Shown: one piece after another, positions 1 through 64,000 of the stretch
Layout of the letters: every line of letters starts with the position of its first letter
Numbering within the stretch: position 1 is the stretch's first letter
Source: Ensifer sesbaniae
GTDB taxonomy: Bacteria; Pseudomonadota; Alphaproteobacteria; Rhizobiales; Rhizobiaceae
DNA: 64,000 nucleotides
Reading direction: 5' to 3'
NCBI RefSeq assembly: GCF_013283665.1
Contig: NZ_JABEKU010000001.1
Span: 3,045,137-3,109,136, forward strand
The notes under the pieces: generated by a model
The model's input: only the letters and a program-made list of their open reading frames with translations
Database searches by the model: none
Told to the model about the DNA's origin: nothing
Program-made: the position numbers and the translations under genes

Positions 1-852
1 CGCGTAGACACCGGCCAGACCGAGCCGCGGGACGGCAAAGCGCCAGAGATGGACGGAGAGCGCTGCGGCAAGGCCGGTCAGCAGCCAGGCGAGAAACTCG
101 ATGCTGTGGCCGCCGCTGGGATCCCGCGCCATGGCGACAAGGAAGGTGGCGGTGATGACATAGCCGAAGCCGAACAGTGCATAGGTGAACGTCACCACCG
201 TGAGCGGTCGTGTCCAGGCAAGCGGCTTCTCGCGCACCGTGCCCCCACCGGACGAAGGAACGCCGGGCAGCAGCGCTGCGACAAAAATGGTCCCGACCAG
301 CCCAACGAGGGCACCGGTGAACCAATCGCCCATCGAAGTCGTCAAGTCAGCATGCCCCGCAAGCGGGTTTGCCCAGACGCAGAGCGAGGAAAATGCGATG
401 CCGAGGCCGACGCCGCCAAAGTGGACGGCGGACACATGCTCCGACCGCGCAAGCAGGCCATGGCCAAGCACGATGCCGGAGATGAAGATCATGGCAAAGG
501 CGCTGGCAAGGCCGGCTAGGAAGCGGATGAGCGCCAGCACGGCGACGGAGGACGAGAGCCCCATCGCCGCAAGCAGAGCTGTCGTGGCGATGAGCGCCGC
601 CAGCCCGATCCGCCGCTCATGCCCATGCGCCCAGCCATAGGCAGCGAGAATGGCACCGGCCAGATAGCCGACGAAGTTGGCCGAGGCGATGAGGCCGGCG
701 TCACCCGGTGAGAGGCCGAGATCGGCCATCATCGCCGGCAGGATCGGCGTGTAGGAGAAACGGCCAAAGCCCATGGCGACAGCCATGGCGATAGCGCCTG
801 CAGTGGCCGTGGCGGAGATGCTGGTCTGGAGCGGTCTGTCGAGCGTGGTCAT
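1..852 (-). CDS. MFS transporter, YbfB/YjiJ-like, cut by the window edge
   Basis: Major facilitator superfamily permease of the inner membrane; the substrate cannot be told. The frame is open from an ATG at 852 to the window edge (284 codons), so about the last quarter of a usual 390-400 residue protein is missing. The N-terminal stretch has the motif GFGRFSYTPILPAMM followed by a helix with NFVGYLAGA, typical of YbfB/YjiJ-type MFS proteins, and several further hydrophobic helices follow. The gene starts just beyond a palindromic repeat array that separates it from the aminopeptidase gene on the same strand, so it probably has its own promoter. The family is clear; the function is not. Confidence 0.8.
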   Translation of the reverse strand, partial: MTTLDRPLQTSISATATAGAIAMAVAMGFGRFSYTPILPAMMADLGLSPGDAGLIASANFVGYLAGAILAAYGWAHGHERRIGLAALIATTALLAAMGLSSSVAVLALIRFLAGLASAFAMIFISGIVLGHGLLARSEHVSAVHFGGVGLGIAFSSLCVWANPLAGHADLTTSMGDWFTGALVGLVGTIFVAALLPGVPSSGGGTVREKPLAWTRPLTVVTFTYALFGFGYVITATFLVAMARDPSGGHSIEFLAWLLTGLAAALSVHLWRFAVPRLGLAGVYA

Positions 853-976
853 GCCCTTTTATTGCACTGCAACAAGGGCCCTCACAAATGACAATAATTG
901 AAGGACCTATTGAAGAAATCGAACGATCGAACGACTTCAATGGGTTACAGGGACCGGCGCCCCCGAAACCTGCCCG

Positions 977-1177
977 CAACGCCGGACGGGAAACCGCACT
1001 TTTCCTGGCGTTGTCCTTGTAAGACGCAACGCCGGACGGAAAACCGCTTCGCACTTTTCCTGGCGTTGTCCTTGTAGACGCAACGCCGGACGGAAAACCG
1101 CTTCGCACTTTTCCTGGCGTTGCCCTTGTAAGACGCAACGCCGGACGGAAAACCGCTTCGCACTTTTCCTGGCGTTG
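977..1177. repeat. Four tandem RIME-like palindromes
   Basis: Four near-identical units begin at 977, 1027, 1081 and 1136. Each opens with CAACGCC and closes with GGCGTTG, so each can form a hairpin of about 42 nt; the inner part carries the GGAAAACCGC / ACTTTTCC words seen in rhizobial RIME elements. Spacers of about 12 nt separate the units. The array fills most of the 327-base gap between the map stop and the MFS start, and no gene was seen in that gap. Confidence 0.85.
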
Positions 1178-1179
1178 CT

Positions 1180-1929
1180 TTAGCCGGGCAGCGTCACCAC
1201 CAGCGGCCCGCCGCGCGTGACCACGACGGTGTGCTCGTATTGCACCGTCGGCGCACGCGGGTCGCTGTAGAGCGTCCAGTCGTCATTGCCGCCTTCGGCC
1301 CATTGCGCACCCATGGACAGGAAGGGCTCGACGGTGAAGACCATACCGTCGGTCATCCGGCGGCGCTCGCGCGGGTCCGGCCAGGTGGCGATCTCGGTCG
1401 GCTCTTCATGCAGCGAGCGGCCGATGCCGTGGCTGGCGAGATTGGTGACGAGCGAATAGCGGTTCTTGCGGGCGAAGTCGCCGATCGCGTTGCCGATGGC
1501 CGCCAGCGGCTGGTCGGGACGCACTTGTTTGAGGCCGACCCACATCGCCCGCTTGCCATCGCGGCAGAGCCTGTCGATGGCGACGCTGACCGGCGGCACC
1601 GGGAAGGAAGCGCCCGTGTCGGCGAAGATGCCATCCTTCTTGGCCGAGACGTCGATGTTGACGAGATCGCCCGCCTGGATCACCCGGCTGCCGGGAATGC
1701 CGTGGGCGATTTCCTCGTTAACGCTGATGCAGGTGGCGCCGGGGAAATTGTAGCAAAGCTCTGGCGCCGAGCGTGCGCCGGCCTCTTCCAGCACCTTGCG
1801 GCCGATCGCATCCAGTTCCGCCGTGGTGATGCCGGGCTCGAGCGCCTCGCCCATTGCCTGCAGCGCATTGGCGCAGATGCGGCCGATTTCCTTCAGCCGC
1901 AGCAGATCTTCTTCGTTGTTCAGGGTCAT
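1180..1929 (-). CDS. map: Type I methionine aminopeptidase
   Basis: Cytosolic metalloprotease that removes the N-terminal methionine from nascent proteins. The 249-residue protein has the usual bacterial MAP-1 length and all expected metal and substrate ligands: H76 (AHGIPG), D93 (NIDVSA), D104 (FADTGASF), H167 (SHGIGRSLHEEP), E201 (FTVEPF) and E232 (QYEHTVVV). The ATG at 1929 opens a protein that starts right at the conserved pitta-bread fold. Rhizobia commonly carry more than one map gene; being located among catabolic genes, this may be an accessory copy. That last point is inference. Confidence 0.93.
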   Translation of the reverse strand: MTLNNEEDLLRLKEIGRICANALQAMGEALEPGITTAELDAIGRKVLEEAGARSAPELCYNFPGATCISVNEEIAHGIPGSRVIQAGDLVNIDVSAKKDGIFADTGASFPVPPVSVAIDRLCRDGKRAMWVGLKQVRPDQPLAAIGNAIGDFARKNRYSLVTNLASHGIGRSLHEEPTEIATWPDPRERRRMTDGMVFTVEPFLSMGAQWAEGGNDDWTLYSDPRAPTVQYEHTVVVTRGGPLVVTLPG

Positions 1930-2030
1930 CCGTGTCTCGCTTTCGCGCCCACATGTAGCGTGTCGCCATACGTTACGCCAGCGCCGAACGGGACGGCCGG
2001 CAATCGAGTCCTGAAACCCCGCGTTGCAGG

Positions 2031-3086
2031 TCAGACGGCCGGCGCCGCCGCCTTCTCTTCCGCCATTGCCTGGCGCACCAGCGGTGCCACCTTGGTGCCG
2101 TAGAGTTCGATGCCGCGCATGATCTGGTCGTGCGGCATCGGTCCGATCGCCATCTGCAGCAGGAAGCGATCGTTGCGGAAGACTTTCCAGTTCTCGACGA
2201 TCTTCGCCGCCACCGTCTCCGGATCGCCGAGGAAGAGGTTGCCGCTCGGGCCGCGCGCTTGGTCGAAATGCGCCCGGTTCGTCGGTCCCCAGCCGCGCTC
2301 GCGGCCGATGCGGTTCATCACTTCCGCCTGCGGCCCGTAGAACTGGTCGGCAGCCAGATCGGTCGTGTCGGCGATGAAGCCGTGCACGTTGATGCTGGTC
2401 TTCAGTTTGGCCGGATCCTGGCCGGCGCGGCGCGCGGCCTCGCGGTAGAGGTCGAAGAGTGGCGCGAAACGGCGCGGTTCGCCGCCGATGATCGCAAGCG
2501 CTACCGGCAGGCCGAGCGCGCCGGCGCGCGCCACCGATTGCGGCGTGCCGCCAACGGCGATCCAGAGCGGCAACGGGTCCTGCAGCGGCCGCGGGTAGAC
2601 GCCGCGATCATGGATCGCCGGCCGCATCTCTCCCGACCACGTGACCTTCTCGCTGTCGCGCAGCGCGATCAGGAGATCGAGCTTCTCGGCAAAAAGCTGG
2701 TCGTAGTCGTCGAGCGACTGGCCGAAGAGTGGGAAGGATTCGATGAAGGACCCGCGCCCCGCCATGATCTCGGCGCGACCACTGGAGATCAGGTCCAGGG
2801 TCGAGAACTGCTGGAAGACGCGCACGGGATCGTCCGAACTCAGCACCGTGACGGCGCTGGTCAGCCGGATATTCCTCGTCTTGGCGGCGGCGGCAGCCAG
2901 AATGACAGATGGTACGGAGGCCGCATAATCAGGGCGATGATGTTCGCCGAGCCCGAAAACGTCGAGCCCGACCTGATCGGCGAGCTCGATTTCTTCGAGA
3001 AGGTTCTTGAGGCGGCGCTGCCCCTCTTTGCCCTTTTCTTCAGCAGTCGGATCGACATCCGCGAAAGTGTAAAGCCCGAGTTCCAT
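2031..3086 (-). CDS. LLM-class flavin-dependent oxidoreductase
   Basis: Bacterial-luciferase-like monooxygenase, 351 residues, expected to use reduced FMN; the substrate is unknown. The start [13 protein letters not shown] is the typical first beta-strand of the family; an in-frame ATG at 3182 would add 32 residues that fall in a palindromic repeat and is rejected. The motif [15 protein letters not shown] near residues 45-60 and the later [13 protein letters not shown] are hallmarks of this subfamily. It lies downstream of glpK on the same strand, but a strong hairpin lies between them. Confidence 0.88.
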
Positions 3087-3143
3087 GATGCCCGTCCTGT
3101 TTCTGTTGTGACAACAGATAGTTGCCGCGCGCAGGAGCAGCAA

Positions 3144-3182
3144 ATGTTCATCCGGGAAACGCTGTGTTTCCCGGATGAACAT
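3144..3182. repeat. Perfect 17-bp inverted repeat between glpK and the LLM gene
   Basis: Two perfectly complementary 17-nt arms (first arm 3144-3160, second 3166-3182) flank a 5-nt loop. There is no T-run, so it is either a factor-dependent terminator or processing hairpin for the glpK transcript, or a mobile palindromic repeat. It spans the space between the glpK stop (3256) and the start of the next gene (3086). Confidence 0.8.
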
Positions 3183-3255
3183 GAATGGAGCCTGTGTCGG
3201 ATGATTGGCGGAAGAACCGGATGTTACGGCTGAAAACCGCGTCTCGCCCGCGCTG

Positions 3256-4743
3256 TTAGTTCAGCGTGCGCTTCACGGCGTTGCGCCATCCCCTAAGCTT
3301 GGCTTTGCGCGTCTTCTCGTCCATGGCCGGCTCAAAGCGACGGTCGCGCGCCCAGGACTGGGCGAACGCTTCCTGTTTCGGCCAGACGCCGGCGCGGCCG
3401 CCGGCGAGCCAGGCGACGCCGAGCGCGGTCGTTTCGAGGATGACGGGGCGATCGACCGGTGCGTCGAGCAGATCGGACAACCGCTGCATCGTCCAGTCGG
3501 ACGCAACCATGCCGCCATCGACGCGCAGCACCGTTTCCTTGCCGTTGCTGCGCCAGTCCTTGTGCATCGCCTCCAGCAGGTCGCGCGTCTGGTAGCAGAC
3601 GGCCTCGAGCGCAGCGCGGGCAAACTCGGCCGGGCCGGTGTTTCGGGTCATGCCGAAGATCGCACCGCGCGCATCCGGATCCCAGTGCGGCGCGCCGAGA
3701 CCGGTGAAGGCCGGGACCAGATAGACCTCCTGCGTCGGATCGGCGCTTTCAGCGAGCGTACCGGTATCGGGTGCGGCCTTGATGACCTTCAGACCGTCGC
3801 GCAGCCATTGCACGGCAGCACCGGCGACGAAGATCGAACCTTCCAGCGCATAGGTCGTCTCGCCGTCGAGCCGGTAGGCAATGGTGGTGAGCAGCCGGTT
3901 CTTCGAGCGCACCATGTCCTTGCCGGTGTTGAGCAGTGCGAAGCAACCGGTGCCATAGGTGGATTTCAGCATGCCCGGCTTGAAGCAGGCCTGGCCGATC
4001 GTCGCCGCCTGCTGGTCGCCGGCAACGCCGAGGATCGGAATAGCGGCGCCGAAGATCGCCGGATCGGTGACGCCGAAATCGGCAGCGCAGTCCTTGACCT
4101 CCGGCAGCATGGCGCGCGGCACTTCGAGGATCTTCAGCAGCTCGTCATCCCAGGCGTTCTCGGCGATATTGTAGAGAAGCGTGCGCGAAGCATTGGTGGC
4201 GTCGGTCGCGAAGGATTTGCCACCGGTCAGCCGCCAGATGAGGAAGGTGTCGATCGTGCCGAAGCAGAGCTCGCCCCTGGTCGCGCGCGCCTGCGCGCCC
4301 TCGACATTGGTCAGCAGCCAGTTGAGCTTGGTGCCGGAAAAATAGGGATCGAGCAACAGGCCGGTCTTCTTGGCGAAGGTCTTTTCAAGCCCCTGCTTCT
4401 TGAGCTTGTCGCAATAGGCGGCGGTGCGGCGGTCCTGCCAGACGATCGCATTGTGGATAGGGTTGCCGGTTTCGCGATCCCAGACGACGACGGTCTCGCG
4501 CTGGTTGGTGATGCCGATGCCCGAGAGGTCGCCAGCGGTTATACCTGCCTTGGCGATCGCTTCCTGGACCGTCGAAAGGACCGTCTGCCAGATTTCCTCG
4601 GGATCGTGCTCGACCCAGCCGGATTTCGGGAAGTGCTGCTTGAATTCCTTCTGCCCGGCACCGACGACCCGCTGCCGACCGTCGAAGATGATCGCACGGC
4701 TCGAGGTCGTACCCTGATCGATCGCGAGAATATATCCGCCCAT
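3256..4743 (-). CDS. glpK: Glycerol kinase
   Basis: Phosphorylates glycerol to sn-glycerol 3-phosphate with ATP in the cytosol. The 495-residue length is normal. The FGGY-family fold is shown by [16 protein letters not shown] at the N-terminus (phosphate 1 loop), [14 protein letters not shown] and IVWQDRRT in the glycerol-binding region, [11 protein letters not shown] and [15 protein letters not shown]. The ATG at 4743 ([11 protein letters not shown]) is preferred over one 8 codons upstream because the family begins there. It is divergent from bdhA across 260 bases that carry three phased A/C-rich repeats, possibly a GlpR site. Confidence 0.95.
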
Positions 4744-4826
4744 ATGCCCCTCCCCGGCCGCACCCAAATGTATTCGTCGCCCTTCCTCAAGGGCGGGACG
4801 TCATTTCGAAAACTTCAATACGATGG

Positions 4827-4860
4827 CAAAACGAATGTCAAACGAAAACAAAACGCAAAC
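4827..4860. promoter_or_regulatory. Three phased CAAAACGAA-like repeats upstream of glpK
   Basis: Direct repeats CAAAACGAA (4827), CAAACGAAA (4839) and CAAAACGCA (4849) are spaced 12 and 10 nt apart, about one helical turn. Read on the glpK strand they are TTCGTTTTG / TTTCGTTTG, which resembles the TTTCG-rich sites of DeoR-family GlpR repressors. The position, 85-115 bases before the glpK start, fits an operator. The assignment is inference. Confidence 0.35.
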
Positions 4861-5003
4861 AATCCACTTCGCCAATCTTGCCACGAAGTCTGGGGGCCGA
4901 GGGCAAAAAACACAATTGTCAGCGCCGCGGTTTTACGCGTAGGCTGGCGCTGTTGCGCCGCAACAAAGGGCAGTCCGCGGCGCCGCAAAGGGAGAGAGCA
5001 GCA

Positions 5004-5780
5004 ATGACGAAAACAGCGGTCATCACCGGTTCTACGAGCGGCATCGGGCTTGCGATCGCCAAGGCCTTCGCCAAGGGCGGCGCCAACATCGTGTTGAACG
5101 GCTTCGGCAGCCCCGATGAAATCAGACAAGCGACCGACGACGTCGGCGCACTGACGAGCGGGACAGTCGTCTATCATGGCGCCGACATGACGAAGCCGGC
5201 CGAGATCGCCGATCTGATCGCGACGGCCGCCGAGCGCTTCGGCAGCGTCGATATCCTCGTCAACAATGCCGGCATTCAATATGTGGAGAAAGTCGAGGAT
5301 TTCCCGATCGAGCAATGGGACCGCATCATTGCGATCAACCTCTCCTCTTCCTTCCATACGATCCGCGCCGCCATTCCCGGCATGAAGGCGAAAGGCTGGG
5401 GCCGCATCATCAACATCGCCTCCGCCCATGGCCTCGTCGCCTCGCCGTTCAAGGCGGCCTATGTCGCGGCCAAGCACGGCGTCCTCGGCCTGACGAAGAC
5501 CGTGGCGCTCGAAGTCGCGGAAAACGGCATCACCGTAAATTCGATCTGCCCCGGCTACGTGCTGACGCCGCTCGTCGAAAAGCAGATCCCGGATCAGGCG
5601 CGCACCCGCGGCATCACCGAGCAGCAGGTGATCAACGACGTGATGCTGAAGGGCCAGCCGACCAAGAAGTTCATCACCGTCGAACAGGTCGCCTCCCTCG
5701 CCGTCTATCTCGCCGGCGACGACGCGGCCCAGATCACCGGCACCCATGTTTCCATGGACGGCGGCTGGACGGCGCAATAG
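5004..5780 (+). CDS. bdhA: D-3-hydroxybutyrate dehydrogenase
   Basis: NAD-dependent oxidation of D-3-hydroxybutyrate to acetoacetate, a step in polyhydroxybutyrate use. A 258-residue short-chain dehydrogenase: the nucleotide-binding TGSTSGIG lies near residue 8, NNAG near residue 90, and the catalytic Ser/Tyr/Lys set includes YVAAK; the C-terminal ITGTHVSMDGGW is typical. The ATG at 5004 follows GGGAGAGAGC as ribosome-binding site. The xdhA gene starts 81 bases downstream on the same strand. In S. meliloti bdhA is reported as the first gene of an operon with xdhA and xdhB, which matches this order. Confidence 0.93.
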   Translation: MTKTAVITGSTSGIGLAIAKAFAKGGANIVLNGFGSPDEIRQATDDVGALTSGTVVYHGADMTKPAEIADLIATAAERFGSVDILVNNAGIQYVEKVEDFPIEQWDRIIAINLSSSFHTIRAAIPGMKAKGWGRIINIASAHGLVASPFKAAYVAAKHGVLGLTKTVALEVAENGITVNSICPGYVLTPLVEKQIPDQARTRGITEQQVINDVMLKGQPTKKFITVEQVASLAVYLAGDDAAQITGTHVSMDGGWTAQ

Positions 5781-5861
5781 GCACGCCCCTGGAGCAGGCA
5801 AAAGTTTCTTCGGCCCTTTGCTTTTCTGCATAACCACCTAAAATCAAAGTGATTTCAGGTA

Positions 5862-7361
5862 ATGCAGCCGCAGGGAATGAATGGCATGGCCCAGTCGAAT
5901 GGAACGATCAGCTTCATCCTCAACGACCGCGAGGTCTCGCTTTCGGATATCGCGCCGACCACGACCCTGCTCGACTATTTGCGGCTCGAGCGCCGGCTGA
6001 CCGGCACCAAGGAAGGCTGCGCCGAGGGTGACTGCGGCGCCTGCACCGTGCTGGTCGGGCGGCTCGCGGGCGATGCGCTCGTCTATGAAAGCGTCAACGC
6101 CTGCATCCGCTTCCTCGGCTCGCTGCAGGCGACGCATGTGGTCACGGTCGAGCATCTCGCCGGCAAGGACGGCACGCTGCATCCGGTGCAGCAGGCGATG
6201 GTCGATTTCCACGGCTCGCAATGCGGCTTCTGCACGCCCGGCTTCGTCATGTCGCTCTATGGCCTCTGGCTTGCGAACGACGACCCGAGCCGTTCCGATA
6301 TCGAAAAGACGCTGCAAGGCAATCTCTGTCGCTGCACTGGCTACGAGCCGATCGTGCGCGCCGCGGAAGCGGCCGCGAAGGCGCGGCCCTCCGCCGTCTT
6401 CGATCCGATCACCAGGGAGCGCGAAGCAGTCACCGCGAGGCTCAAGGCGCTGATACCCGCCGAAACCATCACCATTCGCCAGGGCGAAAACTGTCTGATC
6501 GTGCCGGCGGACAGCGACGGCCTGGCCGCCGCACTCGCCGACAATCCGGGGGCAACGGTCGCTGCCGGCTGCACCGATGTCGGCCTCTGGGTGACCAAGC
6601 AGATGCGGCCGATCAACCCGGTCATCTTCATCAATGGCATCGCCGAACTGCAGCGCATCGAAGAGACCGAAGCCGGCCTGACGATCGGTGCCGGCGTCAC
6701 CTATACCGCCGCCTTTTCGGCCCTCGCCAAGATCCATCCCGGCTTCGGCCCGTTGATCAACCGGATCGGCGGCGAGCAGGTGCGCAACATGGGCACGATC
6801 GGCGGCAACATCGCCAACGGCTCGCCGATCGGCGACAGCCCGCCGCCCTTGATCGTGCTCGATGCCACCGTGACGCTGCGCTCGACCAAGGGCCGGCGCA
6901 CGCTGCCGCTCGAATTCTTCTTCATCGCCTATGGCAAGCAGGATCGCCAACCGGGCGAATTCGTCGAAAGCATTTTCGTGCCGCGCTTGCCGGCCGGGGA
7001 TCTCTTTGCCGCCTACAAGGTCTCCAAGCGCCGGGACGAGGACATCTCCGCCCTGCTCGGCGCCTTCCGCCTATCGGTGGAAGATGGCGTTGTCCGCTCT
7101 GCCCGTGTCGCCTTCGGCGGCATGGCCGCCACGCCGAAGCGCGCCACGACCGTGGAATCGGCGCTGATCGGCAAGCCATGGACCGAGGAAACGATCCATG
7201 CGGCACAGCCGGCCTTCGAGACCGACTACCAGCCGCTCACCGACTGGCGTGCCACCAGCGACTATCGCATGCTGGCGGCGAAGAACCTGTTGATGCGCTT
7301 CTTCCTGGAAAGCGGCGGCGAGCCTGCGCAACTGGTGCGTTACGCCACGGGAGAGAGATAG
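5862..7361 (+). CDS. xdhA: Xanthine dehydrogenase small subunit (2Fe-2S and FAD)
   Basis: Electron-transfer subunit of the molybdenum hydroxylase that oxidises hypoxanthine and xanthine to urate. Domain order: plant-type ferredoxin with cysteines in GCAEGDCGACTVLVG (near residue 50), a second [2Fe-2S] domain with CGFCTPGF and LCRCTGY (near 120-165), then an FAD domain with AGCTDVGLWV and NMGTIGGNIANGSPIGDS, and a CO-dehydrogenase flavoprotein C-terminal domain. At 499 codons it is full length. Starts at 5862, 5877 and 5886 are all possible; CAGGGA sits just ahead of the second and third. The gap to xdhB is 2 bases. Confidence 0.94.
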   Translation: MQPQGMNGMAQSNGTISFILNDREVSLSDIAPTTTLLDYLRLERRLTGTKEGCAEGDCGACTVLVGRLAGDALVYESVNACIRFLGSLQATHVVTVEHLAGKDGTLHPVQQAMVDFHGSQCGFCTPGFVMSLYGLWLANDDPSRSDIEKTLQGNLCRCTGYEPIVRAAEAAAKARPSAVFDPITREREAVTARLKALIPAETITIRQGENCLIVPADSDGLAAALADNPGATVAAGCTDVGLWVTKQMRPINPVIFINGIAELQRIEETEAGLTIGAGVTYTAAFSALAKIHPGFGPLINRIGGEQVRNMGTIGGNIANGSPIGDSPPPLIVLDATVTLRSTKGRRTLPLEFFFIAYGKQDRQPGEFVESIFVPRLPAGDLFAAYKVSKRRDEDISALLGAFRLSVEDGVVRSARVAFGGMAATPKRATTVESALIGKPWTEETIHAAQPAFETDYQPLTDWRATSDYRMLAAKNLLMRFFLESGGEPAQLVRYATGER

Positions 7362-7363
7362 CC

Positions 7364-9700
7364 ATGGACAAATCCACCTTCGAGGAACGCAAGGCGATCC
7401 GCGGCGAGATGCATGCGCCGCAGCGCCATGACAGCGCCCACAAGCATGTGGCCGGCACGGCCGATTATATCGACGATATGCCCGAACCGGCAGGCACTCT
7501 GCATGGCGCGCTCGGCATGACCGACCGGGCGCACGCGGAAATCATAGCCATGGACCTCTCGGCCGTCGTCGCCGTACCCGGCGTCGTCTTGGTGTTGACC
7601 GCCAAGGACATGCCGCATTCCAACGACATCAGCCCCAGCCACCGGCACGACGAGCCGGTGCTCGCCGATGGGCTGGTGCAGTTCCACGGTCAGCCGGCCT
7701 TTGCCGTGATTGCAGAGACCCGCGACATTGCCCGCCGGGCCGCGCGGCTGGCGAAGATCACCTACCGCGACCTGCCGCACGTCACCGACATTCTCGACGC
7801 TGTCGCCCATGGCGGCGACCTGGTGACGCAGCCGCTGATCCTGCAGCGCGGCGACGCCGAGGCGGAGTTGGAAAAGGCCCCACACCGGCTCAAAGGCAGC
7901 ATGCGGATCGGCGGCCAGGAGCATTTCTACCTCGAAGGCCATATCGCGCTCGCCATTCCCGGCGAGGACGACGAGGTTACCGTCTGGTCCTCGACCCAGC
8001 ATCCGAGCGAAATCCAGCACATGGTCTCGCACGTGCTCGGCGTGCCCTCGAACGCGGTGACGGTGAACGTGCGCCGCATGGGCGGCGGCTTCGGCGGCAA
8101 GGAAACACAAGGGAACCAGTTTGCAGTGCTTGCAGCCGTTGCGGCGAAGAAGCTCAAACGCGCCGTCAAGTTCCGCCCGGACCGCGACGAGGACATGACG
8201 GCAACCGGCAAGCGTCACGACTTCCTGGTCGACTATGACGTCGGCTACGACGACGAGGGCCGCATCCACGCCGTCCATGCCAATTATGCGGCGCGCTGCG
8301 GCTACTCGTCTGACCTCTCCGGACCGGTCACCGACCGGGCCCTGTTCCACGCGGACAGCTCCTATTTCTACCCGCATGTGAAGCTCACGTCGCAACCGCT
8401 GAAGACCAACACGGTGTCGAACACTGCCTATCGCGGCTTCGGTGGGCCGCAGGGCATGCTCGGCGGCGAGCGCATCATCGAAGAGATCGCCTATCAGCTC
8501 GGCAAGGACCCGCTCGAGATCCGCAAGCTGAACTTTTATGGCGAGAAGGGCTCCGGCCGCGACACCACTCCCTACCACCAGCAGGTCGAAGACAACATCA
8601 TCGCGCAGATCGTCGCCGAACTCGAGGAGAGTGCGGACTATCAGGCGCGCCGCCGGGCAATCCTCGACTTCAACCGGACGAGCCGCGTCATCCGCAAGGG
8701 CATTGCGTTGACGCCGGTGAAGTTCGGCATCTCCTTCACCATGACCGCCTTCAACCAAGCAGGCGCTCTGGTGCATATCTATCAGGACGGTTCGATCCAC
8801 CTGAACCATGGCGGCACCGAGATGGGCCAGGGCCTCTACATCAAGGTGGCGCAGGTGATCGCCGACAGTTTCCAGGTCGATCTCGATCGCGTCCGCATCA
8901 CCGCGACGACAACGGGCAAGGTGCCGAATACGTCGGCGACCGCCGCTTCCTCCGGCTCCGACCTCAACGGCATGGCCGCCTTCGACGCCGCACGCCAGAT
9001 CAAGGAGCGGCTGATGAGCTTCGCCTGCGAGCGCTGGCAGACGACGCCGGACAATGTCAGCTTCGTGGCCAACCACGTGAAGATCGGCGAGGAGCTGGTG
9101 CCCTTCCCCGATTTCATCAAGCAGGCCTATATGGGCCGCATCCAGCTTTCGGCCGCCGGCTACTACAAGACGCCGAAGATCCATTGGGATCGCGCCACCG
9201 GCCGCGGCACGCCCTTCTACTATTTCGCCTATGGCGCCGCGGTTTCGGAGGTCTCGATCGACACGCTGACCGGCGAGTACATGGTCGATCGCGTCGACGT
9301 GCTGCACGATGTCGGCCGCTCGCTCAACCCGGCGATCGATCTCGGCCAGATCGAGGGCGGTTTCGTGCAGGGTATGGGCTGGCTGACGACGGAAGAACTG
9401 TGGTGGGACGACAAGGGTCGGCTGCGCACCCACGCCCCCTCCACCTACAAGATCCCGCTCGCTTCCGACCGGCCGAAGATCTTCAATGTCAGGCTTGCCG
9501 AATGGTCGAGCAACGTCGAGAAAACCATTGGTCGCTCCAAGGCGGTGGGCGAGCCGCCTTTCATGCTGCCAATCTCGGTACTGGAAGCCCTGTCGATGGC
9601 GGTGGCCAGTGTCGCGGATTACCGCGAATGCCCGCGGCTCGACGCGCCGGCAACACCGGAGCGTGTGCTGATGGCCGTCGAACGCCTTCGGCGCGCCTGA
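7364..9700 (+). CDS. xdhB: Xanthine dehydrogenase large subunit (molybdopterin)
   Basis: Catalytic subunit with the molybdopterin cofactor; pairs with XdhA directly upstream. The 778-residue length matches the family. Molybdopterin-contact loops are visible: GGGFGGKETQG, YRGFGGPQG, HGGTEMGQG and SSGSDLNG; the C-terminal VGEPPFMLPISV carries the catalytic glutamate. The start ATG follows GGGAGAGAGATAGCC, overlapping the end of xdhA closely enough for translational coupling. The sulfuration chaperone gene xdhC, often the third gene of this set, is not found here. Confidence 0.95.
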   Translation: MDKSTFEERKAIRGEMHAPQRHDSAHKHVAGTADYIDDMPEPAGTLHGALGMTDRAHAEIIAMDLSAVVAVPGVVLVLTAKDMPHSNDISPSHRHDEPVLADGLVQFHGQPAFAVIAETRDIARRAARLAKITYRDLPHVTDILDAVAHGGDLVTQPLILQRGDAEAELEKAPHRLKGSMRIGGQEHFYLEGHIALAIPGEDDEVTVWSSTQHPSEIQHMVSHVLGVPSNAVTVNVRRMGGGFGGKETQGNQFAVLAAVAAKKLKRAVKFRPDRDEDMTATGKRHDFLVDYDVGYDDEGRIHAVHANYAARCGYSSDLSGPVTDRALFHADSSYFYPHVKLTSQPLKTNTVSNTAYRGFGGPQGMLGGERIIEEIAYQLGKDPLEIRKLNFYGEKGSGRDTTPYHQQVEDNIIAQIVAELEESADYQARRRAILDFNRTSRVIRKGIALTPVKFGISFTMTAFNQAGALVHIYQDGSIHLNHGGTEMGQGLYIKVAQVIADSFQVDLDRVRITATTTGKVPNTSATAASSGSDLNGMAAFDAARQIKERLMSFACERWQTTPDNVSFVANHVKIGEELVPFPDFIKQAYMGRIQLSAAGYYKTPKIHWDRATGRGTPFYYFAYGAAVSEVSIDTLTGEYMVDRVDVLHDVGRSLNPAIDLGQIEGGFVQGMGWLTTEELWWDDKGRLRTHAPSTYKIPLASDRPKIFNVRLAEWSSNVEKTIGRSKAVGEPPFMLPISVLEALSMAVASVADYRECPRLDAPATPERVLMAVERLRRA

Positions 9701-9788
9701 CGGCCATCAATCCGGTGTTTCGGGCATCCCGCTTGCAAGTGGAATCGCCGGAAGCGGAAAGACGCTCTGGAAACAGAACGCACGGCCT

Positions 9789-10037
9789 CTAGAGCCGCGG
9801 AAGTTCATTGATGCTGAGCAGTCGGCGAGCATTGGCCATCGCCTCCTCGTCGTCGCCGCGGGGGCTGTGAACATCCATGAAACCCATGTCTCTCTTCATG
9901 TGATCGGAGAGCGCGTTGACATCCAGCATCGGCTTGGGGGCAACGAGGCCGCCGAACAGGGCGGCCGTGAGCCGGGCGACCGGCTCGAGGGAAAGAAATG
10001 GTTTTCTTTCAGTACGTTCGAAAGTATCGCAAGTCAT
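9789..10037 (-). CDS. Small hypothetical protein, 82 aa
   Basis: An 82-residue protein of unknown function, divergent from the LysR gene that follows. The stretch LSDHMKRDMGF in the middle recalls the short arginine-rich helix of DUF1127 proteins, but the match is weak. A plausible ribosome-binding site (AACAGGTG) precedes the ATG at 10037. It could be a small regulator or a target of the divergent LysR protein; neither is shown. Confidence 0.5.
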   Translation of the reverse strand: MTCDTFERTERKPFLSLEPVARLTAALFGGLVAPKPMLDVNALSDHMKRDMGFMDVHSPRGDDEEAMANARRLLSINELPRL

Positions 10038-10138
10038 CTCAGCACCTGTTCATCTTGGGAAGTTGACTTGGAGGATGCCGTGGAGGAGGATCGAAATCCA
10101 ATCGAACATCCGTCTGCATGCATCAAGAGAACTTATCC

Positions 10139-11053
10139 ATGAAGATGTCGAAGCAGTTTCCTCTGAATGCGCTGCGGGTCTTCGAAGCGGTCGCGAGACT
10201 CGGCAGCTTCACCAAGGCCGGTGAAGAGCTGGGCATGACCCAGACGGCCGTCAGCTACCAGGTCAAGTTGATCGAGGAGAATGTCGGCGAGCCGCTGTTC
10301 CTGCGCCGCCCGCGCCAGATCTCGCTGACGGAAGTCGGCCAACGCATGGCCCCGCGTGTGACCGAAGCCTTCGAAATGCTGCAGGAAGCCGTATCCAACG
10401 CCCGCGGCGATATCGACAGCGCGCTGCTGATCAGCTCGACGCCGACCTTCGCCTCGCAATGGCTTGCGCGCAACATCGGCAGCTTCCAACTCGCCCATCC
10501 CAATATTGCCGTCCGGCTGACGACGAGCGACTCGCTCACCGACTTCACCCGGGAGCCGGCCGATCTCGCGATCCGCTCAGGCGCCGGCGTCTGGCCCGGC
10601 CTCGACACACACCCGCTGATGCGCGTGGAATTCAGCCCGATGCTGAGCCCGGCACTTGCCGAAACCATCGGCGGCGTGCACGAGCCGCGCGACCTGCTGA
10701 AACTCAGGATCATCGATGCCGGCGATCCCTGGTGGCGGATGTGGTTCAAGGCGGCCGGGGTCGACGATCCGGATCTCGAAGGGCGGCCGCACAGCCGGCT
10801 CGGCGCGCAATCCTTCGAGGCGCGCGCTGCCGTCGCAGGCCAAGGGGTCGCGATCCTGACGCCGGAATTCTATCCGGACGATGTGGCGCTCGGCCGCCTC
10901 TACCAGCCGTTCGATCTGCGCTGCAGCGACGGTTGCGACTACTGGCTCGCCTATCCGCACGCCCGCCGCAACACGCCGAAGATCCGGATCTTCCGCGACT
11001 GGATCCTCGGCGAGCTCTGCCCGCCGCAGTTCCTGCAAGCAAATAGGGCTTGA
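10139..11053 (+). CDS. LysR-type transcriptional regulator, GcvA-like
   Basis: DNA-binding regulator of about 304 residues. The N-terminal winged helix runs from FPLNALRVFEAVARLGSF through TQTAVSYQVK, the typical GcvA-type helix-turn-helix, followed by a substrate-binding domain with SSTPTFASQWLARN. The start at 10139 (MKMSKQF) is preferred over 10118 because AAGAGA lies about ten bases ahead of it. Standing between xdhAB and puuD-guaD, it may regulate purine catabolism, but the sequence gives no proof of the effector. A hairpin with a short T-run follows the stop. Confidence 0.88.
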   Translation: MKMSKQFPLNALRVFEAVARLGSFTKAGEELGMTQTAVSYQVKLIEENVGEPLFLRRPRQISLTEVGQRMAPRVTEAFEMLQEAVSNARGDIDSALLISSTPTFASQWLARNIGSFQLAHPNIAVRLTTSDSLTDFTREPADLAIRSGAGVWPGLDTHPLMRVEFSPMLSPALAETIGGVHEPRDLLKLRIIDAGDPWWRMWFKAAGVDDPDLEGRPHSRLGAQSFEARAAVAGQGVAILTPEFYPDDVALGRLYQPFDLRCSDGCDYWLAYPHARRNTPKIRIFRDWILGELCPPQFLQANRA

Positions 11054-11074
11054 GGGGTTCACAAGCCCCTTTTC
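11046..11074 (+). terminator. Probable intrinsic terminator after the LysR gene
   Basis: Arms GGGCTTG (11046-11052) and CAAGCCC (11062-11068) with a 9-nt loop are followed by CTTTT. The first arm overlaps the end of the reading frame. Confidence 0.5.
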
Positions 11075-11098
11075 CCCTCCGTTGTTTTTGCGCAAGGT

Positions 11099-11282
11099 GC
11101 TGGAGCATCCGCCTTTCAGGTCGGAATGACTTGAAAGCCGAAAGATGCTCTGGGATCAAAGTGCTGGAGCGGGATTAGGAAAAGTGTGTGCGGTTTTCCG
11201 CCCGCATCTCGCTCTAACTTATTAGAATCGATCACGTTTATGATTTTGGGTCGATCCGACCCAAAATCATAAACGTGATCTA
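11099..11282. repeat. Mosaic of three rhizobial palindromic repeats
   Basis: Three palindromes stand in a row upstream of puuD. The first (about 11103-11151) has GAGCATC at one end and GATGCTC at the other. The second (11165-11216) has the RIME words GAGCGGGAT, GGAAAAGTGTG and GCGGTTTTCCGCCCGCAT. The third is a perfect hairpin with 24-nt arms (11230-11253 and 11257-11280) and a 3-nt loop. The gap from 11054 to 11306 holds no gene. These could affect the puuD transcript's 5' end, or be passive repeats. Confidence 0.85.
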
Positions 11283-11306
11283 GAGCGGAGACAAAAGGGG
11301 ATCTGA

Positions 11307-12545
11307 ATGTACGAGTTCGCCATTGCCTGGGAATGGCTGGCCTTTGCCGTGCGCTGGCTGCACGTGATCACGGCCATCGCCTGGATCGGCTCATCCTTCT
11401 ATTTCATCGCGCTCGACCTCGGCCTGATGAAGCGCGATCACCTGCCCGTTGGCGCCTATGGCGAGGAGTGGCAGGTCCATGGCGGCGGCTTCTACCACAT
11501 CCAGAAATACCTGGTGGCGCCGGCCTCGATGCCCGAGCATCTCACCTGGTTCAAATGGGAATCCTACATGACGTGGCTTTCGGGCTTCGCCATGCTCTGT
11601 GTCGTCTATTACGGCGGCGCCGATCTGTTCCTGATCGACCGCCACGTGCTCGACATTTCCGCAACGACCGCGATCCTGATCTCGCTCGCCTCGCTCGGCG
11701 TCGGCTGGCTGTTCTACGATCTCCTGTGCAAATCGCCGGTCGGCCGGAACACCTGGGGACTGATGGCGCTGCTCTATGTGGCGCTCGTCGCCATGGCCTG
11801 GGGCTATACCCAGATCTTCACGGGCCGCGCCGCCTTCCTGCATCTTGGCGCCTTCACCGCGACGATCATGTCGGCCAACGTGTTCTTCATCATCATCCCC
11901 AACCAGAAGATCGTCGTCGCGGATTTGATCGCCGGCCGCACGCCGGATCCGAGGCTCGGAGCGCAAGCCAAGCAGCGTTCGCTCCACAACAACTACCTGA
12001 CGCTTCCCGTCATCTTCTTCATGCTGTCGAACCACTATCCGCTGGCGTTTGCGACTGCGTTCAACTGGATCATCGCGGCGCTCGTCTTCCTGATGGGCGT
12101 CACCATCCGCCACTGGTTCAACACCACCCACGCCCGCAAGGGCAAACCGACCTGGACTTGGCTCGTCACCGCGCTCATCTTCATCCTGATCATGTGGCTC
12201 TCGACCGTTCCGAAGGTTCTGACCGGTGCGGAAAAGGTGGAAGTTGCGCCGGCTTTTGCCTTGTTCGCTCAGAATGCCCACTTCGCCGCCGTCAAGGATA
12301 CGGTCTCGACCCGCTGTTCCATGTGCCATGCTGCCGAACCGGTTTACGAGGGCATCACCCGCGCACCGAACGGCGTGGTGCTGGAAAGCGATGCGGAGAT
12401 TGCCGCCCATGCCCGTGAAATCTATATCCAGGCCGGGCGCAGCCATGCGATGCCGCCCGGGAATGCAACAGACATGACGACGGACGAGCGCCAGCTTCTG
12501 ACAGCTTGGTTCGAAAGCGCCGTCGAGGAAGGCACGACACAATGA
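11307..12545 (+). CDS. puuD: Urate hydroxylase PuuD, membrane protein with cytochrome c domain
   Basis: Oxidises urate to 5-hydroxyisourate at the inner membrane, passing electrons through a C-terminal cytochrome c domain; it replaces soluble uricase in many alphaproteobacteria. The first ~290 residues hold about eight membrane helices (WLHVITAIAWIGSSFYF at the start), and C337-x-x-C340-H341 (CSMCH) is the haem-binding motif, with MPPGN further on as likely region of the axial methionine. At 412 residues it is full length. It overlaps guaD by 4 bases (ATGA), so the two are translationally coupled. Confidence 0.93.
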   Translation: MYEFAIAWEWLAFAVRWLHVITAIAWIGSSFYFIALDLGLMKRDHLPVGAYGEEWQVHGGGFYHIQKYLVAPASMPEHLTWFKWESYMTWLSGFAMLCVVYYGGADLFLIDRHVLDISATTAILISLASLGVGWLFYDLLCKSPVGRNTWGLMALLYVALVAMAWGYTQIFTGRAAFLHLGAFTATIMSANVFFIIIPNQKIVVADLIAGRTPDPRLGAQAKQRSLHNNYLTLPVIFFMLSNHYPLAFATAFNWIIAALVFLMGVTIRHWFNTTHARKGKPTWTWLVTALIFILIMWLSTVPKVLTGAEKVEVAPAFALFAQNAHFAAVKDTVSTRCSMCHAAEPVYEGITRAPNGVVLESDAEIAAHAREIYIQAGRSHAMPPGNATDMTTDERQLLTAWFESAVEEGTTQ

Positions 12546-13858
12546 CAACCACCCTCATCCGCGGCCGACTCTTAAGCTTCCATCGCGCGCCAACGGCGAT
12601 CGACGACAGCGCCGCCTATAACTACGAGAGCGACGGCGCGCTGCTCGTCGAAGGTGGGCAGATCATTGCCAGCGGCGGCTACGCCGCGATCAAGGCGGGC
12701 GCTCCGGAAGGCGTGGCGGAAATCGATCACCGCCCGCACCTGATCGTTCCCGGTTTCATCGACACGCACCTGCATTTCCCGCAAATGCAGGTGATGGCCT
12801 CCTATGCCGCCAATCTGCTGGAGTGGCTGAACACCTACACCTTCCCGGAGGAATGCCGCTTCGTCGAAACCGCCCATGCCGAACGCATTGCGACGCGCTT
12901 CTTCGATGAGATGGTGCGGCACGGAACGACGACGGCAACCGCCTATTGCTCGGTGCACAAGGCCTCCGCCGATGCCTTCTTCGCCGAGGCGCTCCGCCGC
13001 GACATGCGCATGGTCGCCGGCAAGGTGATGATGGACCGCAACGCGCCGCAAGGGCTGCTCGATACGCCTGAGATGAGCTACGACGAAACCCGCGCGGTGA
13101 TCCGCGACTGGCACGGCAAGGGCCGTAACCACGTGGCGATCACGCCGCGTTTCGCCATCACCTCGACGCCGGAACAGATGGAGGTTGCCAGGTCGCTCGT
13201 GCACGAGTTCCCCGACCTGCACGTCCAGACCCATCTTTCGGAAAACCGCGACGAGATCACCTTTACCTGCGATCTCTATCCCGAAGCCAAGGACTATACC
13301 GACGTCTACGCGCGCTATGGCCTGCTCGGGCCGAAAAGCCTCTTCGGCCATTGCATCCATCTCTCGGAGCGCGAGGCGGATGCGATGAGCGAAACCGGTT
13401 CCGTCGCCGTCTTCTGCCCGACCTCCAACCTCTTCCTCGGCTCCGGTCTCTTTCCGCTGCGCGCACTCACCCGCCGCGACAAGCCGGTTCGCACCTCGGT
13501 CGCCTCCGACATTGGCGGCGGCACCAGCTATTCCATGCTGAAGACGCTCGACGAGGCCTACAAGATCCTGCAGTTGCAGGGCGAGCGGCTGAACCCCTTC
13601 GACAGCTTCTTCATGATGACCCGCGGCAACGCCGAGGCACTCTCGCTCGTCGACAGGATCGGCACGCTCGAAGCTGGAACCGACGCCGATTTCGTCGTGC
13701 TCGACATGGCGGCGACGCCGGCGATGGCGCTCCGGGCCGAAGTGGTCAATTCACTGGCTGACGAACTCTTCCTGCTGCAGACCATGGGCGACGACCGCGC
13801 GATCGTCGAAACCTATGTCGCCGGCAAGCCGGCGAAATCGGCACTCGCCGCCGCGTGA
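12542..13858 (+). CDS. guaD: Guanine deaminase
   Basis: Zinc amidohydrolase converting guanine to xanthine and ammonia, feeding xanthine dehydrogenase. The 438-residue protein has the metal-binding PGFIDTHLHFPQ, later QTHLSENRDE, FGHCIHLSE and the aspartate in ASDIGGGTSYSM, all hallmarks of bacterial guanine deaminases. The ATG at 12542 overlaps the puuD stop; an upstream in-frame GTG/ATG inside puuD is rejected. The gene order puuD-guaD places guanine input and urate output in one transcript. Confidence 0.94.
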   Translation: MTTTLIRGRLLSFHRAPTAIDDSAAYNYESDGALLVEGGQIIASGGYAAIKAGAPEGVAEIDHRPHLIVPGFIDTHLHFPQMQVMASYAANLLEWLNTYTFPEECRFVETAHAERIATRFFDEMVRHGTTTATAYCSVHKASADAFFAEALRRDMRMVAGKVMMDRNAPQGLLDTPEMSYDETRAVIRDWHGKGRNHVAITPRFAITSTPEQMEVARSLVHEFPDLHVQTHLSENRDEITFTCDLYPEAKDYTDVYARYGLLGPKSLFGHCIHLSEREADAMSETGSVAVFCPTSNLFLGSGLFPLRALTRRDKPVRTSVASDIGGGTSYSMLKTLDEAYKILQLQGERLNPFDSFFMMTRGNAEALSLVDRIGTLEAGTDADFVVLDMAATPAMALRAEVVNSLADELFLLQTMGDDRAIVETYVAGKPAKSALAAA

Positions 13859-13972
13859 CGCGCCAAGTGCGGAGAGGTCAAGAAAATTGACCTCTCCGCG
13901 ATCTGGCTATTAACAAGCCTCCGGCAAACATGATAATGGCTCGGCAGTCGTCCATTGATGAAGGCCGTTTCC

Positions 13973-15109
13973 ATGACGCAAATCCTCGAAATCAACGACC
14001 TCAAGGCTCTTGCCAAGCGCCGCGTGCCGAAGCTCTTCTTCGACTATGCCGACAGCGGCGCCTGGACCGAAGGCACCTATCGCGCCAACGAGGAGGATTT
14101 CGCCAAGGTGAAACTGCGCCAGCGGGTGCTGGTCGACATGAGCAACCGGTCGCTGGAAACGACGATGATCGGCCAGAAGGTCTCGATGCCGGTGGCGCTC
14201 GCCCCGACCGGCCTCACCGGCATGCAGCATGCCGACGGAGAGATGCTGGCAGCCCAGGCGGCCGAAGCCTTCGGCGTCCCCTTCACGCTCTCGACCATGA
14301 GCATCTGCTCGATCGAGGACGTCGCCTCGGTCACCACCAAGCCCTTCTGGTTCCAGCTCTACGTGATGCGCGAGCGCGAATTCGTGCTGAACCTGATCGA
14401 CCGCGCCAAGGCAGCGAAATGCTCGGCGCTGGTGCTGACGCTCGACTTGCAGATCCTCGGCCAGCGTCACAAGGACCTGCGCAACGGCCTTTCGGCACCG
14501 CCCAAAATGACGCCCAAGCATCTCTGGCAGATGGCGACGCGCCCCGGCTGGTGCATGAAGATGCTCGGCACCAAGCGCCGCACCTTCCGCAACATCGTCG
14601 GCCACGCAAAGAGCGTCACTGACCTTTCTTCGCTCGGCGCCTGGACGGCGGAACAGTTCGATCCGCAACTCTCCTGGAAGGATGTCGCCTGGATCAAGGA
14701 GCGTTGGGGCGGGCCGCTGATCCTCAAGGGTATTCTTGACCCCGAAGACGCCAAGATGGCGGCCGCGACCGGCGCCGACGCGATCATCGTTTCCAACCAT
14801 GGCGGCCGCCAGCTCGACGGCGCCCATTCCTCGATCAGCATGCTGCCGCGCATCGTCGATGCGGTCGGTCACCAGATCGAGGTGCATATCGACGGCGGCA
14901 TCCGCTCCGGCCAGGACGTCCTGAGGGCCGTCGCCATGGGCGCCAAGGGCACCTATATCGGCCGCCCCTTCCTCTACGGCCTCGGCGCCATGGGCAAGGA
15001 GGGCGTGACCAAGGCGCTGGAAATCATCCGCAAGGAGATGGACATCACCATGGCGCTCTGCGGCAAGCGCGATATCAACGACGTCGACCGCAGCATTCTG
15101 GCGGATTGA
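13973..15109 (+). CDS. lldD: FMN-dependent alpha-hydroxy-acid dehydrogenase (LldD-like)
   Basis: Membrane-associated flavoenzyme of the L-lactate dehydrogenase / glycolate oxidase family, 378 residues. Seen in order: PKLFFDYADSGAWTE, the FMN loop ALAPTGLTGMQH, ILKGILDPEDA, the catalytic histidine in VSNHGGRQLDGA, and the phosphate-binding DGGIRSGQDV with GRPFLYGLGAMG. The start at 13973 is chosen because GAAGG lies 8 bases upstream; 13955 lacks such a site. L-lactate is the most likely substrate, but its place among purine genes leaves room for another hydroxy acid. Confidence 0.86.
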   Translation: MTQILEINDLKALAKRRVPKLFFDYADSGAWTEGTYRANEEDFAKVKLRQRVLVDMSNRSLETTMIGQKVSMPVALAPTGLTGMQHADGEMLAAQAAEAFGVPFTLSTMSICSIEDVASVTTKPFWFQLYVMREREFVLNLIDRAKAAKCSALVLTLDLQILGQRHKDLRNGLSAPPKMTPKHLWQMATRPGWCMKMLGTKRRTFRNIVGHAKSVTDLSSLGAWTAEQFDPQLSWKDVAWIKERWGGPLILKGILDPEDAKMAAATGADAIIVSNHGGRQLDGAHSSISMLPRIVDAVGHQIEVHIDGGIRSGQDVLRAVAMGAKGTYIGRPFLYGLGAMGKEGVTKALEIIRKEMDITMALCGKRDINDVDRSILAD

Positions 15110-15162
15110 GACGCGGGCGCGACGTCAGGTCGCTGTGCCCTAGCCACTTCCCAGACCTCCCT

Positions 15163-15285
15163 CTTCCCTGTGCTTGTCACAGGGATCCAGCCAGCCCAAG
15201 TCCTTGGGCTGAAGAGGTTCTTCGACCCGACGGACGTCGGGTCGCTGGATCCCCGCCACAAGGGCGAGGATGAGGGAGAGTGGGA
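15163..15285. repeat. Compound palindromic intergenic repeat
   Basis: Outer arms GGGATCCAGC and GCTGGATCCC (with further partial pairing around CTTGTC/CACAAG) enclose two inner hairpins, GCCCAAG/CTTGGGC and CCCGAC/GTCGGG. This is the composite palindrome common between rhizobial genes. It lies between the convergent lldD and uraH genes and may act as a bidirectional terminator. Confidence 0.75.
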
Positions 15286-15335
15286 TGAGCCTCTCGCCAA
15301 GCAACGGACGAGCGGCCAGGAAGCGCGTTAAGCCC

Positions 15336-15698
15336 TCAACTTCCCCGATAGGTCGAGTACCCATAGGGCGAGAGCAACAGCGGCACGTGATAGTGGCTGG
15401 CCGGATCGGCGATGCCGAAGCGCAAGGGGATGCGGTCGAGGAAGGCCGGCTCCGGCAGCGTCACGCCGGTGCGACGCAGATAGTCACCCGCATGGAAGAC
15501 CAATTCGTAATTGCCGGCCATGAAACCGACACCTTCGACCATCGGCCCGTCCACGCGCCCATCGCTGTTGGTGTGAACGGTGCGGATCAGTTGCCGTTCC
15601 TCGCCTTCGAGCCAATAGAGATCGATGCGCAGACCTTCGGCCGGCTTGCCGAGTGCGGTGTCGAGAACATGGGTCGTCAGGCGGCCGGTGCTGCTCAT
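15336..15698 (-). CDS. uraH: 5-Hydroxyisourate hydrolase
   Basis: Transthyretin-like enzyme that hydrolyses 5-hydroxyisourate, the PuuD product, to OHCU. The 120-residue protein has the N-terminal [14 protein letters not shown], the central [11 protein letters not shown], and the diagnostic C-terminal [19 protein letters not shown] ending in YRGS. The ATG at 15698 follows AGAGGA; the longer upstream frame is not family-like. It is the last gene of the puuE-uraD-orf34-allA-uraH run, 43 bases after allA. Confidence 0.95.
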
Positions 15699-15741
15699 GG
15701 CATCCTCTTTCTGCTGGCGCGGCATGCGGGCGTCCAACCCG

Positions 15742-16239
15742 CTAGACTGGGCTCGGAATGACAAAAGGCTCGTCGTAGAAATATTCTTCCAGATTGTTGC
15801 CCGGCCCTTCGCGATCGACGATTAGGAAATCGCTGACGGCGCCGACCGACATCAGCGGATGATGCCAGACATTGCGACCATAGTTGACGCCCTGCCGACC
15901 GCTCGCCTGGAATACCCTCGGCCTGCCCGGGCGCCCGTCCTCGTCTTCGGCGACAACGACGAGCCAGGGGCGGTCGTCGAGCGGCGAGAAGCTCTGGCTG
16001 CCGAGCGGATGGCGCTCCATCATGGTCACGGCATAGGGAAACGCGCGCGGCTGGCCACGGAAGATGTTGATGATGACACTGGCGCCGTCGCCGACCACAT
16101 CGGCGCGCGCCAGCCCGTGAAAGCGTTCCGTGTTACCGCCGTTGATGTGGCGCATCGTCGCCGGATCCGCTTCGATGATGGTTCCGAAGGGTGCAAAGGC
16201 GTCGCGCGTCAGCGGCTCGATCTCAAGCAGGCGCGACAT
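15742..16239 (-). CDS. allA: Ureidoglycolate lyase
   Basis: Splits ureidoglycolate to glyoxylate and urea, the end of the allantoin route. The 165-residue cupin-fold protein opens with [13 protein letters not shown] and contains [14 protein letters not shown] and [12 protein letters not shown], typical AllA features. Its ATG overlaps the stop codon of the preceding 34-codon frame (TGATG), showing coupled translation. Allantoate amidohydrolase, which would supply its substrate, is not in the window. Confidence 0.93.
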
Positions 16240-16343
16240 CAGACCTTGGCCTCATGAGAGGGGGCCGCGCTTGCGGATATCAGTTCCAGTTCGACGGCCT
16301 CCCCAGTGCGCGAGAGCGCGTATCGAACGGTTTTGTCAGGCAT
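16239..16343 (-). CDS. Small 34-aa open frame between uraD and allA
   Basis: A 34-codon frame (start MPDKTVRYALSRTGEAVELE) begins inside the end of uraD, overlapping it by 8 bases (ATGCCTGA), and ends with TGATG, overlapping the allA start. It therefore links two genes with no spacer. The peptide is soluble and has no recognised family. It may be a genuine small subunit or accessory factor, or only a translational bridge that carries ribosomes to allA. Confidence 0.5.
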   Translation of the reverse strand: MPDKTVRYALSRTGEAVELELISASAAPSHEAKV

Positions 16344-16839
16344 ATTCGTCTCCAGGAAGCATCGACTGCAGCCGCAGGCGGGCGATTTTTTCCACCTGCG
16401 CGCAAGCGGTTTCAAATTCCTCTTCGGGCGAATTGTCAATGCGGCTTTCGAAGGCGGCGAGAATCTGCCCCTTGGTGAGCCCCTTCACCGCGATGATGAA
16501 GGGAAATCCGAATTTCTGTGTATAGGCGTCGTTGAGCGCGGTGAAGCGCTGATGCTCCTCGGGCGTCAGCCGGTCGAGGCCGGCAGACGCTTGCTCCGCC
16601 GTCGAGTCCGCCGTCAGCTTGCCCGCGATCGCCAGCTTGCCGGCAAGATCGGGATGGGCGCGCAAGACCTCCAGCTTTTCGCGCGGCAGCGCCGCACGAA
16701 AGGCCTGGCAGAGCGCCGAATGCACGTTGCCCGCCGTCAGACCCGTCGTCGCGGCGCGATCGAAGGCGCGTTCGGCCACCCAGGGCGAATGCTCGAACAC
16801 CCCCCCGAATCGAGCGACGAAGGCGTCGCGGTCGGACAT
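16336..16839 (-). CDS. uraD: OHCU decarboxylase
   Basis: Decarboxylates OHCU (2-oxo-4-hydroxy-4-carboxy-5-ureidoimidazoline) to S-allantoin. The 167-residue all-helical protein shows RAHPDLAGKLA, the family's histidine-containing catalytic motif, ADSTAEQASAGLD, and FGFPFIIAVKG. The ATG at 16839 overlaps the stop of puuE (TGATG), so the genes are coupled. The longer in-frame extension upstream lies inside puuE in another frame and is a shadow. Confidence 0.94.
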   Translation of the reverse strand: MSDRDAFVARFGGVFEHSPWVAERAFDRAATTGLTAGNVHSALCQAFRAALPREKLEVLRAHPDLAGKLAIAGKLTADSTAEQASAGLDRLTPEEHQRFTALNDAYTQKFGFPFIIAVKGLTKGQILAAFESRIDNSPEEEFETACAQVEKIARLRLQSMLPGDEYA

Positions 16840-17768
16840 CAAAGCGCCCCTTCCGGCTTGTGGTGCTGGTACCAATGGCGGGCGATGTCGATGCGCCTGG
16901 GCACCCAGACCTTGTCGTGCGACATGACGTAATCGATGAAGCGGGCGAGCGCGGCGGCCCGGCCGGGGCGACCGACAAGCCGGCAATGCAGGCCGATGTT
17001 CATCATCTTGGCATCGCCCTGGCGGCCCTCTTCGTAGAGCACGTCGAAGGTGTCCTTGAGGTAGGTGAAGAACTGGTCGCCGGAGTTGAAGCCCTGATTG
17101 GTGGCAAAGCGCATGTCGTTGGCATCGAGCGTATATGGAATGATCAGGTGCGGCTTGTCCGCCGGCAGACCCGGCACCCAATAGGGCAACTCGTCGGCGT
17201 AGGAATCGCAGGAATAGAGAAAGCCACCCTCTTCCAGCACCAGTTTCAGCGTATTGGCCGAGGGCTTGCCCTGGTAGATGCCGAGCGGGCGCTCGCCGGT
17301 CAATTCCGTATGCAGCCGCACGACCTCGCGGATATGCTCGCGTTCGACCTCTTCCGGGAAGTCCTTGTATTCCAGCCAGCGCAGGCCGTGGCTGGCGATC
17401 TCCCAACCGGCCTCTTTCATCGCCGCAACCGCCTCCGGGTTGCGCGCCATGGCAAGCGTCACGCCATAGACGGTCAGCGGCACGTTGCGGCTCGTGAACA
17501 TGCGCCACAGCCGCCAAAAGCCGGAACGGGCGCCATATTCGTAGATCGATTCCATGTTGAGGTTACGCTGGCCGTGCCAGGGCTGTGCGCCGACGATCTC
17601 GGACAGCAGACATTCAGACGCCGGGTCGCCATCGAGAATGCAGCTTTCGCCGCCCTCCTCGTAGTTCAGCACGAACTGCACGGCAATGCGCGCATCGCCC
17701 GGCCAGTTTGCCTTCGGCGGATTGCGGCCGTAGCCAACGAGGTCGCGTGGATACTTCGTCTCAGACAT
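16839..17768 (-). CDS. puuE: Allantoinase PuuE, polysaccharide-deacetylase fold
   Basis: Hydrolyses allantoin to allantoate; a cofactor-independent allantoinase of the NodB/polysaccharide deacetylase fold. The 309-residue protein starts MSETKYPRDLVGYG and has the typical ARIAVQFVLNYEEGGE, then ASHGLRWLEYKDFP and LGIYQGKPSANT. The ATG at 17768 is chosen from homologue starts; an in-frame ATG 22 codons upstream is possible. It is the first gene of the coupled run to uraH. Confidence 0.93.
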   Translation of the reverse strand: MSETKYPRDLVGYGRNPPKANWPGDARIAVQFVLNYEEGGESCILDGDPASECLLSEIVGAQPWHGQRNLNMESIYEYGARSGFWRLWRMFTSRNVPLTVYGVTLAMARNPEAVAAMKEAGWEIASHGLRWLEYKDFPEEVEREHIREVVRLHTELTGERPLGIYQGKPSANTLKLVLEEGGFLYSCDSYADELPYWVPGLPADKPHLIIPYTLDANDMRFATNQGFNSGDQFFTYLKDTFDVLYEEGRQGDAKMMNIGLHCRLVGRPGRAAALARFIDYVMSHDKVWVPRRIDIARHWYQHHKPEGAL

Positions 17769-17894
17769 GAAATCACCCTTCGATTTTTCCAGAACGGTAT
17801 CACCGCCGGCCGGATTGTCGATACCGAAATCCACCCGTGGGGAGCGCCGGGCAGCGATGTCGGAGGGAGAGGAAGATGGGGAACCGCGCTCTTG

Positions 17895-18695
17895 TTAACG
17901 CTGCGCCATCAATGCCGCAACGATGAGCGGCAAGGGCCGGATCGATCCTGGACCAAGGGAGGGATCGGCGGCAACACGTTTGGCGCGTTCGGTGCGCGCA
18001 TTGGTGGAGATCTTGCCGAGCGGGTGCTGCGAATGCACGCGCAGGGGTGCGCCGGTCTCCGGCTCGACGAAGAGAGCGAGGCTGCCGATGGCAAGCGGTG
18101 TCGCCAGGTGCGGTTCGAACAGGTCGCGAAGCGGCGCCTCGACCTGACGCAGCGCGTCCGGGGCGAGCGGGCCGGTGAGCAGCATATGGAAGCGATACTC
18201 GTCCATGACGTGAGGAGCGCCCCAGCGGTGCAGATTGGAGAATTGCGGCGCGGTCAGCCGGTCCGGATCGGAACGCTCGATCTCGTCTTCGCTGAGCGGT
18301 GCGCGAAAGGCATTGAACTCCTGCACGACATTGGCTGCCAGCAGGTGCATGGCAGTGCTCGGCACCTGCGGCATCAGGCCGAGGCACCGGCCGATGCGGG
18401 CGACTTCCAGCCGGTCGGTTTCGAACGGCGTCTGCGCGCCGGCAAAGTGCATGAGCGCCTTCAGGAGCTGCGATTCCGTCATGTCCGGGTGCAGCCGGAA
18501 CGGCGACATCATCATCGCATGGAAACCGAAGCGGCGCGGCACGGCCGTGTGGTAGGCAATGTCGGCAGAGCTCAGGCCGGCAACCGACGGCAGCTCCGTC
18601 GGCTCGCCGGAATAGACGTTGCGCCCCAGCCAGCTTGCGGCAACCGCGGAAAGCGGGTCGGCCATCGGCGGTGTGAAACAAATGGCGTAGCGCAT
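17895..18695 (-). CDS. DUF1045 family protein
   Basis: A 266-residue member of the DUF1045 family, which is related to 2H phosphoesterase-like proteins and often found with phosphonate genes. Visible features are MRYAICFTPPMADPLSAVAASWLGR at the start in pieces, PRRFGFHAMMMSPF with the H-containing strand, and YRFHMLLTGPL, which could give the two HxT/S-like strands of the fold. No phosphonate genes are nearby. It lies 126 bases upstream of the puuE start on the same strand, so it might be read together with the allantoin genes. Function unknown. Confidence 0.8.
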   Translation of the reverse strand: MRYAICFTPPMADPLSAVAASWLGRNVYSGEPTELPSVAGLSSADIAYHTAVPRRFGFHAMMMSPFRLHPDMTESQLLKALMHFAGAQTPFETDRLEVARIGRCLGLMPQVPSTAMHLLAANVVQEFNAFRAPLSEDEIERSDPDRLTAPQFSNLHRWGAPHVMDEYRFHMLLTGPLAPDALRQVEAPLRDLFEPHLATPLAIGSLALFVEPETGAPLRVHSQHPLGKISTNARTERAKRVAADPSLGPGSIRPLPLIVAALMAQR

Positions 18696-18712
18696 CGGTG
18701 GCTCCGGTTGTC

Positions 18713-18770
18713 CTTGAGCGGATGAGGAAAACACGTACGATTTCCGCCCGCATCCCGCCCAAACTCATGA
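18713..18770. repeat. RIME-type palindrome
   Basis: The sequence has GAGCGGATGAGGAAAA on one side and TTTCCGCCCGCATCCCGCCC on the other, a RIME-like imperfect palindrome just upstream of the DUF1045 start. Confidence 0.7.
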
Positions 18771-18937
18771 GATTACTTCATGATGATCCATTGGCCGCGT
18801 CTTAGGTGATTTGCGTGACAGAATGACGAAGTGGGCCGGGCAAAACAGCCCGACGCCACCGGTTTGCGTCGAGACATCGGAACCATCCGGCCCAGGGGCC
18901 GTTCCTTCAAGGTAACAATCAAGGATGGAGAAGAAGC

Positions 18938-19324
18938 GTGAGCGACTACAACGCAAGCCTGCAGGACGCCGGAATCAAGGAAACCCATGACCTGATCGCG
19001 AGCGACAAGGTTGAAGGCACGAAGGTTTATGGCGCCGACAACAAGCACATCGGCTCGATCGAGCGCGTGATCATCGAAAAGCGCAGCGGTCGCGTGGCCT
19101 ATGCCGTGCTCGGTTTCGGCGGCTTTCTCGGCATCGGCGAAGATCACTATCCGCTGCCCTGGGCGAAGCTGACCTATGACGAAAACCTCGGCGGCTACCG
19201 CACCGACGTGACGCGTGATCAGGTGGAGCGCGCACCGAAGTATCGCGGCGACGAGGAATACGACTGGAACGGGGAAAACGGCCGCCGCGTCTCCGACTAC
19301 TACGGCGTGCCCTACTGGATGTAA
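18938..19324 (+). CDS. PRC-barrel domain protein
   Basis: A 128-residue protein with a PRC-barrel domain across about residues 12-90 (IASDKVEGTKVYGADNKHIG and VAYAVLGFGGFLGIGEDHYP). Stand-alone PRC-barrel proteins in rhizobia are often stress- or RNA-related, but no specific role can be given. The start is GTG, preceded by GGAGAAGAAGC; the ATG at 18925 is out of frame. It stands alone, with its own 240-base upstream region. Confidence 0.85.
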   Translation: MSDYNASLQDAGIKETHDLIASDKVEGTKVYGADNKHIGSIERVIIEKRSGRVAYAVLGFGGFLGIGEDHYPLPWAKLTYDENLGGYRTDVTRDQVERAPKYRGDEEYDWNGENGRRVSDYYGVPYWM

Positions 19325-19388
19325 GGTCGGATTTTCGATTGTCCGAACGGGCGTCCGCCGGCGGGCGGAGCCCCTCCTCGATCCAGCC

Positions 19389-20531
19389 CTATAGATGCTC
19401 CTCGCGCAGCGCCTCCAAGTGATTCCGGCTCAGGAAGGATTCGGGAATGTCGATCGTCGGAATGCCGGCGATCTCGTCGACGACAAATCGCGCGAGGCGG
19501 TGCGCGATGCCGAAGCTGACCTTGAAGCCGCCGGTCAGCACGGAAATGTTCGAATGATCAGGATGCCGGCCGACGATGGGTTCGCGCCCCGCTGACTTTG
19601 GCCTGAGCCCTGCCCAGCGCTCGACCACCTGGGCATCCGCCAGACGCGGCGCTAGGAGGATGGCGCGCCGCAACAGATCGTCGAGCTGTTCGTCCGTGGA
19701 CAATGGATCGGCAAAGCTGTTTTCGCTGGTGCTGCCCACCGCCACATGGCCGTCGTCGTGGGCGATGATATAGACTCCGTCGGTGAAGATGACCGGCAAG
19801 GCGGGGTCCACCTCTGCCCGCAAGAGCGCGGCCTGTCCCTTGACGGCCGTGCCGCTCGTCGTTTTCAGCGGGCCTGACACCGCATCGATCAACGGGAAAC
19901 TGCCGATGCCGGCAGCGATGATGCAATGGTCGAAGCTGTGTCGACCGCCATCGTCGAGCTCGATCCGGCCGTGCGCCGGGAGAATGGCACGCACGCCTGA
20001 GCCTTCCTCGATCTGAACATTGGAGAACTGCAACAGGGCGGCGCGCAGGGTCGACAGCGTTCGACGCGGTGACACCCGCGCGGCCAGCGTATCGAAAACG
20101 ACGCCGTGCGTCGTTGCCTCCCCGGTCGGCCAACCCCCCGGTCCATTCTCCTGGACATGCCAGAAGAATTGCCGGTCGCCCGCGCGCCATTGCTTTCGCG
20201 CGTCCTGCTCGTGCCGGAGCGCGATGTCGCGCAGATGCGGCTTGGCGAGCGGCATCAGCCGCCCGGTGCGCCGATAGCCGGTCGACATCCCGGCTTCTGC
20301 TTCGAGCTGCGCGATCTCCTCCTCGAGCGACACCAGCGCATCGAACTGGAATTGCTTCTTGGCGTTCCAGCGGTCGGGCATATGCGGCATGAGCGCGCCC
20401 AGCAGGCCGCCGCTCGCGCCGGCGCCGATCGCCTGCTGCTCGACGAGCCGCACCTCCATGCCCTTGCGCGCCGCGGAAAGGGCGGCCCACAGCCCCATGA
20501 TGCCGCCGCCGACGACCAAAAGCTCGCTCAT
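19389..20531 (-). CDS. FAD-dependent oxidoreductase, MnmC C-terminal-like
   Basis: DAO-family flavoprotein of 380 residues. The N-terminal LLVVGGGIMGLWAALSAARK is the dinucleotide-binding fold, and QAIGAGASGGLLGALMPH with a C-terminal AGLRPKSAGREPIVG follow the D-amino-acid oxidase layout. In E. coli the MnmC protein joins an oxidase of this type to a methyltransferase; here the methyltransferase gene lies 39 bases away on the other strand. It may thus convert cmnm5(s2)U34 in tRNA to nm5(s2)U34. A general amino-acid oxidase role cannot be excluded. The ATG at 20531 follows GGAGAAGG. Confidence 0.8.
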   Translation of the reverse strand: MSELLVVGGGIMGLWAALSAARKGMEVRLVEQQAIGAGASGGLLGALMPHMPDRWNAKKQFQFDALVSLEEEIAQLEAEAGMSTGYRRTGRLMPLAKPHLRDIALRHEQDARKQWRAGDRQFFWHVQENGPGGWPTGEATTHGVVFDTLAARVSPRRTLSTLRAALLQFSNVQIEEGSGVRAILPAHGRIELDDGGRHSFDHCIIAAGIGSFPLIDAVSGPLKTTSGTAVKGQAALLRAEVDPALPVIFTDGVYIIAHDDGHVAVGSTSENSFADPLSTDEQLDDLLRRAILLAPRLADAQVVERWAGLRPKSAGREPIVGRHPDHSNISVLTGGFKVSFGIAHRLARFVVDEIAGIPTIDIPESFLSRNHLEALREEHL

Positions 20532-20570
20532 CGATTGACCTTCTCCGGCCGGCGGATTATCGCCTTCGCC

Positions 20571-21287
20571 ATGACAGGACCCGCAGACCCGTTCGAGCCC
20601 CCGGCGCACCAAAACCTCGATTGGCACGAGGGCGATATGCCCTATTCCCGGGAGTTTGGCGATCACTTTTATTGCCGTACCGATGGCCGGCTGGAATGCG
20701 GCCACGTCTTCCTTTCCGGCAACGGCCTGCCGCATCGCTGGGTCGGCGCGGGCACGTTCCGCATCGGCGAACTGGGCTTCGGCACCGGGCTCAATTTCTG
20801 CGAGACATGGCGCCAGTGGAAAATGACCGCGAGCGCCGGCGACCGCCTGCATTTCGTCTCGTTCGAGCGATTTCCCATGGCCGCCGACGAGATTTCCCGC
20901 GCGTTGAGCCATTGGCCGGAGATCGACGCGGAACGGCAGGCCCTGGTCTCCCGCTGGCCGGCAAGCCCCGACGGTGACGTCCACATCGACTTTGGCGACG
21001 GTGTCACCCTCACCGTCGTCTGCGGCCCGGCGCTCGAGGGCGTTGCCCGGGCTGAAGACCGGTTCAACGCCTGGTATCTCGACGGCTTCGCCCCCTCGCG
21101 CAATCCCGACATGTGGTCGGAAGAGCTGATGCGGCTCGTCTTCGAAAAGACGGCATCAGGCGGCAGCTTCGCGACTTACGCGGCCGCCGGCTTCGTCCGC
21201 CGCAATCTCCAGGCCGCCGGCTTCGTCGTTGAAAAGCGCAAGGGTTTTGCCGGCAAGCGCGAGATGCTGCGGGGCGACCGCCCCTAA
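20571..21287 (+). CDS. mnmD: tRNA 5-methylaminomethyl-2-thiouridine methyltransferase MnmD
   Basis: SAM-dependent methyltransferase that makes mnm5(s2)U at the tRNA wobble position. The 238-residue protein matches the N-terminal half of MnmC: DMPYSREFGDHFY, the SAM loop IGELGFGTGLNF, YLDGFAPSRNPDMWSEEL, and the C-terminal RKGFAGKREML. The ATG at 20571 is family-like; the longer upstream frame runs into the divergent oxidase gene. The two MnmC-type functions are thus encoded by two separate divergent genes. Confidence 0.9.
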   Translation: MTGPADPFEPPAHQNLDWHEGDMPYSREFGDHFYCRTDGRLECGHVFLSGNGLPHRWVGAGTFRIGELGFGTGLNFCETWRQWKMTASAGDRLHFVSFERFPMAADEISRALSHWPEIDAERQALVSRWPASPDGDVHIDFGDGVTLTVVCGPALEGVARAEDRFNAWYLDGFAPSRNPDMWSEELMRLVFEKTASGGSFATYAAAGFVRRNLQAAGFVVEKRKGFAGKREMLRGDRP

Positions 21288-21457
21288 ATCGCCTTACCCC
21301 CCGATTTCGACCCGTCTTGAACGGTTGCGCCATTGGACTGCGAAAATGCGTCAGCGGGAACGATTTACTCCACGAGAGAACTGAACTGTCGCAAATGGCG
21401 GGCCATCGCCACCGAGAATCTGCGACACACACCCATCGGCAACGCGGTGGGACCATC

Positions 21458-23044
21458 ATGAACAACGATCAGTTTCCCGATGCAGCAACCGGCGATGCGG
21501 CTTCGACGCCGCTGGAGCGGCGACGCAGGCCGGGCGGCCGCGGGGCCGAACGGGCCCGCAAGTCAACAGGCGGAAAATATCTCAATCTCGTCAATATGTT
21601 GAGCAAATCTACGGTCCTTTCGGAAGATGCGCTCGAGGCGATCCATGACGCGTCGCTGACCATCCTCGAAGAGATCGGCATGGACATCATCCTGCCGGAA
21701 GCGCGTGACCGGATGAAGGCTGCCGGCGCTGACGTGATGCCCGGCACCGACCGGGTGCGCTTCGACCGCGGCCTGATCATGGAGATGGTCGCGTCAGCCC
21801 CCTCCTCCTTCACCATGCATGCCCGCAACCCGGCGCGCAACGTCGCGATCGGCGGCAACAATCTCGTCTTCGCCCAGATCGCCAGCGCGCCTTTCGTCGC
21901 CGATCGTGACGGCGGTCGCCGCACCGGCAACCACGAAGACTTTCGCAAGCTGGTGAAGCTCGCCCAGTCCTACGACATCGTCCACACGACCGGCGGCTAT
22001 CCCGTCGAGCCCGTGGACCTGCACGCATCCGTGCGCCACCTCGACTGCCTCTCCGACATGGTGAAGCTGACGGACAAGGTCTTCCACGTCTATTCGCTCG
22101 GGCGGCAGCGCAACACCGACGGCATCGAGATCGCCCGCATCGGCCGCGGCATTTCCATGGAGCAGATGGAACGCGAGCCGTCGCTCTTCACCATCATCAA
22201 CACCTCCTCGCCGCTGCGCCTCGACGGACCGATGCTGCAAGGGATCATCGAGATGTCCTCGCGCAATCAGGTGGTGGTGGTCACGCCCTTTACGCTGGCC
22301 GGCGCCATGGCCCCCGTGACGATCGCAGGCGCCCTGGTGCAACAGAATGCCGAAGCGCTCTGCGGCATCGCCTTCACCCAAATGGTCCGGCGCGGGGCGC
22401 CCGTGATGTATGGCGGCTTTACCTCGAATGTCGACATGAAGACCGGCGCGCCGGCCTTCGGCACGCCCGAATATATGAAGGCGGTGGTCGCCGGCGGCCA
22501 GCTCGCGCGCAAATACAACATTCCCTACCGCACCTCGAACACCAATGCCGCCAATACGCTCGATGCCCAGGCGGCCTACGAGTCGGCGATGTCGCTCTGG
22601 GCGCTGACGCAAGGGGGCGGCAATTTCGTCATGCATGCCGCCGGCTGGACCGAAGGCGGACTCACGGCCTCCTTCGAGAAGTTCATCCTCGACGTCGACA
22701 TGCTGCAGATGGTGGCGGAATATCTGGCGCCGCTCGATGTCAGCGAGGATGCGCTCGGCCTCGACGCCGTGCGCGACGTCGGCCCCGGTGGCCACTACTT
22801 CGGTACGTTACACACGCTGCAGCGCTACGAAACGGCCTTCTATTCGCCCATCCTTTCCGACTGGCGCAATTTCGAGACCTGGACCGAAGCCGGACGGCCG
22901 ACAACCTACGACCACGCCAACCGGATCTTCAAGCAGAAGCTCAACGAATACGAGCGTCCGCCCCTCGACCCGGCGATCGAGGAGGAGCTCGATGCCTTCG
23001 TCGCCAAGCGCAAGGCGGAAGGCGGCGTCCCGACGGACTTCTGA
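21458..23044 (+). CDS. MttB-family methyltransferase without pyrrolysine
   Basis: Trimethylamine methyltransferase (MttB) superfamily protein, 528 residues in one open frame with no internal TAG, so it is a non-pyrrolysine member. Such members include glycine-betaine and other quaternary-amine methyltransferases that feed a corrinoid protein. Visible are LEEIGMDIILPEARDRM near the N-terminus, the central TIAGALVQQNAEAL, and HAAGWTEGGLTASFEKF. The first 45 residues are polar and arginine-rich. The ATG at 21458 follows GGTGGGA. No corrinoid protein or ramA-type activator is seen nearby; the substrate is unknown. Confidence 0.85.
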   Translation: MNNDQFPDAATGDAASTPLERRRRPGGRGAERARKSTGGKYLNLVNMLSKSTVLSEDALEAIHDASLTILEEIGMDIILPEARDRMKAAGADVMPGTDRVRFDRGLIMEMVASAPSSFTMHARNPARNVAIGGNNLVFAQIASAPFVADRDGGRRTGNHEDFRKLVKLAQSYDIVHTTGGYPVEPVDLHASVRHLDCLSDMVKLTDKVFHVYSLGRQRNTDGIEIARIGRGISMEQMEREPSLFTIINTSSPLRLDGPMLQGIIEMSSRNQVVVVTPFTLAGAMAPVTIAGALVQQNAEALCGIAFTQMVRRGAPVMYGGFTSNVDMKTGAPAFGTPEYMKAVVAGGQLARKYNIPYRTSNTNAANTLDAQAAYESAMSLWALTQGGGNFVMHAAGWTEGGLTASFEKFILDVDMLQMVAEYLAPLDVSEDALGLDAVRDVGPGGHYFGTLHTLQRYETAFYSPILSDWRNFETWTEAGRPTTYDHANRIFKQKLNEYERPPLDPAIEEELDAFVAKRKAEGGVPTDF

Positions 23045-23098
23045 CGGGACGCCCCCAAGAGATGCAGTGAACGTTGCGAAAGCGCAGCCTCGCCGGGC

Positions 23099-23548
23099 TT
23101 AGGGGAACACTGCGGCCCGCGCTGTCGCGATCAGTTGCTCGGTGGTTGCAGCGACGCAATTGCGGTCGATCTCGGCGACCGTCCGCTCCCGGACGTGCGC
23201 AGAGAGGTGCTTCCTGAGATCGCCGAGCGTCTTTGGAGCCGCGCAGATCACCAGGCTGTCGAAAGCATGGTCGGCGGCGTAGCTCTCCAGTTTTTCAGCC
23301 ACGTCGGCAACGAAGCGTTGCTGCTCCTCGCGAACGGGATCGCTCTTGTATTCCATTGCGGATCGGCCGTATCCGACCGAAGTGTGCGACCGACCCGGCT
23401 TGTCGGCCATGATGTCCTGCACGCGCTTGGGTTCGGTGTGAAAAGTCTCCTCGTCCGGTCGCTGGCGGCACTCTTTCAAGAGATTAACGCCCTTGACGAT
23501 GCGCGCGGTGTTGCCGTCCGCGACCAATATCCATGTCCGGTTCTGCAC
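23099..23548 (-). CDS. Host attachment family protein
   Basis: A 149-residue protein of the host-attachment family (first named for attachment of Agrobacterium-type bacteria to plant cells). It has the beta-strand TWILVADGNTARIV at its N-terminus and LVICAAPKTLGDLRKHL further on, an eRF1/archaeal release-factor-like fold. The start is GTG at 23548, five bases after GGGAGA; no in-frame ATG is well placed. It shares its strand with the YafY gene, 127 bases upstream. The molecular role is not known. Confidence 0.8.
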   Translation of the reverse strand: MQNRTWILVADGNTARIVKGVNLLKECRQRPDEETFHTEPKRVQDIMADKPGRSHTSVGYGRSAMEYKSDPVREEQQRFVADVAEKLESYAADHAFDSLVICAAPKTLGDLRKHLSAHVRERTVAEIDRNCVAATTEQLIATARAAVFP

Positions 23549-23675
23549 GATTGTCTCCCAGTGAAAGCTGTGGATCGTGTTGGGCCGAAAAGGCCCTTTA
23601 AAGAAACGCACGAGGCTCGGTTCGGTTCCATCGGCGGCACGCTTCCGCGCCAATTGTTTGCGCCCGCGGTTGCAT

Positions 23676-24350
23676 CTACATCCGTGCAAGATAGGCTTCG
23701 AAGCTGCGCTCGGGCATCGCCTCGTAGCGCTCGCGCTCGACCTCAAGCGAACTGATCCGGTCGACCCGGAAATCCCGGAAGTCCGACCTCAGCTCGCACC
23801 AGCCGGTCAGCAGCCAGTTATGACCGAAGACGCTGAGGCCGAGCGGCCAGACGGTACGCTCGGAGTGCTCGTCCTTGAGGCTGTCATAGGCGAGCCGAAG
23901 CTTGCGCCTCTCGGCGATCGCCTGACGGAGATCGCCGAGCAATGCCGGCGGTTCCGGCTGGAGTGCCGAGCGGAAGGCGCGAAGCGGTGCCGCCGTCAGC
24001 CGCTGGCGGTGTTCGGGAGGCAGACCGTGGGCGATCTTCTCCATCGCCTCGCGCGCCGACTGGGCAAGCCGCCCGTCGCCCAGCATCTGCACGGCCCGGG
24101 CACCGAAGGCGAGCGCTTCGAGCTGCTCGAAGGTGAAGGCGAGCGGCGGCGCGTCGAAGGCCCCGCGCAGCAGATAACCGACGCCGCGCTCGCCATCGAT
24201 CGGAGCGCCCGAGGCGATCAGATGCTCCATGTCGCGGTAGATCGTCCGTTGAGCGACCTCCATCTTCTCGGCGATCTCACGCGCCGTCATCGCCCGCCCG
24301 GTGGCGCGCATGAGCTGGATGATGCGAAAGAGCCGGTCGGCAGGTCTCAT
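23676..24350 (-). CDS. YafY-family HTH/WYL transcriptional regulator
   Basis: A 224-residue regulator with an N-terminal DeoR-like helix-turn-helix (MTAREIAEKMEVAQRTIYRDM at 21-40 in part) and a C-terminal WYL-type ligand-binding domain (RKLRLAYDSLKDEHSERTVWPLGL). It is divergent from the monooxygenase-fold gene at 24490 across 139 bases; YafY regulators usually act on such a divergent neighbour. Confidence 0.88.
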   Translation of the reverse strand: MRPADRLFRIIQLMRATGRAMTAREIAEKMEVAQRTIYRDMEHLIASGAPIDGERGVGYLLRGAFDAPPLAFTFEQLEALAFGARAVQMLGDGRLAQSAREAMEKIAHGLPPEHRQRLTAAPLRAFRSALQPEPPALLGDLRQAIAERRKLRLAYDSLKDEHSERTVWPLGLSVFGHNWLLTGWCELRSDFRDFRVDRISSLEVERERYEAMPERSFEAYLARM

Positions 24351-24489
24351 GCGTGGCCTCCTTCGCCATCTTGCCGCACGTTTGAAGGGCTACAGCGGCC
24401 GCCCGACACGCACAAGCATGCGACCATCGACTATGGCCATAAGGCTGTCAGTTGCCCTGTGCTAAATCAAGCTCCAACAGACATGGAGC

Positions 24490-24795
24490 ATGAACATGAC
24501 CAGCGATCACATCCTCGAGCTTGCCGTTTGCATCGTCCTCGACAAACCCGCGGCGACAGCCACGCGCCACCGGGCGATGCAAGCCGTTTCCCGCTATCCT
24601 GGCTTCATCTCCTGGCGCGCGGTCGATTCGTGCGAGACGTCGGGAATGTTTGCAGATCTGGTCGAATGGGAGACGCTGGAGGCCGCCCGATCGGCCGGCG
24701 AGCGCGTTCGGGTCGATCCGGAGTTTGCGCCTTATGCGGCAACGATCAGTGCGGTCATGCTGGTGCAGCATTTTACCGACGGCCAGAAGATCTGA
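24490..24795 (+). CDS. Antibiotic biosynthesis monooxygenase-fold protein
   Basis: A 101-residue ferredoxin-like dimeric alpha-beta barrel protein: VSRYPGFISWRAVDS followed by FADLVEWETLEAARSA is the ABM pattern. Proteins of this fold degrade or modify small aromatic or haem-like compounds; no substrate can be named. It is divergent from the YafY regulator and followed 50 bases later by the AlkC-like gene. Confidence 0.75.
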   Translation: MNMTSDHILELAVCIVLDKPAATATRHRAMQAVSRYPGFISWRAVDSCETSGMFADLVEWETLEAARSAGERVRVDPEFAPYAATISAVMLVQHFTDGQKI

Positions 24796-24845
24796 GCGGC
24801 CAGAGAGACGAGGGGCCAGAGAAACGAGGGAAGGACTGCCTGACA

Positions 24846-25946
24846 ATGGCCGAGCCGCTGAAGAACCTGCTGCACCCCGGGGTCGTCATGGACATTGCCG
24901 ACCGGATCGCCCGCGACACCAACGCCTTCGATCGGGAAAAATTCCTGCGGCTCGCAGGCGACGGTCTCGAAGCGCTGGAACTGATGCAGCGTTCGCTCAA
25001 GATCCGCGACGCGCTCGTCGAGACCTTGCCGCAGCCGTTTGCCGAAGCCGCCGAGATTCTCGCGGCTTGCCTGCCCCGGGATGGCGTTCCCGGTATCGAC
25101 GGCTGGGCGCTCCTGCCCGTCAGCCAGTTTGTCGCCCTGCGCGGTCTCGGGGACTTTGACCTGTCGCTATCGCTGCTGCGCGCCCTAACGCCGCATTTCA
25201 CCGGCGAGTTCGGCATTCGCGTCTTCATCGATCACGACCAGGATCGCGCACTGGCAACGATCCGGACCTGGTCCGGCGACGCCAACCATCACGTCCGGCG
25301 GCTGGCGAGCGAAGGTACGCGGCCGCGCCTGCCCTGGGCAATGCGTCTGCCGAAACTCATCCGCGATCCGAAACCGATCCTGCCGATCCTGACGGCGCTC
25401 CTCGACGACCCCGAAGACTATGTGCGCCGGTCGGTCGCCAACAGCCTCAACGACATCGCCAAGGACCACCCGGACATGGTGGCTGCCTTCGTCGCCGAGC
25501 ATATCGGCGATGCGTCGCCGGAGCGCCGCCAGCTTCTGCGCCACGCCTCGCGCACGCTCCTGAAACAGGGGCATTCGGCCGCGCTTTCGAATTTCGGCTT
25601 CGCCGCTCCGAGCCGCATCCATGCCCATCTCTCTCTCGACCGCTCCGAAATCGTGCGCGGCGAAAGCCTCGGCCTGCGCCTTGCGATCAGCCATCAGGCC
25701 AAAACCAGCCAAAAGGTGATGATCGACTACGCGGTGCATCATCGCAAGGCGAATGGCTCGACGTCACCCAAAGTCTTCAAATGGACATCGGCGACGCTCG
25801 CGCCCGGCGGCTCGATCGAGATCGAGAAACGCCATGCGATCCGGCCGATCACGACGCGCCGCTACTATGCCGGCACGCACCGCATCGTCATCCTCGTCAA
25901 CGGACAGGAAGCGGCGGAAGCCGGTTTTGAACTCGCGCTGGAGTAG
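24846..25946 (+). CDS. AlkC-like DNA alkylation repair glycosylase
   Basis: A 366-residue HEAT-like repeat protein resembling AlkC, a glycosylase that removes alkylated bases without base flipping. Helical repeats fill residues 1-245, with TIRTWSGDANHHVRRLASEGTRPRLPW and DPEDYVRRSVANSLNDIAKDHP in pieces as the conserved DNA-facing repeats. From about residue 255 on the sequence is beta-rich (AHLSLDRSEIVRGESLGLRL), fitting the C-terminal Ig-like domain of the AlkC alpha branch. The ATG at 24846 opens the family-like N-terminus; upstream in-frame sequence is a shadow of other genes. Confidence 0.85.
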   Translation: MAEPLKNLLHPGVVMDIADRIARDTNAFDREKFLRLAGDGLEALELMQRSLKIRDALVETLPQPFAEAAEILAACLPRDGVPGIDGWALLPVSQFVALRGLGDFDLSLSLLRALTPHFTGEFGIRVFIDHDQDRALATIRTWSGDANHHVRRLASEGTRPRLPWAMRLPKLIRDPKPILPILTALLDDPEDYVRRSVANSLNDIAKDHPDMVAAFVAEHIGDASPERRQLLRHASRTLLKQGHSAALSNFGFAAPSRIHAHLSLDRSEIVRGESLGLRLAISHQAKTSQKVMIDYAVHHRKANGSTSPKVFKWTSATLAPGGSIEIEKRHAIRPITTRRYYAGTHRIVILVNGQEAAEAGFELALE

Positions 25947-26235
25947 ATCTCATTTCGCACCTGCGAAAAGATGCAGCTTGACTTTTTCGTCCAAACCAAC
26001 GACATGGTGCCCAGCGTCACCTTCCGGCCGCCGCGTGAGCGCGCCCTCGGCAACCTCTGAAAGCCGTGAAGAAGGTATAGCGCACCCATCGCCGCACTAG
26101 GCGGCATAGCATAGGCGCTTGACGACTTTCTTTAACCCACAAGTTCCCAATTCACGCGGGGTTCTTGACGCCGAACGACACCGGAACAGCAAGGATGCGG
26201 TTCCGGCGAATGCGTTTGGCGCCCCCAAAAGGTAT

Positions 26236-27780
26236 ATGCATTTGTCCACCTTTAAAGATCTCGGCCTCTCCCAGCACATTCTGGACACCCTGTCCGCCAA
26301 CGGCTTCGAAAAACCGACGCCGATCCAGGCGCAGGCCATTCCGCAGGTGCTGAAGGGCAACGATCTCATCGGTCTCGCCCAGACCGGCACCGGCAAGACG
26401 GCCGCCTTCGGCCTGCCGATGATCGAAAAGCTCGTTGCCGAAGGAAGGCGCCCCGATCCTCGCAACATCCGCGCCCTCGTGCTCGCTCCGACCCGCGAAC
26501 TGGTCAACCAGATCGCTGCCAACCTCAAGCTCTTCGTCAGGAAGTCTCCGCTGAAGATCGGCGTCGTCGTCGGTGGCGTCTCCATCAACAAGCAGACCGA
26601 ACAGCTCGCCCGCGGCGTCGATATCCTGGTCGCAACACCGGGCCGCCTGCTCGACCTCGTCGCCCGCAAGGCTGTGACGCTGACGCAAGGGCGCTACCTC
26701 GTGCTCGACGAAGCCGACCAGATGCTCGACCTCGGCTTCATCCACGACCTGCGCAAGATCTCCAAGCTCGTGCCGAAGAACCGCCAGACGCTGCTGTTCT
26801 CGGCCACCATGCCGAAGCAGATCGCGGATCTCGCGGGTGAATATCTGACCAACCCGGTCAAGGTCGAGGTCACGCCTCCGGGCAAGGCCGCCGACAAGGT
26901 CGAGCAGTATGTGCACTTCGTGCCCGGCAAGGACCTGAAGACGCAGATCCTCAAGCAGTCGCTGACCGATAATCCGGACGGCCTGTCGCTGATCTTCAGC
27001 CGCACCAAGCATGGCGCCGAGAAGCTGATGAAGCATCTCGACCACGTCGGCTTCAAGGCCGCTTCGATCCACGGCAACAAGAGCCAGGGCCAGCGCGAGC
27101 GCGCGCTGAAGGCGTTCCGTGACGGCGAAATCCGCGTGCTGGTCGCAACCGACGTCGCCGCCCGCGGCATCGACATTCCCGGCGTCACCCACGTCTACAA
27201 CTACGACCTGCCGGAAGTGCCCGACGCCTATGTTCACCGCATCGGCCGCACCGCCCGCGCCGGCCGCGACGGCATCGCGATCGCCTTCTGCGCCCCGGAC
27301 GAAATCCGCCTGCTGCGTGACATCGAGAAGCTGATGGGCATCTCGATCGCCGTTGCCAGCGGCGAAGCGCCGGCCGACCAGGCTCGCGCCGCCAAGGGCC
27401 GCAGCGGCCGTGGCAATGGCCATCGCAAGGGCAACGGCGGCGGCCAGCATCAGAACGGCGGTCGCCCGCGTCGTGAACGCCCGGCCGGCGAACCAATTGC
27501 CGTCACCAGCGGCTTCACCGGCGATGACCTGCTGCGCGACGAACGCCGCCCGCAGAAGCAGGAGCGCCGCGACCATGGCCATCCGCAGAACGACGGCCGT
27601 GGCGAGGGTAACCGCAACCACGAAGGCAAGAAGCACCATGGTCGCCCCGGCCAGAAGCAGGGCGAACGGCGCGACCGCAACCATGGCGGCCGCAACGAAA
27701 ACCGCGCTGGCGGCGAGCGCCGCGACGGTGGCCAGGGCATGCGCCGCGGCGCCGGTGGCAGCCGCGGCCACCAGGGCTGA
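26236..27780 (+). CDS. DEAD-box ATP-dependent RNA helicase, RhlE-like
   Basis: Unwinds or remodels RNA. All helicase motifs are present: Q motif FEKPTPIQ, I AQTGTGKT, Ia PTRELVNQ, Ib TPGRLLDL, II VLDEADQM, III FSATMPK, IV LIFSRTKHG, V ATDVAARGID, VI HRIGRTARAGR. From about residue 385 on a low-complexity basic tail rich in Arg, Gly, His and Asn follows, a usual RNA-binding extension. The ATG at 26236 follows AAAAGG; the longer frame from 26119 has no good ribosome-binding site. The 289-base leader region upstream holds no clear gene and could carry a long 5' UTR. Confidence 0.93.
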   Translation: MHLSTFKDLGLSQHILDTLSANGFEKPTPIQAQAIPQVLKGNDLIGLAQTGTGKTAAFGLPMIEKLVAEGRRPDPRNIRALVLAPTRELVNQIAANLKLFVRKSPLKIGVVVGGVSINKQTEQLARGVDILVATPGRLLDLVARKAVTLTQGRYLVLDEADQMLDLGFIHDLRKISKLVPKNRQTLLFSATMPKQIADLAGEYLTNPVKVEVTPPGKAADKVEQYVHFVPGKDLKTQILKQSLTDNPDGLSLIFSRTKHGAEKLMKHLDHVGFKAASIHGNKSQGQRERALKAFRDGEIRVLVATDVAARGIDIPGVTHVYNYDLPEVPDAYVHRIGRTARAGRDGIAIAFCAPDEIRLLRDIEKLMGISIAVASGEAPADQARAAKGRSGRGNGHRKGNGGGQHQNGGRPRRERPAGEPIAVTSGFTGDDLLRDERRPQKQERRDHGHPQNDGRGEGNRNHEGKKHHGRPGQKQGERRDRNHGGRNENRAGGERRDGGQGMRRGAGGSRGHQG

Positions 27781-27802
27781 TCTCCGAAGATCATCGATAC
27801 GG

Positions 27803-27838
27803 ACGGCGGGTTGTTTCGGCCCGCCGTTTCAGTTTTTG
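27803..27838 (+). terminator. Intrinsic terminator of the helicase gene
   Basis: Arms ACGGCGGG (27803-27810) and CCCGCCGT (27820-27827) with a 9-nt loop are followed by TTCAGTTTTT. Confidence 0.8.
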
Positions 27839-27890
27839 GTTATTCGCGTGTGGTTATCGCAAAACCGCCGCACATTTTGGGCGACATGCT

Positions 27891-28769
27891 TTATGCCCGC
27901 TGTTTGCGGTTGGTGAGATAGACCCCGGCAACGGCGATCACCGTTCCGATGATCATCGGCAGGGTCAGCGCCTCGCCGAAGAAAATGGCCGCCTGCACGG
28001 CCGCAAGCGGCGGCACGAGATAGATCAGCGACGCCGCGCGCGACACCTGGCCACGCCGAATGAGATAGAGCAGCAGCGCGATCGCCCCCATCGAAAGCCC
28101 CAGCACCGACCAGGCGAGCGCCGCAACGACCTGAAGATTCCAGGTGACATGCAGGTCCTCCAGCAGCAGCGCCAGCGGGACTGTGACGATCAGCGCTCCG
28201 AGATATTGCAGCGCCGCGATGGTGCGGATATCGCCGCTCTGCAGATGGCGCTTCTGGTAGAGCGTGCCGTAGGTGACGGCGCCCATGCCGAGCACGTTGA
28301 CGATGACGGGCAGGAGATGGATCGGCGTCGCGCCGGTATCGATCGCCAGCACCTTCGGCAGCACGGCGAGCACTATGCCGAAGAAGCCGAGCACCAGCCC
28401 AAGCTTCTGTTGGGTCGTCAGTTTTTCGTCGATGACGAAGGCGGCGGCGACCGCCGTCATCAGCGGCTGCAGGCCGGCAATGATGCCGGAAATGCCGGCG
28501 GGCACGCCCTCGCCGATCGCCCACCAGACCGCCCCGAGATAAAGCCCATGCAGGAACATGCCCGACACCACGGCGTGACCCACTGTCGCCAGGGATTTCG
28601 GCCATCGGGCGCCGGTCGCGACACAGAACAGGATGAAGAGCGCGATCGCCAGCGTATAGCGCAGCACCAGAAAGGTCAGCGGATCGGCGTAAGCGGCCGC
28701 ATATTTCGCGACGACCCAGCCGGTCGACCAGAGCAGAACGAAGATGGCGGGAGCCAGGCGGGCGAGCAT
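27891..28769 (-). CDS. EamA/DMT-family membrane transporter
   Basis: A 292-residue inner-membrane protein with two EamA repeats of five helices each. It starts MLARLAPAIFVLLWSTGWV, then AAYADPLTFLVLRY, which is the classical opening of DMT exporters; GLQPLMTAVAAAFVIDEKL closes the first repeat. The substrate cannot be told. The ATG at 28769 is used; a frame extended to 28961 would add a soluble, unlikely N-terminus. Confidence 0.9.
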   Translation of the reverse strand: MLARLAPAIFVLLWSTGWVVAKYAAAYADPLTFLVLRYTLAIALFILFCVATGARWPKSLATVGHAVVSGMFLHGLYLGAVWWAIGEGVPAGISGIIAGLQPLMTAVAAAFVIDEKLTTQQKLGLVLGFFGIVLAVLPKVLAIDTGATPIHLLPVIVNVLGMGAVTYGTLYQKRHLQSGDIRTIAALQYLGALIVTVPLALLLEDLHVTWNLQVVAALAWSVLGLSMGAIALLLYLIRRGQVSRAASLIYLVPPLAAVQAAIFFGEALTLPMIIGTVIAVAGVYLTNRKQRA

Positions 28770-28953
28770 GATGGGCCTATCAGGATGACGGTGGCAGACG
28801 GCAGAGCAGTGCAACGCGCCCTCCGGAATAGCTCCAAGCCGCTGTAACACTTTGATCTGCCGTTGATTTCGGCTCAAATCCCTGTGATTTGAGCACTCAA
28901 GCAGGTAGCCGCGACCCTGTTGATGGTCAAAACAATTTTTCTGATGGCAAGCA

Positions 28954-29409
28954 TCAGCCAATCGGAACCATCAGCCGCAGCGAGGAAAGCGACAGCGAGA
29001 CGAATCCGGGTTCGTACTCCTCGCGATAGTGCAGCAGGGCGGTATCGACTGCGTAGCCCTCGGCCGCAATCCAATCGAACATCTTCTGATAGTGCACGAA
29101 AGCGTCGCCGCTGTCCGGATGATGCAGGGCAGTGGCGAAGCGCATGGCCGGCAGGTCGACGTGCCCGGGGTGAATCGTTGTTTCGGCCTTGTCCGAGACA
29201 TAGCCGACGAGGTAACGAAAGCCGTCCGGGCGATCGTTCCAGGAAAGACCGACCAAGGCCGCATGATCCCTGGGGTGAAGGCGTCGATGATGCCCTTGCA
29301 CCTCGGTAATCAGCCGGCGCACGGCGCCATCGGCAGCCTCGACGAACGTGCCTTCCCAGAAGGCGCCGGCAATCCGCTGCGCGGGTCTTTCCACGATTTC
29401 GAATGCCAT
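28954..29409 (-). CDS. GyrI-like small-molecule-binding protein
   Basis: A 151-residue stand-alone GyrI-like / AraC effector-binding domain. It starts MAFEIVERPAQRIAG, the usual first strand, and has FDWIAAEGYAVDTALLHYREEYEP, in which the conserved acidic residue near the C-terminus of the fold sits. These proteins bind or hydrolyse small hydrophobic compounds. The ATG at 29409 is chosen; ten more upstream codons are possible. Confidence 0.8.
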   Translation of the reverse strand: MAFEIVERPAQRIAGAFWEGTFVEAADGAVRRLITEVQGHHRRLHPRDHAALVGLSWNDRPDGFRYLVGYVSDKAETTIHPGHVDLPAMRFATALHHPDSGDAFVHYQKMFDWIAAEGYAVDTALLHYREEYEPGFVSLSLSSLRLMVPIG

Positions 29410-29489
29410 GATCACCTCTTCGAGTCGAGGATCTCTCAATTATCGACCGGTTACGTCGAATGGCAATCGTCGATGTGAACGGGCTTGCT

Positions 29490-30359
29490 TCAAAGCAGTT
29501 CCACGAAGGCGCGCGCCGCGCGGCTGAACTGCCTTTCACGATGCGTCAGCAGTTCGAAGCTGCGCTCCGCCAGTCCGAATGGCAGCTCGACCAGCCGGCC
29601 GCTGTCGACGAAGGGCTGGGCGGCAAGCCGGGAGACGGCCGTCACGAATGGACCGCTTTCGACAGCCGTCAACACCGCTTCGTTGGAAGGCAATTCGAGC
29701 TCGATCTTCACCCCCTCGAGGTCCGCTCCATGATCAGCCATCGATTGCAGGAACATTGCCCGCGTACCAGACCCCTCTTCACGCAGTACCCAACGCGCCG
29801 CAAGCAGCATCGCCAGATTGACCGGGGCACCGACGAGCGGATGCGCGGGTGAAGCGTAGACCGCGATGCGATCGATCGCGACGCGGCGATGGTCGAGCTT
29901 GGCGCCATCGACGCGGCCCTCGACGAAGCCGAGCTGTGCGGTCCCCTCCTCCACTGCTTCGGCGACGACGGCCGTATTGCGCACGGTCAGCTTCACGTCG
30001 ACCTGCGGATAGTCGTGAGTGAAGCGGGCGAGGCGCGCCGGCAGCCAGTAGCTCGCAACCGTCTGGCTTGCGGCAATCGAGAGTTCGCCGCGGCGAAGCT
30101 GCGAGAGATCGTTGAGACAGGCAGTCGCTGCCGTCGCCCGGGCGAGGACCGCCCTCGCCTCCGGCAGGAACGCCTTGCCGGCATCCGTCAGCGCCAAGCC
30201 GCGGCCGACCCGATCGAACAACCGCACGTCGTGCTGGGTTTCGAGCGCGGCGATTGCAGCACTTGCCGCTGACTGGGTGACGTTCATCGCCTCGGCGGCT
30301 TTGGTCATGTGCAGGCGCTCGGCGACCGCGACGAAGATTCTAAGCTGATCGAGTGTCAT
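29490..30359 (-). CDS. LysR-type regulator divergent from yeiH
   Basis: A 289-residue regulator with an N-terminal winged helix (MTLDQLRIFVAVAERLHMTK, then TQSAASAAIAALE) and a substrate-binding domain (AASQTVASYWLPARLARF). It is divergent from a YeiH-family gene with only 57 bases between the starts, the same pair as yeiE-yeiH in enterobacteria, so it probably controls that gene. Confidence 0.9.
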   Translation of the reverse strand: MTLDQLRIFVAVAERLHMTKAAEAMNVTQSAASAAIAALETQHDVRLFDRVGRGLALTDAGKAFLPEARAVLARATAATACLNDLSQLRRGELSIAASQTVASYWLPARLARFTHDYPQVDVKLTVRNTAVVAEAVEEGTAQLGFVEGRVDGAKLDHRRVAIDRIAVYASPAHPLVGAPVNLAMLLAARWVLREEGSGTRAMFLQSMADHGADLEGVKIELELPSNEAVLTAVESGPFVTAVSRLAAQPFVDSGRLVELPFGLAERSFELLTHRERQFSRAARAFVELL

Positions 30360-30416
30360 GGCAGATCAATCTCAAAAATCGATCAGAATGACAAGAATAA
30401 TCCGTTAGACTGATTC

Positions 30417-31526
30417 ATGGATCGGCGTAGGTTGCGCGCCATGTCGAGATTGCATCCTACATTTCGCTTCACTTTTTCGTCCTCCATTTCCCGCCTGACG
30501 TGTATTCTTCCGGGACTATTCCTCTGCTGTCTCGTCGCGCTCGCGGCCATCGGCCTCGAATGGATCGAGTGGCGCTGGACAGGTCGGGCCTGGCTGGAGG
30601 CCCTTGTTCTTGCCATTCTTCTTGGCGCCATCGTCCGCACCATCTGGACGCCCAGCGCCCGCTTCCTCTCCGGCATCCATTTCTCCGCCAAGGTTCTGCT
30701 GGAGACCGCGATCGTCTTGATCGGCGCCATGCTGAGCTTCGACGCGATCGCCGCGAGCGGGCCGACGCTGCTCGCTACCGTCGTCTCCATGGTGTTGCTG
30801 TCGATCTCGACCGGCTACCTGATCGCAAGGCTGCTCGGCCTGCCGAAACGCCTGGCGACACTGATCGCCTGCGGCAACGCCATCTGCGGCAACTCCGCCA
30901 TCGCGGCCGTTGCCCCAGCGATCGGCGCCCGCGGCGAAGAGGTGGCAGCCGCCATCTCGTTTACCGCCATCCTCGGCATCGCCGTCGTCCTGTCTCTGCC
31001 CTTCGTCGGCGGCTGGCTCGGCATGACGCCGCAGGGCTACGGCGTCTTTGCCGGCATGACGGTCTACGCCGTACCGCAGGTGCTGGCCGCTGCCAGCCCT
31101 TTCAGTTCGCTCTCGGTCCAGGTCGGCACGCTCGTCAAGCTCGTGCGTGTGCTGATGCTCGGCCCCGTCGTCTTCTGTTTCTCGCTGATCGGCGGCCGCG
31201 ATGCCGAGTCTGGATCCATGCCGGGCGAGCGCCGTGAAACGGGTTCGCGCCTCGCCACCGTCGCCCACTTCGTTCCCTGGTTCATCCTCGGTTTCCTGGC
31301 CGTCGCCATCGCCCGCAACAGCGGCGTAATCTCCGATCCGCTCGCGACAGGCGCCGTGAAGGCCTCCACCTGGCTGACCGTCATCGCCATGGCCGCACTC
31401 GGCCTCGAGGTCGACATCCGCACGCTCGCCAATGCCGGCCCGCGCGCCAGTGCCGCTGCCCTGCTCTCGCTCCTCGTGCTCTGCATTCTGTCGGCGCTCG
31501 CAATCGCCTGCCTGGGTCTCGGTTAG
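30417..31526 (+). CDS. YeiH family putative sulfate exporter
   Basis: A UPF0324/YeiH membrane protein of 361-369 residues with about ten helices. The motif AILLGAIVRTIWTPSARFLSGIHFSAKVLLE in pieces, ACGNAICGNSAIAAVAPAI and TVYAVPQVLAA are characteristic. It is thought to export sulfur-containing anions. Starts at 30417 and 30441 are both possible; GTAGG lies ahead of the second. A GC-rich hairpin follows about 50 bases after the stop. Confidence 0.88.
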   Translation: MDRRRLRAMSRLHPTFRFTFSSSISRLTCILPGLFLCCLVALAAIGLEWIEWRWTGRAWLEALVLAILLGAIVRTIWTPSARFLSGIHFSAKVLLETAIVLIGAMLSFDAIAASGPTLLATVVSMVLLSISTGYLIARLLGLPKRLATLIACGNAICGNSAIAAVAPAIGARGEEVAAAISFTAILGIAVVLSLPFVGGWLGMTPQGYGVFAGMTVYAVPQVLAAASPFSSLSVQVGTLVKLVRVLMLGPVVFCFSLIGGRDAESGSMPGERRETGSRLATVAHFVPWFILGFLAVAIARNSGVISDPLATGAVKASTWLTVIAMAALGLEVDIRTLANAGPRASAAALLSLLVLCILSALAIACLGLG

Positions 31527-31575
31527 CCTCGAAACCCAAGTCCAATTTTAGGGCATGTGCACATTTTGTAGCCGT

Positions 31576-31603
31576 GCAGCCGCCGCAGCTTTTCGGCGGC
31601 TGC
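31576..31603. terminator. GC-rich hairpin after yeiH
   Basis: Arms GCAGCCGCCG (31576-31585) and CGGCGGCTGC (31594-31603) flank an 8-nt loop. There is no T-run, so termination is likely but not certain. Confidence 0.45.
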
Positions 31604-31734
31604 ATCCCGCTGCCCGGTTGTTGGGCAGTTTCCCCCGCAAACAGGCGTCAATTTTCTTTTCAGGCGACTGAGCACGCTTCTTGCATTGCAACCAGCGTTG
31701 TACTCAAATGGTCAAAAATAAGGGGACCACGCCT

Positions 31735-33144
31735 TTGGCATTTGACGAAATGATGAATGCGGACAGCAGTCCGCGCCAGCCATATTCGACCTATCATGAA
31801 TGGTATGCCAGCCAGGACAGAAATCGGCTCATAGCGAAATCCAAGGAAGCCGAGAACATATTCCGCAAAACCGGCATCACCTTCGCGGTCTACGGACACG
31901 CAGACAGCTCCGAAAAGCTCATCCCCTTCGATCTCATCCCCCGCATCATCTCCGGCCGCGAATGGCGCAAGCTGGCCCAGGGCATCGAACAGCGGGTCAT
32001 CGCCCTCAACGCCTTCCTCGACGACATCTACCACAAGCAGGAAATCATCCGCGCCGGCCGCATCCCGCGCGAACTGATCGAGAGGAACGAAGCCTTCCTG
32101 CCGCAGATGATCGGCTTTAGGCCGCCGGGCGGCGTCTACACCCACATCGTCGGCACCGACATCGTGCGCACCGGCGAAGACCAGTTCTATGTGCTGGAGG
32201 ACAATGCGCGCACACCGTCCGGCGTCAGCTACATGCTGGAAAACCGCGAAACGATGATGCAGATGTTCCCGGAACTCTTCCATCAGAACCGCGTGCGCCC
32301 GGTCGAGAACTACCCCTACCTGCTGCGCCAGAGCCTCGCTTCGCTCGCCCCTCCCGGCTGCAGCGGCAAGCCGCGCGTCGCGGTGCTGACGCCCGGCATC
32401 TACAACTCCGCCTTCTACGAACACGCCTTCCTCGCCGACATGATGGGCGTGGAACTCGTCGAGGGCTCGGATCTGCGCGTCATCGACGGCAAGGTGAAGA
32501 TGCGTACGACCCGCGGCTACGAGGCGATCGACGTGCTCTACCGCCGCGTCGACGACGACTTCCTCGATCCGCTGACCTTCCGCCCGGATTCAGCACTCGG
32601 CATTCCCGGCATCATGGACGTCTACCGCGCCGGCAACATCACGATCGCCAATGCCCCAGGCACCGGGATTTCCGACGACAAGGCGATCTATTCCTACATG
32701 CCCGAGATCGTCGAGTTCTATACCGGCCGCAAGCCGCTCCTGGAAAACGTGCCCACCTGGCGCTGTTCCGAGCCGCAGAGCCTGAAATACGTGCTCGAAC
32801 ACCTGGAAGAGCTGGTGATCAAGGAAGTGCACGGTTCCGGCGGCTACGGCATGCTGGTCGGGCCGACGGCGACCAGGAAGGAGCGCGCCGTCTTCGCGGA
32901 AAAGCTGAAGAGCCGCCCCAACAACTACATCGCCCAGCCGACGCTTTCCCTTTCCACCGTGCCGATCCTCGTCAACAAGGGCATTGCGCCCCGGCACGTC
33001 GACCTTCGCCCCTATGTCCTCGTCTCCGACAAGGTGCAGATCATCCCCGGCGGCCTGACGCGCGTGGCGCTGAAGGCCGGTTCGCTGGTCGTGAATTCCA
33101 GCCAGGGCGGCGGGACCAAGGACACCTGGGTGCTGGAGGACTGA
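31735..33144 (+). CDS. Circularly permuted ATP-grasp protein (COG2308 type)
   Basis: A 469-residue member of the circularly permuted ATP-grasp type 2 family (DUF404/DUF407). Family features are GREWRKLAQGIEQRVIALN, RPPGGVYTHIVGTDIVR, EDNARTPSGVSYMLENR, PGIYNSAFYEH, and VIKEVHGSGGYGML, which is the ATP-grasp lysine/glycine loop. The start is placed at a TTG (31735) eight bases after AAGGGGA, because the family begins near LAFDEMM; an ATG at 31708 has a weak ribosome-binding site. It leads a three-gene operon with alpha-E and transglutaminase genes, a set proposed to make and process peptide-like amide bonds. Confidence 0.86.
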   Translation: MAFDEMMNADSSPRQPYSTYHEWYASQDRNRLIAKSKEAENIFRKTGITFAVYGHADSSEKLIPFDLIPRIISGREWRKLAQGIEQRVIALNAFLDDIYHKQEIIRAGRIPRELIERNEAFLPQMIGFRPPGGVYTHIVGTDIVRTGEDQFYVLEDNARTPSGVSYMLENRETMMQMFPELFHQNRVRPVENYPYLLRQSLASLAPPGCSGKPRVAVLTPGIYNSAFYEHAFLADMMGVELVEGSDLRVIDGKVKMRTTRGYEAIDVLYRRVDDDFLDPLTFRPDSALGIPGIMDVYRAGNITIANAPGTGISDDKAIYSYMPEIVEFYTGRKPLLENVPTWRCSEPQSLKYVLEHLEELVIKEVHGSGGYGMLVGPTATRKERAVFAEKLKSRPNNYIAQPTLSLSTVPILVNKGIAPRHVDLRPYVLVSDKVQIIPGGLTRVALKAGSLVVNSSQGGGTKDTWVLED

Positions 33145-33147
33145 GAG

Positions 33148-34086
33148 ATGCTGGGAAGAACTGCAAACGGCCTCTACTGGATGTTCCGCTACATCGAGCG
33201 CGCGGAAAACGGCGCCCGGCTGATCGACGCCGGCCTGCGCATGTCGCTGACGCGCAGCGAAGCGAGCGAAGACGATTGGGACGGCGTGCTGCAAAGCGCC
33301 GGCGTGCGTGAAAACTATGACGAGGTGCACGACAAGCTGACGAGCATCGACGCGATCGACTTCCTGCTGCGCGACCGCGCCAATCCGTCGAGCGTGATGT
33401 CCTGCATCGAGGCAGGCCGCCACAACGCCCGCATGGTGCGCACCGCGCTCACCCGCGAAACCTGGGAAGCGACCAACGAATGCTACCTCGAGATGAAGGC
33501 GATGCTTTCCAAGAGGGCGCGCCCGACCGACATGCCGGAGATCATCGACACGATCAAGCGGCAAGCCGGCCTTATTCGCGGCGCCTTCCACGGCACGATG
33601 CTCCGAAACGAGATCTTCAACTTCTCACGCATCGGCACCTTCATCGAGCGGGCCGACAACACCGCCCGGATCCTCGACGTGAAATACTACGTACTCCTGC
33701 CGGCGGTCGCCGCCGTCGGCTCGTCCATGGACAATGTGCAGTGGGAATCGATCCTGCGGTCGGTCTCGGCGCACCGCGCCTATGGCTGGGTCTATGATGC
33801 AGAGCTCCGGCCAGCCAACATCGCCGACTTCCTGATTTCCAATGGCCGCATGCCGCGCTCGCTTGCCTATTGCTACGAAAAGATCGCCAGCAACCTCGGC
33901 TATCTCGAGCGGGAATATGGCGAGCGCCACGCCGCCCACGACACGGCCGACCGCACGCTCGCATCGCTGCGCAGCCAGTCCATCAAGGACATCATGGACC
34001 AGGGTCTGCACGAATATCTCGAAGACTTCATCAGCCACAACAACCGTCTGGGACAGGAAATCTCCGACGGCTACCGGTTCTATTGA
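33148..34086 (+). CDS. Alpha-E domain protein (DUF403)
   Basis: A 312-residue all-helical protein of the alpha-E family, always found with the permuted ATP-grasp protein. It starts LGRTANGLYWMFRYIERAEN and has FSRIGTFIERADNTARILDVKY, the family's two signature helices with the conserved RAEN/RADN acidic pair. It starts 3 bases after the ATP-grasp stop. Its biochemical task is unknown; a role as partner or amide-forming subunit has been proposed. Confidence 0.9.
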   Translation: MLGRTANGLYWMFRYIERAENGARLIDAGLRMSLTRSEASEDDWDGVLQSAGVRENYDEVHDKLTSIDAIDFLLRDRANPSSVMSCIEAGRHNARMVRTALTRETWEATNECYLEMKAMLSKRARPTDMPEIIDTIKRQAGLIRGAFHGTMLRNEIFNFSRIGTFIERADNTARILDVKYYVLLPAVAAVGSSMDNVQWESILRSVSAHRAYGWVYDAELRPANIADFLISNGRMPRSLAYCYEKIASNLGYLEREYGERHAAHDTADRTLASLRSQSIKDIMDQGLHEYLEDFISHNNRLGQEISDGYRFY

Positions 34087-34101
34087 GTTCGGGAGGATGG
34101 C

Positions 34102-34923
34102 ATGCACCTGAAGATCAGCCACACGACCGAATACCACTATGACGAGCCCGTGCAATATGCACTGCAGCGCCTGCGGTTGACGCCGCTGACCCAGCCTGGC
34201 CAGACCGTGCTCGGCTGGCAGACGCTCGTCGATGGCGCCGCGATCGAAGTGAGCTACGACGATCACTTCGGCAATCGGGTTCACCTGGTCAGCGTCGACG
34301 GCGACCGCGAGGCGATCCGCATCACGGCCTCTGGCGAGGTGCATACGGAGGACCGCGCCGGCGTCTTCGGTCCGCATCAGTCCTACGTGCCGCTGTGGCT
34401 CTATGCCCGCGAGACGCCTCTGACCAAGGCCGGCAAATTGATCCGGGAACTGGCGAAATCCGCCGAGGGCGAAACCGATCTTGCCCGCATGCATGCGCTG
34501 ATGGCGACGATCCACGAGGCGGTGGAGTACAAGCCCGGCGAGACCCATGCGGAGACGACGGCCGAGGATGCGCTGGAAAGCGGTAGCGGCGTCTGCCAGG
34601 ACCACGCCCATATCCTGATCGCGGCTGCGCGCTCGCTCGACCTGCCGGCCCGCTACATCTCGGGCTATCTGATGATGGAGGGTCAGCCCGACCAGACGGC
34701 GAGCCACGCCTGGGCGGAAATTCATCTGAACGGACTGGGCTGGGTCGGCTTCGACGCCGCCAACAAGATTTGCCCCGACGACCGCTATGTCCGGATCGCT
34801 TCTGGCCTCTGCTACCGCGACGCCGCGCCCATATCGGGCCTGATCCATGGCGAAGCCAAGGAGACGCTCAAAGTATCGGTGACGGTCGAACAGCAGCAAA
34901 GCCAGAGTCAAAGCCAGTCATAG
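34102..34923 (+). CDS. Transglutaminase-like protease
   Basis: A 273-residue protein with an N-terminal beta domain (KISHTTEYHYDEPVQYALQR) and a transglutaminase core. The catalytic triad is visible: Cys in GSGVCQDHAHI, His in ASHAWAEIHL, and Asp in GWVGFDAANK. In the family such proteins act as peptidases or amide-cleaving enzymes. It starts 15 bases after the alpha-E gene with GGGAGG ahead of its ATG. The tail is Gln/Ser-rich (QQQSQSQSQS). Confidence 0.9.
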   Translation: MHLKISHTTEYHYDEPVQYALQRLRLTPLTQPGQTVLGWQTLVDGAAIEVSYDDHFGNRVHLVSVDGDREAIRITASGEVHTEDRAGVFGPHQSYVPLWLYARETPLTKAGKLIRELAKSAEGETDLARMHALMATIHEAVEYKPGETHAETTAEDALESGSGVCQDHAHILIAAARSLDLPARYISGYLMMEGQPDQTASHAWAEIHLNGLGWVGFDAANKICPDDRYVRIASGLCYRDAAPISGLIHGEAKETLKVSVTVEQQQSQSQSQS

Positions 34924-35004
34924 GGCCAGTAACTTTCGCGATGGCGCGCCATCGAAGGCGCGCAAAGATTGCGCACCCTTTCGACCGGTTGGATGACAAA
35001 TGGA

Positions 35005-35033
35005 AATGCCGCACCGACAAGCGGTGCGGCATT
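35005..35033. terminator. Bidirectional hairpin between convergent operons
   Basis: Arms AATGCCGCACC (35005-35015) and GGTGCGGCATT (35023-35033) with a 7-nt loop stand between the transglutaminase stop and the dehydratase stop. Confidence 0.65.
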
Positions 35034-35054
35034 GCATTCCAGCAGCCAGAAAAA

Positions 35055-36800
35055 TCAGTGACTGTCGCGGTTCATCGGAATTTCCGCGCCGCGCGGACCG
35101 ACGAGGAAGTCCAGGTCCGCGCCGGTATCGGCCTGCATGACCGTCTTGACGTAGAGGCCGCCATAGCCGCCGGCAAGCGGCTTCACCGGCGACACCCAGG
35201 CTGCGCGACGGCGAGCCAGTTCCTCATCCGAAACCTCGAGGTGGATGGTGCGAGCCGGCACGTCGACGGCGATCATGTCGCCATTCTGCACGAGCGCCAG
35301 CGGACCGCCATCGGCCGCTTCCGGTGCGGTGTGCAGGATGACCGTGCCATAGGCCGTGCCGGACATGCGCGCATCGGAAATGCGGATCATATCGGTGATG
35401 CCCTTCTTCAGGACTTTCGGCGGCAGGCCCATATTGCCGACCTCGGCCATGCCGGGATAACCCTTCGGGCCGCAATACTTCAGCACCATGATGCAGGTCT
35501 CGTCGATATCGAGATCATCGCGATTGATGCGGGCGTGATAGTCCTCAATGCTCTCGAACACGACGGCACGGCCCTTGTGCTGCATCAGGTGCGGCGAAGC
35601 GGCGGACGGCTTCAGGACACAGCCCTTCGGCGCCAGATTGCCGCGCAGCACCGCGATGCCGCCGGACTTGGTCAGCGCCTTGTCGCGCGACACGATGACG
35701 TCGTCGTTGTAGTTCACCGCATCCTTGACGTCGTTCCAGATCGTATCGCCAGTGACGGTCAGCGCCTCCTTGTGCAAGAGGCCCATTTCGCCGACGGCCT
35801 TGATCACGACCGGAAGGCCACCGGCGTAGTAGAACTCCTCCATCAGGTATTTGCCCGACGGCTGCAGGTTGACGATCGTCGGCACGTCGCGGCCGAGGCG
35901 ATCCCAGTCGTCGAGCGTCAGGTCGACGCCGATGCGGCCGGCAAGCGCCAGGAGGTGGAGCACGGCGTTGGTCGAGCCGCCGACGGCGCCGTTGACGCGG
36001 ATGGCATTTTCGAAGGCTTGCTTCGTCAGGATGTCGGAGGGCTTCAGGTCCTCCTTGACCATCTCGACGATGCGGCGGCCGGAAAGCTGCGAGATCACCC
36101 GCCGACGTGCGTCGACCGCGGGGATTGCCGCATTGCCGGGCAGCGTCATTCCCAATGCTTCCGCCATCGAGGCCATGGTGGAAGCGGTGCCCATTGTCAT
36201 GCAGCTTCCGGCCGAGCGGGCCATGCCCTGCTCCGCATCCATGAACTCCGCCAGCGACATCTCGCCGGATTTCACCATTTCCGAGAATTGCCAGATCGCC
36301 GTGCCGGAACCGACGTCCTTGCCGCGCCACTTGCCGTTCAGCATCGGGCCGCCGGAGACGAGGATGACCGGGATATCGACGCTGGCAGCCCCCATCAGCA
36401 GGCTCGGTGTGGTCTTGTCACAGCCGCCGAGCAGCACGACGCCATCGACCGGATTGCCGCGGATCGCCTCTTCCACGTCCATCGCCGCAAGATTGCGGAA
36501 CATCATCGCCGTCGGGCGCAGCGTGCTTTCGCCGACGGAGAAGACCGGAAACTCGACCGGGAAGCCGCCCGCCTCGTAGACTCCACGCTTCACCCGCTCG
36601 GCAAGGTCACGCAGATGCGCGTTGCACGGCGTCAGCTCCGACCAGGTATTACAGATGCCGATGATCGGCCGCCCGTCGAACGTATCGGCGGGCAGGCCCT
36701 GGTTCTTCATCCAGGAGCGATGCATGATGGCATTCTTGCCCGTACCGCCGAACCACTCCTGGGAACGGAGCCGGCGTGGCCACTCAGCTTTCTTCTTCAT
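35055..36800 (-). CDS. araD: L-arabonate dehydratase (IlvD/Edd family)
   Basis: Dehydrates L-arabonate to L-2-keto-3-deoxyarabonate. The 581-residue IlvD/Edd protein has the iron-sulfur cysteines in ICNTWSELTPCN, LLGGCDKTTPS and RSAGSCMTMGTASTM, and the C-terminal ISDARMSGTAYGTV. The opening WPRRLRSQEWFGGTGKNAIM with HRSWMKNQG is typical of the sugar-acid branch rather than IlvD itself. It is the last gene of the ara/ggu operon. The ATG at 36800 follows GGAAGGAAAAG. Confidence 0.9.
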   Translation of the reverse strand: MKKKAEWPRRLRSQEWFGGTGKNAIMHRSWMKNQGLPADTFDGRPIIGICNTWSELTPCNAHLRDLAERVKRGVYEAGGFPVEFPVFSVGESTLRPTAMMFRNLAAMDVEEAIRGNPVDGVVLLGGCDKTTPSLLMGAASVDIPVILVSGGPMLNGKWRGKDVGSGTAIWQFSEMVKSGEMSLAEFMDAEQGMARSAGSCMTMGTASTMASMAEALGMTLPGNAAIPAVDARRRVISQLSGRRIVEMVKEDLKPSDILTKQAFENAIRVNGAVGGSTNAVLHLLALAGRIGVDLTLDDWDRLGRDVPTIVNLQPSGKYLMEEFYYAGGLPVVIKAVGEMGLLHKEALTVTGDTIWNDVKDAVNYNDDVIVSRDKALTKSGGIAVLRGNLAPKGCVLKPSAASPHLMQHKGRAVVFESIEDYHARINRDDLDIDETCIMVLKYCGPKGYPGMAEVGNMGLPPKVLKKGITDMIRISDARMSGTAYGTVILHTAPEAADGGPLALVQNGDMIAVDVPARTIHLEVSDEELARRRAAWVSPVKPLAGGYGGLYVKTVMQADTGADLDFLVGPRGAEIPMNRDSH

Positions 36801-36854
36801 CTTTTCCTTCCTTGAGCAGCCCGCGCAGATCACGCGGGCCCTGCACGGCTTCCC

Positions 36855-38288
36855 TTAAGCCAGGGAGTAGGCCGTCTTGACGGTGGTGTAGAACTCGGCG
36901 GCATAGCGTCCCTGCTCGCGCGAGCCGTAGGACGAGCCCTTGCGGCCGCCGAAGGGCACGTGGAAGTCGACGCCGGCGGTCGGCAGGTTGACCATCACCA
37001 TGCCGGCTTCGGCGTTGCGCTTGAAATGGGTCGCATGCTTGAGGCTGGTGGTGGCGATGCCGGAGGACAGGCCGAAGGGCGTGTCGTTGGCAACGGCGAG
37101 CGCTTCGTCGTAATCCCTGACGCGGATGACGGCGGCGACCGGCCCAAAGATCTCTTCCCGGCTGATCCGCATCGCGTTCGTCGCCTCGGTGAACAGCGCC
37201 GGCTGCAAATAGAAGCCGGGCGTGTCGCGCTTCAGAAGCTCGCCGCCGAAGGCCAGCTTCGCGCCTTCCTGCTTGCCGATGGCGATGTAGTCGGTGTCCT
37301 GGTTGAGCTGGCTCTCGTCGACCACCGGGCCGATATGGGTGCCGGCCTTCAACGCATCGTCGATCGTCAGCCCCTTCATCCGTTCGCCCATCGCCGCCAC
37401 GAAACGATCGTGAATGCCTTCGGTGACGATGATGCGCGAGGACGCGGTGCAGCGCTGGCCGGTGGAGAAGAAGGCGGAATTGACCGCCGCCTCGACCGCC
37501 ACCGACAGATCGGCGTCGTCGAGCACGACGAAGGGGTTCTTGCCGCCCATCTCCAGCTGGTACTTGCGATTGTGCTCGACGGAGGCGGCAGCGACCCGCT
37601 TGCCGGTGCCGACCGAGCCGGTGAAGGTGATGGCGCTGATATCGGGGCTGTCGAGCATCGCCTGGCCGACGACCGAGCCCTTGCCCATGACGAGGTTCAA
37701 GACCCCCTTCGGCAGGCCGGCGCGATGGAGGATGTCGACGATCGCCCAGGAACTGCCGGGCACCAACTCGGCCGGCTTGAAGACGACGGTGTTGCCGTAG
37801 CAGAGCGCCGGGGCGATCTTCCAGGCGGGAATGGCGATCGGGAAGTTCCAGGGCGTGATGATGCCGACGACGCCGACCGGCTCGCGGGTGATCTCGACGC
37901 CGATATTGGGCCGGGCGGACGGCAGGACTTCGCCTGCCAGGCGCAGGCACTCGCCGGCGAAGAAGTCGAAGATCTGGCCGGCGCGCACGGTCTCGCCGAT
38001 GCCTTCGACCAGCGTCTTGCCTTCCTCGCGCGACAGAAGCTTTCCGAGCTCGTCCTTGCGGGCGAGGATCTCGTCGGCGGTCTTCCTCAGGATCGCATGG
38101 CGCTCGAGGATGCCGGAGCGCGACCAGGCGGGAAACGCCGCCTTGGCCGCCGCGATCGCTGCCCGCGCATCGTCAGCCGAGGCGCGGGCATATTCGCCCA
38201 CCACGTCATTGGTGTTCGACGGGTTGATGTTGGCAACCCCGTCACCGCCGACCCACTCGCCGGCAATCAGGTTCTGGTGCAATGTCAT
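36855..38288 (-). CDS. 2-Oxoglutarate semialdehyde dehydrogenase
   Basis: NAD(P)-dependent aldehyde dehydrogenase of 477 residues, expected to turn 2-oxoglutarate semialdehyde into 2-oxoglutarate, the final step of oxidative L-arabinose breakdown. Visible are TPWNFPIAIPAWKIAPAL, FTGSVGTGKRVA, the catalytic glutamate in QLEMGGKNP and the catalytic cysteine in STGQRCTASS. The substrate follows from the operon, not from the sequence alone. It lies 54 bases upstream of the dehydratase gene. Confidence 0.88.
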   Translation of the reverse strand: MTLHQNLIAGEWVGGDGVANINPSNTNDVVGEYARASADDARAAIAAAKAAFPAWSRSGILERHAILRKTADEILARKDELGKLLSREEGKTLVEGIGETVRAGQIFDFFAGECLRLAGEVLPSARPNIGVEITREPVGVVGIITPWNFPIAIPAWKIAPALCYGNTVVFKPAELVPGSSWAIVDILHRAGLPKGVLNLVMGKGSVVGQAMLDSPDISAITFTGSVGTGKRVAAASVEHNRKYQLEMGGKNPFVVLDDADLSVAVEAAVNSAFFSTGQRCTASSRIIVTEGIHDRFVAAMGERMKGLTIDDALKAGTHIGPVVDESQLNQDTDYIAIGKQEGAKLAFGGELLKRDTPGFYLQPALFTEATNAMRISREEIFGPVAAVIRVRDYDEALAVANDTPFGLSSGIATTSLKHATHFKRNAEAGMVMVNLPTAGVDFHVPFGGRKGSSYGSREQGRYAAEFYTTVKTAYSLA

Positions 38289-38355
38289 AGGCTTCGAGCC
38301 TCCTTGATAAAGGCGCTTGACCGTTCCTCGTGAACGGTCGCGCTTAGGAGATGTG

Positions 38356-39351
38356 TCAGAGCTGGCTTATGGCGACCTGTTCTTCCGCGGCGATGGCAAG
38401 GGCGTTGCGGAGCGGAAGGCCGAAGCCCGACGCCTCGATCTCGAACACGTCACCTTCCTCGGTGCGAATGCCGTCGCCGAAGGAAAGCGTCGCCGTCCCG
38501 AACATGTGAACGTGGATATCACCCGGCTGGCGGAACAGTTCGTACTTGAAATGATGATGCTCGAGATTGGCGAAACTGTGCGACATGTTGGCTTCGCCAG
38601 ACAGGAACGGTTTCTCCCACAGCACCTTGCCGCCACGCAGGATCCGGGACATGCCGCGGATATCTTCCGGTGCTGCGCCGACGCGGATTTCCGGACCGAA
38701 GCTCGCCTGCCGCAGCTTCGAATGCGCCAGCCAGAGATAGTTGACCCTCTCGGTCTTGTGGTCGGAGAACTCGTTGGCGACGGCAAAACCGATGCGGAAC
38801 GGCACGCCCTTGTCGGAGATCACGTAGATGCCGGCCATTTCCGGCTCTTCACCCCCATCCTCCGCGAAGGAGGGCGAGACGAGCGGAGCACCGGGGGCCA
38901 CGGCGCTGGTGCCGTTACCCTTGTAGAACCATTCCGGCTGCACGCCGATCTCGCCGGCCTTCGGCTTGCCGCCTTCGAGCCCCATGCGGAACATCTTCAT
39001 CGAGTCGGTCAGCGTTTCCTCGGCCGCCTCGCTCGTCTTCTTGTGCATGGCGTCGCGGGTCGCGGCGGAGCCGAGATGGGTGAGGCCCGTGCCGGTCAGG
39101 TGCAGATGCGCCGGATCCGGATGGGTGATCGGCGGCAGGAAGCGTCCCTCCGCATAGGCCTTGTCGAGATCGACGGTCGCCCCGAGACCCTTGGCCTCGA
39201 TCGTCTCCTTCAGGCTGCGCCCGGCATTGGCCGCTTCCATCGCCAGGGAATAGACGCTTGCAGCGCCCTTGATCGCATGCGCGGTTTCGCCGGGCAAACG
39301 CACCGCAACCGTTATCGATCCGTCTTCGTTCCTGATCTGCGAAATCAGCAC
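38356..39351 (-). CDS. gguC: AraD1/GguC family protein, probable keto-deoxyarabonate dehydratase
   Basis: A 331-residue protein of the FAH-like AraD1 family. GguC homologues stand in the chvE-ggu operon of Agrobacterium and are assigned L-2-keto-3-deoxyarabonate dehydratase activity, giving 2-oxoglutarate semialdehyde. Visible are PPITHPDPAHLHLTGTGLTHLGSA, WFYKGNGTSAVAPGAPL and the acidic metal-site region GGEEPEMAGIYVI. It lies between the permease and the aldehyde dehydrogenase genes. Confidence 0.87.
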   Translation of the reverse strand: MLISQIRNEDGSITVAVRLPGETAHAIKGAASVYSLAMEAANAGRSLKETIEAKGLGATVDLDKAYAEGRFLPPITHPDPAHLHLTGTGLTHLGSAATRDAMHKKTSEAAEETLTDSMKMFRMGLEGGKPKAGEIGVQPEWFYKGNGTSAVAPGAPLVSPSFAEDGGEEPEMAGIYVISDKGVPFRIGFAVANEFSDHKTERVNYLWLAHSKLRQASFGPEIRVGAAPEDIRGMSRILRGGKVLWEKPFLSGEANMSHSFANLEHHHFKYELFRQPGDIHVHMFGTATLSFGDGIRTEEGDVFEIEASGFGLPLRNALAIAAEEQVAISQL

Positions 39352-39521
39352 GATCCTGTCCTTCCTGTCGTCGTTCGGGTCGCAGTTTTCGCCTTCTCAA
39401 GGCAAAAGCGTCCCCGTGGGTGACTTTCACCACCCAATTCCAGCGGGCCAATCCGCCGATCCTGGCAACCGCGGCTGCCGGTGAATGTTACTGGTTCGCG
39501 TCGGGTCTTATGGCTTTCGGC

Positions 39522-40729
39522 TCAACCCTTGTTCTTGTTGTAGACATCGAAGAAGACGGCAGCGAGCAGGACGAGACCCTTGATCAGCTGCTGGTAGTCG
39601 ATGCCGATGCCCATGATCGACATGCCGTTGTTCATCACGCCCATGATGAAGGCGCCGATCACCGCGCCGATGATCTTGCCGACACCGCCGGATGCCGAGG
39701 CGCCGCCAATGAAGCAGGCCGCGATGACGTCAAGCTCGAAGCCGACACCGGCCTTCGGCGTTGCCGAGTTGAGGCGGGCGGTGATGATCATGCCGGCAAG
39801 TGCCGCCAGCACGCCCATGTTGACGAAGGTGTAAAAGGTCAGCCGCTCGGTATTGATGCCCGAGAGCTTGGTCGCCTTGACGTTGCCGCCCATGGCATAG
39901 ATGCGGCGGCCGATCGTCGAGCGCGTGGTGATGAAGGTGTAGAGTGCGATGAGAACGGCCATGGCAATCAGCACGTTCGGCAGGCCGCGATAGGTCGCAA
40001 GCTGGAAACCGATGAACAGCGCCACGGCAGCGATCACCGCCATCTGCACCGCGAAGAAGACGAATGGCTCGTTCTCCGTGCCGTGCTGCTCGTTGATCTT
40101 GCGGTCGCGAAGCCCCGCGTAGATAGCGTAGCCGACGAGCGCGATGACCGCGATGAGTGCCACCATGTTCTGAATGGTCTCGGGTGCCGGATTGAGGAAA
40201 TAGAGGAAATCCGGAACGAAGCCGGTCGACAGCAGCTGGAACTCCTTCGGGAACGGGCCGATCGGGCGGCCGCCGAGCACGACATAGGTGAGCCCGCGGA
40301 AAACCAGCATGCCGGCAAGCGTGACGATGAAAGACGGGATCTTCTGGTAGGCAACCCAATAGCCCTGGGCCGCCCCCATGATGCCGCCGACGATCAGACA
40401 GGCCGGGATGACGACAAAGGCCGGCAGACCCCACTTGACCAGCATGATCGCCGAAATCGCCCCGATGAAGGCGACGATCGACCCGACCGACAGATCGATA
40501 TGGCCGGCGACGATGATCAGCAGCATGCCAAGCGCCATGATGACGATGAACGAGTTCTGCAGCACCAGGTTGGTGATGTTGACCGGCTTGAACAGCACGC
40601 CGTCGGTCACGAACTGGAAGAACAGCATGATCACGACAAGCGCGACGAGCAGGCCGTATTCGCGGATATTGTTCTTGAGATAGTCCCCGATCGAGGGCTT
40701 GTTGGTTTGGGTGCTCGTATCGGCGACCA

Positions 40730-40730
<1 letters not shown>
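39522..40730 (-). CDS. gguB: Sugar ABC transporter permease GguB
   Basis: A 402-residue permease of the MmsB/XylH type with about ten membrane helices. Starts TNKPSIGDYLKNNIREYGLL; the transport signature is around GHIDLSVGSIVAFIGAISA, and YAMGGNVKATKLSGINTERL is the typical cytoplasmic loop that meets the ATPase. Its ATG overlaps the gguA stop (TAATG). It works with GguA and ChvE to import arabinose, galactose or related sugars. Confidence 0.93.
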
Positions 40731-42265
<1,535 letters not shown>

Positions 42266-42363
42266 GTTCAGTCATTCCAGCGGCAGTCTGCGAGAGAGTA
42301 CCGGCTCCGTCATCTGGATAAAAGGGGTCCGCGCCGTCGCGCGGGCCCCCATGCTCAAAAAGA

Positions 42364-43431
42364 TCAGTTGTTGATCTGGTCTTCGGTGTAGTAGCCCGAG
42401 CTGACGAGCACGTCCTTGACGTTGGACTTGTCGACGGCAACCGGCTTCAAGAGGTAGGACGGAACGACCTTGACGCCGTTTTCATAGGTCTTGGTGTCGT
42501 TCACTTCCGGCTCCTTGCCGTCCATGATCGCATTGACCATGCCGACGGTGACCTTTGCCAGTTCGCGCGTATCCTTGAAGATCGACGAATACTGTTCGCC
42601 GGCGAGGATCGACTTGACCGACGGCAGTTCCGCGTCCTGACCGGTGACAACCGGCATCGGCATGTCGCCCGAGCCGTAGCCGACGCCCTTCAGCGCCGAG
42701 ATGATGCCGATCGAGAGGCCGTCATAGGGCGAGAGCACGCCATCGACCTTGGCATCGGTGTAGTTCGACGACAGCAGGTTTTCCATGCGGGCCTGGGCAA
42801 CCGCACCGTCCCAACGCAGCGTGCCGACCTGGTCCATGCCCTTCTGGCCGGACTTGACGACGATCTTGCCGCTGTCGATCAGCGGCTGCAGGACCGACAT
42901 CGCGCCGTCATAGAAGAAGAAGGCGTTGTTGTCGTCCGGCGAACCACCGAAGAGCTCGATGTTCTTGGGCTCGGTCGCACCGTCGAGCTTGAGGCCCTGG
43001 ACCAGCGACGTCGCCTGCTGCACGCCGACCTGGAAGTTGTCGAAGGTGGCGTAGTAGTCGACGTTGCCCGAGTCGCGGATCAGACGGTCATAGGCAATAA
43101 CCTTGACGCCTGCGTCATGGGCCTTCTGCAGGATGTCGGAAAGCGTCGTGCCGTCGATGGCGCCGATGACGAGAACCTTGGCACCCTTGGTCACCATGTT
43201 CTCGATCTGGGCGAGCTGGTTCGGAATGTCGTCGTCAGCGAACTGCAGGTCCGGGGTGTAGCCGGCTTCCTTGAACAGCTTCTCCATCGTCTCGCCGTCG
43301 GAAATCCAGCGGGTCGACGTCTTCGTCGGCATGGAAATGCCGACCGTGCCCTTGTCCTGCGCAAATACCGGCGCAGCGAAGGACGCGATCGAAATCGCAG
43401 CGGCTGCGAGAAGCGAAGTCATCAATTTCAT
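42364..43431 (-). CDS. chvE: Periplasmic sugar-binding protein ChvE
   Basis: A 355-residue periplasmic binding protein with a signal peptide (residues 1-24, ending FAAPVFA before QDKG). [36 protein letters not shown] and [20 protein letters not shown] are closely ChvE-like. ChvE binds glucose, galactose and arabinose and in Agrobacterium also signals to VirA. The ATG at 43431 follows GAGAGAACTG. It is the first gene of the ara/ggu operon, divergent from gbpR. Confidence 0.94.
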
Positions 43432-43719
43432 CAGTTCTCTCCCAAAAAAGTTGAAGCCGGCAGGCAGAGCCTTTCCGTCTATGCGCAGTAATCCACCGCC
43501 CGAGATCTTCGTCCCTGGCTGCGGATCAAGGTGAAGGAGAGGCCTCCCCGCCTCGCATGCTCCCACATGCGCTGGCACATGGGTGAAAACTGGAATCAAA
43601 ACATATAACTGTCAAATACAATATCGCTTTGAATGCATACCAAAAATGATATAGCACCTGCAAACAGTGTGATTTTTGAAAATCCTTGAAAACCAAGGGG
43701 AAAATGAAGGAGGCTGAGA

Positions 43720-44700
43720 ATGCGCGACCAGAAGCCCGGCACCGCCGGCACGACCGGCGAACTCTTCGATTCGGCGCTCTTCCGTTCCGGCCTGAAGATC
43801 AGCCACCTGCGACTGATTCTCGCGATCGACGATCACCGGCGCATCAGCGCCGCGGCCGAAGCCCTTGGAATCTCGCAGCCGGCGGCCTCGCGCATGCTGT
43901 CGGAAATCGAGACTATGCTGAAGGCGCCGGTCTGCGAACGCGTCGCCCGCGGCGTCGAACTGACGCCCTATGGCGAGGCGCTGGCGCGGCGCGCGCGCAC
44001 CATCTTTCTAGAGCTTCGGGAGGCCTCCCGCGAAATCAGCGAACTCAAGACCGGCAGCGGCGGCTCGGTCTCACTGGGCTCGGTCACCGGCCCGGCGCTC
44101 AACCTCGCGGTCCCCGCAATTCGCCAGGTGATCACCGCCTATCCCGGCATCGAAATCAACGTCCAGATCGAAAACAGCAACGTGCTGGCGAGGGAACTGC
44201 TCGCCGCGCGGCACGACTTCATCATCGGGCGCATCCCCGACGACCAGCCGCCGCGGCTCTTCAACATGGTGGAAATCGGCTACGAGGAGGTCTGCCTGAT
44301 CGTGCGTGACGGCCATCCGCTGCTCGACAAGCCCGTGGTCGGCGCCGAGGACCTGCCCTCCTATGACTGGGTGTTCCAGCCGCCGGGCACGCTGCTCAGA
44401 CGCGCGGTCGAGGACAGCTTCGTGTCCGCCGGCGTCAGGCTGCCGGCAACCGTGATCAACACCTCGTCGATCATCCTGACGCTGTCCATCGTGCGCAACA
44501 CCAATGCGATCGCGCCGGTGGCGCTCGACGTCGCCAACCTGATTGCCGGCAATCGTACGCCGGCCGGAGAAATCCGCATCCTCAAGACCGAAATCCCGAT
44601 CCGCATCAAGCCCTACGGGCTGATCACGGCGGAGGGACGCGCACTGCCGCCAAGCGCCAAACTGCTCTACGACCTCATCCTGAAGCAGGGACGAGCATGA
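43720..44700 (+). CDS. gbpR: LysR-type regulator GbpR
   Basis: A 326-residue LysR regulator with a 20-residue leader, then KISHLRLILAIDDHRRISAA and SQPAASRMLSEIE as its winged helix. It is divergent from chvE across 288 bases; GbpR of Agrobacterium stands at the same place and activates the operon in response to sugars. A near-perfect AAGGAGG precedes the ATG. Confidence 0.9.
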   Translation: MRDQKPGTAGTTGELFDSALFRSGLKISHLRLILAIDDHRRISAAAEALGISQPAASRMLSEIETMLKAPVCERVARGVELTPYGEALARRARTIFLELREASREISELKTGSGGSVSLGSVTGPALNLAVPAIRQVITAYPGIEINVQIENSNVLARELLAARHDFIIGRIPDDQPPRLFNMVEIGYEEVCLIVRDGHPLLDKPVVGAEDLPSYDWVFQPPGTLLRRAVEDSFVSAGVRLPATVINTSSIILTLSIVRNTNAIAPVALDVANLIAGNRTPAGEIRILKTEIPIRIKPYGLITAEGRALPPSAKLLYDLILKQGRA

Positions 44701-44796
44701 CCCGCCCGGCATGATCAAAGTGATCAGCCCCGCATCATCGAATGATCAGCCCGGGATAATCTCCGGCTGCCATGGTGCGCCTCCATTGGAGGCGTC

Positions 44797-45246
44797 ATGT
44801 TTGGAATGTCAGTCTTTCAGTCGGTGCTCGAGCGGCTGAAAGAGGAAGAGGATAGCGAACCTGCACCGGCCGAAGCGACGCGTGTCGCCACGCCCTATGC
44901 CCCGGCGTTCGGCAGCAGCTTTGCCGCCGAGAGCATTGGCCTGGCTTCCTTCGGCGCGGTCGAGCGCGCCTATCTCGACGCGTCTTTCGTGGACCCGCCG
45001 CCCCCGCCCGTCATGCCCGACTTTCTCAGCCGCACGAGCCTTGCGGAGGTCGCCGAGGAACTGGCGCTTGCAGACGACGAAACGCACGTGACGCTTGCTG
45101 CGAAGCGGCGGGCATTCGCTGCCCTGAACCACCCGGACCGGCTGCCGGCCGCCTTTCGCGCCAATGCGACCGTGCGGATGAAACTCGCCAACATGCTGAT
45201 CGACGAAGCCTCTCGGCAGGTGCGTGCGAACAGTCCGCCCCCCTGA
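44797..45246 (+). CDS. J-domain-like hypothetical protein
   Basis: A 149-residue protein. The N-terminal half is Ala/Pro-rich and probably disordered, with PPPPPVMPDF near residue 70. The C-terminal half resembles a J-domain: helix AAKRRAFAALNHPDRLP carries an HPD tripeptide, the motif by which DnaJ proteins stimulate Hsp70, followed by a second helix ANATVRMKLANMLIDEA. It stands alone between gbpR and a convergent small membrane-protein gene. A co-chaperone role is plausible but not shown. Confidence 0.65.
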   Translation: MFGMSVFQSVLERLKEEEDSEPAPAEATRVATPYAPAFGSSFAAESIGLASFGAVERAYLDASFVDPPPPPVMPDFLSRTSLAEVAEELALADDETHVTLAAKRRAFAALNHPDRLPAAFRANATVRMKLANMLIDEASRQVRANSPPP

Positions 45247-45249
45247 TTC

Positions 45250-45504
45250 TCAGCCGGTGGGGCCGCCCTCGTCGCCCTTGTCCTGCTCCTCGCCCCCGGC
45301 CTTTGCCTCGCCCTTCTCGCTCGGCCTGTAGAAGATCAGCAGCGCCGCCGAGGCGTAGGCGGTGATCGCCAGGAAGATCATGCCCCAAAGCGTCTGCTCG
45401 CCAAGGAACTCGACCACCGTCCACACGGCGCAGAAGAGAACGATCAGCAGACGGATCCACAGCGGGCGGTAAAAGGGGTGGTCCGGGTCGATGAACTTGA
45501 GCAT
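45250..45504 (-). CDS. Small membrane protein, DUF3329-like
   Basis: An 84-residue protein starting DPDHPFYRPLWIRLLIV with two membrane helices (LIVLFCAVWTVVEFL and MIFLAITAYASAALLIFY) and a charged tail. This is the pattern of small DUF3329-type proteins in rhizobia. The function is unknown. The ATG at 45504 is chosen because the longer upstream frame covers the iolG control region and is not family-like. Confidence 0.7.
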   Translation of the reverse strand: MLKFIDPDHPFYRPLWIRLLIVLFCAVWTVVEFLGEQTLWGMIFLAITAYASAALLIFYRPSEKGEAKAGGEEQDKGDEGGPTG

Positions 45505-45607
45505 TCTATCCTCTGGCAGCCTTATCTCGAGTGCTCCATTTACGAGAAGTTCGCCCACAACGGCAAGCCCGGGACCACGAACGCCCCTTGACGGGAAAGC
45601 ACAAAAT

Positions 45608-45621
45608 GGAATAAAAATTCC
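45608..45621. promoter_or_regulatory. IolR-type box 1
   Basis: GGAA, six bases, TTCC: the palindrome reported for the S. meliloti inositol repressor IolR. It lies 227 bases before iolG, in a 343-base gap that otherwise holds no gene. Confidence 0.6.
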
Positions 45622-45758
45622 GAAAATGTGCGTATCGGCCGTTTCATTCCGATTGTGCGGGATTGGGTGGCCGAACGGACAACGGAGGTACCAAGGGAGA
45701 GGCGTCGGCGCAGCGTTCCAACGCGCGATCTTTCGTGGCAACTTTTCGACCCATTCGC

Positions 45759-45772
45759 GGAAACGGTTTTCC
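45759..45772. promoter_or_regulatory. IolR-type box 2
   Basis: A second GGAA-N6-TTCC, inside a longer palindrome with arms CGCGGAAA and TTTCCGCG, 76 bases before the iolG start. Confidence 0.65.
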
Positions 45773-45847
45773 GCGGCGCCTTTGCGCGATGAGCGCCGAT
45801 CATCACGCCCCTTCCCGGTCGCGAACCGGACTTCGAGAGAAACAGAG

Positions 45848-46840
45848 ATGACAGTCAGATTTGGTCTTCTGGGCGCCGGTCGCATCGGCAAGGTTCACGC
45901 GAAAGCCGTCAGCGGCAATCCGGACGCCGTGCTCGTTGCCGTTGCCGATGCCTTCCCCGCCGCTGCCGAAGCCATCGCCAAGCAGTATGGCTGCGACGTG
46001 CGCACCATCGAGGCGATCGAAGCCGCCAAGGACATCGATGCCGTCGTCATCTGCACCCCGACCGACACCCATGCCGACCTGATCGAGCGTTTCGCCCGCG
46101 CCGGCAAGGCCATCTTCTGCGAAAAGCCCGTCGATCTCGACGTCGAGCGCGTCAGGGCCTGCCTCAAGGTGGTCAACGAAACCAAGGCCAAGCTGATGGT
46201 CGGCTTCAACCGCCGCTTCGACCCGCATTTCATGGCCGTCAAGCAGGCGATCGACGCCGGCAAGATCGGCGACGTCGAGATGGTGACGATCACCTCGCGC
46301 GATCCCGGCGCCCCGCCGGTCGACTACATCAAGCGTTCGGGCGGCATCTTCCGCGACATGACCATCCACGACTTCGACATGGCCCGCTTCCTGCTCGGTG
46401 AGGAGCCGGTCTCGGTGACAGCAACCGCCGCCGTTCTCGTCGACACGGCGATCGGCGAAGCCGGCGACTATGACAGCGTCTCGGTGATCCTGCAGACGGC
46501 ATCCGGCAAGCAGGCCATCATCTCCAACTCCCGTCGCGCCACCTATGGCTACGACCAGCGCATCGAAGTGCACGGCTCGAAGGGCGCCGTTTCGGCTGAG
46601 AACCAGCGGCCGGTGTCGATCGAGATCGCCAACGGCGATGGCTACACCCGCCCGCCGCTGCACGACTTCTTCATGACCCGCTATACCGAAGCCTATGCCA
46701 ACGAGATCGAGAGCTTCATCGCCGCGATCGAAAAGGGCGCGGAAATCACGCCTTCCGGCAAGGACGGCCTTGCCGCACTGGCGCTCGCCGACGCAGCCGT
46801 AAAGTCGGTTGTCGAAAAGCGCCAGATCAGCGTGGCTTAG
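45848..46840 (+). CDS. iolG: myo-Inositol 2-dehydrogenase
   Basis: NAD-dependent oxidation of myo-inositol to 2-keto-myo-inositol, the first step of inositol use (idhA in S. meliloti). The 330-residue GFO/IDH/MocA protein has RFGLLGAGRIGKVHAKA at its N-terminus, the catalytic lysine in FCEKPVDLD, GFNRRFDPHF and the active-site region GGIFRDMTIHDFDMARF. The ATG at 45848 follows AGAGAAACAGAG. Two IolR-type boxes stand upstream and a strong terminator downstream, so it is a single-gene unit. Confidence 0.94.
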   Translation: MTVRFGLLGAGRIGKVHAKAVSGNPDAVLVAVADAFPAAAEAIAKQYGCDVRTIEAIEAAKDIDAVVICTPTDTHADLIERFARAGKAIFCEKPVDLDVERVRACLKVVNETKAKLMVGFNRRFDPHFMAVKQAIDAGKIGDVEMVTITSRDPGAPPVDYIKRSGGIFRDMTIHDFDMARFLLGEEPVSVTATAAVLVDTAIGEAGDYDSVSVILQTASGKQAIISNSRRATYGYDQRIEVHGSKGAVSAENQRPVSIEIANGDGYTRPPLHDFFMTRYTEAYANEIESFIAAIEKGAEITPSGKDGLAALALADAAVKSVVEKRQISVA

Positions 46841-46861
46841 AACTTCGCCTCCCAAGCAAGC

Positions 46862-46896
46862 AAAAAGGCCGGGCGCCGCGTGCCCGGCCTTTTTTT
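46862..46896. terminator. Strong bidirectional intrinsic terminator
   Basis: Arms AAAAAGGCCGGGC (46862-46874) and GCCCGGCCTTTTT (46882-46894) with a 7-nt loop give a T-run in both directions, serving iolG and the convergent GGDEF-EAL gene. Confidence 0.93.
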
Positions 46897-46931
46897 GCAC
46901 CCGCACGCGGCAAGTCGGCGCTCCAGGCGTC

Positions 46932-49292
46932 TCAGCCTTCGGCGCAAGCCGGCACCTTCGCCCATCGTGGCGCTTCCCGGCCGGTGCTGGGCGCAGCACC
47001 CGGCCGCCCGGAAAGAAATCCTTGTATCTGCAGGCAGCCTTCCTCCGCCAGGATCTGCCGTTGTCGTTCGGTCTCGACGCCTTCGGTCACGACTGCCAGC
47101 TTGAGGCTGTGGCCGAGCGCGATGATCGCCCGGACGATCGCCTGCGCCGAAGGATCCTTTTCGAGGGCGGCAGTGAAGCTGCAATCGATCTTCAGCTTGT
47201 CGAAGGGGAAGGTCTGCAGGTTGCTCAACGACGAATGTCCGGTGCCGAAATCGTCCATGACGATCCTGACGCCGAGGATACGCAGGCGAACCAGTACCGC
47301 CAGCACGTCCTCGCGATTGTGCATCAGCGCCGCCTCGGTGATTTCGAGTTCCAGCCGCCAGGGATCGAGGCCGGTCCGGCGCAAGATGCTGGCGACCTGG
47401 TCGAAGAGATTGGGCAGCAGGAACTGGACCGGCGAAATGTTGACGGAAATCGGCAGCGGTTCATTCCATTTTGCCGCTTCCGTGCAAGCCTGCTCCAGCA
47501 CCCACTCGCCGATCTGGATGATCGAGCCGCTTTCCTCTGCGATCGGGATGAACACGTCGGGTCCGATCAGCCCACGCTGCGGATGGCTCCAGCGCAGAAG
47601 TGCCTCGTAGCCGATGATCCTGTCGCTCTGAACCTCGACCATCGGCTGGTACTCGAGAAAGAACTGGCGTCGAAGCACCGCATGGCGCAGGTCGTTTTCG
47701 ATCTGCCGGCGGGTGCGAACCGCTTCATCCATTTCCCGGTCGAAGAAACAGGCGATACCCTTGCCACTCTGCTTGGCGCGGTAGAGCGCCGTGTCGGCGT
47801 TGTTGCGCAACTGATCTGCGGTCTGCCCGTCGGTCGGGTAAAGCGCGGCGCCGATGCTGACACCGACGGCGGTCGGGTCGCGATTGGTATCCATTTCCGC
47901 GGCAAACAGCGCCAGGATACGGTCCGTCACCAGGCGCGCCGCCTGCGGCTGCCTGCCGCCCACCTGAATGATTGCGAATTCGTCACCGCCGAGACGGGCG
48001 ATCGTGTCCTGCTCTCCGGCAGCCGCCCGCAGGATGTCGGCAACCTTGCGCAGGATACGGTCACCTTCGCCGTGGCCGAAGATATCGTTGACCGCCTTGA
48101 AGCGGTCGAGGTCGAGGCAGAGGATCGCGAGTTCCTCGCCTCGCGCAGAAGCCGCCGCCAGCGTCTGGGCCAGCCTGCGGTCGAAGAAGGCGCGGTTCGG
48201 CAAGTCGGTGAGCGCATCGTGATGGGCCAGATGCTCGATGGTGCGCTCGGCTTCCTTCCTTGCCCTCAAGTCGCGCACGAAGATCACTTCGCATTCGCGT
48301 TCACGATACTCGATCGTCCGACACATGAACTCCACGGGGATGGTGCGCCCGTCGGCATTCAAAAGGTCGATCTCGCCGGGACCGTCCCCGCGCTTGTGTC
48401 CCTCCAGCCCCTCCTCGCCGAAGACGAAGATCTCGGACGGGCGACGCCCGGACAGGTCCGCAAGCGGTCGACCGGTGAGGCCGGAAAACCGCTCATTGGC
48501 TTCGACGATGACGCCATCGAAAACGATCGCCATGCCTTCGAGCGAGGCGTTGGCGAGCCCTCGGAGATCGGTCAGGTGCCGATCGACGAAGAGCGCGCCG
48601 AAGGCGAGCACGATCAATGTGGTCGAGGCGGCGATGACGCCACCGGCGAGCCAGGCGGGATGAATGGTATCGGCGACGGCGACACTGGCCTCTGGCACCA
48701 GCGTCACGCCGCTCATCGACGTGAAGTGCAAGGCACAGATCGCAAGCACCAGCAGCAGTGAGGAGACGACCAACCGCCGCATGCTGCGCAGGACATGAAA
48801 AGCGTAGAGCGCAGCGCCCGCCAGCAGCATTCCGGCGACGACCGCCGAACCAGTCGCTCGCAGATCATAGGCTATGTGCCCGTGGATCTCGATCGCCTGC
48901 ATGCCGGTGAAATGCATCGCCGCAACGCCGGCACCAAGCACGAAACCGCCGCAGCACATCGAGAGACGCGAACCACCACTGAGGCAGATTGTGAAAGCGA
49001 TCCACGACGCGGCTATGGCTACGACCATCGACAGGGCGGTGCCCCAGAGACCGTAAGCAACCGGCACGCCACCGTCATAGGCCAACATCGCGATGAAGTG
49101 CGTCGACCAGACGCCGAAACCGCAGGCAAGGCCGCTGGCGGCGACCCAGAGGCTGCGCTGGCCGCCTTCGCTTCGCTCGGCACGCAGCAGTAGCAACATC
49201 GTTGCAACGCTGCCAGCCAGGCAGACGATCGCGGCGGCCACGATGAGCCGCCAGTCATGATCGTCGCGTATGCATGCAATCACTGAAAACAT
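46932..49292 (-). CDS. MHYT-PAS-GGDEF-EAL cyclic-di-GMP protein
   Basis: A 786-residue membrane protein. Residues 1-240 hold seven membrane helices with MHYT-type motifs (WSTHFIAMLA, AAMHFTGMQA, CALHFTSMSG), a proposed sensor for O2, CO or NO through copper. A PAS-like domain follows (about 255-360), then a GGDEF domain with an intact ARLGGDEFAI site, and an EAL domain with YEALLRW and DDFGTGHSSL. Both the cyclase and phosphodiesterase motifs are intact, so it could make or break cyclic-di-GMP. The ATG at 49292 follows GGGAGA; a GTG at 49316 is the alternative. Confidence 0.92.
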   Translation of the reverse strand: MFSVIACIRDDHDWRLIVAAAIVCLAGSVATMLLLLRAERSEGGQRSLWVAASGLACGFGVWSTHFIAMLAYDGGVPVAYGLWGTALSMVVAIAASWIAFTICLSGGSRLSMCCGGFVLGAGVAAMHFTGMQAIEIHGHIAYDLRATGSAVVAGMLLAGAALYAFHVLRSMRRLVVSSLLLVLAICALHFTSMSGVTLVPEASVAVADTIHPAWLAGGVIAASTTLIVLAFGALFVDRHLTDLRGLANASLEGMAIVFDGVIVEANERFSGLTGRPLADLSGRRPSEIFVFGEEGLEGHKRGDGPGEIDLLNADGRTIPVEFMCRTIEYRERECEVIFVRDLRARKEAERTIEHLAHHDALTDLPNRAFFDRRLAQTLAAASARGEELAILCLDLDRFKAVNDIFGHGEGDRILRKVADILRAAAGEQDTIARLGGDEFAIIQVGGRQPQAARLVTDRILALFAAEMDTNRDPTAVGVSIGAALYPTDGQTADQLRNNADTALYRAKQSGKGIACFFDREMDEAVRTRRQIENDLRHAVLRRQFFLEYQPMVEVQSDRIIGYEALLRWSHPQRGLIGPDVFIPIAEESGSIIQIGEWVLEQACTEAAKWNEPLPISVNISPVQFLLPNLFDQVASILRRTGLDPWRLELEITEAALMHNREDVLAVLVRLRILGVRIVMDDFGTGHSSLSNLQTFPFDKLKIDCSFTAALEKDPSAQAIVRAIIALGHSLKLAVVTEGVETERQRQILAEEGCLQIQGFLSGRPGAAPSTGREAPRWAKVPACAEG

Positions 49293-49422
49293 AGACGTCT
49301 CCCGCGTCACGGCCACATTGACAAGGAGTCGCTAAATAACTGTAAATTGTATTACCAAAAGGCGTTCGCCTTCGGCACAAGCCCAAAAATGGTCACGCCG
49401 GGCGATGCGCTTCAGCCGGTCA

Positions 49423-50637
49423 TCACGAAAGGCCGGTGGTGGCGATATCGGCATCGATCGCGCCCAGCGCCCGCTCCAGATGCCCCTCGAAGACGAGGCG
49501 TTGCTCGTCCGGCACGACCGATATTTCGGGAGCGCCCTGGAGACGAACCTGCATCGATTGGGCGAGTCCCTCCTCGATACCCGGCAGCATGAGATCGAAG
49601 TAGCGGATGCCGGGGCCGGTGACGTGGACGGGCATGCGTTCATAAAGGCTCAGCATGCGCGAGATGCCGTTGCCGAGCGCGATGCCCGCCTGGCGGAATG
49701 CATAACCGGCCATGCGGTGCCCCTGCCGCGCACTGGCGGCAATCTTGTCGAGCTCGGCGACGGGAACGAATTTGGCGGGGATGGTATCCGCCGGCACCTC
49801 GAACGCGGCACGCAGAATCCCATAGAAACCGGCCGCCGCCTCGATGCAGCCATAGGCACCGCAACGGCACAGGCCGGCCGACGGCGCATGCAGCATGTGG
49901 CCGAAGTTGGGCGCGCTGACATCCATGTCCCCGCTCTGGCTCTTGCGGGCGACGCCGAGGCCGATGCTGTGGCCGAGCGAGATCGCCGCAAGCGCCCTGA
50001 ACCCGCCCTCCGGCTTGCGCTCGGCCTGGGCGGCGAGCGCCTGGGCGACCAGCAGCGTCTCGTTGCTGAGCATGACTTTCGCGCGCCACTGCGGCGCAAG
50101 CAACGCGGCGAAATCCAGCTCTTCCCGGCCGAAGACCGGCGACCACAAAAGCCGCGCCGCCGCGCTGTCGACCAGGCCCTTGCTGCTGATCGAAACGGCG
50201 AGCACCCGATCCCGCTCCAGCCTCGAACGCTGCAGCAGGCGTTCGAGCGCATCCACGAATGCACGGGCGAAAGGAACCGTGCCGCGCTCGCCGTGGTTTC
50301 GCGTTTCGTCGAACCGGTCGAGAAGCGTGCCGCCATAATCGATCAGCGAATATTGCACGATGTCGGAGGAGATCCTGACGACCACGAGGTGGCCGTAGTC
50401 GCGCCGCGGCGTGAAGAGGACACGGGGCCGCCCTCGCCCGCCCTGAACCTGTTGCTCCGCCTTGGCGAGCACCCCGGCCTTCTCCAGTTCCGCGGTGATC
50501 ACGGAAACGGTCGCCGAGGCAAGCCCCGTCTCGGCAGAAATTTCCGTATGGGAGAGATTGCCGGCACGCCTGAGCGCCGCAAGGACCAGCGCGCTGTTCT
50601 GCTGACGCACGAGCTCAGTGCTGGACTTTGTCAGCAT
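49423..50637 (-). CDS. ROK-family transcriptional repressor
   Basis: A 404-residue sugar-responsive regulator: winged helix in the first 70 residues (LSHTEISAETGLASATVSV), then a ROK kinase-like domain with the zinc motif CRCGAYGCIE and GHMLHAPSAGL ahead of it. It is divergent from a xylose-type ABC operon across 346 bases containing two similar palindromes, so it most likely represses that operon, and itself, until a sugar binds. Confidence 0.92.
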   Translation of the reverse strand: MLTKSSTELVRQQNSALVLAALRRAGNLSHTEISAETGLASATVSVITAELEKAGVLAKAEQQVQGGRGRPRVLFTPRRDYGHLVVVRISSDIVQYSLIDYGGTLLDRFDETRNHGERGTVPFARAFVDALERLLQRSRLERDRVLAVSISSKGLVDSAAARLLWSPVFGREELDFAALLAPQWRAKVMLSNETLLVAQALAAQAERKPEGGFRALAAISLGHSIGLGVARKSQSGDMDVSAPNFGHMLHAPSAGLCRCGAYGCIEAAAGFYGILRAAFEVPADTIPAKFVPVAELDKIAASARQGHRMAGYAFRQAGIALGNGISRMLSLYERMPVHVTGPGIRYFDLMLPGIEEGLAQSMQVRLQGAPEISVVPDEQRLVFEGHLERALGAIDADIATTGLS

Positions 50638-50745
50638 GAGACGTCCCTGTCAGTGGCAGATCCTTCGAACACATGCCCCTCCCAAAGCATCTGTTGAACG
50701 GCAAGACAAGGCGCCGACAGCCTTGTCGACAGCCTTGTGGCACCG

Positions 50746-50768
50746 ATTTTCCCGACGGTCGGGAAACA
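50746..50768. promoter_or_regulatory. Palindromic operator 1 (ROK type)
   Basis: Arms ATTTTCCCGA and TCGGGAAACA around a 3-nt centre. It is similar to a second copy 111 bases away. Confidence 0.65.
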
Positions 50769-50856
50769 ACGCACGAGACCGCTCGCGAAGCACTTTGTTG
50801 ATGCCGCAACCACCGCATTCACGCCGTGTTGACAGCCTCCAAAATCCATGACATTC

Positions 50857-50879
50857 ATTTTCTCGACTGTCGAGAAAAT
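50857..50879. promoter_or_regulatory. Palindromic operator 2 (ROK type)
   Basis: Arms ATTTTCTCGA and TCGAGAAAAT, a perfect 10-bp inverted repeat around a 3-nt centre, 105 bases before the binding-protein gene. Confidence 0.75.
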
Positions 50880-50983
50880 AATTCCGCACGATGTGGCGGC
50901 GCGATCTCCGACAGCATTCAAGGCTGGCGGGGGATGGTGCGGGAGGTTCGCACGCTCGGCCGGCCCTCACTCGGGAGGATGAA

Positions 50984-52021
50984 ATGAAATCCGTTTTGAA
51001 GCTGATGGCAGGGGTTGCCGTCATCGTTTCCCTGCATTCCGTTGCCCAGGCGAAGGACTTGGTCGTCGGCGTCTCCTGGTCCAACTTCCAGGAAGAGCGC
51101 TGGAAAACCGACGAAGCCGCCATCAAGGCCGCACTGGAAGCGTCCGGTGACAAGTACATCTCCGCCGACGCGCAGTCGTCCGCAGCCAAGCAGCTGACCG
51201 ATATCGAGTCGCTGATCGCCCAGGGCGCCAATGCACTGATCGTGCTGGCCCAGGACAGCGACGCCATCGGCCCGGCCATCGAAAAGGCCGCCGCCGAAGG
51301 CATTCCGGTCGTCGGCTACGACCGCCTGATCGAAAACCCGGCCGCCTTCTACATCACCTTCGACAACAAGGAAGTCGGCCGCATGCAGGCCCGCGAAGTG
51401 TTCAAGGTGAAGCCGGAAGGCAACTACGTCTTCATCAAGGGTTCCTCGGCCGATCCGAACGCCGACTTCCTCTTCTCCGGACAAATGGAAGTGCTGAAGG
51501 AAGCCGTCGACGCCGGCAAGATCAAGAATGTCGGCGAAGCCTATACGGACGGCTGGAAGCCGGAGAACGCCCAGAAGAACATGGAGCAGTTCCTGACCGC
51601 CAACGACAACAAGGTCGACGCAGTCGTCGCTTCCAACGACGGTACGGCGGGCGGCTCGATCGCGGCTCTCGATGCACAGGGCCTCGCCGGCTCGGTCCCG
51701 GTCTCCGGTCAGGATGCCGACAAGGCGGCACTGAACCGTGTTGCCTTGGGCACGCAGACCGTCTCGGTCTGGAAGGACTCCCGCGAACTCGGCAAGCGCG
51801 CTGCAGAAGTCGCCGTCGATCTTGCCGGCGGCAAGAAGATGGAAGAAATCGCCGGCGTCACCACCTTCAACGGCGGACCGAAGGGCGTGGCCATGCAGTC
51901 GGTCTTCCTCGCACCGCTGCCGATCACCAAGGACAACCTGAACGTCGTCATCGACGCGGGCTGGATCTCCAAGGCGGAAGCCTGCCAGGGCGTCAAGGGC
52001 GACGTCGCGGCTTGCAAGTAA
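50984..52021 (+). CDS. xylF: Xylose-type sugar-binding protein
   Basis: A 345-residue periplasmic binding protein with a signal peptide of about 22 residues (cleaved near VAQA-KDLV). [36 protein letters not shown] and [12 protein letters not shown] resemble XylF. Sugar specificity (xylose, possibly glucose) is inferred by family. The ATG at 50984 follows CGGGAGGATGAA. It leads the xylF-xylH-xylG operon. Confidence 0.88.
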
Positions 52022-52247
52022 ACCGCATCAGCAGAACTGAGCGCTGACGTCAGACAAGCGCCGCAACGCAACCCGTTGCGGCGCTTGCGCAAGGTACGCA
52101 CCGAGCGGACAATGCCGCCCGCGCGACCGGCGCAACGCAACGAAACGCTCGATCTCTGCCGTCGCACCGGACTTGTCGCGTCGATCCCGGCTCCTGGTGC
52201 CATCTGACGCGGCGACATCAACACAAAAAGTGGGGGAAGGCACGTCC

Positions 52248-53573
52248 ATGGCCGACATCACACAAGGCAACACGCAGGGCGCACAAGCGAATCGCGCCCG
52301 CACAGCGGACGAAAACCCGGTGAAGCGCTTCTTCCGCGCCACCGAAATCGACACCCGACTGCTCGGCATGGTCGGCGCGCTCGTCATCATCTGGGTCGGC
52401 TTCCAGATTATGACCGGCGGCCTGTTCCTGACGCCGCGCAACCTGTGGAACCTGACGGTCCAGACCTCCTCCGTCGCCGTGATGGCGACCGGCATGGTGC
52501 TGATCATCGTCACCCGCAACATCGACCTCTCCGTCGGCTCCGTGCTCGGCTTCTGCGGCATGGTTATGGGCGTCATGCAGGTGAAGTTCCTGCCGCAATA
52601 TCTCGGCCTCGAGCATCCGGCCATCTGGATCATCACGCTTTTGAGCGGCATCGCCGTCGGCGCCGCCATCGGCGCGCTCCAGGGCTCGATCGTCGCCTTC
52701 CTCAACGTGCCGGCGTTCATCGTCACGCTCGGCGGCCTGCTCGTCTGGCGCGGCGCCACCTGGTTCGTGACCAGCGGCCAGACGGTCGCGCCGATGAACA
52801 CCACCTTCCGCCTGATGGGCGGCGGCACCGAGGGCTCGATCGGCGCCACGGCAAGCTGGATCGTCGGCATCCTCGCCTGCATCGCCATCGTCGCCGCCAT
52901 CCTCAATTCGCGCAAGCAGCGCAAGCGCTTCCGTTTCCCGCTGCGTCCGGTCTGGGCGGAGTATTTCCTGGCGATCCTAGGCTGTATCCTGGTCCTCGGC
53001 GCGATCACTGTCGCCAACAGCTACTACTGGCCGACCAACATCGCCCGCAAATATGCCGACGCCAACGGCATCGCCTGGCCCGAAGGCGGCCTGCAGATCC
53101 CGCACGGTATCGCCATCCCCGTGCTCGTCGCCGTCGCCGTCGGCATCGTCATGACCTTTATCGCCACACGGCTCCGCTTCGGCCGCTATGTCTTCGCGCT
53201 CGGCGGCAACCCTGAGGCTGCGGAACTCGCCGGCATCAAGACCCGCTGGGTCACCGTCAAGATCTTCACGCTGATGGGCATTCTCTGCGCCATCGCCGCG
53301 GCGATCTCGACCGCCCGCCTCAACGCGGCAACCAACGCGCAGGGCGAACTCGACGAACTCTACACGATCGCCGCCGCAGTCATCGGCGGCACCTCGCTCG
53401 CCGGCGGTGTCGGCACGATCGCCGGCGCCATGATCGGCGCACTCGTCATGCAATCACTACAGTCGGGCATGGTGCTCTTGGGGATCGACTCGCCATTCCA
53501 GCGCATCGTCGTCGGTGTGGTTCTGGTCGTTGCCGTCTGGCTCGACACCATCTACCGCGCCCGCGCCAAGTAA
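52248..53573 (+). CDS. xylH: Xylose-type ABC transporter permease
   Basis: A 441-residue permease with about ten membrane helices. The transport signature is at [38 protein letters not shown] is the coupling loop. It has the longer mid-protein insert ([14 protein letters not shown]) usual for XylH. The ATG at 52248 follows GGGGGAAGG. 226 bases separate it from xylF; that space has a hairpin with GCAACGC/GCGTTGC-type arms that may set the higher level of binding protein. Confidence 0.88.
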
Positions 53574-53587
53574 GAAGGAGGTCGACC

Positions 53588-54373
53588 ATGAAAGACCAAC
53601 GCACTCCGCTCGTGGAAATGAAGAACATTTCCATCTCCTTCGGCGGCATCCACGCGGTGGACAACGCCTCCGTCGACCTCTACCCCGGTGAGGTCGTGGC
53701 CCTGCTCGGCCACAACGGCGCCGGCAAGTCGACCCTGATCAAGATCCTTTCCGGCGCCTACAAACGCGATGCCGGCGAGATCCTGATCAATGGCGAGCCC
53801 GCCGACATCAACAACCCGCGCGACGCCAAGAAATACGGCATCGAGACGATCTACCAGACGCTCGCCGTCGCCGACAATGTCGATGCCGCCGCCAATCTCT
53901 ATCTCGGCCGTGAGCTCAGGACTCCCTGGGGCACGCTCGACGACGTGGCGATGGAGGCCAAGGCCCGCGAAGTCATGGGACGCCTCAATCCCAACTTCCA
54001 GCGCTTCAAGGAACCGGTGAAGGCGCTTTCCGGCGGCCAGCGGCAATCGGTGGCGATCGCGCGCGCAATTCTCTTCGACGCCCGCATCCTGATCATGGAC
54101 GAGCCGACGGCCGCCCTCGGGCCGCAGGAAACCGCCCAGGTCGGCGACCTCATCAAGCAGTTGAAGCGCGAAGGCATCGGCATCTTCCTGATCAGCCACG
54201 ACATCCACGACGTCTTCGACCTCGCCGACCGCGTGTCGGTGATGAAAAACGGCCAGGTCGTCGGCGAGGCCCGCACCGAGGACGTGACCAAGGACGAGGT
54301 GCTCGGCATGATCATCATGGGCAAGGTACCGCCGAAGGCCATCCCCGGCCCTGGCGCGATGCAGGTCGCCTGA
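53588..54373 (+). CDS. xylG: Sugar ABC transporter ATPase, single domain
   Basis: A 261-residue ATPase with one ABC domain: Walker [11 protein letters not shown], signature [14 protein letters not shown], Walker [13 protein letters not shown], and the switch histidine in [10 protein letters not shown]. It has half the length of GguA and resembles FrcA-type short ATPases, which work as homodimers. GAAGGAGG precedes its ATG 14 bases after xylH. Confidence 0.9.
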
Positions 54374-54569
54374 AGCAATCCTCGGCGGCGCGCCTCACCG
54401 GTCCGCCGCCGAGCACCTTGCCGACCGGCAGAGGCAGGGCAAGCAGTTGCATTTTCAGCAACAACGGCAAATTCCCCTGCGAACTCCACCTTTTCACCAT
54501 TGATGCGGCGCCAAAGCTAAGCTATGAACCGCTTCACAGCCTGCTTCGGCGGCCCTGCCGCCGACGGAT

Positions 54570-54646
54570 GCACCCGTAGCTCAGCTGGATAGAGTGTTGG
54601 ATTCCGATTCCAAAGGTCACAGGTTCGAATCCTGTCGGGTGCGCCA
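54570..54646 (+). tRNA. tRNA-Arg(CCG)
   Basis: A complete 77-nt tRNA gene including encoded CCA. The acceptor stem pairs GCACCCG with CGGGTGC; the D arm contains AGCTCAGCTGGATAGAGT; the anticodon stem TTGGA/TCCAA closes the loop TTCCGAT with anticodon CCG; the T arm has GGTTCGAATCC. The integrase gene begins its stop just 38 bases downstream, so the 3' end of this tRNA is the likely attachment site. From memory, the S. meliloti pSymB copy of this tRNA is essential. Confidence 0.96.
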
Positions 54647-54683
54647 TTTCTAGATTTCCTTTCATGAAATCAAGGCTTTAAGA

Positions 54684-55751
54684 CTAGGATTCCACTAACC
54701 CATCGTTTGGGTTAGGCAATTTGATGATAAACGATTGCTCCGATTTGGCCATAGCGGCACGGCTCAATCGCTTCATTTCGGCTGCTTTCGTGTACCTCTC
54801 TATCTCTTTGATATCCCGGTGACCGGTGATCGACATGATCTCCAGAGCGGTGCATCCTGATTCGGCAAGACGCCGGCAGGCTGCTTTTCGGAGGCCATGA
54901 GGGGAAGAGTTCGACGGCAGTCCAGCAGCATGGGCCGCTTCCCGCAGCCAGTTCGTGAAAGCCTTCTCCGATCTGGCGGAGCCGTAGACCGTCGATATGA
55001 ACGTCTCTCTCCCTCGTGGCAGATCGAAGAGGAACGCTAGATCGCTGTGCAGCGGGATATGAAGCTCCACGATCTCCTGTGACTTCTTGGTGTTGATCAC
55101 GAAGGCATCGTCGACGATATGCTGCCATCCCAGACGGACAGCATCAGACCGGCGCAAGCCGGTATGCAGAAGCACCTCCATGGCGATCCGCTCCGGCTGA
55201 CCTTCCTTCCACTTCTCGCGATATGCGGCGATGTCGGCTTCGGTCCAACTCCGGTAGCCCTTGGACTTCGTCTTGATCCGCTTCGCTTCTTTCGCTGGAT
55301 TGACCTGGATCATCCCGACTGACTTGGCATACTCGAAAACCGATGACAGCCTTTTCCGAAGGATGTTCGCAGCGGCCGGCGTCTCTGCCTTCCCGTCGAT
55401 CAGCACGTTGATGTGCTTCGTCTGGATCCCCGCAATCGGCGCATGACCATGCTCTTTCGCGAAGGCATCGAGGATGCGGCGATAGACCTGCTTGCTCGAG
55501 TCCGCCAGCTGGGCGAACTCGGCGCTGCGATAGTAGCCCTGTATGGCTGCGCCCATCGATCCGGCAACCGGAGGCTTTCCGGCCGATACCGGTTCGGCCG
55601 CCTTGGCCCGGTGGTACGCGATCCAGAACTCTTCAGAATACAAAGGGCCAGGCAAAGCCACCTGTGGCTTTCCCGGCTCTCTATAATAGATACGCTGTGT
55701 GTCGTGACGGTCCTGATAGACGTTCACGTACTTTGGTTTTCGAAGCCGCAC
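54684..55751 (-). CDS. int: Tyrosine integrase
   Basis: A 355-residue site-specific recombinase. An arm-binding N-terminal region is followed by a SAM-like core-binding domain (about 60-150) and the catalytic domain with R200 (HTGLRRSDAVRL), K222/K223, H285 and R288 (SPHGLRKAACRRL), H311 (TGHRDIKEIE) and Y320 (ERYTKAAEM). All catalytic residues are intact, so the element may still move. Its 3' end faces the tRNA and it overlaps the AlpA-like gene by 28 bases, so both are read from the same transcript. Confidence 0.95.
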   Translation of the reverse strand: MRLRKPKYVNVYQDRHDTQRIYYREPGKPQVALPGPLYSEEFWIAYHRAKAAEPVSAGKPPVAGSMGAAIQGYYRSAEFAQLADSSKQVYRRILDAFAKEHGHAPIAGIQTKHINVLIDGKAETPAAANILRKRLSSVFEYAKSVGMIQVNPAKEAKRIKTKSKGYRSWTEADIAAYREKWKEGQPERIAMEVLLHTGLRRSDAVRLGWQHIVDDAFVINTKKSQEIVELHIPLHSDLAFLFDLPRGRETFISTVYGSARSEKAFTNWLREAAHAAGLPSNSSPHGLRKAACRRLAESGCTALEIMSITGHRDIKEIERYTKAAEMKRLSRAAMAKSEQSFIIKLPNPNDGLVES

Positions 55752-55978
55752 ACCTTATCCCAATAGCTGGAATTGTTATCGTTAGCCGCAGTATAGACGG
55801 GCTTGGCGAAAAGGGAATCGAGGTCATGTCGATCCCAGATCATCACCCCGAAAATGTCACGCGGCGGAGGGATTGCGCCCTCCTTCCGCTTGCGGTCAAA
55901 CAGGGTCGGGCTGATCCCGATATAGCGGGCTGCATCTTCGCGGCGGAGGCCACGAGGGACGAAATCAGCCGAGGACAC
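55724..55978 (-). CDS. AlpA/excisionase-like HTH protein
   Basis: An 84-residue MerR-like winged-helix protein: LRREDAARYIGISPTLFDRK is the helix-turn-helix and VMIWDRHDLDSLF the wing end, as in AlpA regulators and excisionases. It overlaps both the integrase gene and the gene upstream. In Gram-negative PICIs AlpA is the master activator; here it sits at the end of the structural operon, so an excisionase task is also possible. Confidence 0.75.
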   Translation of the reverse strand: MSSADFVPRGLRREDAARYIGISPTLFDRKRKEGAIPPPRDIFGVMIWDRHDLDSLFAKPVYTAANDNNSSYWDKVCGFENQST

Positions 55979-56498
55979 GCGCGGCCTCCCGATGCTCGAC
56001 GCTCAGGGTACGGGCAAGGCCCTCGACAGCTTCTGTATCGCTCGCGTCCTCATGGACGTGAAACGTTGCCGGGACCACGATCCGCTCAATCGGTTGCTCG
56101 AATGGATCGGCGCCGATCGTCTTGCCGGTGACATGATCGCGGCGAACCGGCTTCTCAGCAAATCGCCTTGCGGCATTGAGGCCGGTCTGTTGCTTCACGG
56201 TCGGCTCTTCTGGCATCTCGCCACCCATACGCTCGAACATGTCGCGCAGTTTCTCCGTCAGATCGCGTGCGAACGCTCCCCGATGAAACCACTGGATCAA
56301 CGGTCGATCCGCCAGGCGGGGCGAGGAAGGCGAATGAGCAACGAAGCCACGATCAGGTGACCATGTCAGCCGAACGTCATGGAGCGTCATGTGAAGCTCA
56401 GGAATGAAGACCTCAGCCATTGCCAGGGTCTTGTACGCGCGGGTGCCATCGTCGTTGATGAACAGCCGCATTCCGCGGATTTTGGTGTTGAAGGTCAC
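55965..56498 (-). CDS. Hypothetical protein of the island, 177 aa
   Basis: A 177-residue protein without a recognised family. The first half is beta-rich (FINDDGTRAYKTLAMAEVFIPELHMTLHDVRLTW in pieces), the middle has a helix LTEKLRDMFERMGGE, and the rest is charged. It overlaps its two neighbours by 4 and 14 bases, so it belongs to the head-int operon. It might interfere with a host or helper, or be a head decoration; neither is shown. Confidence 0.65.
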   Translation of the reverse strand: MTFNTKIRGMRLFINDDGTRAYKTLAMAEVFIPELHMTLHDVRLTWSPDRGFVAHSPSSPRLADRPLIQWFHRGAFARDLTEKLRDMFERMGGEMPEEPTVKQQTGLNAARRFAEKPVRRDHVTGKTIGADPFEQPIERIVVPATFHVHEDASDTEAVEGLARTLSVEHREAARVLG

Positions 56499-56836
56499 GT
56501 TGCGACTCCTGTTTCTGTGAGCATGTTGACGAACGCTTTCCGCTCATCCGGCTCGATTGATCTGATGTTGTAGACTTCTCCTGTGCGGCCGTTCTTCGCC
56601 CGCCAGGCGCTGCTCACAGTGGCGAAGTCGGGTTGCCACCTCATGTTGATCGCTACCGTCTGCGTGCCGCCGAGACGGCCCGCCATGACCGTCTCTGTGC
56701 CCCTCAAGATTTGGATGCGGGCCGGTGCAGACCAGACCGTTTCCCACGGTCCAGCCTGCTCATTTCCGAAGCCGTCATCCACGAGGGTCCGGAACTGCAT
56801 CTCGATAACTTCCCGAAGGTCGCCCGCGCCGGTCAT
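56495..56836 (-). CDS. Phage head-tail adaptor protein
   Basis: A 113-residue protein of the head-tail joining family (PF05521 type): GPWETVWSAPARIQILRG, then TVAINMRWQPDF and RTGEVYNIRSIEPDERK are the usual pattern. Its ATG overlaps the portal stop (ATGA). It closes the portal side of the capsid for tail docking; its presence suggests tails are obtained from elsewhere or encoded outside the window. Confidence 0.82.
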   Translation of the reverse strand: MTGAGDLREVIEMQFRTLVDDGFGNEQAGPWETVWSAPARIQILRGTETVMAGRLGGTQTVAINMRWQPDFATVSSAWRAKNGRTGEVYNIRSIEPDERKAFVNMLTETGVAT

Positions 56837-58047
56837 ACCTGGTCCTCGACCTTCGCGCGGTTGTCGTTGGCGCCGACGATCCCCATATTGAGCGGCTGCA
56901 CATAGCTGTCGCCATCTGCAATCTTGCTCATGTTCTCGAAGGCGCGGATCTCGTTCGCACTCAGCCATCCGCCCTCGCGGCCTACGCGGTAAGCGTTGTA
57001 GCGGCTGACCAGATCGCCCCTCATGAGGCCCGCCAGGTCATGCTCAATAAAGAGCGTCTTGCGCGCATCCGGCGAAAGCAACTGGATCGTCATGGCCATC
57101 TCGACACGCTTGGCCCATGGTGCCAGGCACCGCATGACTAGCGCGCGGCTCTCCTCGCCGATGTTGCTGTAGGTCGCATCATCGGTGATGCCTGCGACCG
57201 ACGGCGGGACGCCGTACACTCGGCAGATATCAAGGTTGCTCAGCTTCCGGCTCTCGAGAAATTCCGAATCCTTGCTCGAAAACTGGAACGTCTCGAACTT
57301 CGCCCCACCGTCCAAGACCATGACCTCGTTGGCCTTCAACTGGCCGAGGAACCTTTCCTTGAACTTGGTGATGACGTTCTCTTTGCTGCCTGGACCGGTG
57401 CCGGCCGCCAGCTTGTCGGGGAACACAAGCGCGCCGGCAGGACGGAAGGCGTTTTCAGCAGCCGCCCCTGCCTGATCCTGTTGCGCCAAAGCAAGGCCGA
57501 ACGCTGCACTAGCAATCTGGATCGGCGACATGCCCAGAATGCCGTCCTTGGTCCGATATCGAACGTGCAGAACGTCGTCCTGCAGAAGAGTTTCCGTGCC
57601 ACCGTCAGACTTTGCGTACTTATACCGCAGTCTGCCAGTGGTCAGCTTCTCGACCGTGACAGAGCCAGCCACGAGAGGGGAAAGGCCGGTGACCTGGCCG
57701 CGCCCGTTTCGCTCGATCTTGGCGTAGCCGTTGCCGTAGGTCAGTGCCGATGCCAGCAGCCATTCCCGCGCCTCGAAGGCGGTCAGGGTTGCCGAAGCCT
57801 GGTCATGCAGGACCGCATAGAGCGGATGATCGGTAGCGGCTTCCCGGCCGCCATCTGCCGTCTTGCGATAGACCTTCAACGGGACCGATGCGAGGTTTTC
57901 GGCGATGACAGAGATGCAGCGATGGGCGACCGCATGACCGCTCGCCTTCTCGATATCAGCTCGCCCCTGCCAGCGCGCTCCAAGGAACTCGCCGAGGAAA
58001 GGATCGCTGGTCGCGATCCGCTTCTCTTGCTTCGAAAAGGGCCACAT
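56833..58047 (-). CDS. HK97-family portal protein
   Basis: A 404-residue portal protein, the dodecameric DNA channel at one capsid vertex. It opens MWPFSKQEKR and contains SGHAVAHRCISVIAENLASVPLKVY in pieces, LTYGNGYAKIERNGRGQV, and SKDSEFLESRKLSNLDICRVYGVPPS, which is the portal clip/wing signature. The length is usual. It begins one base into the protease stop codon region, so it is translationally coupled. Confidence 0.93.
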   Translation of the reverse strand: MWPFSKQEKRIATSDPFLGEFLGARWQGRADIEKASGHAVAHRCISVIAENLASVPLKVYRKTADGGREAATDHPLYAVLHDQASATLTAFEAREWLLASALTYGNGYAKIERNGRGQVTGLSPLVAGSVTVEKLTTGRLRYKYAKSDGGTETLLQDDVLHVRYRTKDGILGMSPIQIASAAFGLALAQQDQAGAAAENAFRPAGALVFPDKLAAGTGPGSKENVITKFKERFLGQLKANEVMVLDGGAKFETFQFSSKDSEFLESRKLSNLDICRVYGVPPSVAGITDDATYSNIGEESRALVMRCLAPWAKRVEMAMTIQLLSPDARKTLFIEHDLAGLMRGDLVSRYNAYRVGREGGWLSANEIRAFENMSKIADGDSYVQPLNMGIVGANDNRAKVEDQV

Positions 58048-58574
58048 TAGCGAACGCCCTCCAGTTCCAGCAGAGCAATGCGACGATCAGCATCCGTCCG
58101 ACGCTGGCGAGAGCGAGCCTGCACGCTGGTGCCGCCATATGCCGGGAAGGACTGGACCACACTGATCTCGTGCAGGACGACGTTGCGCAGTTCGCGCTTG
58201 TCTCCGGCCCAACTGTCGCCGCCATCCGGGACCGTGAAGCCGAAGCTCATGCCGCCCAGATCGCCCCTCGCGGCCAGTGCCAGCACGTCACGGCCGGCAC
58301 TGGTGTCGGGAACGTCCAGTTCGAACTTCAGGCCACGTTCATCCTCAGAGAGGCGCAGGGTGCCGCTCTTGGTCCTCGCCAGGACGCGCGATGGATCATG
58401 ATCCACGAGGGCGAGAATGTCGGGATTGGAGCGCAGGGAAGCGGCGAACGCGCCTGGCGCGATCTTCTCATGGAAATCGAGGATCCGGGTTTCGGTGTTG
58501 AACGTCGCGGCATAGCCGGTCAGCTTGCGGCCCTCTGCGCGAATTTCCGTCGCGATACGCTTCTCAATGGTCAT
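58047..58574 (-). CDS. HK97-family prohead protease
   Basis: A 175-residue herpes-like serine protease that matures the capsid. TGYAATFNTETRILDFHEKIAPGAF is the N-terminal half in pieces; the catalytic histidine is in LVDHDPSRVLART and the catalytic serine in LGGMSFGFTV. It overlaps the connector gene by 4 bases. Confidence 0.92.
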   Translation of the reverse strand: MTIEKRIATEIRAEGRKLTGYAATFNTETRILDFHEKIAPGAFAASLRSNPDILALVDHDPSRVLARTKSGTLRLSEDERGLKFELDVPDTSAGRDVLALAARGDLGGMSFGFTVPDGGDSWAGDKRELRNVVLHEISVVQSFPAYGGTSVQARSRQRRTDADRRIALLELEGVR

Positions 58575-58849
58575 AGGCTTTGCTCCCGGAAGGGCTGAAG
58601 CAATGCGTTCACGCCGAACGGCATGGCAGCAATGCCGGCCGTGGTGACGGCTTCGCGGTTGTTGAAGAAGTGGGAAACGATCAGCAGCACGGCATGACGG
58701 ACGGCGGGTTGAATGGGAGTGGCGAATGCCACCCCCACCGATTCCACGTAGTCCTCAGCCGCCTCGATCAGCCCAGTGATGTACGCGTCATCCGTAGCAA
58801 AGGTGATGCGGAGATGCGCCTTGGCGTCAGCGAGGTCGACCTCTGACAT
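58571..58849 (-). CDS. Head-tail connector, gp6-like
   Basis: A 92-residue helical protein: VDLADAKAHLRI at the start and DDAYITGLIEAAEDYVESVG are the hallmark of gp6/YqbG-like DNA-packaging connectors. It begins on the stop codon of the capsid gene and overlaps the protease gene, an unusual place, since connectors normally follow the capsid on the tail side. Confidence 0.85.
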   Translation of the reverse strand: MSEVDLADAKAHLRITFATDDAYITGLIEAAEDYVESVGVAFATPIQPAVRHAVLLIVSHFFNNREAVTTAGIAAMPFGVNALLQPFREQSL

Positions 58850-60009
58850 TAGACGCCCTTCCAGGCGAAGCTTTCAACGTGGCGAACAGCAACGTCAGCA
58901 TCAAGGAAGGCGTGCAGTCGCAGACCGCCCTTGGATGCGTCCGAATACGGATTCGCGAGGATATCGACGCCAGACCAGTAGCCGATGACCAGATCATTCC
59001 AGTGACCGTAAATCAGCGGCTCCTTGTTGGGGGTGCCAGTGATCGTCTTCACCTGCGTGGTCGTGGTGACGGACTTCTGGTGGAAGATCTCCGAAGCCGG
59101 GATATTGCGGTCGGTCGTATCCTTCAGCTTGCGGACAAGCGCCATAAGCTTCGGATTGGTCAGGAACGCGCCCGTACCCATCACGTCGTCGATCTCAAGC
59201 GCCGCAATCAGATCGGCGGCGATATCGGTGATCTCGGTCGAGGTCGTGCCATCTTCGGCGATGACCGCCATGATGCCGTCGGGCTCGTTGGCCGAACCGT
59301 TGCCCTTGATCGCCGCAGCGTCCAGCGCCTGCGCCAGTACGAAGCCGAGGTCACGGCGAAGCAGATCTTCGATCGCAACGCTGTTCTGAAGCGTCAGGCG
59401 GCGGGAGAGGTACATTTCGCCGGTGACGGTCTTCGGCGACATGGCCACCTTGTCGAAGGTCGCGTCAGAGGCCGTCGATGCGCCGTCTTCGGCTACCCAC
59501 GAGGAAGTGGGACCAGAGGTCAGGCGCGGAAGGTCGAAGTTGCCGGTCAGGCCAGAGATGACCGTGGCGCCCATGCCCTGCACTGCGAGAGTCGGACGAA
59601 GGCGATCGATCAGGCCGCCGAGATTGGTTGCAACCGTATTGCCGGCCGAACCGCCTACCGTCATGGCGCGGTTCTCAAGGATCATGGAAGTCGGGACCAT
59701 GACACCACGCGCCTCGCGGCCCTTGCTCAGTTCGTCATGCTGTTCGCGCTCGACGCCCGTCAGCGTGCCAGCAGCGCCCTCGCGGATGGCCTTGGCAACC
59801 GAGTAACTGCGCAGTTCGCGTACCTTGGAAGCGTCCGGTTCTGCGTCAGCCTGGCGCTCGAACTCGGCGAGCGTTGCGGCACGCTTGATATCCTTGTCGA
59901 GCGCGCGGACTTCAGCTTCGAGTTTGTCGAAGGCTTCGGCGTTGTTGACAGCAGCCTTCATCTCTGCAATTTTCCCGGCGCGCTGTTCATTCAAGTGATG
60001 TACGTTCAA
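58849..60009 (-). CDS. HK97-family major capsid protein
   Basis: A 386-residue capsid subunit. The first ~65 residues are a charged coiled coil (delta domain, scaffold removed by the protease); the HK97 fold follows, with LPRLTSGPTSSWVAEDGAST, the E-loop and P-domain helix region SVAIEDLLRRDLGFVLAQALDAA in pieces, and IYGHWNDLVIGYWSGVDIL near the end. The start codon is TTG at 60009, preceded by AAAGGA; no ATG is in a better place. Confidence 0.93.
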   Translation of the reverse strand: MNVHHLNEQRAGKIAEMKAAVNNAEAFDKLEAEVRALDKDIKRAATLAEFERQADAEPDASKVRELRSYSVAKAIREGAAGTLTGVEREQHDELSKGREARGVMVPTSMILENRAMTVGGSAGNTVATNLGGLIDRLRPTLAVQGMGATVISGLTGNFDLPRLTSGPTSSWVAEDGASTASDATFDKVAMSPKTVTGEMYLSRRLTLQNSVAIEDLLRRDLGFVLAQALDAAAIKGNGSANEPDGIMAVIAEDGTTSTEITDIAADLIAALEIDDVMGTGAFLTNPKLMALVRKLKDTTDRNIPASEIFHQKSVTTTTQVKTITGTPNKEPLIYGHWNDLVIGYWSGVDILANPYSDASKGGLRLHAFLDADVAVRHVESFAWKGV

Positions 60010-60182
60010 AGTGTGTCCTTTCGAAAGACAGTTGATGGGTTTGGTTTCGTTTCTCAGGCGGTCACCATCCCCGTTGCTTTCCTCGCCAATCGGTCGAGGT
60101 TATTCCCGCACAAGCGCGGAAATGCCGAAAAGCCCGGTCACCGTATGGGTGCCAGGCTAAAAACCTTCAGATTGAATTCCCC

Positions 60183-60293
60183 TCACAGGTAGCGGCCAAA
60201 TCGGCGCCTTCCTATTGTTGCGCTCTTGCGCAGTCCCCGTTGCCGTCTCCGGCGGCTATCAGCGGTTGTCCCGCATCCATGGCGAATCGCCAT
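60183..60293 (-). CDS. Possible small Arg-rich peptide, 36 aa
   Basis: A short frame (MAIRHGCGTTADS then an Arg-rich tail) starts only about 9 bases after the expected transcription start of the promoter described just upstream, with AGAAG as a weak ribosome-binding site. It is highly basic and has no family. It may be a leader peptide or spurious. The rest of 60010-60300 shows no gene. Confidence 0.3.
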   Translation of the reverse strand: MAIRHGCGTTADSRRRRQRGLRKSATIGRRRFGRYL

Positions 60294-60308
60294 TTCTTCT
60301 ATTTTTGT

Positions 60309-60351
60309 ATGGTAGCAAATTTTTACATTTTTGTCAAGATATTTCTTGACA
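60309..60351 (-). promoter_or_regulatory. Sigma-70-type promoter with overlapping palindromic operator
   Basis: On the minus strand TTGACA (60337-60332), 17 bases and TACCAT (60314-60309) make a near-consensus promoter, rare in this GC-rich DNA. The -35 box lies inside an 8-bp inverted repeat, TGTCAAGA-TATT-TCTTGACA (60332-60351), so a bound repressor would block it. It points at the capsid-portal-int operon. Confidence 0.75.
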
Positions 60352-60491
60352 TTCAACGTAAATTGTGATCCGCGCCAACAAAGTTGTATATAGGCGGATG
60401 AATGAAGACCGACAAGGGCTTGATAGAAAAAGACCGGCCAGCGCGCTCGACGTGTAGGGCGAGGTGGTGGTCGCGCTGGCCATTGGTGACT

Positions 60492-60568
60492 TGGAGCCCT
60501 CGGCAGGGGTCGAACCTGCATCATCCATTACGTCTGTCAGGATAGAAGGCCTGCGACGGTACGAGGGC
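60492..60568 (-). other. tRNA-like element with reduced D arm
   Basis: On the minus strand a 77-nt stretch has a perfect 7-bp acceptor stem (GCCCTCG/CGAGGGC), a 3' T-CCA end, TA at positions 8-9 and a perfect T arm (GCAGG-TTCGACC-CCTGC). Between them a 4-bp stem CAGG/CCTG holds a loop CCTTCTAT that looks like a tRNA-Arg(TCT) anticodon loop. The D arm is shrunk to a few bases and the segment before the T arm is long, so it is not a standard cloverleaf. It starts 8 bases after the stop of the small gene at 60576. Confidence 0.5.
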
Positions 60569-60575
60569 GAAACTG

Positions 60576-60827
60576 CTAGAGAGGCTCGCCGTGCACGGCC
60601 CAATAGAACTTGTTCCTCAGATCCTGCGCCCTTGATTGGACCTCGTAGAGCGCGAAGATCACTCCATTCGCCTCATCGTCCGAGAGATGGCCGATGCTGT
60701 GCTCGAAGTTAACGACGCCCTCGATGTGCGAAACAGCGATGCGGGTCATGTTCAGCAACCCGCAGATCGGATCCTCAAGATCGGATGGCTTCAGCGGTAG
60801 TGGACCATTAACCGTAGCATGGATCAT
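60576..60827 (-). CDS. Small island protein, 83 aa, divergent from the HTH gene
   Basis: An 83-residue mostly helical protein (LSDDEANGVIFALYEVQSRAQ in its second half) with no recognised family. The ATG at 60827 is preceded by GAGGTG at good spacing; one nine codons upstream lacks a site. It is divergent from a small XRE regulator across 88 bases with two inverted repeats, so it is probably under that regulator. Confidence 0.6.
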   Translation of the reverse strand: MIHATVNGPLPLKPSDLEDPICGLLNMTRIAVSHIEGVVNFEHSIGHLSDDEANGVIFALYEVQSRAQDLRNKFYWAVHGEPL

Positions 60828-60865
60828 TTCAGGGCACCTCGTTGCGCTCGTCATCGATATTAGGT

Positions 60866-60923
60866 ATCAACATTTTCTATTGATTTATCACACGCGCTTC
60901 GCGTGTCAACAGAAAATGTTGAT
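60866..60923. promoter_or_regulatory. Nested inverted repeats of the divergent control region
   Basis: A perfect 13-bp inverted repeat (ATCAACATTTTCT at 60866-60878, AGAAAATGTTGAT at 60911-60923) encloses a second hairpin with arms ACACGCG and CGCGTGT (60890-60906). The outer arms lie on both promoter sides, and the right one overlaps the start of the XRE gene. A candidate operator for that protein. Confidence 0.7.
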
Positions 60924-61143
60924 CGCTATGAAACCTTCGCAATGCCGCGCAGCCAGAGCGCTGCTTGACTGGACGCAACCGCAGTTGGCGACAGCCGCAG
61001 GACTCGGCCTGTCCACCGTGGTCGATTTTGAGAAGGAACGAAGATCTGTATCGATAGACGCTACCGCAGCGATGCGGACAGCGCTTGAGGCGGCCGGTAT
61101 CGAGTTCATCAACGGAACGGGTGTGAAGATCGCCAGGCCATGA
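60916..61143 (+). CDS. Small XRE-family HTH regulator
   Basis: A 75-residue protein (71 if the second ATG at 60928 is used) that is almost only a helix-turn-helix: CRAARALLDWTQPQLATAAG and LSTVVDFEKERRSV. This short XRE type is common in rhizobial prophages and islands. It is the only visible gene on the plus strand within the island and probably sets its repressed state. Confidence 0.82.
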   Translation: MLIAMKPSQCRAARALLDWTQPQLATAAGLGLSTVVDFEKERRSVSIDATAAMRTALEAAGIEFINGTGVKIARP

Positions 61144-61327
61144 GGGGCAAGGAGCAATGCCTCCCCTTATTACAAACTTGGAGGCGCTTGAGGCATGCCT
61201 CAATGTGACGCTATGCGACACCCCTCTATATATACTCTCCACGAGAAGCCATAAAAGGTCACTTTTCGCCGAAAAAAGTTGCCCCGCCGCCAGAAGATGA
61301 CGGCAGGGTGTTGCCATATTGTCGCAA

Positions 61328-61597
61328 TTAGGACTTGTGGACTTTCTCAGCCCGAACAAAGAACATGCTGGCCGTATTCAGGATAGTTTCATCCCGAGGC
61401 GCGTTTCTATCCGTTCCTGGCGGAAGAAAGTCCTCGAATTCCTCCCTCGACCAATCCGGCCCAAGGAGCTTCACGAGAGTGCCGTCGACCGCACCGACCT
61501 CATAGACCATGGAGCTTTCATAGGTCGCCCATTTGCCCTCATAGTTATCGCCAGTCTCCAGCATTACTATGTTGTAGCTGCATCCAACTTCAAACAT
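61328..61597 (-). CDS. Hypothetical island protein, 89 aa
   Basis: An 89-residue acidic beta-rich protein (VMLETGDNYEGKWATYESSMV, then DWSREEFEDFLPPGTD) without a recognised family. The ATG at 61597 follows CAGGAG by six bases and lies 12 bases after the terminase stop, so it is read with it. Between it and the XRE gene, 61144-61327 holds no gene but has a perfect 16-bp palindrome TTGAGGCATGCCTCAA at 61188. Confidence 0.6.
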   Translation of the reverse strand: MFEVGCSYNIVMLETGDNYEGKWATYESSMVYEVGAVDGTLVKLLGPDWSREEFEDFLPPGTDRNAPRDETILNTASMFFVRAEKVHKS

Positions 61598-61609
61598 TCC
61601 CATCTCCTG

Positions 61610-63247
61610 TTATGCCGCCAGCAGGCACGCTGGCAGTGATTCCGGCTCGTGCCGCGATGCAATTTGCAACCCCATGGCGAGCGCGACAAGTCCATCTATA
61701 CGTCCGCTGGCCTTACTCTTATCCAGCTTGCGCGCCCCCGCTGGATCGACCGTCACGACGGCATTGGCAGCACACATGCGCATCAACTGATTTCCAGCAT
61801 GGTTCAGCTTCTGCTGCGCGACCGTCACCTCAAGAACGTCCACGGCCGGAGACATGTCCTTGTAGCCCTGCCCGAACGGCACGAGCGGTAGTTCGACCGA
61901 TAGCTTTTCAAGCTCGCGCTTCAGATCCTCAATGCGCCAACGGTCGAAGGCGATTTCCTTGATGTCGAAGCGGGCGGCCTCGTCGGCGATGTATTCGGCC
62001 ACGAGGGCGGGATCGATCACCTTGCCAGGAAGCAGGGTCAGCCGTGCGTCTGCCTGCTTCGCCCAGACATTATATGGAACGCGATCGGTGTCGCTCTTGC
62101 CCTCGATGTCGAACTCCGGGAGGAAGAACCGCGGCAAGACCGTGTAGCGGCCATCCTCTTCGGGGAACACGAGAACGAAACAAGTCAAATCCCGCGCAGC
62201 CGATAAGTCCAAGGCCCCGAAGCATTCACGCCCCTCCAGTTCCTTGTCATCGATCGGACCAAGGTTGCAGTCGTTCCACTCCCTCGCCGCAATAAAGCGC
62301 ACAGTGCCGTCAATCCGCTGGTTCAAGACCTTGTTGCGGAAATCGGCCTCCTTCGACGGTATGCGCTGCGCCTGCATCGCCATGCGCTCGACCTGCTCAT
62401 AGGAGAGGAAGTCGCCGAGGGCGGGGTTTGCCTTCTCCCACGTTGCTGGATCCCACGGATCATCATCCATGCTGGCCGAGAAAATGGCCAGGTGGAAGGA
62501 GTCGTCCTCGACTTCGCCGTCTCTGATCTTCAAGCCGTAATCGATCATTTCGGAGAAGAAGTGCGTGTCGTCCTTGGCCTGCGTCGAGATGGCAACGATC
62601 AGCGGCTCATCACGTGCGCCGAGGGCGGAGTCCATCGCGTCGAACAGGTCACGCTTCGGCCAATATCCGATCTCGTCGCAGAGAACGAATGAAGGCGACA
62701 ATCCGAGCTTGGAGTCCGCGTCGGCTGACAGAGCCTTCAGGACCGATCCCTTGCCCTGACCGTCGAGGACTTCGATCTCCTTAGAGAACCGGATGATGTT
62801 CACCCGCTGCGAAAGCTCTGGGTGCGCCTCCAACATGGCCTTGCATTCTGCCCATGCCTTTGCCGCCTGCGCCTTATCCATGGCGCAAAAATAGATCTCG
62901 CCTCGCTCTTCAGCTTCTGGACCCACGAGGAAGCAGAGGGCCAAAGCTGCCGAGATTCCAGTTTTCCCGTTTTTGCGGCCCATAGAGAGGGCGGCCGTGC
63001 GAACGCGCCGCTTGCCCTCGTCATCCTCCGTGAAGATCGGCTCGAGAAACTGCTCAATCTGCCAATCGCGAAGTTTCATCTTCGTGCCGGCCAGCTTGCC
63101 TTGTGTGACTGGCATGTCCTCCATGAAGGCGATGACACGCTCCAGCCTGTCGAGGCCTTCAGCCTCCCATGGAAGCTCTTCGCGAAGGTTGCTGTTGGCC
63201 GCGATCAGGGTCTTTTTGGGCTTCGCGCCTGGTCCCCTTAGACCCAT
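61610..63247 (-). CDS. terL: Phage terminase large subunit
   Basis: A 545-residue packaging motor. Walker A is SMGRKNGKTG (residues 88-97), Walker B VLCDEIGYW; the C-terminal nuclease has GALDLSAARDLT with acidic metal residues and AFDRWRIEDLK. It is a Terminase_1 (HK97/lambda-like) member. The first residues, LRGPGAKPKK, resemble the opening of small terminases. It overlaps the HNH gene by 10 bases; no separate small terminase gene is seen. Confidence 0.93.
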   Translation of the reverse strand: MGLRGPGAKPKKTLIAANSNLREELPWEAEGLDRLERVIAFMEDMPVTQGKLAGTKMKLRDWQIEQFLEPIFTEDDEGKRRVRTAALSMGRKNGKTGISAALALCFLVGPEAEERGEIYFCAMDKAQAAKAWAECKAMLEAHPELSQRVNIIRFSKEIEVLDGQGKGSVLKALSADADSKLGLSPSFVLCDEIGYWPKRDLFDAMDSALGARDEPLIVAISTQAKDDTHFFSEMIDYGLKIRDGEVEDDSFHLAIFSASMDDDPWDPATWEKANPALGDFLSYEQVERMAMQAQRIPSKEADFRNKVLNQRIDGTVRFIAAREWNDCNLGPIDDKELEGRECFGALDLSAARDLTCFVLVFPEEDGRYTVLPRFFLPEFDIEGKSDTDRVPYNVWAKQADARLTLLPGKVIDPALVAEYIADEAARFDIKEIAFDRWRIEDLKRELEKLSVELPLVPFGQGYKDMSPAVDVLEVTVAQQKLNHAGNQLMRMCAANAVVTVDPAGARKLDKSKASGRIDGLVALAMGLQIASRHEPESLPACLLAA

Positions 63248-63651
63248 CGGTTGGCCTCCCGGTTAGGCAAAATCAAAACTAAGTCTTTGTTCGTCTCCCC
63301 CGCCGGTACCTGGCCGTCGATCGGCCGTCCTGCGAAGGCCCCCGTTTCCCATCCCTCTGGATCGATCGGGTTGCCATCCACGTCATAGCCCTTGAGCGCG
63401 CGCCTGAAGCCGGATGCATTGGGATGGTCCTTGGCGTTCGTCTTCGCGTTGTGGCACGGCTCACACATCGACATGAGACCGGCCAAGGGCGGGAAAGGAT
63501 CGCCGCCCTTGGCTATCGCGATGATGTGGTCAACGACCTTGGCCTCCTCCACGACCTCCCGGCGAAGGCAGGCTTCGCAGAGAGGCTGGACCGAGAGCTT
63601 AGCAGCGCGGAGACCGCGCCACTGTGGTGTACCGTATGGCCAAGCGGTCAT
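63238..63651 (-). CDS. HNH endonuclease
   Basis: A 137-residue HNH nuclease: zinc cysteines in LCEACLRR and MCEPCHNAKT, and the HNH core from VVDHIIAIAKGGD to CHNAKTNAKDH. HNH proteins beside terL are needed for DNA packaging cleavage in HK97-like phages and satellites. It overlaps both its neighbours (4 and 10 bases). Confidence 0.92.
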   Translation of the reverse strand: MTAWPYGTPQWRGLRAAKLSVQPLCEACLRREVVEEAKVVDHIIAIAKGGDPFPPLAGLMSMCEPCHNAKTNAKDHPNASGFRRALKGYDVDGNPIDPEGWETGAFAGRPIDGQVPAGETNKDLVLILPNREANRWV

Positions 63652-64000
63652 GCTTCACCTCCGCGACGAAGGAAGGCAGGCGGTTCGAAGTCATCGTCCT
63701 CACCATCCTTCATCTGCTGATACATATTCGTCAGAGGGGTTGTTACCGGTTCATGGTGCAGGGGGGCGGTAACATCGGTAACAACGGTAACAACACCATC
63801 ATCATCCTCAGTCTCGTCCTGCCCTTCATAGTCCATTGTTACCTTGTTACCGTTGTTACCAGTGGTAGGGGTGTGAGCGTCGGTAACAACGAAGTCGGGA
63901 TGAATGTAGCTGCCACGCCCTGATTTCTGGACTTCCCCGGCCTCGACCATCTTCAAGAGCAGCCGCCGAATGTTACCGCTCTTCATACCGGTAACAACCA
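63648..64000 (-). CDS. C-terminal part of a probable replication protein (primase/AAA type), cut by the window edge
   Basis: The frame is open from the right edge to 63648 (117 codons visible). Its start, VVTGMKSGNIRRLLLKMVEAGEVQKSGRGSYIHP in pieces, is a winged-helix of the kind found at the C-terminus of phage primase or AAA-type replication proteins; the remaining tail is acidic and Thr/Val-rich. It overlaps the HNH gene by 4 bases. The enzyme domain lies outside the window, so the call is inferred. Confidence 0.6.
   Translation of the reverse strand, partial: VVTGMKSGNIRRLLLKMVEAGEVQKSGRGSYIHPDFVVTDAHTPTTGNNGNKVTMDYEGQDETEDDDGVVTVVTDVTAPLHHEPVTTPLTNMYQQMKDGEDDDFEPPAFLRRGGEA
63742..63995. 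repeat. Ten GGTAAC words in both orientations
   Basis: GGTAAC occurs at 63768, 63777, 63786, 63882 and 63990; its complement GTTACC at 63742, 63838, 63846, 63855 and 63972. Two triplets with 8-9 base period face each other around 63814. They lie inside the replication-protein frame. This may be iteron-like or simple codon repetition. Confidence 0.6.

Follow-up and report, generated by a model that had tools for sequence, protein, structure and literature searches.

An integrated island at a tRNA-Arg gene

The DNA analysed (the window, 64,000 nucleotides of one Ensifer sesbaniae contig) contains an open tyrosine integrase gene 37 bp from tRNA-Arg(CCG), as an earlier note on this DNA had described, with what we take to be catalytic-type motifs at positions located in its sequence. 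The 3′ end of the tRNA gene holds one copy of a perfect 20-bp direct repeat, the att pair, and searching past position 64,000, as the earlier note had proposed, located the second copy 11,177 bp away. The island bounded by the repeats ends at 65826, 1.8 kb past the window end, which corrects the extent first given (54620–64000). It consists of 15 called genes with open reading frames (Table 1) and is ~92% coding; the extension adds just Rep and a 76-aa ORF, and none of the tail or lysis genes that would have pointed to a normal prophage.

Sixteen genus genomes, including its own, were searched for the empty site. One congener has a clear empty site (46 bp at 96% identity, 20 bp of them the repeat itself), two others match over 43–48 bp at 84% adjoining their tRNA and the remaining 12 gave no match at the site. 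The LysR-cupin genes adjoin this tRNA in no congener searched, and in two congeners lie on another contig (87–88%), thus what follows attR is host sequence which is not syntenic.

Table 1 Features of the island in window coordinates.
Feature	Position	Strand	Evidence or remark
tRNA-Arg (CCG), integration target	54570..54646	+	ARAGORN, Rfam tRNA
att site, 20-bp direct repeat	54630..54649	.	partner 65807–65826 outside window; flanks compared with congener empty site
Tyrosine integrase (Int), 355 aa	54684..55751	-	PF00589 4e-17, PF22022; phrog_1
AlpA-like HTH regulator or excisionase, 84 aa	55724..55978	-	phrog_25900 7e-11
hypA, conserved satellite protein, possibly SpoVG-like, 177 aa	55965..56498	-	20-member alignment
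Head completion/head closure Hc1 (HCP), 113 aa	56495..56836	-	PF05521 4e-14; phrog_25
Portal, 404 aa	56833..58047	-	PF04860 1e-95
Prohead protease (S78), 175 aa	58047..58574	-	PF04586 6e-43
gp6-like head-tail connector Ad1, 92 aa	58571..58849	-	PF05135 3e-13; phrog_40
HK97-type major capsid protein, 386 aa	58849..60009	-	PF05065 1e-31
Conserved non-coding leader upstream of capsid gene, terminator-like hairpin	60010..60330	-	9-member alignment
orf92, small protein	60576..60854	-	common to island and second element on contig C3
HTH_3-type candidate repressor, 71 aa	60928..61143	+	PF01381 4e-4; PHROGs
orf91, conserved small beta-rich protein after TerL	61328..61603	-	13-member alignment
Large terminase TerL, 545 aa	61610..63247	-	PF20441, PF03354
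HNH endonuclease, 137 aa	63238..63651	-	PF01844; phrog_2323
Rep, primase/helicase-like replication protein, 649 aa	63648..65597	-	start outside window; AAA_25 4.5e-27; phrog_239

Gene content

The island order is Rep-HNH-TerL-small genes-capsid-connector-protease-portal-HCP-hypA-alpA-int. The head and packaging set reported in overlapping frames holds, all seven families (HNH, TerL, capsid, gp6-like connector, S78 protease, portal, HCP) scoring above Pfam cut-offs and operon neighbours overlapping by 1–28 bases, with one correction: the head-completion gene starts at 56836 rather than 56968. The likely replication protein suspected at the window edge is borne out by a match to phrog_239 (DNA primase/helicase, 3e-33) in addition to AAA_25. 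The AlpA-like gene stands as an HTH regulator by PHROGs, but the match is generic and there is no Pfam match, to AlpA or any other family, at 0.001; ten aligned members are 57–88% identical to the window copy, and sister island L028 encodes a true Pfam AlpA (30.2 bits, cut-off 21) directly after its integrase. The HTH_3-type gene, missing from the earlier note, lies on the strand opposite the other called island genes, has relatives and matches PF01381 at 20.7 bits, under the family cut-off of 23.

The predicted hypA model (pLDDT 78) has four strands plus helices, and its best sensible PDB match in Foldseek, ranked sixth, is SpoVG (prob 0.82, E 0.16), a resemblance that is only suggestive; Pfam SpoVG matched one of 20 hypA members (E 0.06), and 10 Pfam families each weakly matched one or two of the 20. 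The window protein had no Pfam or PHROGs match at 0.001 (best phrog_6582, E 0.2), and a role for hypA as TerS or in the neck was rejected. The predicted orf91 model (pLDDT 86) is weakly SH3-like, with ribosomal protein L19-type matches at E 0.04 or worse, for which we claim no function. The leader upstream of the capsid gene averages 69% column identity over nine members, five of 43 pairs in its predicted fold show compensatory change and no Rfam family matched; it is a candidate leader RNA or packaging (cos) site.

Tail, lysis and small terminase genes

Scanning all 15 called genes against Pfam and PHROGs matched no tail, baseplate or lysis family up to the second att site, in line with the earlier note, and neither such genes nor decay of the remaining genes, the marks of a prophage, were found. 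Run on a control phage (L149), the same PHROGs scan did pick out a TerS, a tail terminator, a major tail protein and a tape measure. None of nine islands has a stop-to-stop ORF longer than 684 aa, hence no long tape measure. The scan of the eight sister islands took in 20 of their 44 unassigned ORFs, one of which (L041:7902–9449) matched a podophage fiber-tail adaptor below threshold (E 0.094); L119/L195 (17 kb) and L131 (30-kb contig) lay outside the tail scan. Two tail models searched in the host genome gave no match, so no resident helper was seen. We infer that tails are borrowed, most likely from passing phages. A self-sufficient tail-less virus released without a helper would equally carry replication, head and packaging genes, yet the island has no recognised gene for lysis or entry and Ad1 and Hc1 are tailed-phage neck proteins, pointless without a tail, which leaves such a virus scarcely credible.

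No TerS family matched the 15 genes, save a weak match of the HNH protein to phrog_4581 (4e-6) which ranks under most of its HNH families, and the scan did detect TerS in the control phage and in a second element of this genome. HNH and TerL overlap or lie at most ~240 bp apart in the members mapped, which leaves too little space for a TerS gene of usual size; one that is very divergent may lie elsewhere. Self-packaging is putative, as no TerS is recognisable. This would suit head genes which remodel or poison a helper capsid while the island travels in helper heads like ordinary PICIs, as would the 92-aa, 91-aa and hypA proteins, which lack explanation, and the members without Hc1 (none found in those of A. 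vitis, Labrenzia and Roseibium, family profile included). Capsid-remodelling satellites, however, require just one or two such head genes, and the complete conserved set here (capsid, protease, portal, two neck proteins, TerL, HNH) makes remodelling very unlikely.

Related islands and selection

Eight other islands of 10,304–11,240 bp with att-like repeats, from Rhizobium, Ensifer, Gellertiella, Agrobacterium, Labrenzia, Roseibium and Afipia, keep the TerL-capsid-connector-protease-portal order, and the nine are near-constant in size and located at several different tRNA genes. Ensifer adhaerens L18 and Gellertiella hungarica DSM 29853 are among the carriers of sister islands. Among the best 80 IMG/VR matches, 24 of 26 contigs with a TerL at least 52% identical measure 8,985–12,169 bp, and the relatives there show the order TerL-capsid-protease-portal. 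TerL, portal and capsid occur together at 84 of 227 loci examined: 40 have this satellite order (TerL 384–1230 bits, at least six being second copies), whereas 44 have phage order, with TerL at most 321 bits. Draft or metagenome contigs account for several of the relatives. Three of 199 order genomes, the island's own counted, gave a capsid match that was strong (E < 1e-80).

The head genes are under purifying selection, with dN/dS of 0.09–0.33 (capsid), 0.09–0.19 (portal), 0.03–0.20 (protease) and 0.06–0.07 (TerL), alongside 0.07–0.08 for the integrase; many dS values are close to or above 1, orf91 is saturated and L190, identical to the window, is uninformative. The connector reached 0.87 against L110, at a dS of just 0.03. 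Capsids of the window and L110 are 98% identical and their Rep proteins 61%, while against L027 Rep is 95% and capsid 76%, from which modules appear to have been swapped between islands.

Short phage-like regions are common in Hyphomicrobiales and no helper is known, as might be expected if the island were a decayed prophage, its tail and lysis genes gone and its head genes kept by chance. In one report PHASTER, with length as one criterion, gave an incomplete score to 1160 of 1860 prophages from Hyphomicrobiales (PMC11080155), and short elements such as these can be scored that way. Against decay are the open genes, ~92% coding density and purifying selection, the near-constant size of nine islands at several tRNA genes, and a TerL-capsid-protease-portal order at 40 loci with no tail-bearing case seen (tails searched in part). 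A remnant was rejected on size constancy, selection and gene order, and we regard it as very unlikely; judged from its sequence, the island is part of a conserved satellite lineage rather than a decayed prophage. The Rhizobiales satellite proposed earlier, in a gene order of its own, is supported as a mobile element by the eight further islands, the selection and the empty site. A literature search, with the original lists of capsid-forming PICIs (cf-PICIs) and the satellite survey outside it, found no publication describing satellites of this type from Rhizobiales.

A TerL tree of 84 of 155 rows (32 satellite-order, 22 of 44 phage-order, 30 of 79 unclassified; eight satellite-order loci, mostly copies, were dropped and short matches removed) placed 31 of 32 satellite-order rows in one clade (SH-aLRT 92), with L136 outside on a long branch. 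In an earlier portal tree L136 again fell outside, the satellite set was in two pieces and the phage portals all fell on one side (97/90), which they no longer did with more phages; in that larger tree, with randomly sampled phage rows and L136, L241, L186 and L141 omitted, island portals formed their own clade (100/100). A single clade of three satellite groups' portals was not rejected (p-AU 0.548), the portals lying in separate clades.

Comparison with known systems

Of the cf-PICI features described in PMC10690885 and PMC10448857, the island has an integrase and att sites without recognised tail or lysis genes, the major capsid, prohead protease, portal and head-tail connectors, and the HNH endonuclease with large terminase; Rep may be the counterpart of the Pri-Rep initiator and the AlpA-like gene that of alpA, and a small terminase is not recognisable in the island. 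The cf-PICI identity first suggested thus stands for the head set, HNH, TerL and integrase with att sites, fails in the strict sense on TerS and may hold for AlpA, Pri-Rep and common descent. The reference cf-PICI was sought in EDL933, where the 50 kb examined held other elements instead, and enterobacterial islands were found by a portal search of 198 genomes (34 with a match), the protease being 5′ of the portal in nine of 33 loci examined. Four of these (L305–L308) we take, by gene order and not by name, to be cf-PICI-like (EcCIEDL933 type); their TerS, AlpA, replication genes and tape-measure look were assigned by eye, with no family search. Like the island they have an integrase at one end, a replication gene, connector, HNH, TerL and an inverted HK97-type capsid-protease-portal-HCP block, with an AlpA-like gene in L305 and L306. 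Their order is int-alpA-rep-cargo-capsid-protease-portal-HCP-connector-HNH-TerS-TerL, whereas the island has HNH-TerL ahead of the capsid gene and the connector gene placed after capsid and before protease, with int/alpA at the far end and no recognisable TerS. Repeats in L306 and L307 are 17.0 and 15.7 kb apart compared with 11.2 kb, L306 has a tape-measure-like protein after TerL, and the island portals form a separate clade (100/100). By analogy the island would be cf-PICI-like in function, and distinct from the enterobacterial cf-PICI-like islands examined.

HK97-like tailed phages have homologous TerL (HK022, 39%) and portal (Marinobacter AS1, 39%) proteins, but in these two phages the order is TerS-TerL-portal-protease-capsid, then tail genes; none of 50,697 records reached 60% identity for TerL, portal or capsid. 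The Streptomyces phage satellites MulchRoom and MiniFlayer also carry their own head and packaging genes and the MulchRoom tail is thought to be helper-derived, but as described there they differ in having direct terminal repeats, virulent helpers, TerS and a scaffolding protein, with no recognised primase (PMC10690885).

A second head-coding element and a proposed life cycle

Contig C3 of the same genome carries a second element (~313.5–330 kb) with head and packaging genes in which no tail gene was seen. It shares with the island a hypA-like gene, an HCP 50% identical and orf92 (67.5% identity over 80 aa, with a 295-bp DNA block at 76.6%), but differs in its serine integrase, its TerS, a capsid that, judged by length and eye, seems joined to a protease part, and the order Rep-portal-capsid-connector-HCP-hypA-TerS-TerL. 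Beyond its capsid and that of the island the genome has no PF05065 capsid, which argues against a domesticated, host-serving particle (a gene transfer agent or other tail-less compartment). Retention under selection and the absence of lysis genes would agree with domestication, yet the integrase, att repeats, empty site and own Rep, and the patchy spread (three of 199 order genomes) with islands at different tRNAs, make it extremely unlikely.

The island is very probably a complete integrated phage satellite with its own head and a borrowed tail. In such a satellite the divergent HTH protein would keep the island silent until helper infection lifts the repression; Int, aided by the AlpA-like protein, would excise the island, Rep would copy its DNA and TerL with HNH would pack it into self-made heads. 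A helper phage tail would then dock on the island's own Ad1/Hc1 neck and the helper would lyse the cell, although neck docking may not apply to all members, as some are without Hc1. More tentatively, and less likely than not, these islands could be an independent Rhizobiales class of tail-stealing satellites which self-packages by HNH and TerL without TerS, recognising its DNA via the capsid-upstream site and/or orf91 and hypA, with two unlike classes in one genome trading neck, hypA and orf92 genes.

The satellite reading places a compact, well-bounded tail-borrowing lineage in Rhizobiales, plant-associated genera among them. With its head module rearranged and TerS missing, the island lends itself to a simple test of the head and packaging parts that a satellite needs to carry itself, and having two different head-coding elements in one strain would make competition for tails directly testable. 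For defence genes, PADLOC returned nothing convincing among 10 island proteins, orf92 having one weak match (E 0.006); sister island L028 encodes a DUF4062 protein.

Borders and gene content of the island

The window (3045137-3109136 of contig C1, in a 6.9-Mb genome) ends within the island, and the extended sequence shows that it runs just 1.8 kb further, to an exact second copy of the 20-bp att sequence found at the 3' end of tRNA-Arg(CCG); this is the second attachment site that the earlier note had expected past position 64000. The copies are spaced 11,177 bp apart with ~92% coding DNA between them, and past the second lie genes for a LysR regulator, a cupin and an N-acetyltransferase. A congener (G210) retains the empty site, its tRNA gene continuing straight into the sequence found here past the second repeat, in a match of 46 bp at 96% identity, 20 bp of which are the repeat. 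Farther out from this junction the flanks vary among congeners. Because the DNA adjoining the tRNA gene varies among the congeners searched (L196-L211), the gene looks like an integration hot spot.

Starting at the far end and following the minus strand, the island encodes a 76-aa ORF, a 649-aa primase/helicase-like replication protein (Rep), HNH, TerL, orf91, a divergent HTH gene (plus strand), orf92, a conserved non-coding stretch, capsid, the gp6-like connector Ad1, an S78 protease, portal, the head-completion protein Hc1 (HCP), hypA, an AlpA-like HTH protein and integrase. The original description is borne out for the intact integrase, the replication gene, the complete head and neck set, TerL and HNH, and likewise no tail or lysis gene was recognised up to the second att site: Pfam and PHROGs scans of all 15 called genes matched no tail, baseplate or lysis family. 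The same scans gave no TerS, save a weak match of the HNH protein (phrog_4581, 4e-6) ranking under most of its HNH families. In a control phage (L149, TerL 40% identical) the PHROGs scan detected TerS, tail terminator, major tail protein and tape measure.

The non-coding stretch upstream of the capsid gene is strongly conserved and structured: it contains a hairpin resembling a terminator, and 5 of the 43 predicted pairs show compensatory changes; Rfam gave no match to it. We suggest that, of the regions seen, it is the likeliest to be a packaging site or regulatory leader.

Coordinates and sizes of features (window coordinates unless a locus is named; island sizes are between repeats)
Feature	Coordinates	Size	tRNA
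tRNA-Arg(CCG) gene	54570-54646
First att copy	54630-54649
Conserved non-coding stretch	60010-60330 (-)	~320 bp
Second att copy	65807-65826
R. leguminosarum Vaf-46 island		11,240 bp	Thr
Ensifer adhaerens L18 island		11,135 bp	Arg CCG
Gellertiella hungarica island (L027)		11,175 bp	Arg CCG
R. wenxiniae island (L028)		11,162 bp	Ser TGA
Agrobacterium vitis island (L030)		10,304 bp	Ser GGA
Labrenzia THAF82 island (L031)		10,338 bp	none by ARAGORN
Roseibium island (L032)		10,538 bp	none by ARAGORN
Afipia Root123D2 island		11,165 bp	Arg TCT
DUF4062 cargo gene	L028:16146-17135
ORF of a sister island with a sub-threshold tail-like hit	L041:7902-9449
Tape-measure-like protein	L306:2020-5346	1108 aa
Second element, outside the window (L218/L219)	G000:C3:313492-329947	~16 kb

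A family of related islands

The islands form a family and are no isolated relic. Many of the same build occurred among the best 80 TerL matches in viral contigs and the best 80 of 234 in species genomes, the nearest named carriers among the latter being Rhizobiaceae. Both ends were contained in eight of the fetched genome loci (see table), with att-like repeats of 14-22 bp; as chance repeats in the same search reached 13-17 bp, the 14-bp repeats of R. wenxiniae (at the tRNA end) and Roseibium (core same as Labrenzia) rest on position. Three further loci (L029, L033, L034) are short contigs, each with part of an element. Among the best 80 viral contig matches, 24 of the 26 with TerL at least 52% identical are 9.0-12.2 kb long.

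TerL, portal and capsid were found together in 84 of 227 loci examined, 40 in the order TerL-capsid-protease-portal and 44 in phage order, with disjoint TerL scores (384-1230 vs. at most 321 bits); the 40 are not independent cases, since at least six share a TerL with another and one (L190) is the window itself. The longest stop-to-stop ORF is at most 684 aa in all nine islands, and among 20 of 44 unassigned ORFs scanned in the eight sisters, the sole tail-like result was a sub-threshold hit (E 0.094) of L041:7902-9449, which occupies the Rep position in its island. In the islands of A. vitis, Labrenzia and Roseibium no HCP, hypA or alpA-like gene is recognisable after portal, and a family profile did not detect HCP either.

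Selection and module exchange

In pairwise comparisons of the window with up to six informative members, dN/dS was 0.06-0.07 for TerL, 0.07-0.08 for integrase, 0.03-0.20 for protease, 0.09-0.19 for portal and 0.09-0.33 for capsid. Constraint was weaker in hypA (0.16-0.43), Rep (0.11-0.40) and HCP (0.17-0.36); the connector gave 0.17-0.37, rising to 0.87 in the comparison with L110, which has a dS of only 0.03. Modules of the island travel independently of one another: L110 shares 98% identity with the window in capsid and 61% in Rep, Gellertiella 76% and 95%, respectively. The integration module has been swapped too, L025 and L028 carrying a different integrase at the opposite end. The L028 order (int-Pfam AlpA-AAA_25 Rep-HNH-TerL-capsid module-DUF4062 cargo) nearly matches the layout usual for PICIs. 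Its terminal DUF4062 gene is possible defence cargo, with no PADLOC match.

Comparison with cf-PICIs and phages

A portal search of 198 Enterobacteriaceae genomes yielded 33 loci for examination, nine with the protease 5' of portal; four were fetched (L305-L308), which we take to be enterobacterial cf-PICIs. Their order is int-AlpA-replication genes-cargo-capsid-protease-portal-HCP-connector-HNH-TerS-TerL (AlpA, in L305 and L306, and TerS named by eye), with repeats 17.0 kb apart in L306 and 15.7 kb in L307. The inverted capsid-protease-portal-HCP order is common to these and the window element, whereas the latter has HNH-TerL ahead of capsid and the connector after capsid, lacks a recognisable TerS, and carries int at its far end. 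The nearest isolated phages looked at run TerS-TerL-portal-capsid, then tail genes, and across 50,697 phage records no match to TerL, portal or capsid reached 60% identity.

The island represents a well-bounded satellite lineage that most likely works like a cf-PICI. The cf-PICI-like reading of the earlier note was sound and its finding real; we do not claim strict membership, since the search for TerS came up empty. The rhizobial, enterobacterial and contig C3 groups formed one clade each in a portal tree of 71 rows (100/100, 100/100, 100/99), and a common satellite ancestor of the three was neither rejected nor established (p-AU 0.548). The capsids of cf-PICIs are reported to fall into three clades (PMC11389934).

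After TerL, L306 encodes a protein resembling a tail tape measure by eye, and this satellite may set its own tail length. A divergent 10-kb viral contig (L136) has int first, connector and HCP ahead of HNH-TerL, and capsid-protease-portal last; it may represent a further way of arranging a satellite.

Proposed mechanism and a second element

We propose that the divergent HTH protein represses the island until an infecting phage releases it; it would then excise with the AlpA-like protein and package itself by TerL and HNH, a helper tail would dock on the Ad1/Hc1 neck, and the helper would lyse the cell. The strongest hint comes from the neck proteins, whose function is to join a tail. The model does not account for the Hc1-lacking members in A. 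vitis, Labrenzia and Roseibium, and what puzzles most is that TerS is missing. A genome-wide search with two tail families found nothing, so there is no sign of a resident helper.

Apart from those of the island, the genome has one PF05065 capsid gene and one HCP gene, both on contig C3 in an element with a serine integrase, TerL, TerS, hypA-like gene, HCP, connector, capsid with an apparent protease part, portal and primase-like Rep. No tail gene was seen in it (six proteins scanned with PHROGs; element ends not found). Three of its genes have counterparts in the window island: orf92 (67.5% over 80 aa, with a 295-bp block of DNA at 76.6%), a hypA-like gene (30% over 104 aa) and HCP (50%). Its TerL has 39 relatives in viral contigs, of which 25 are 14-21 kb long, 13 shorter and one 58 kb.
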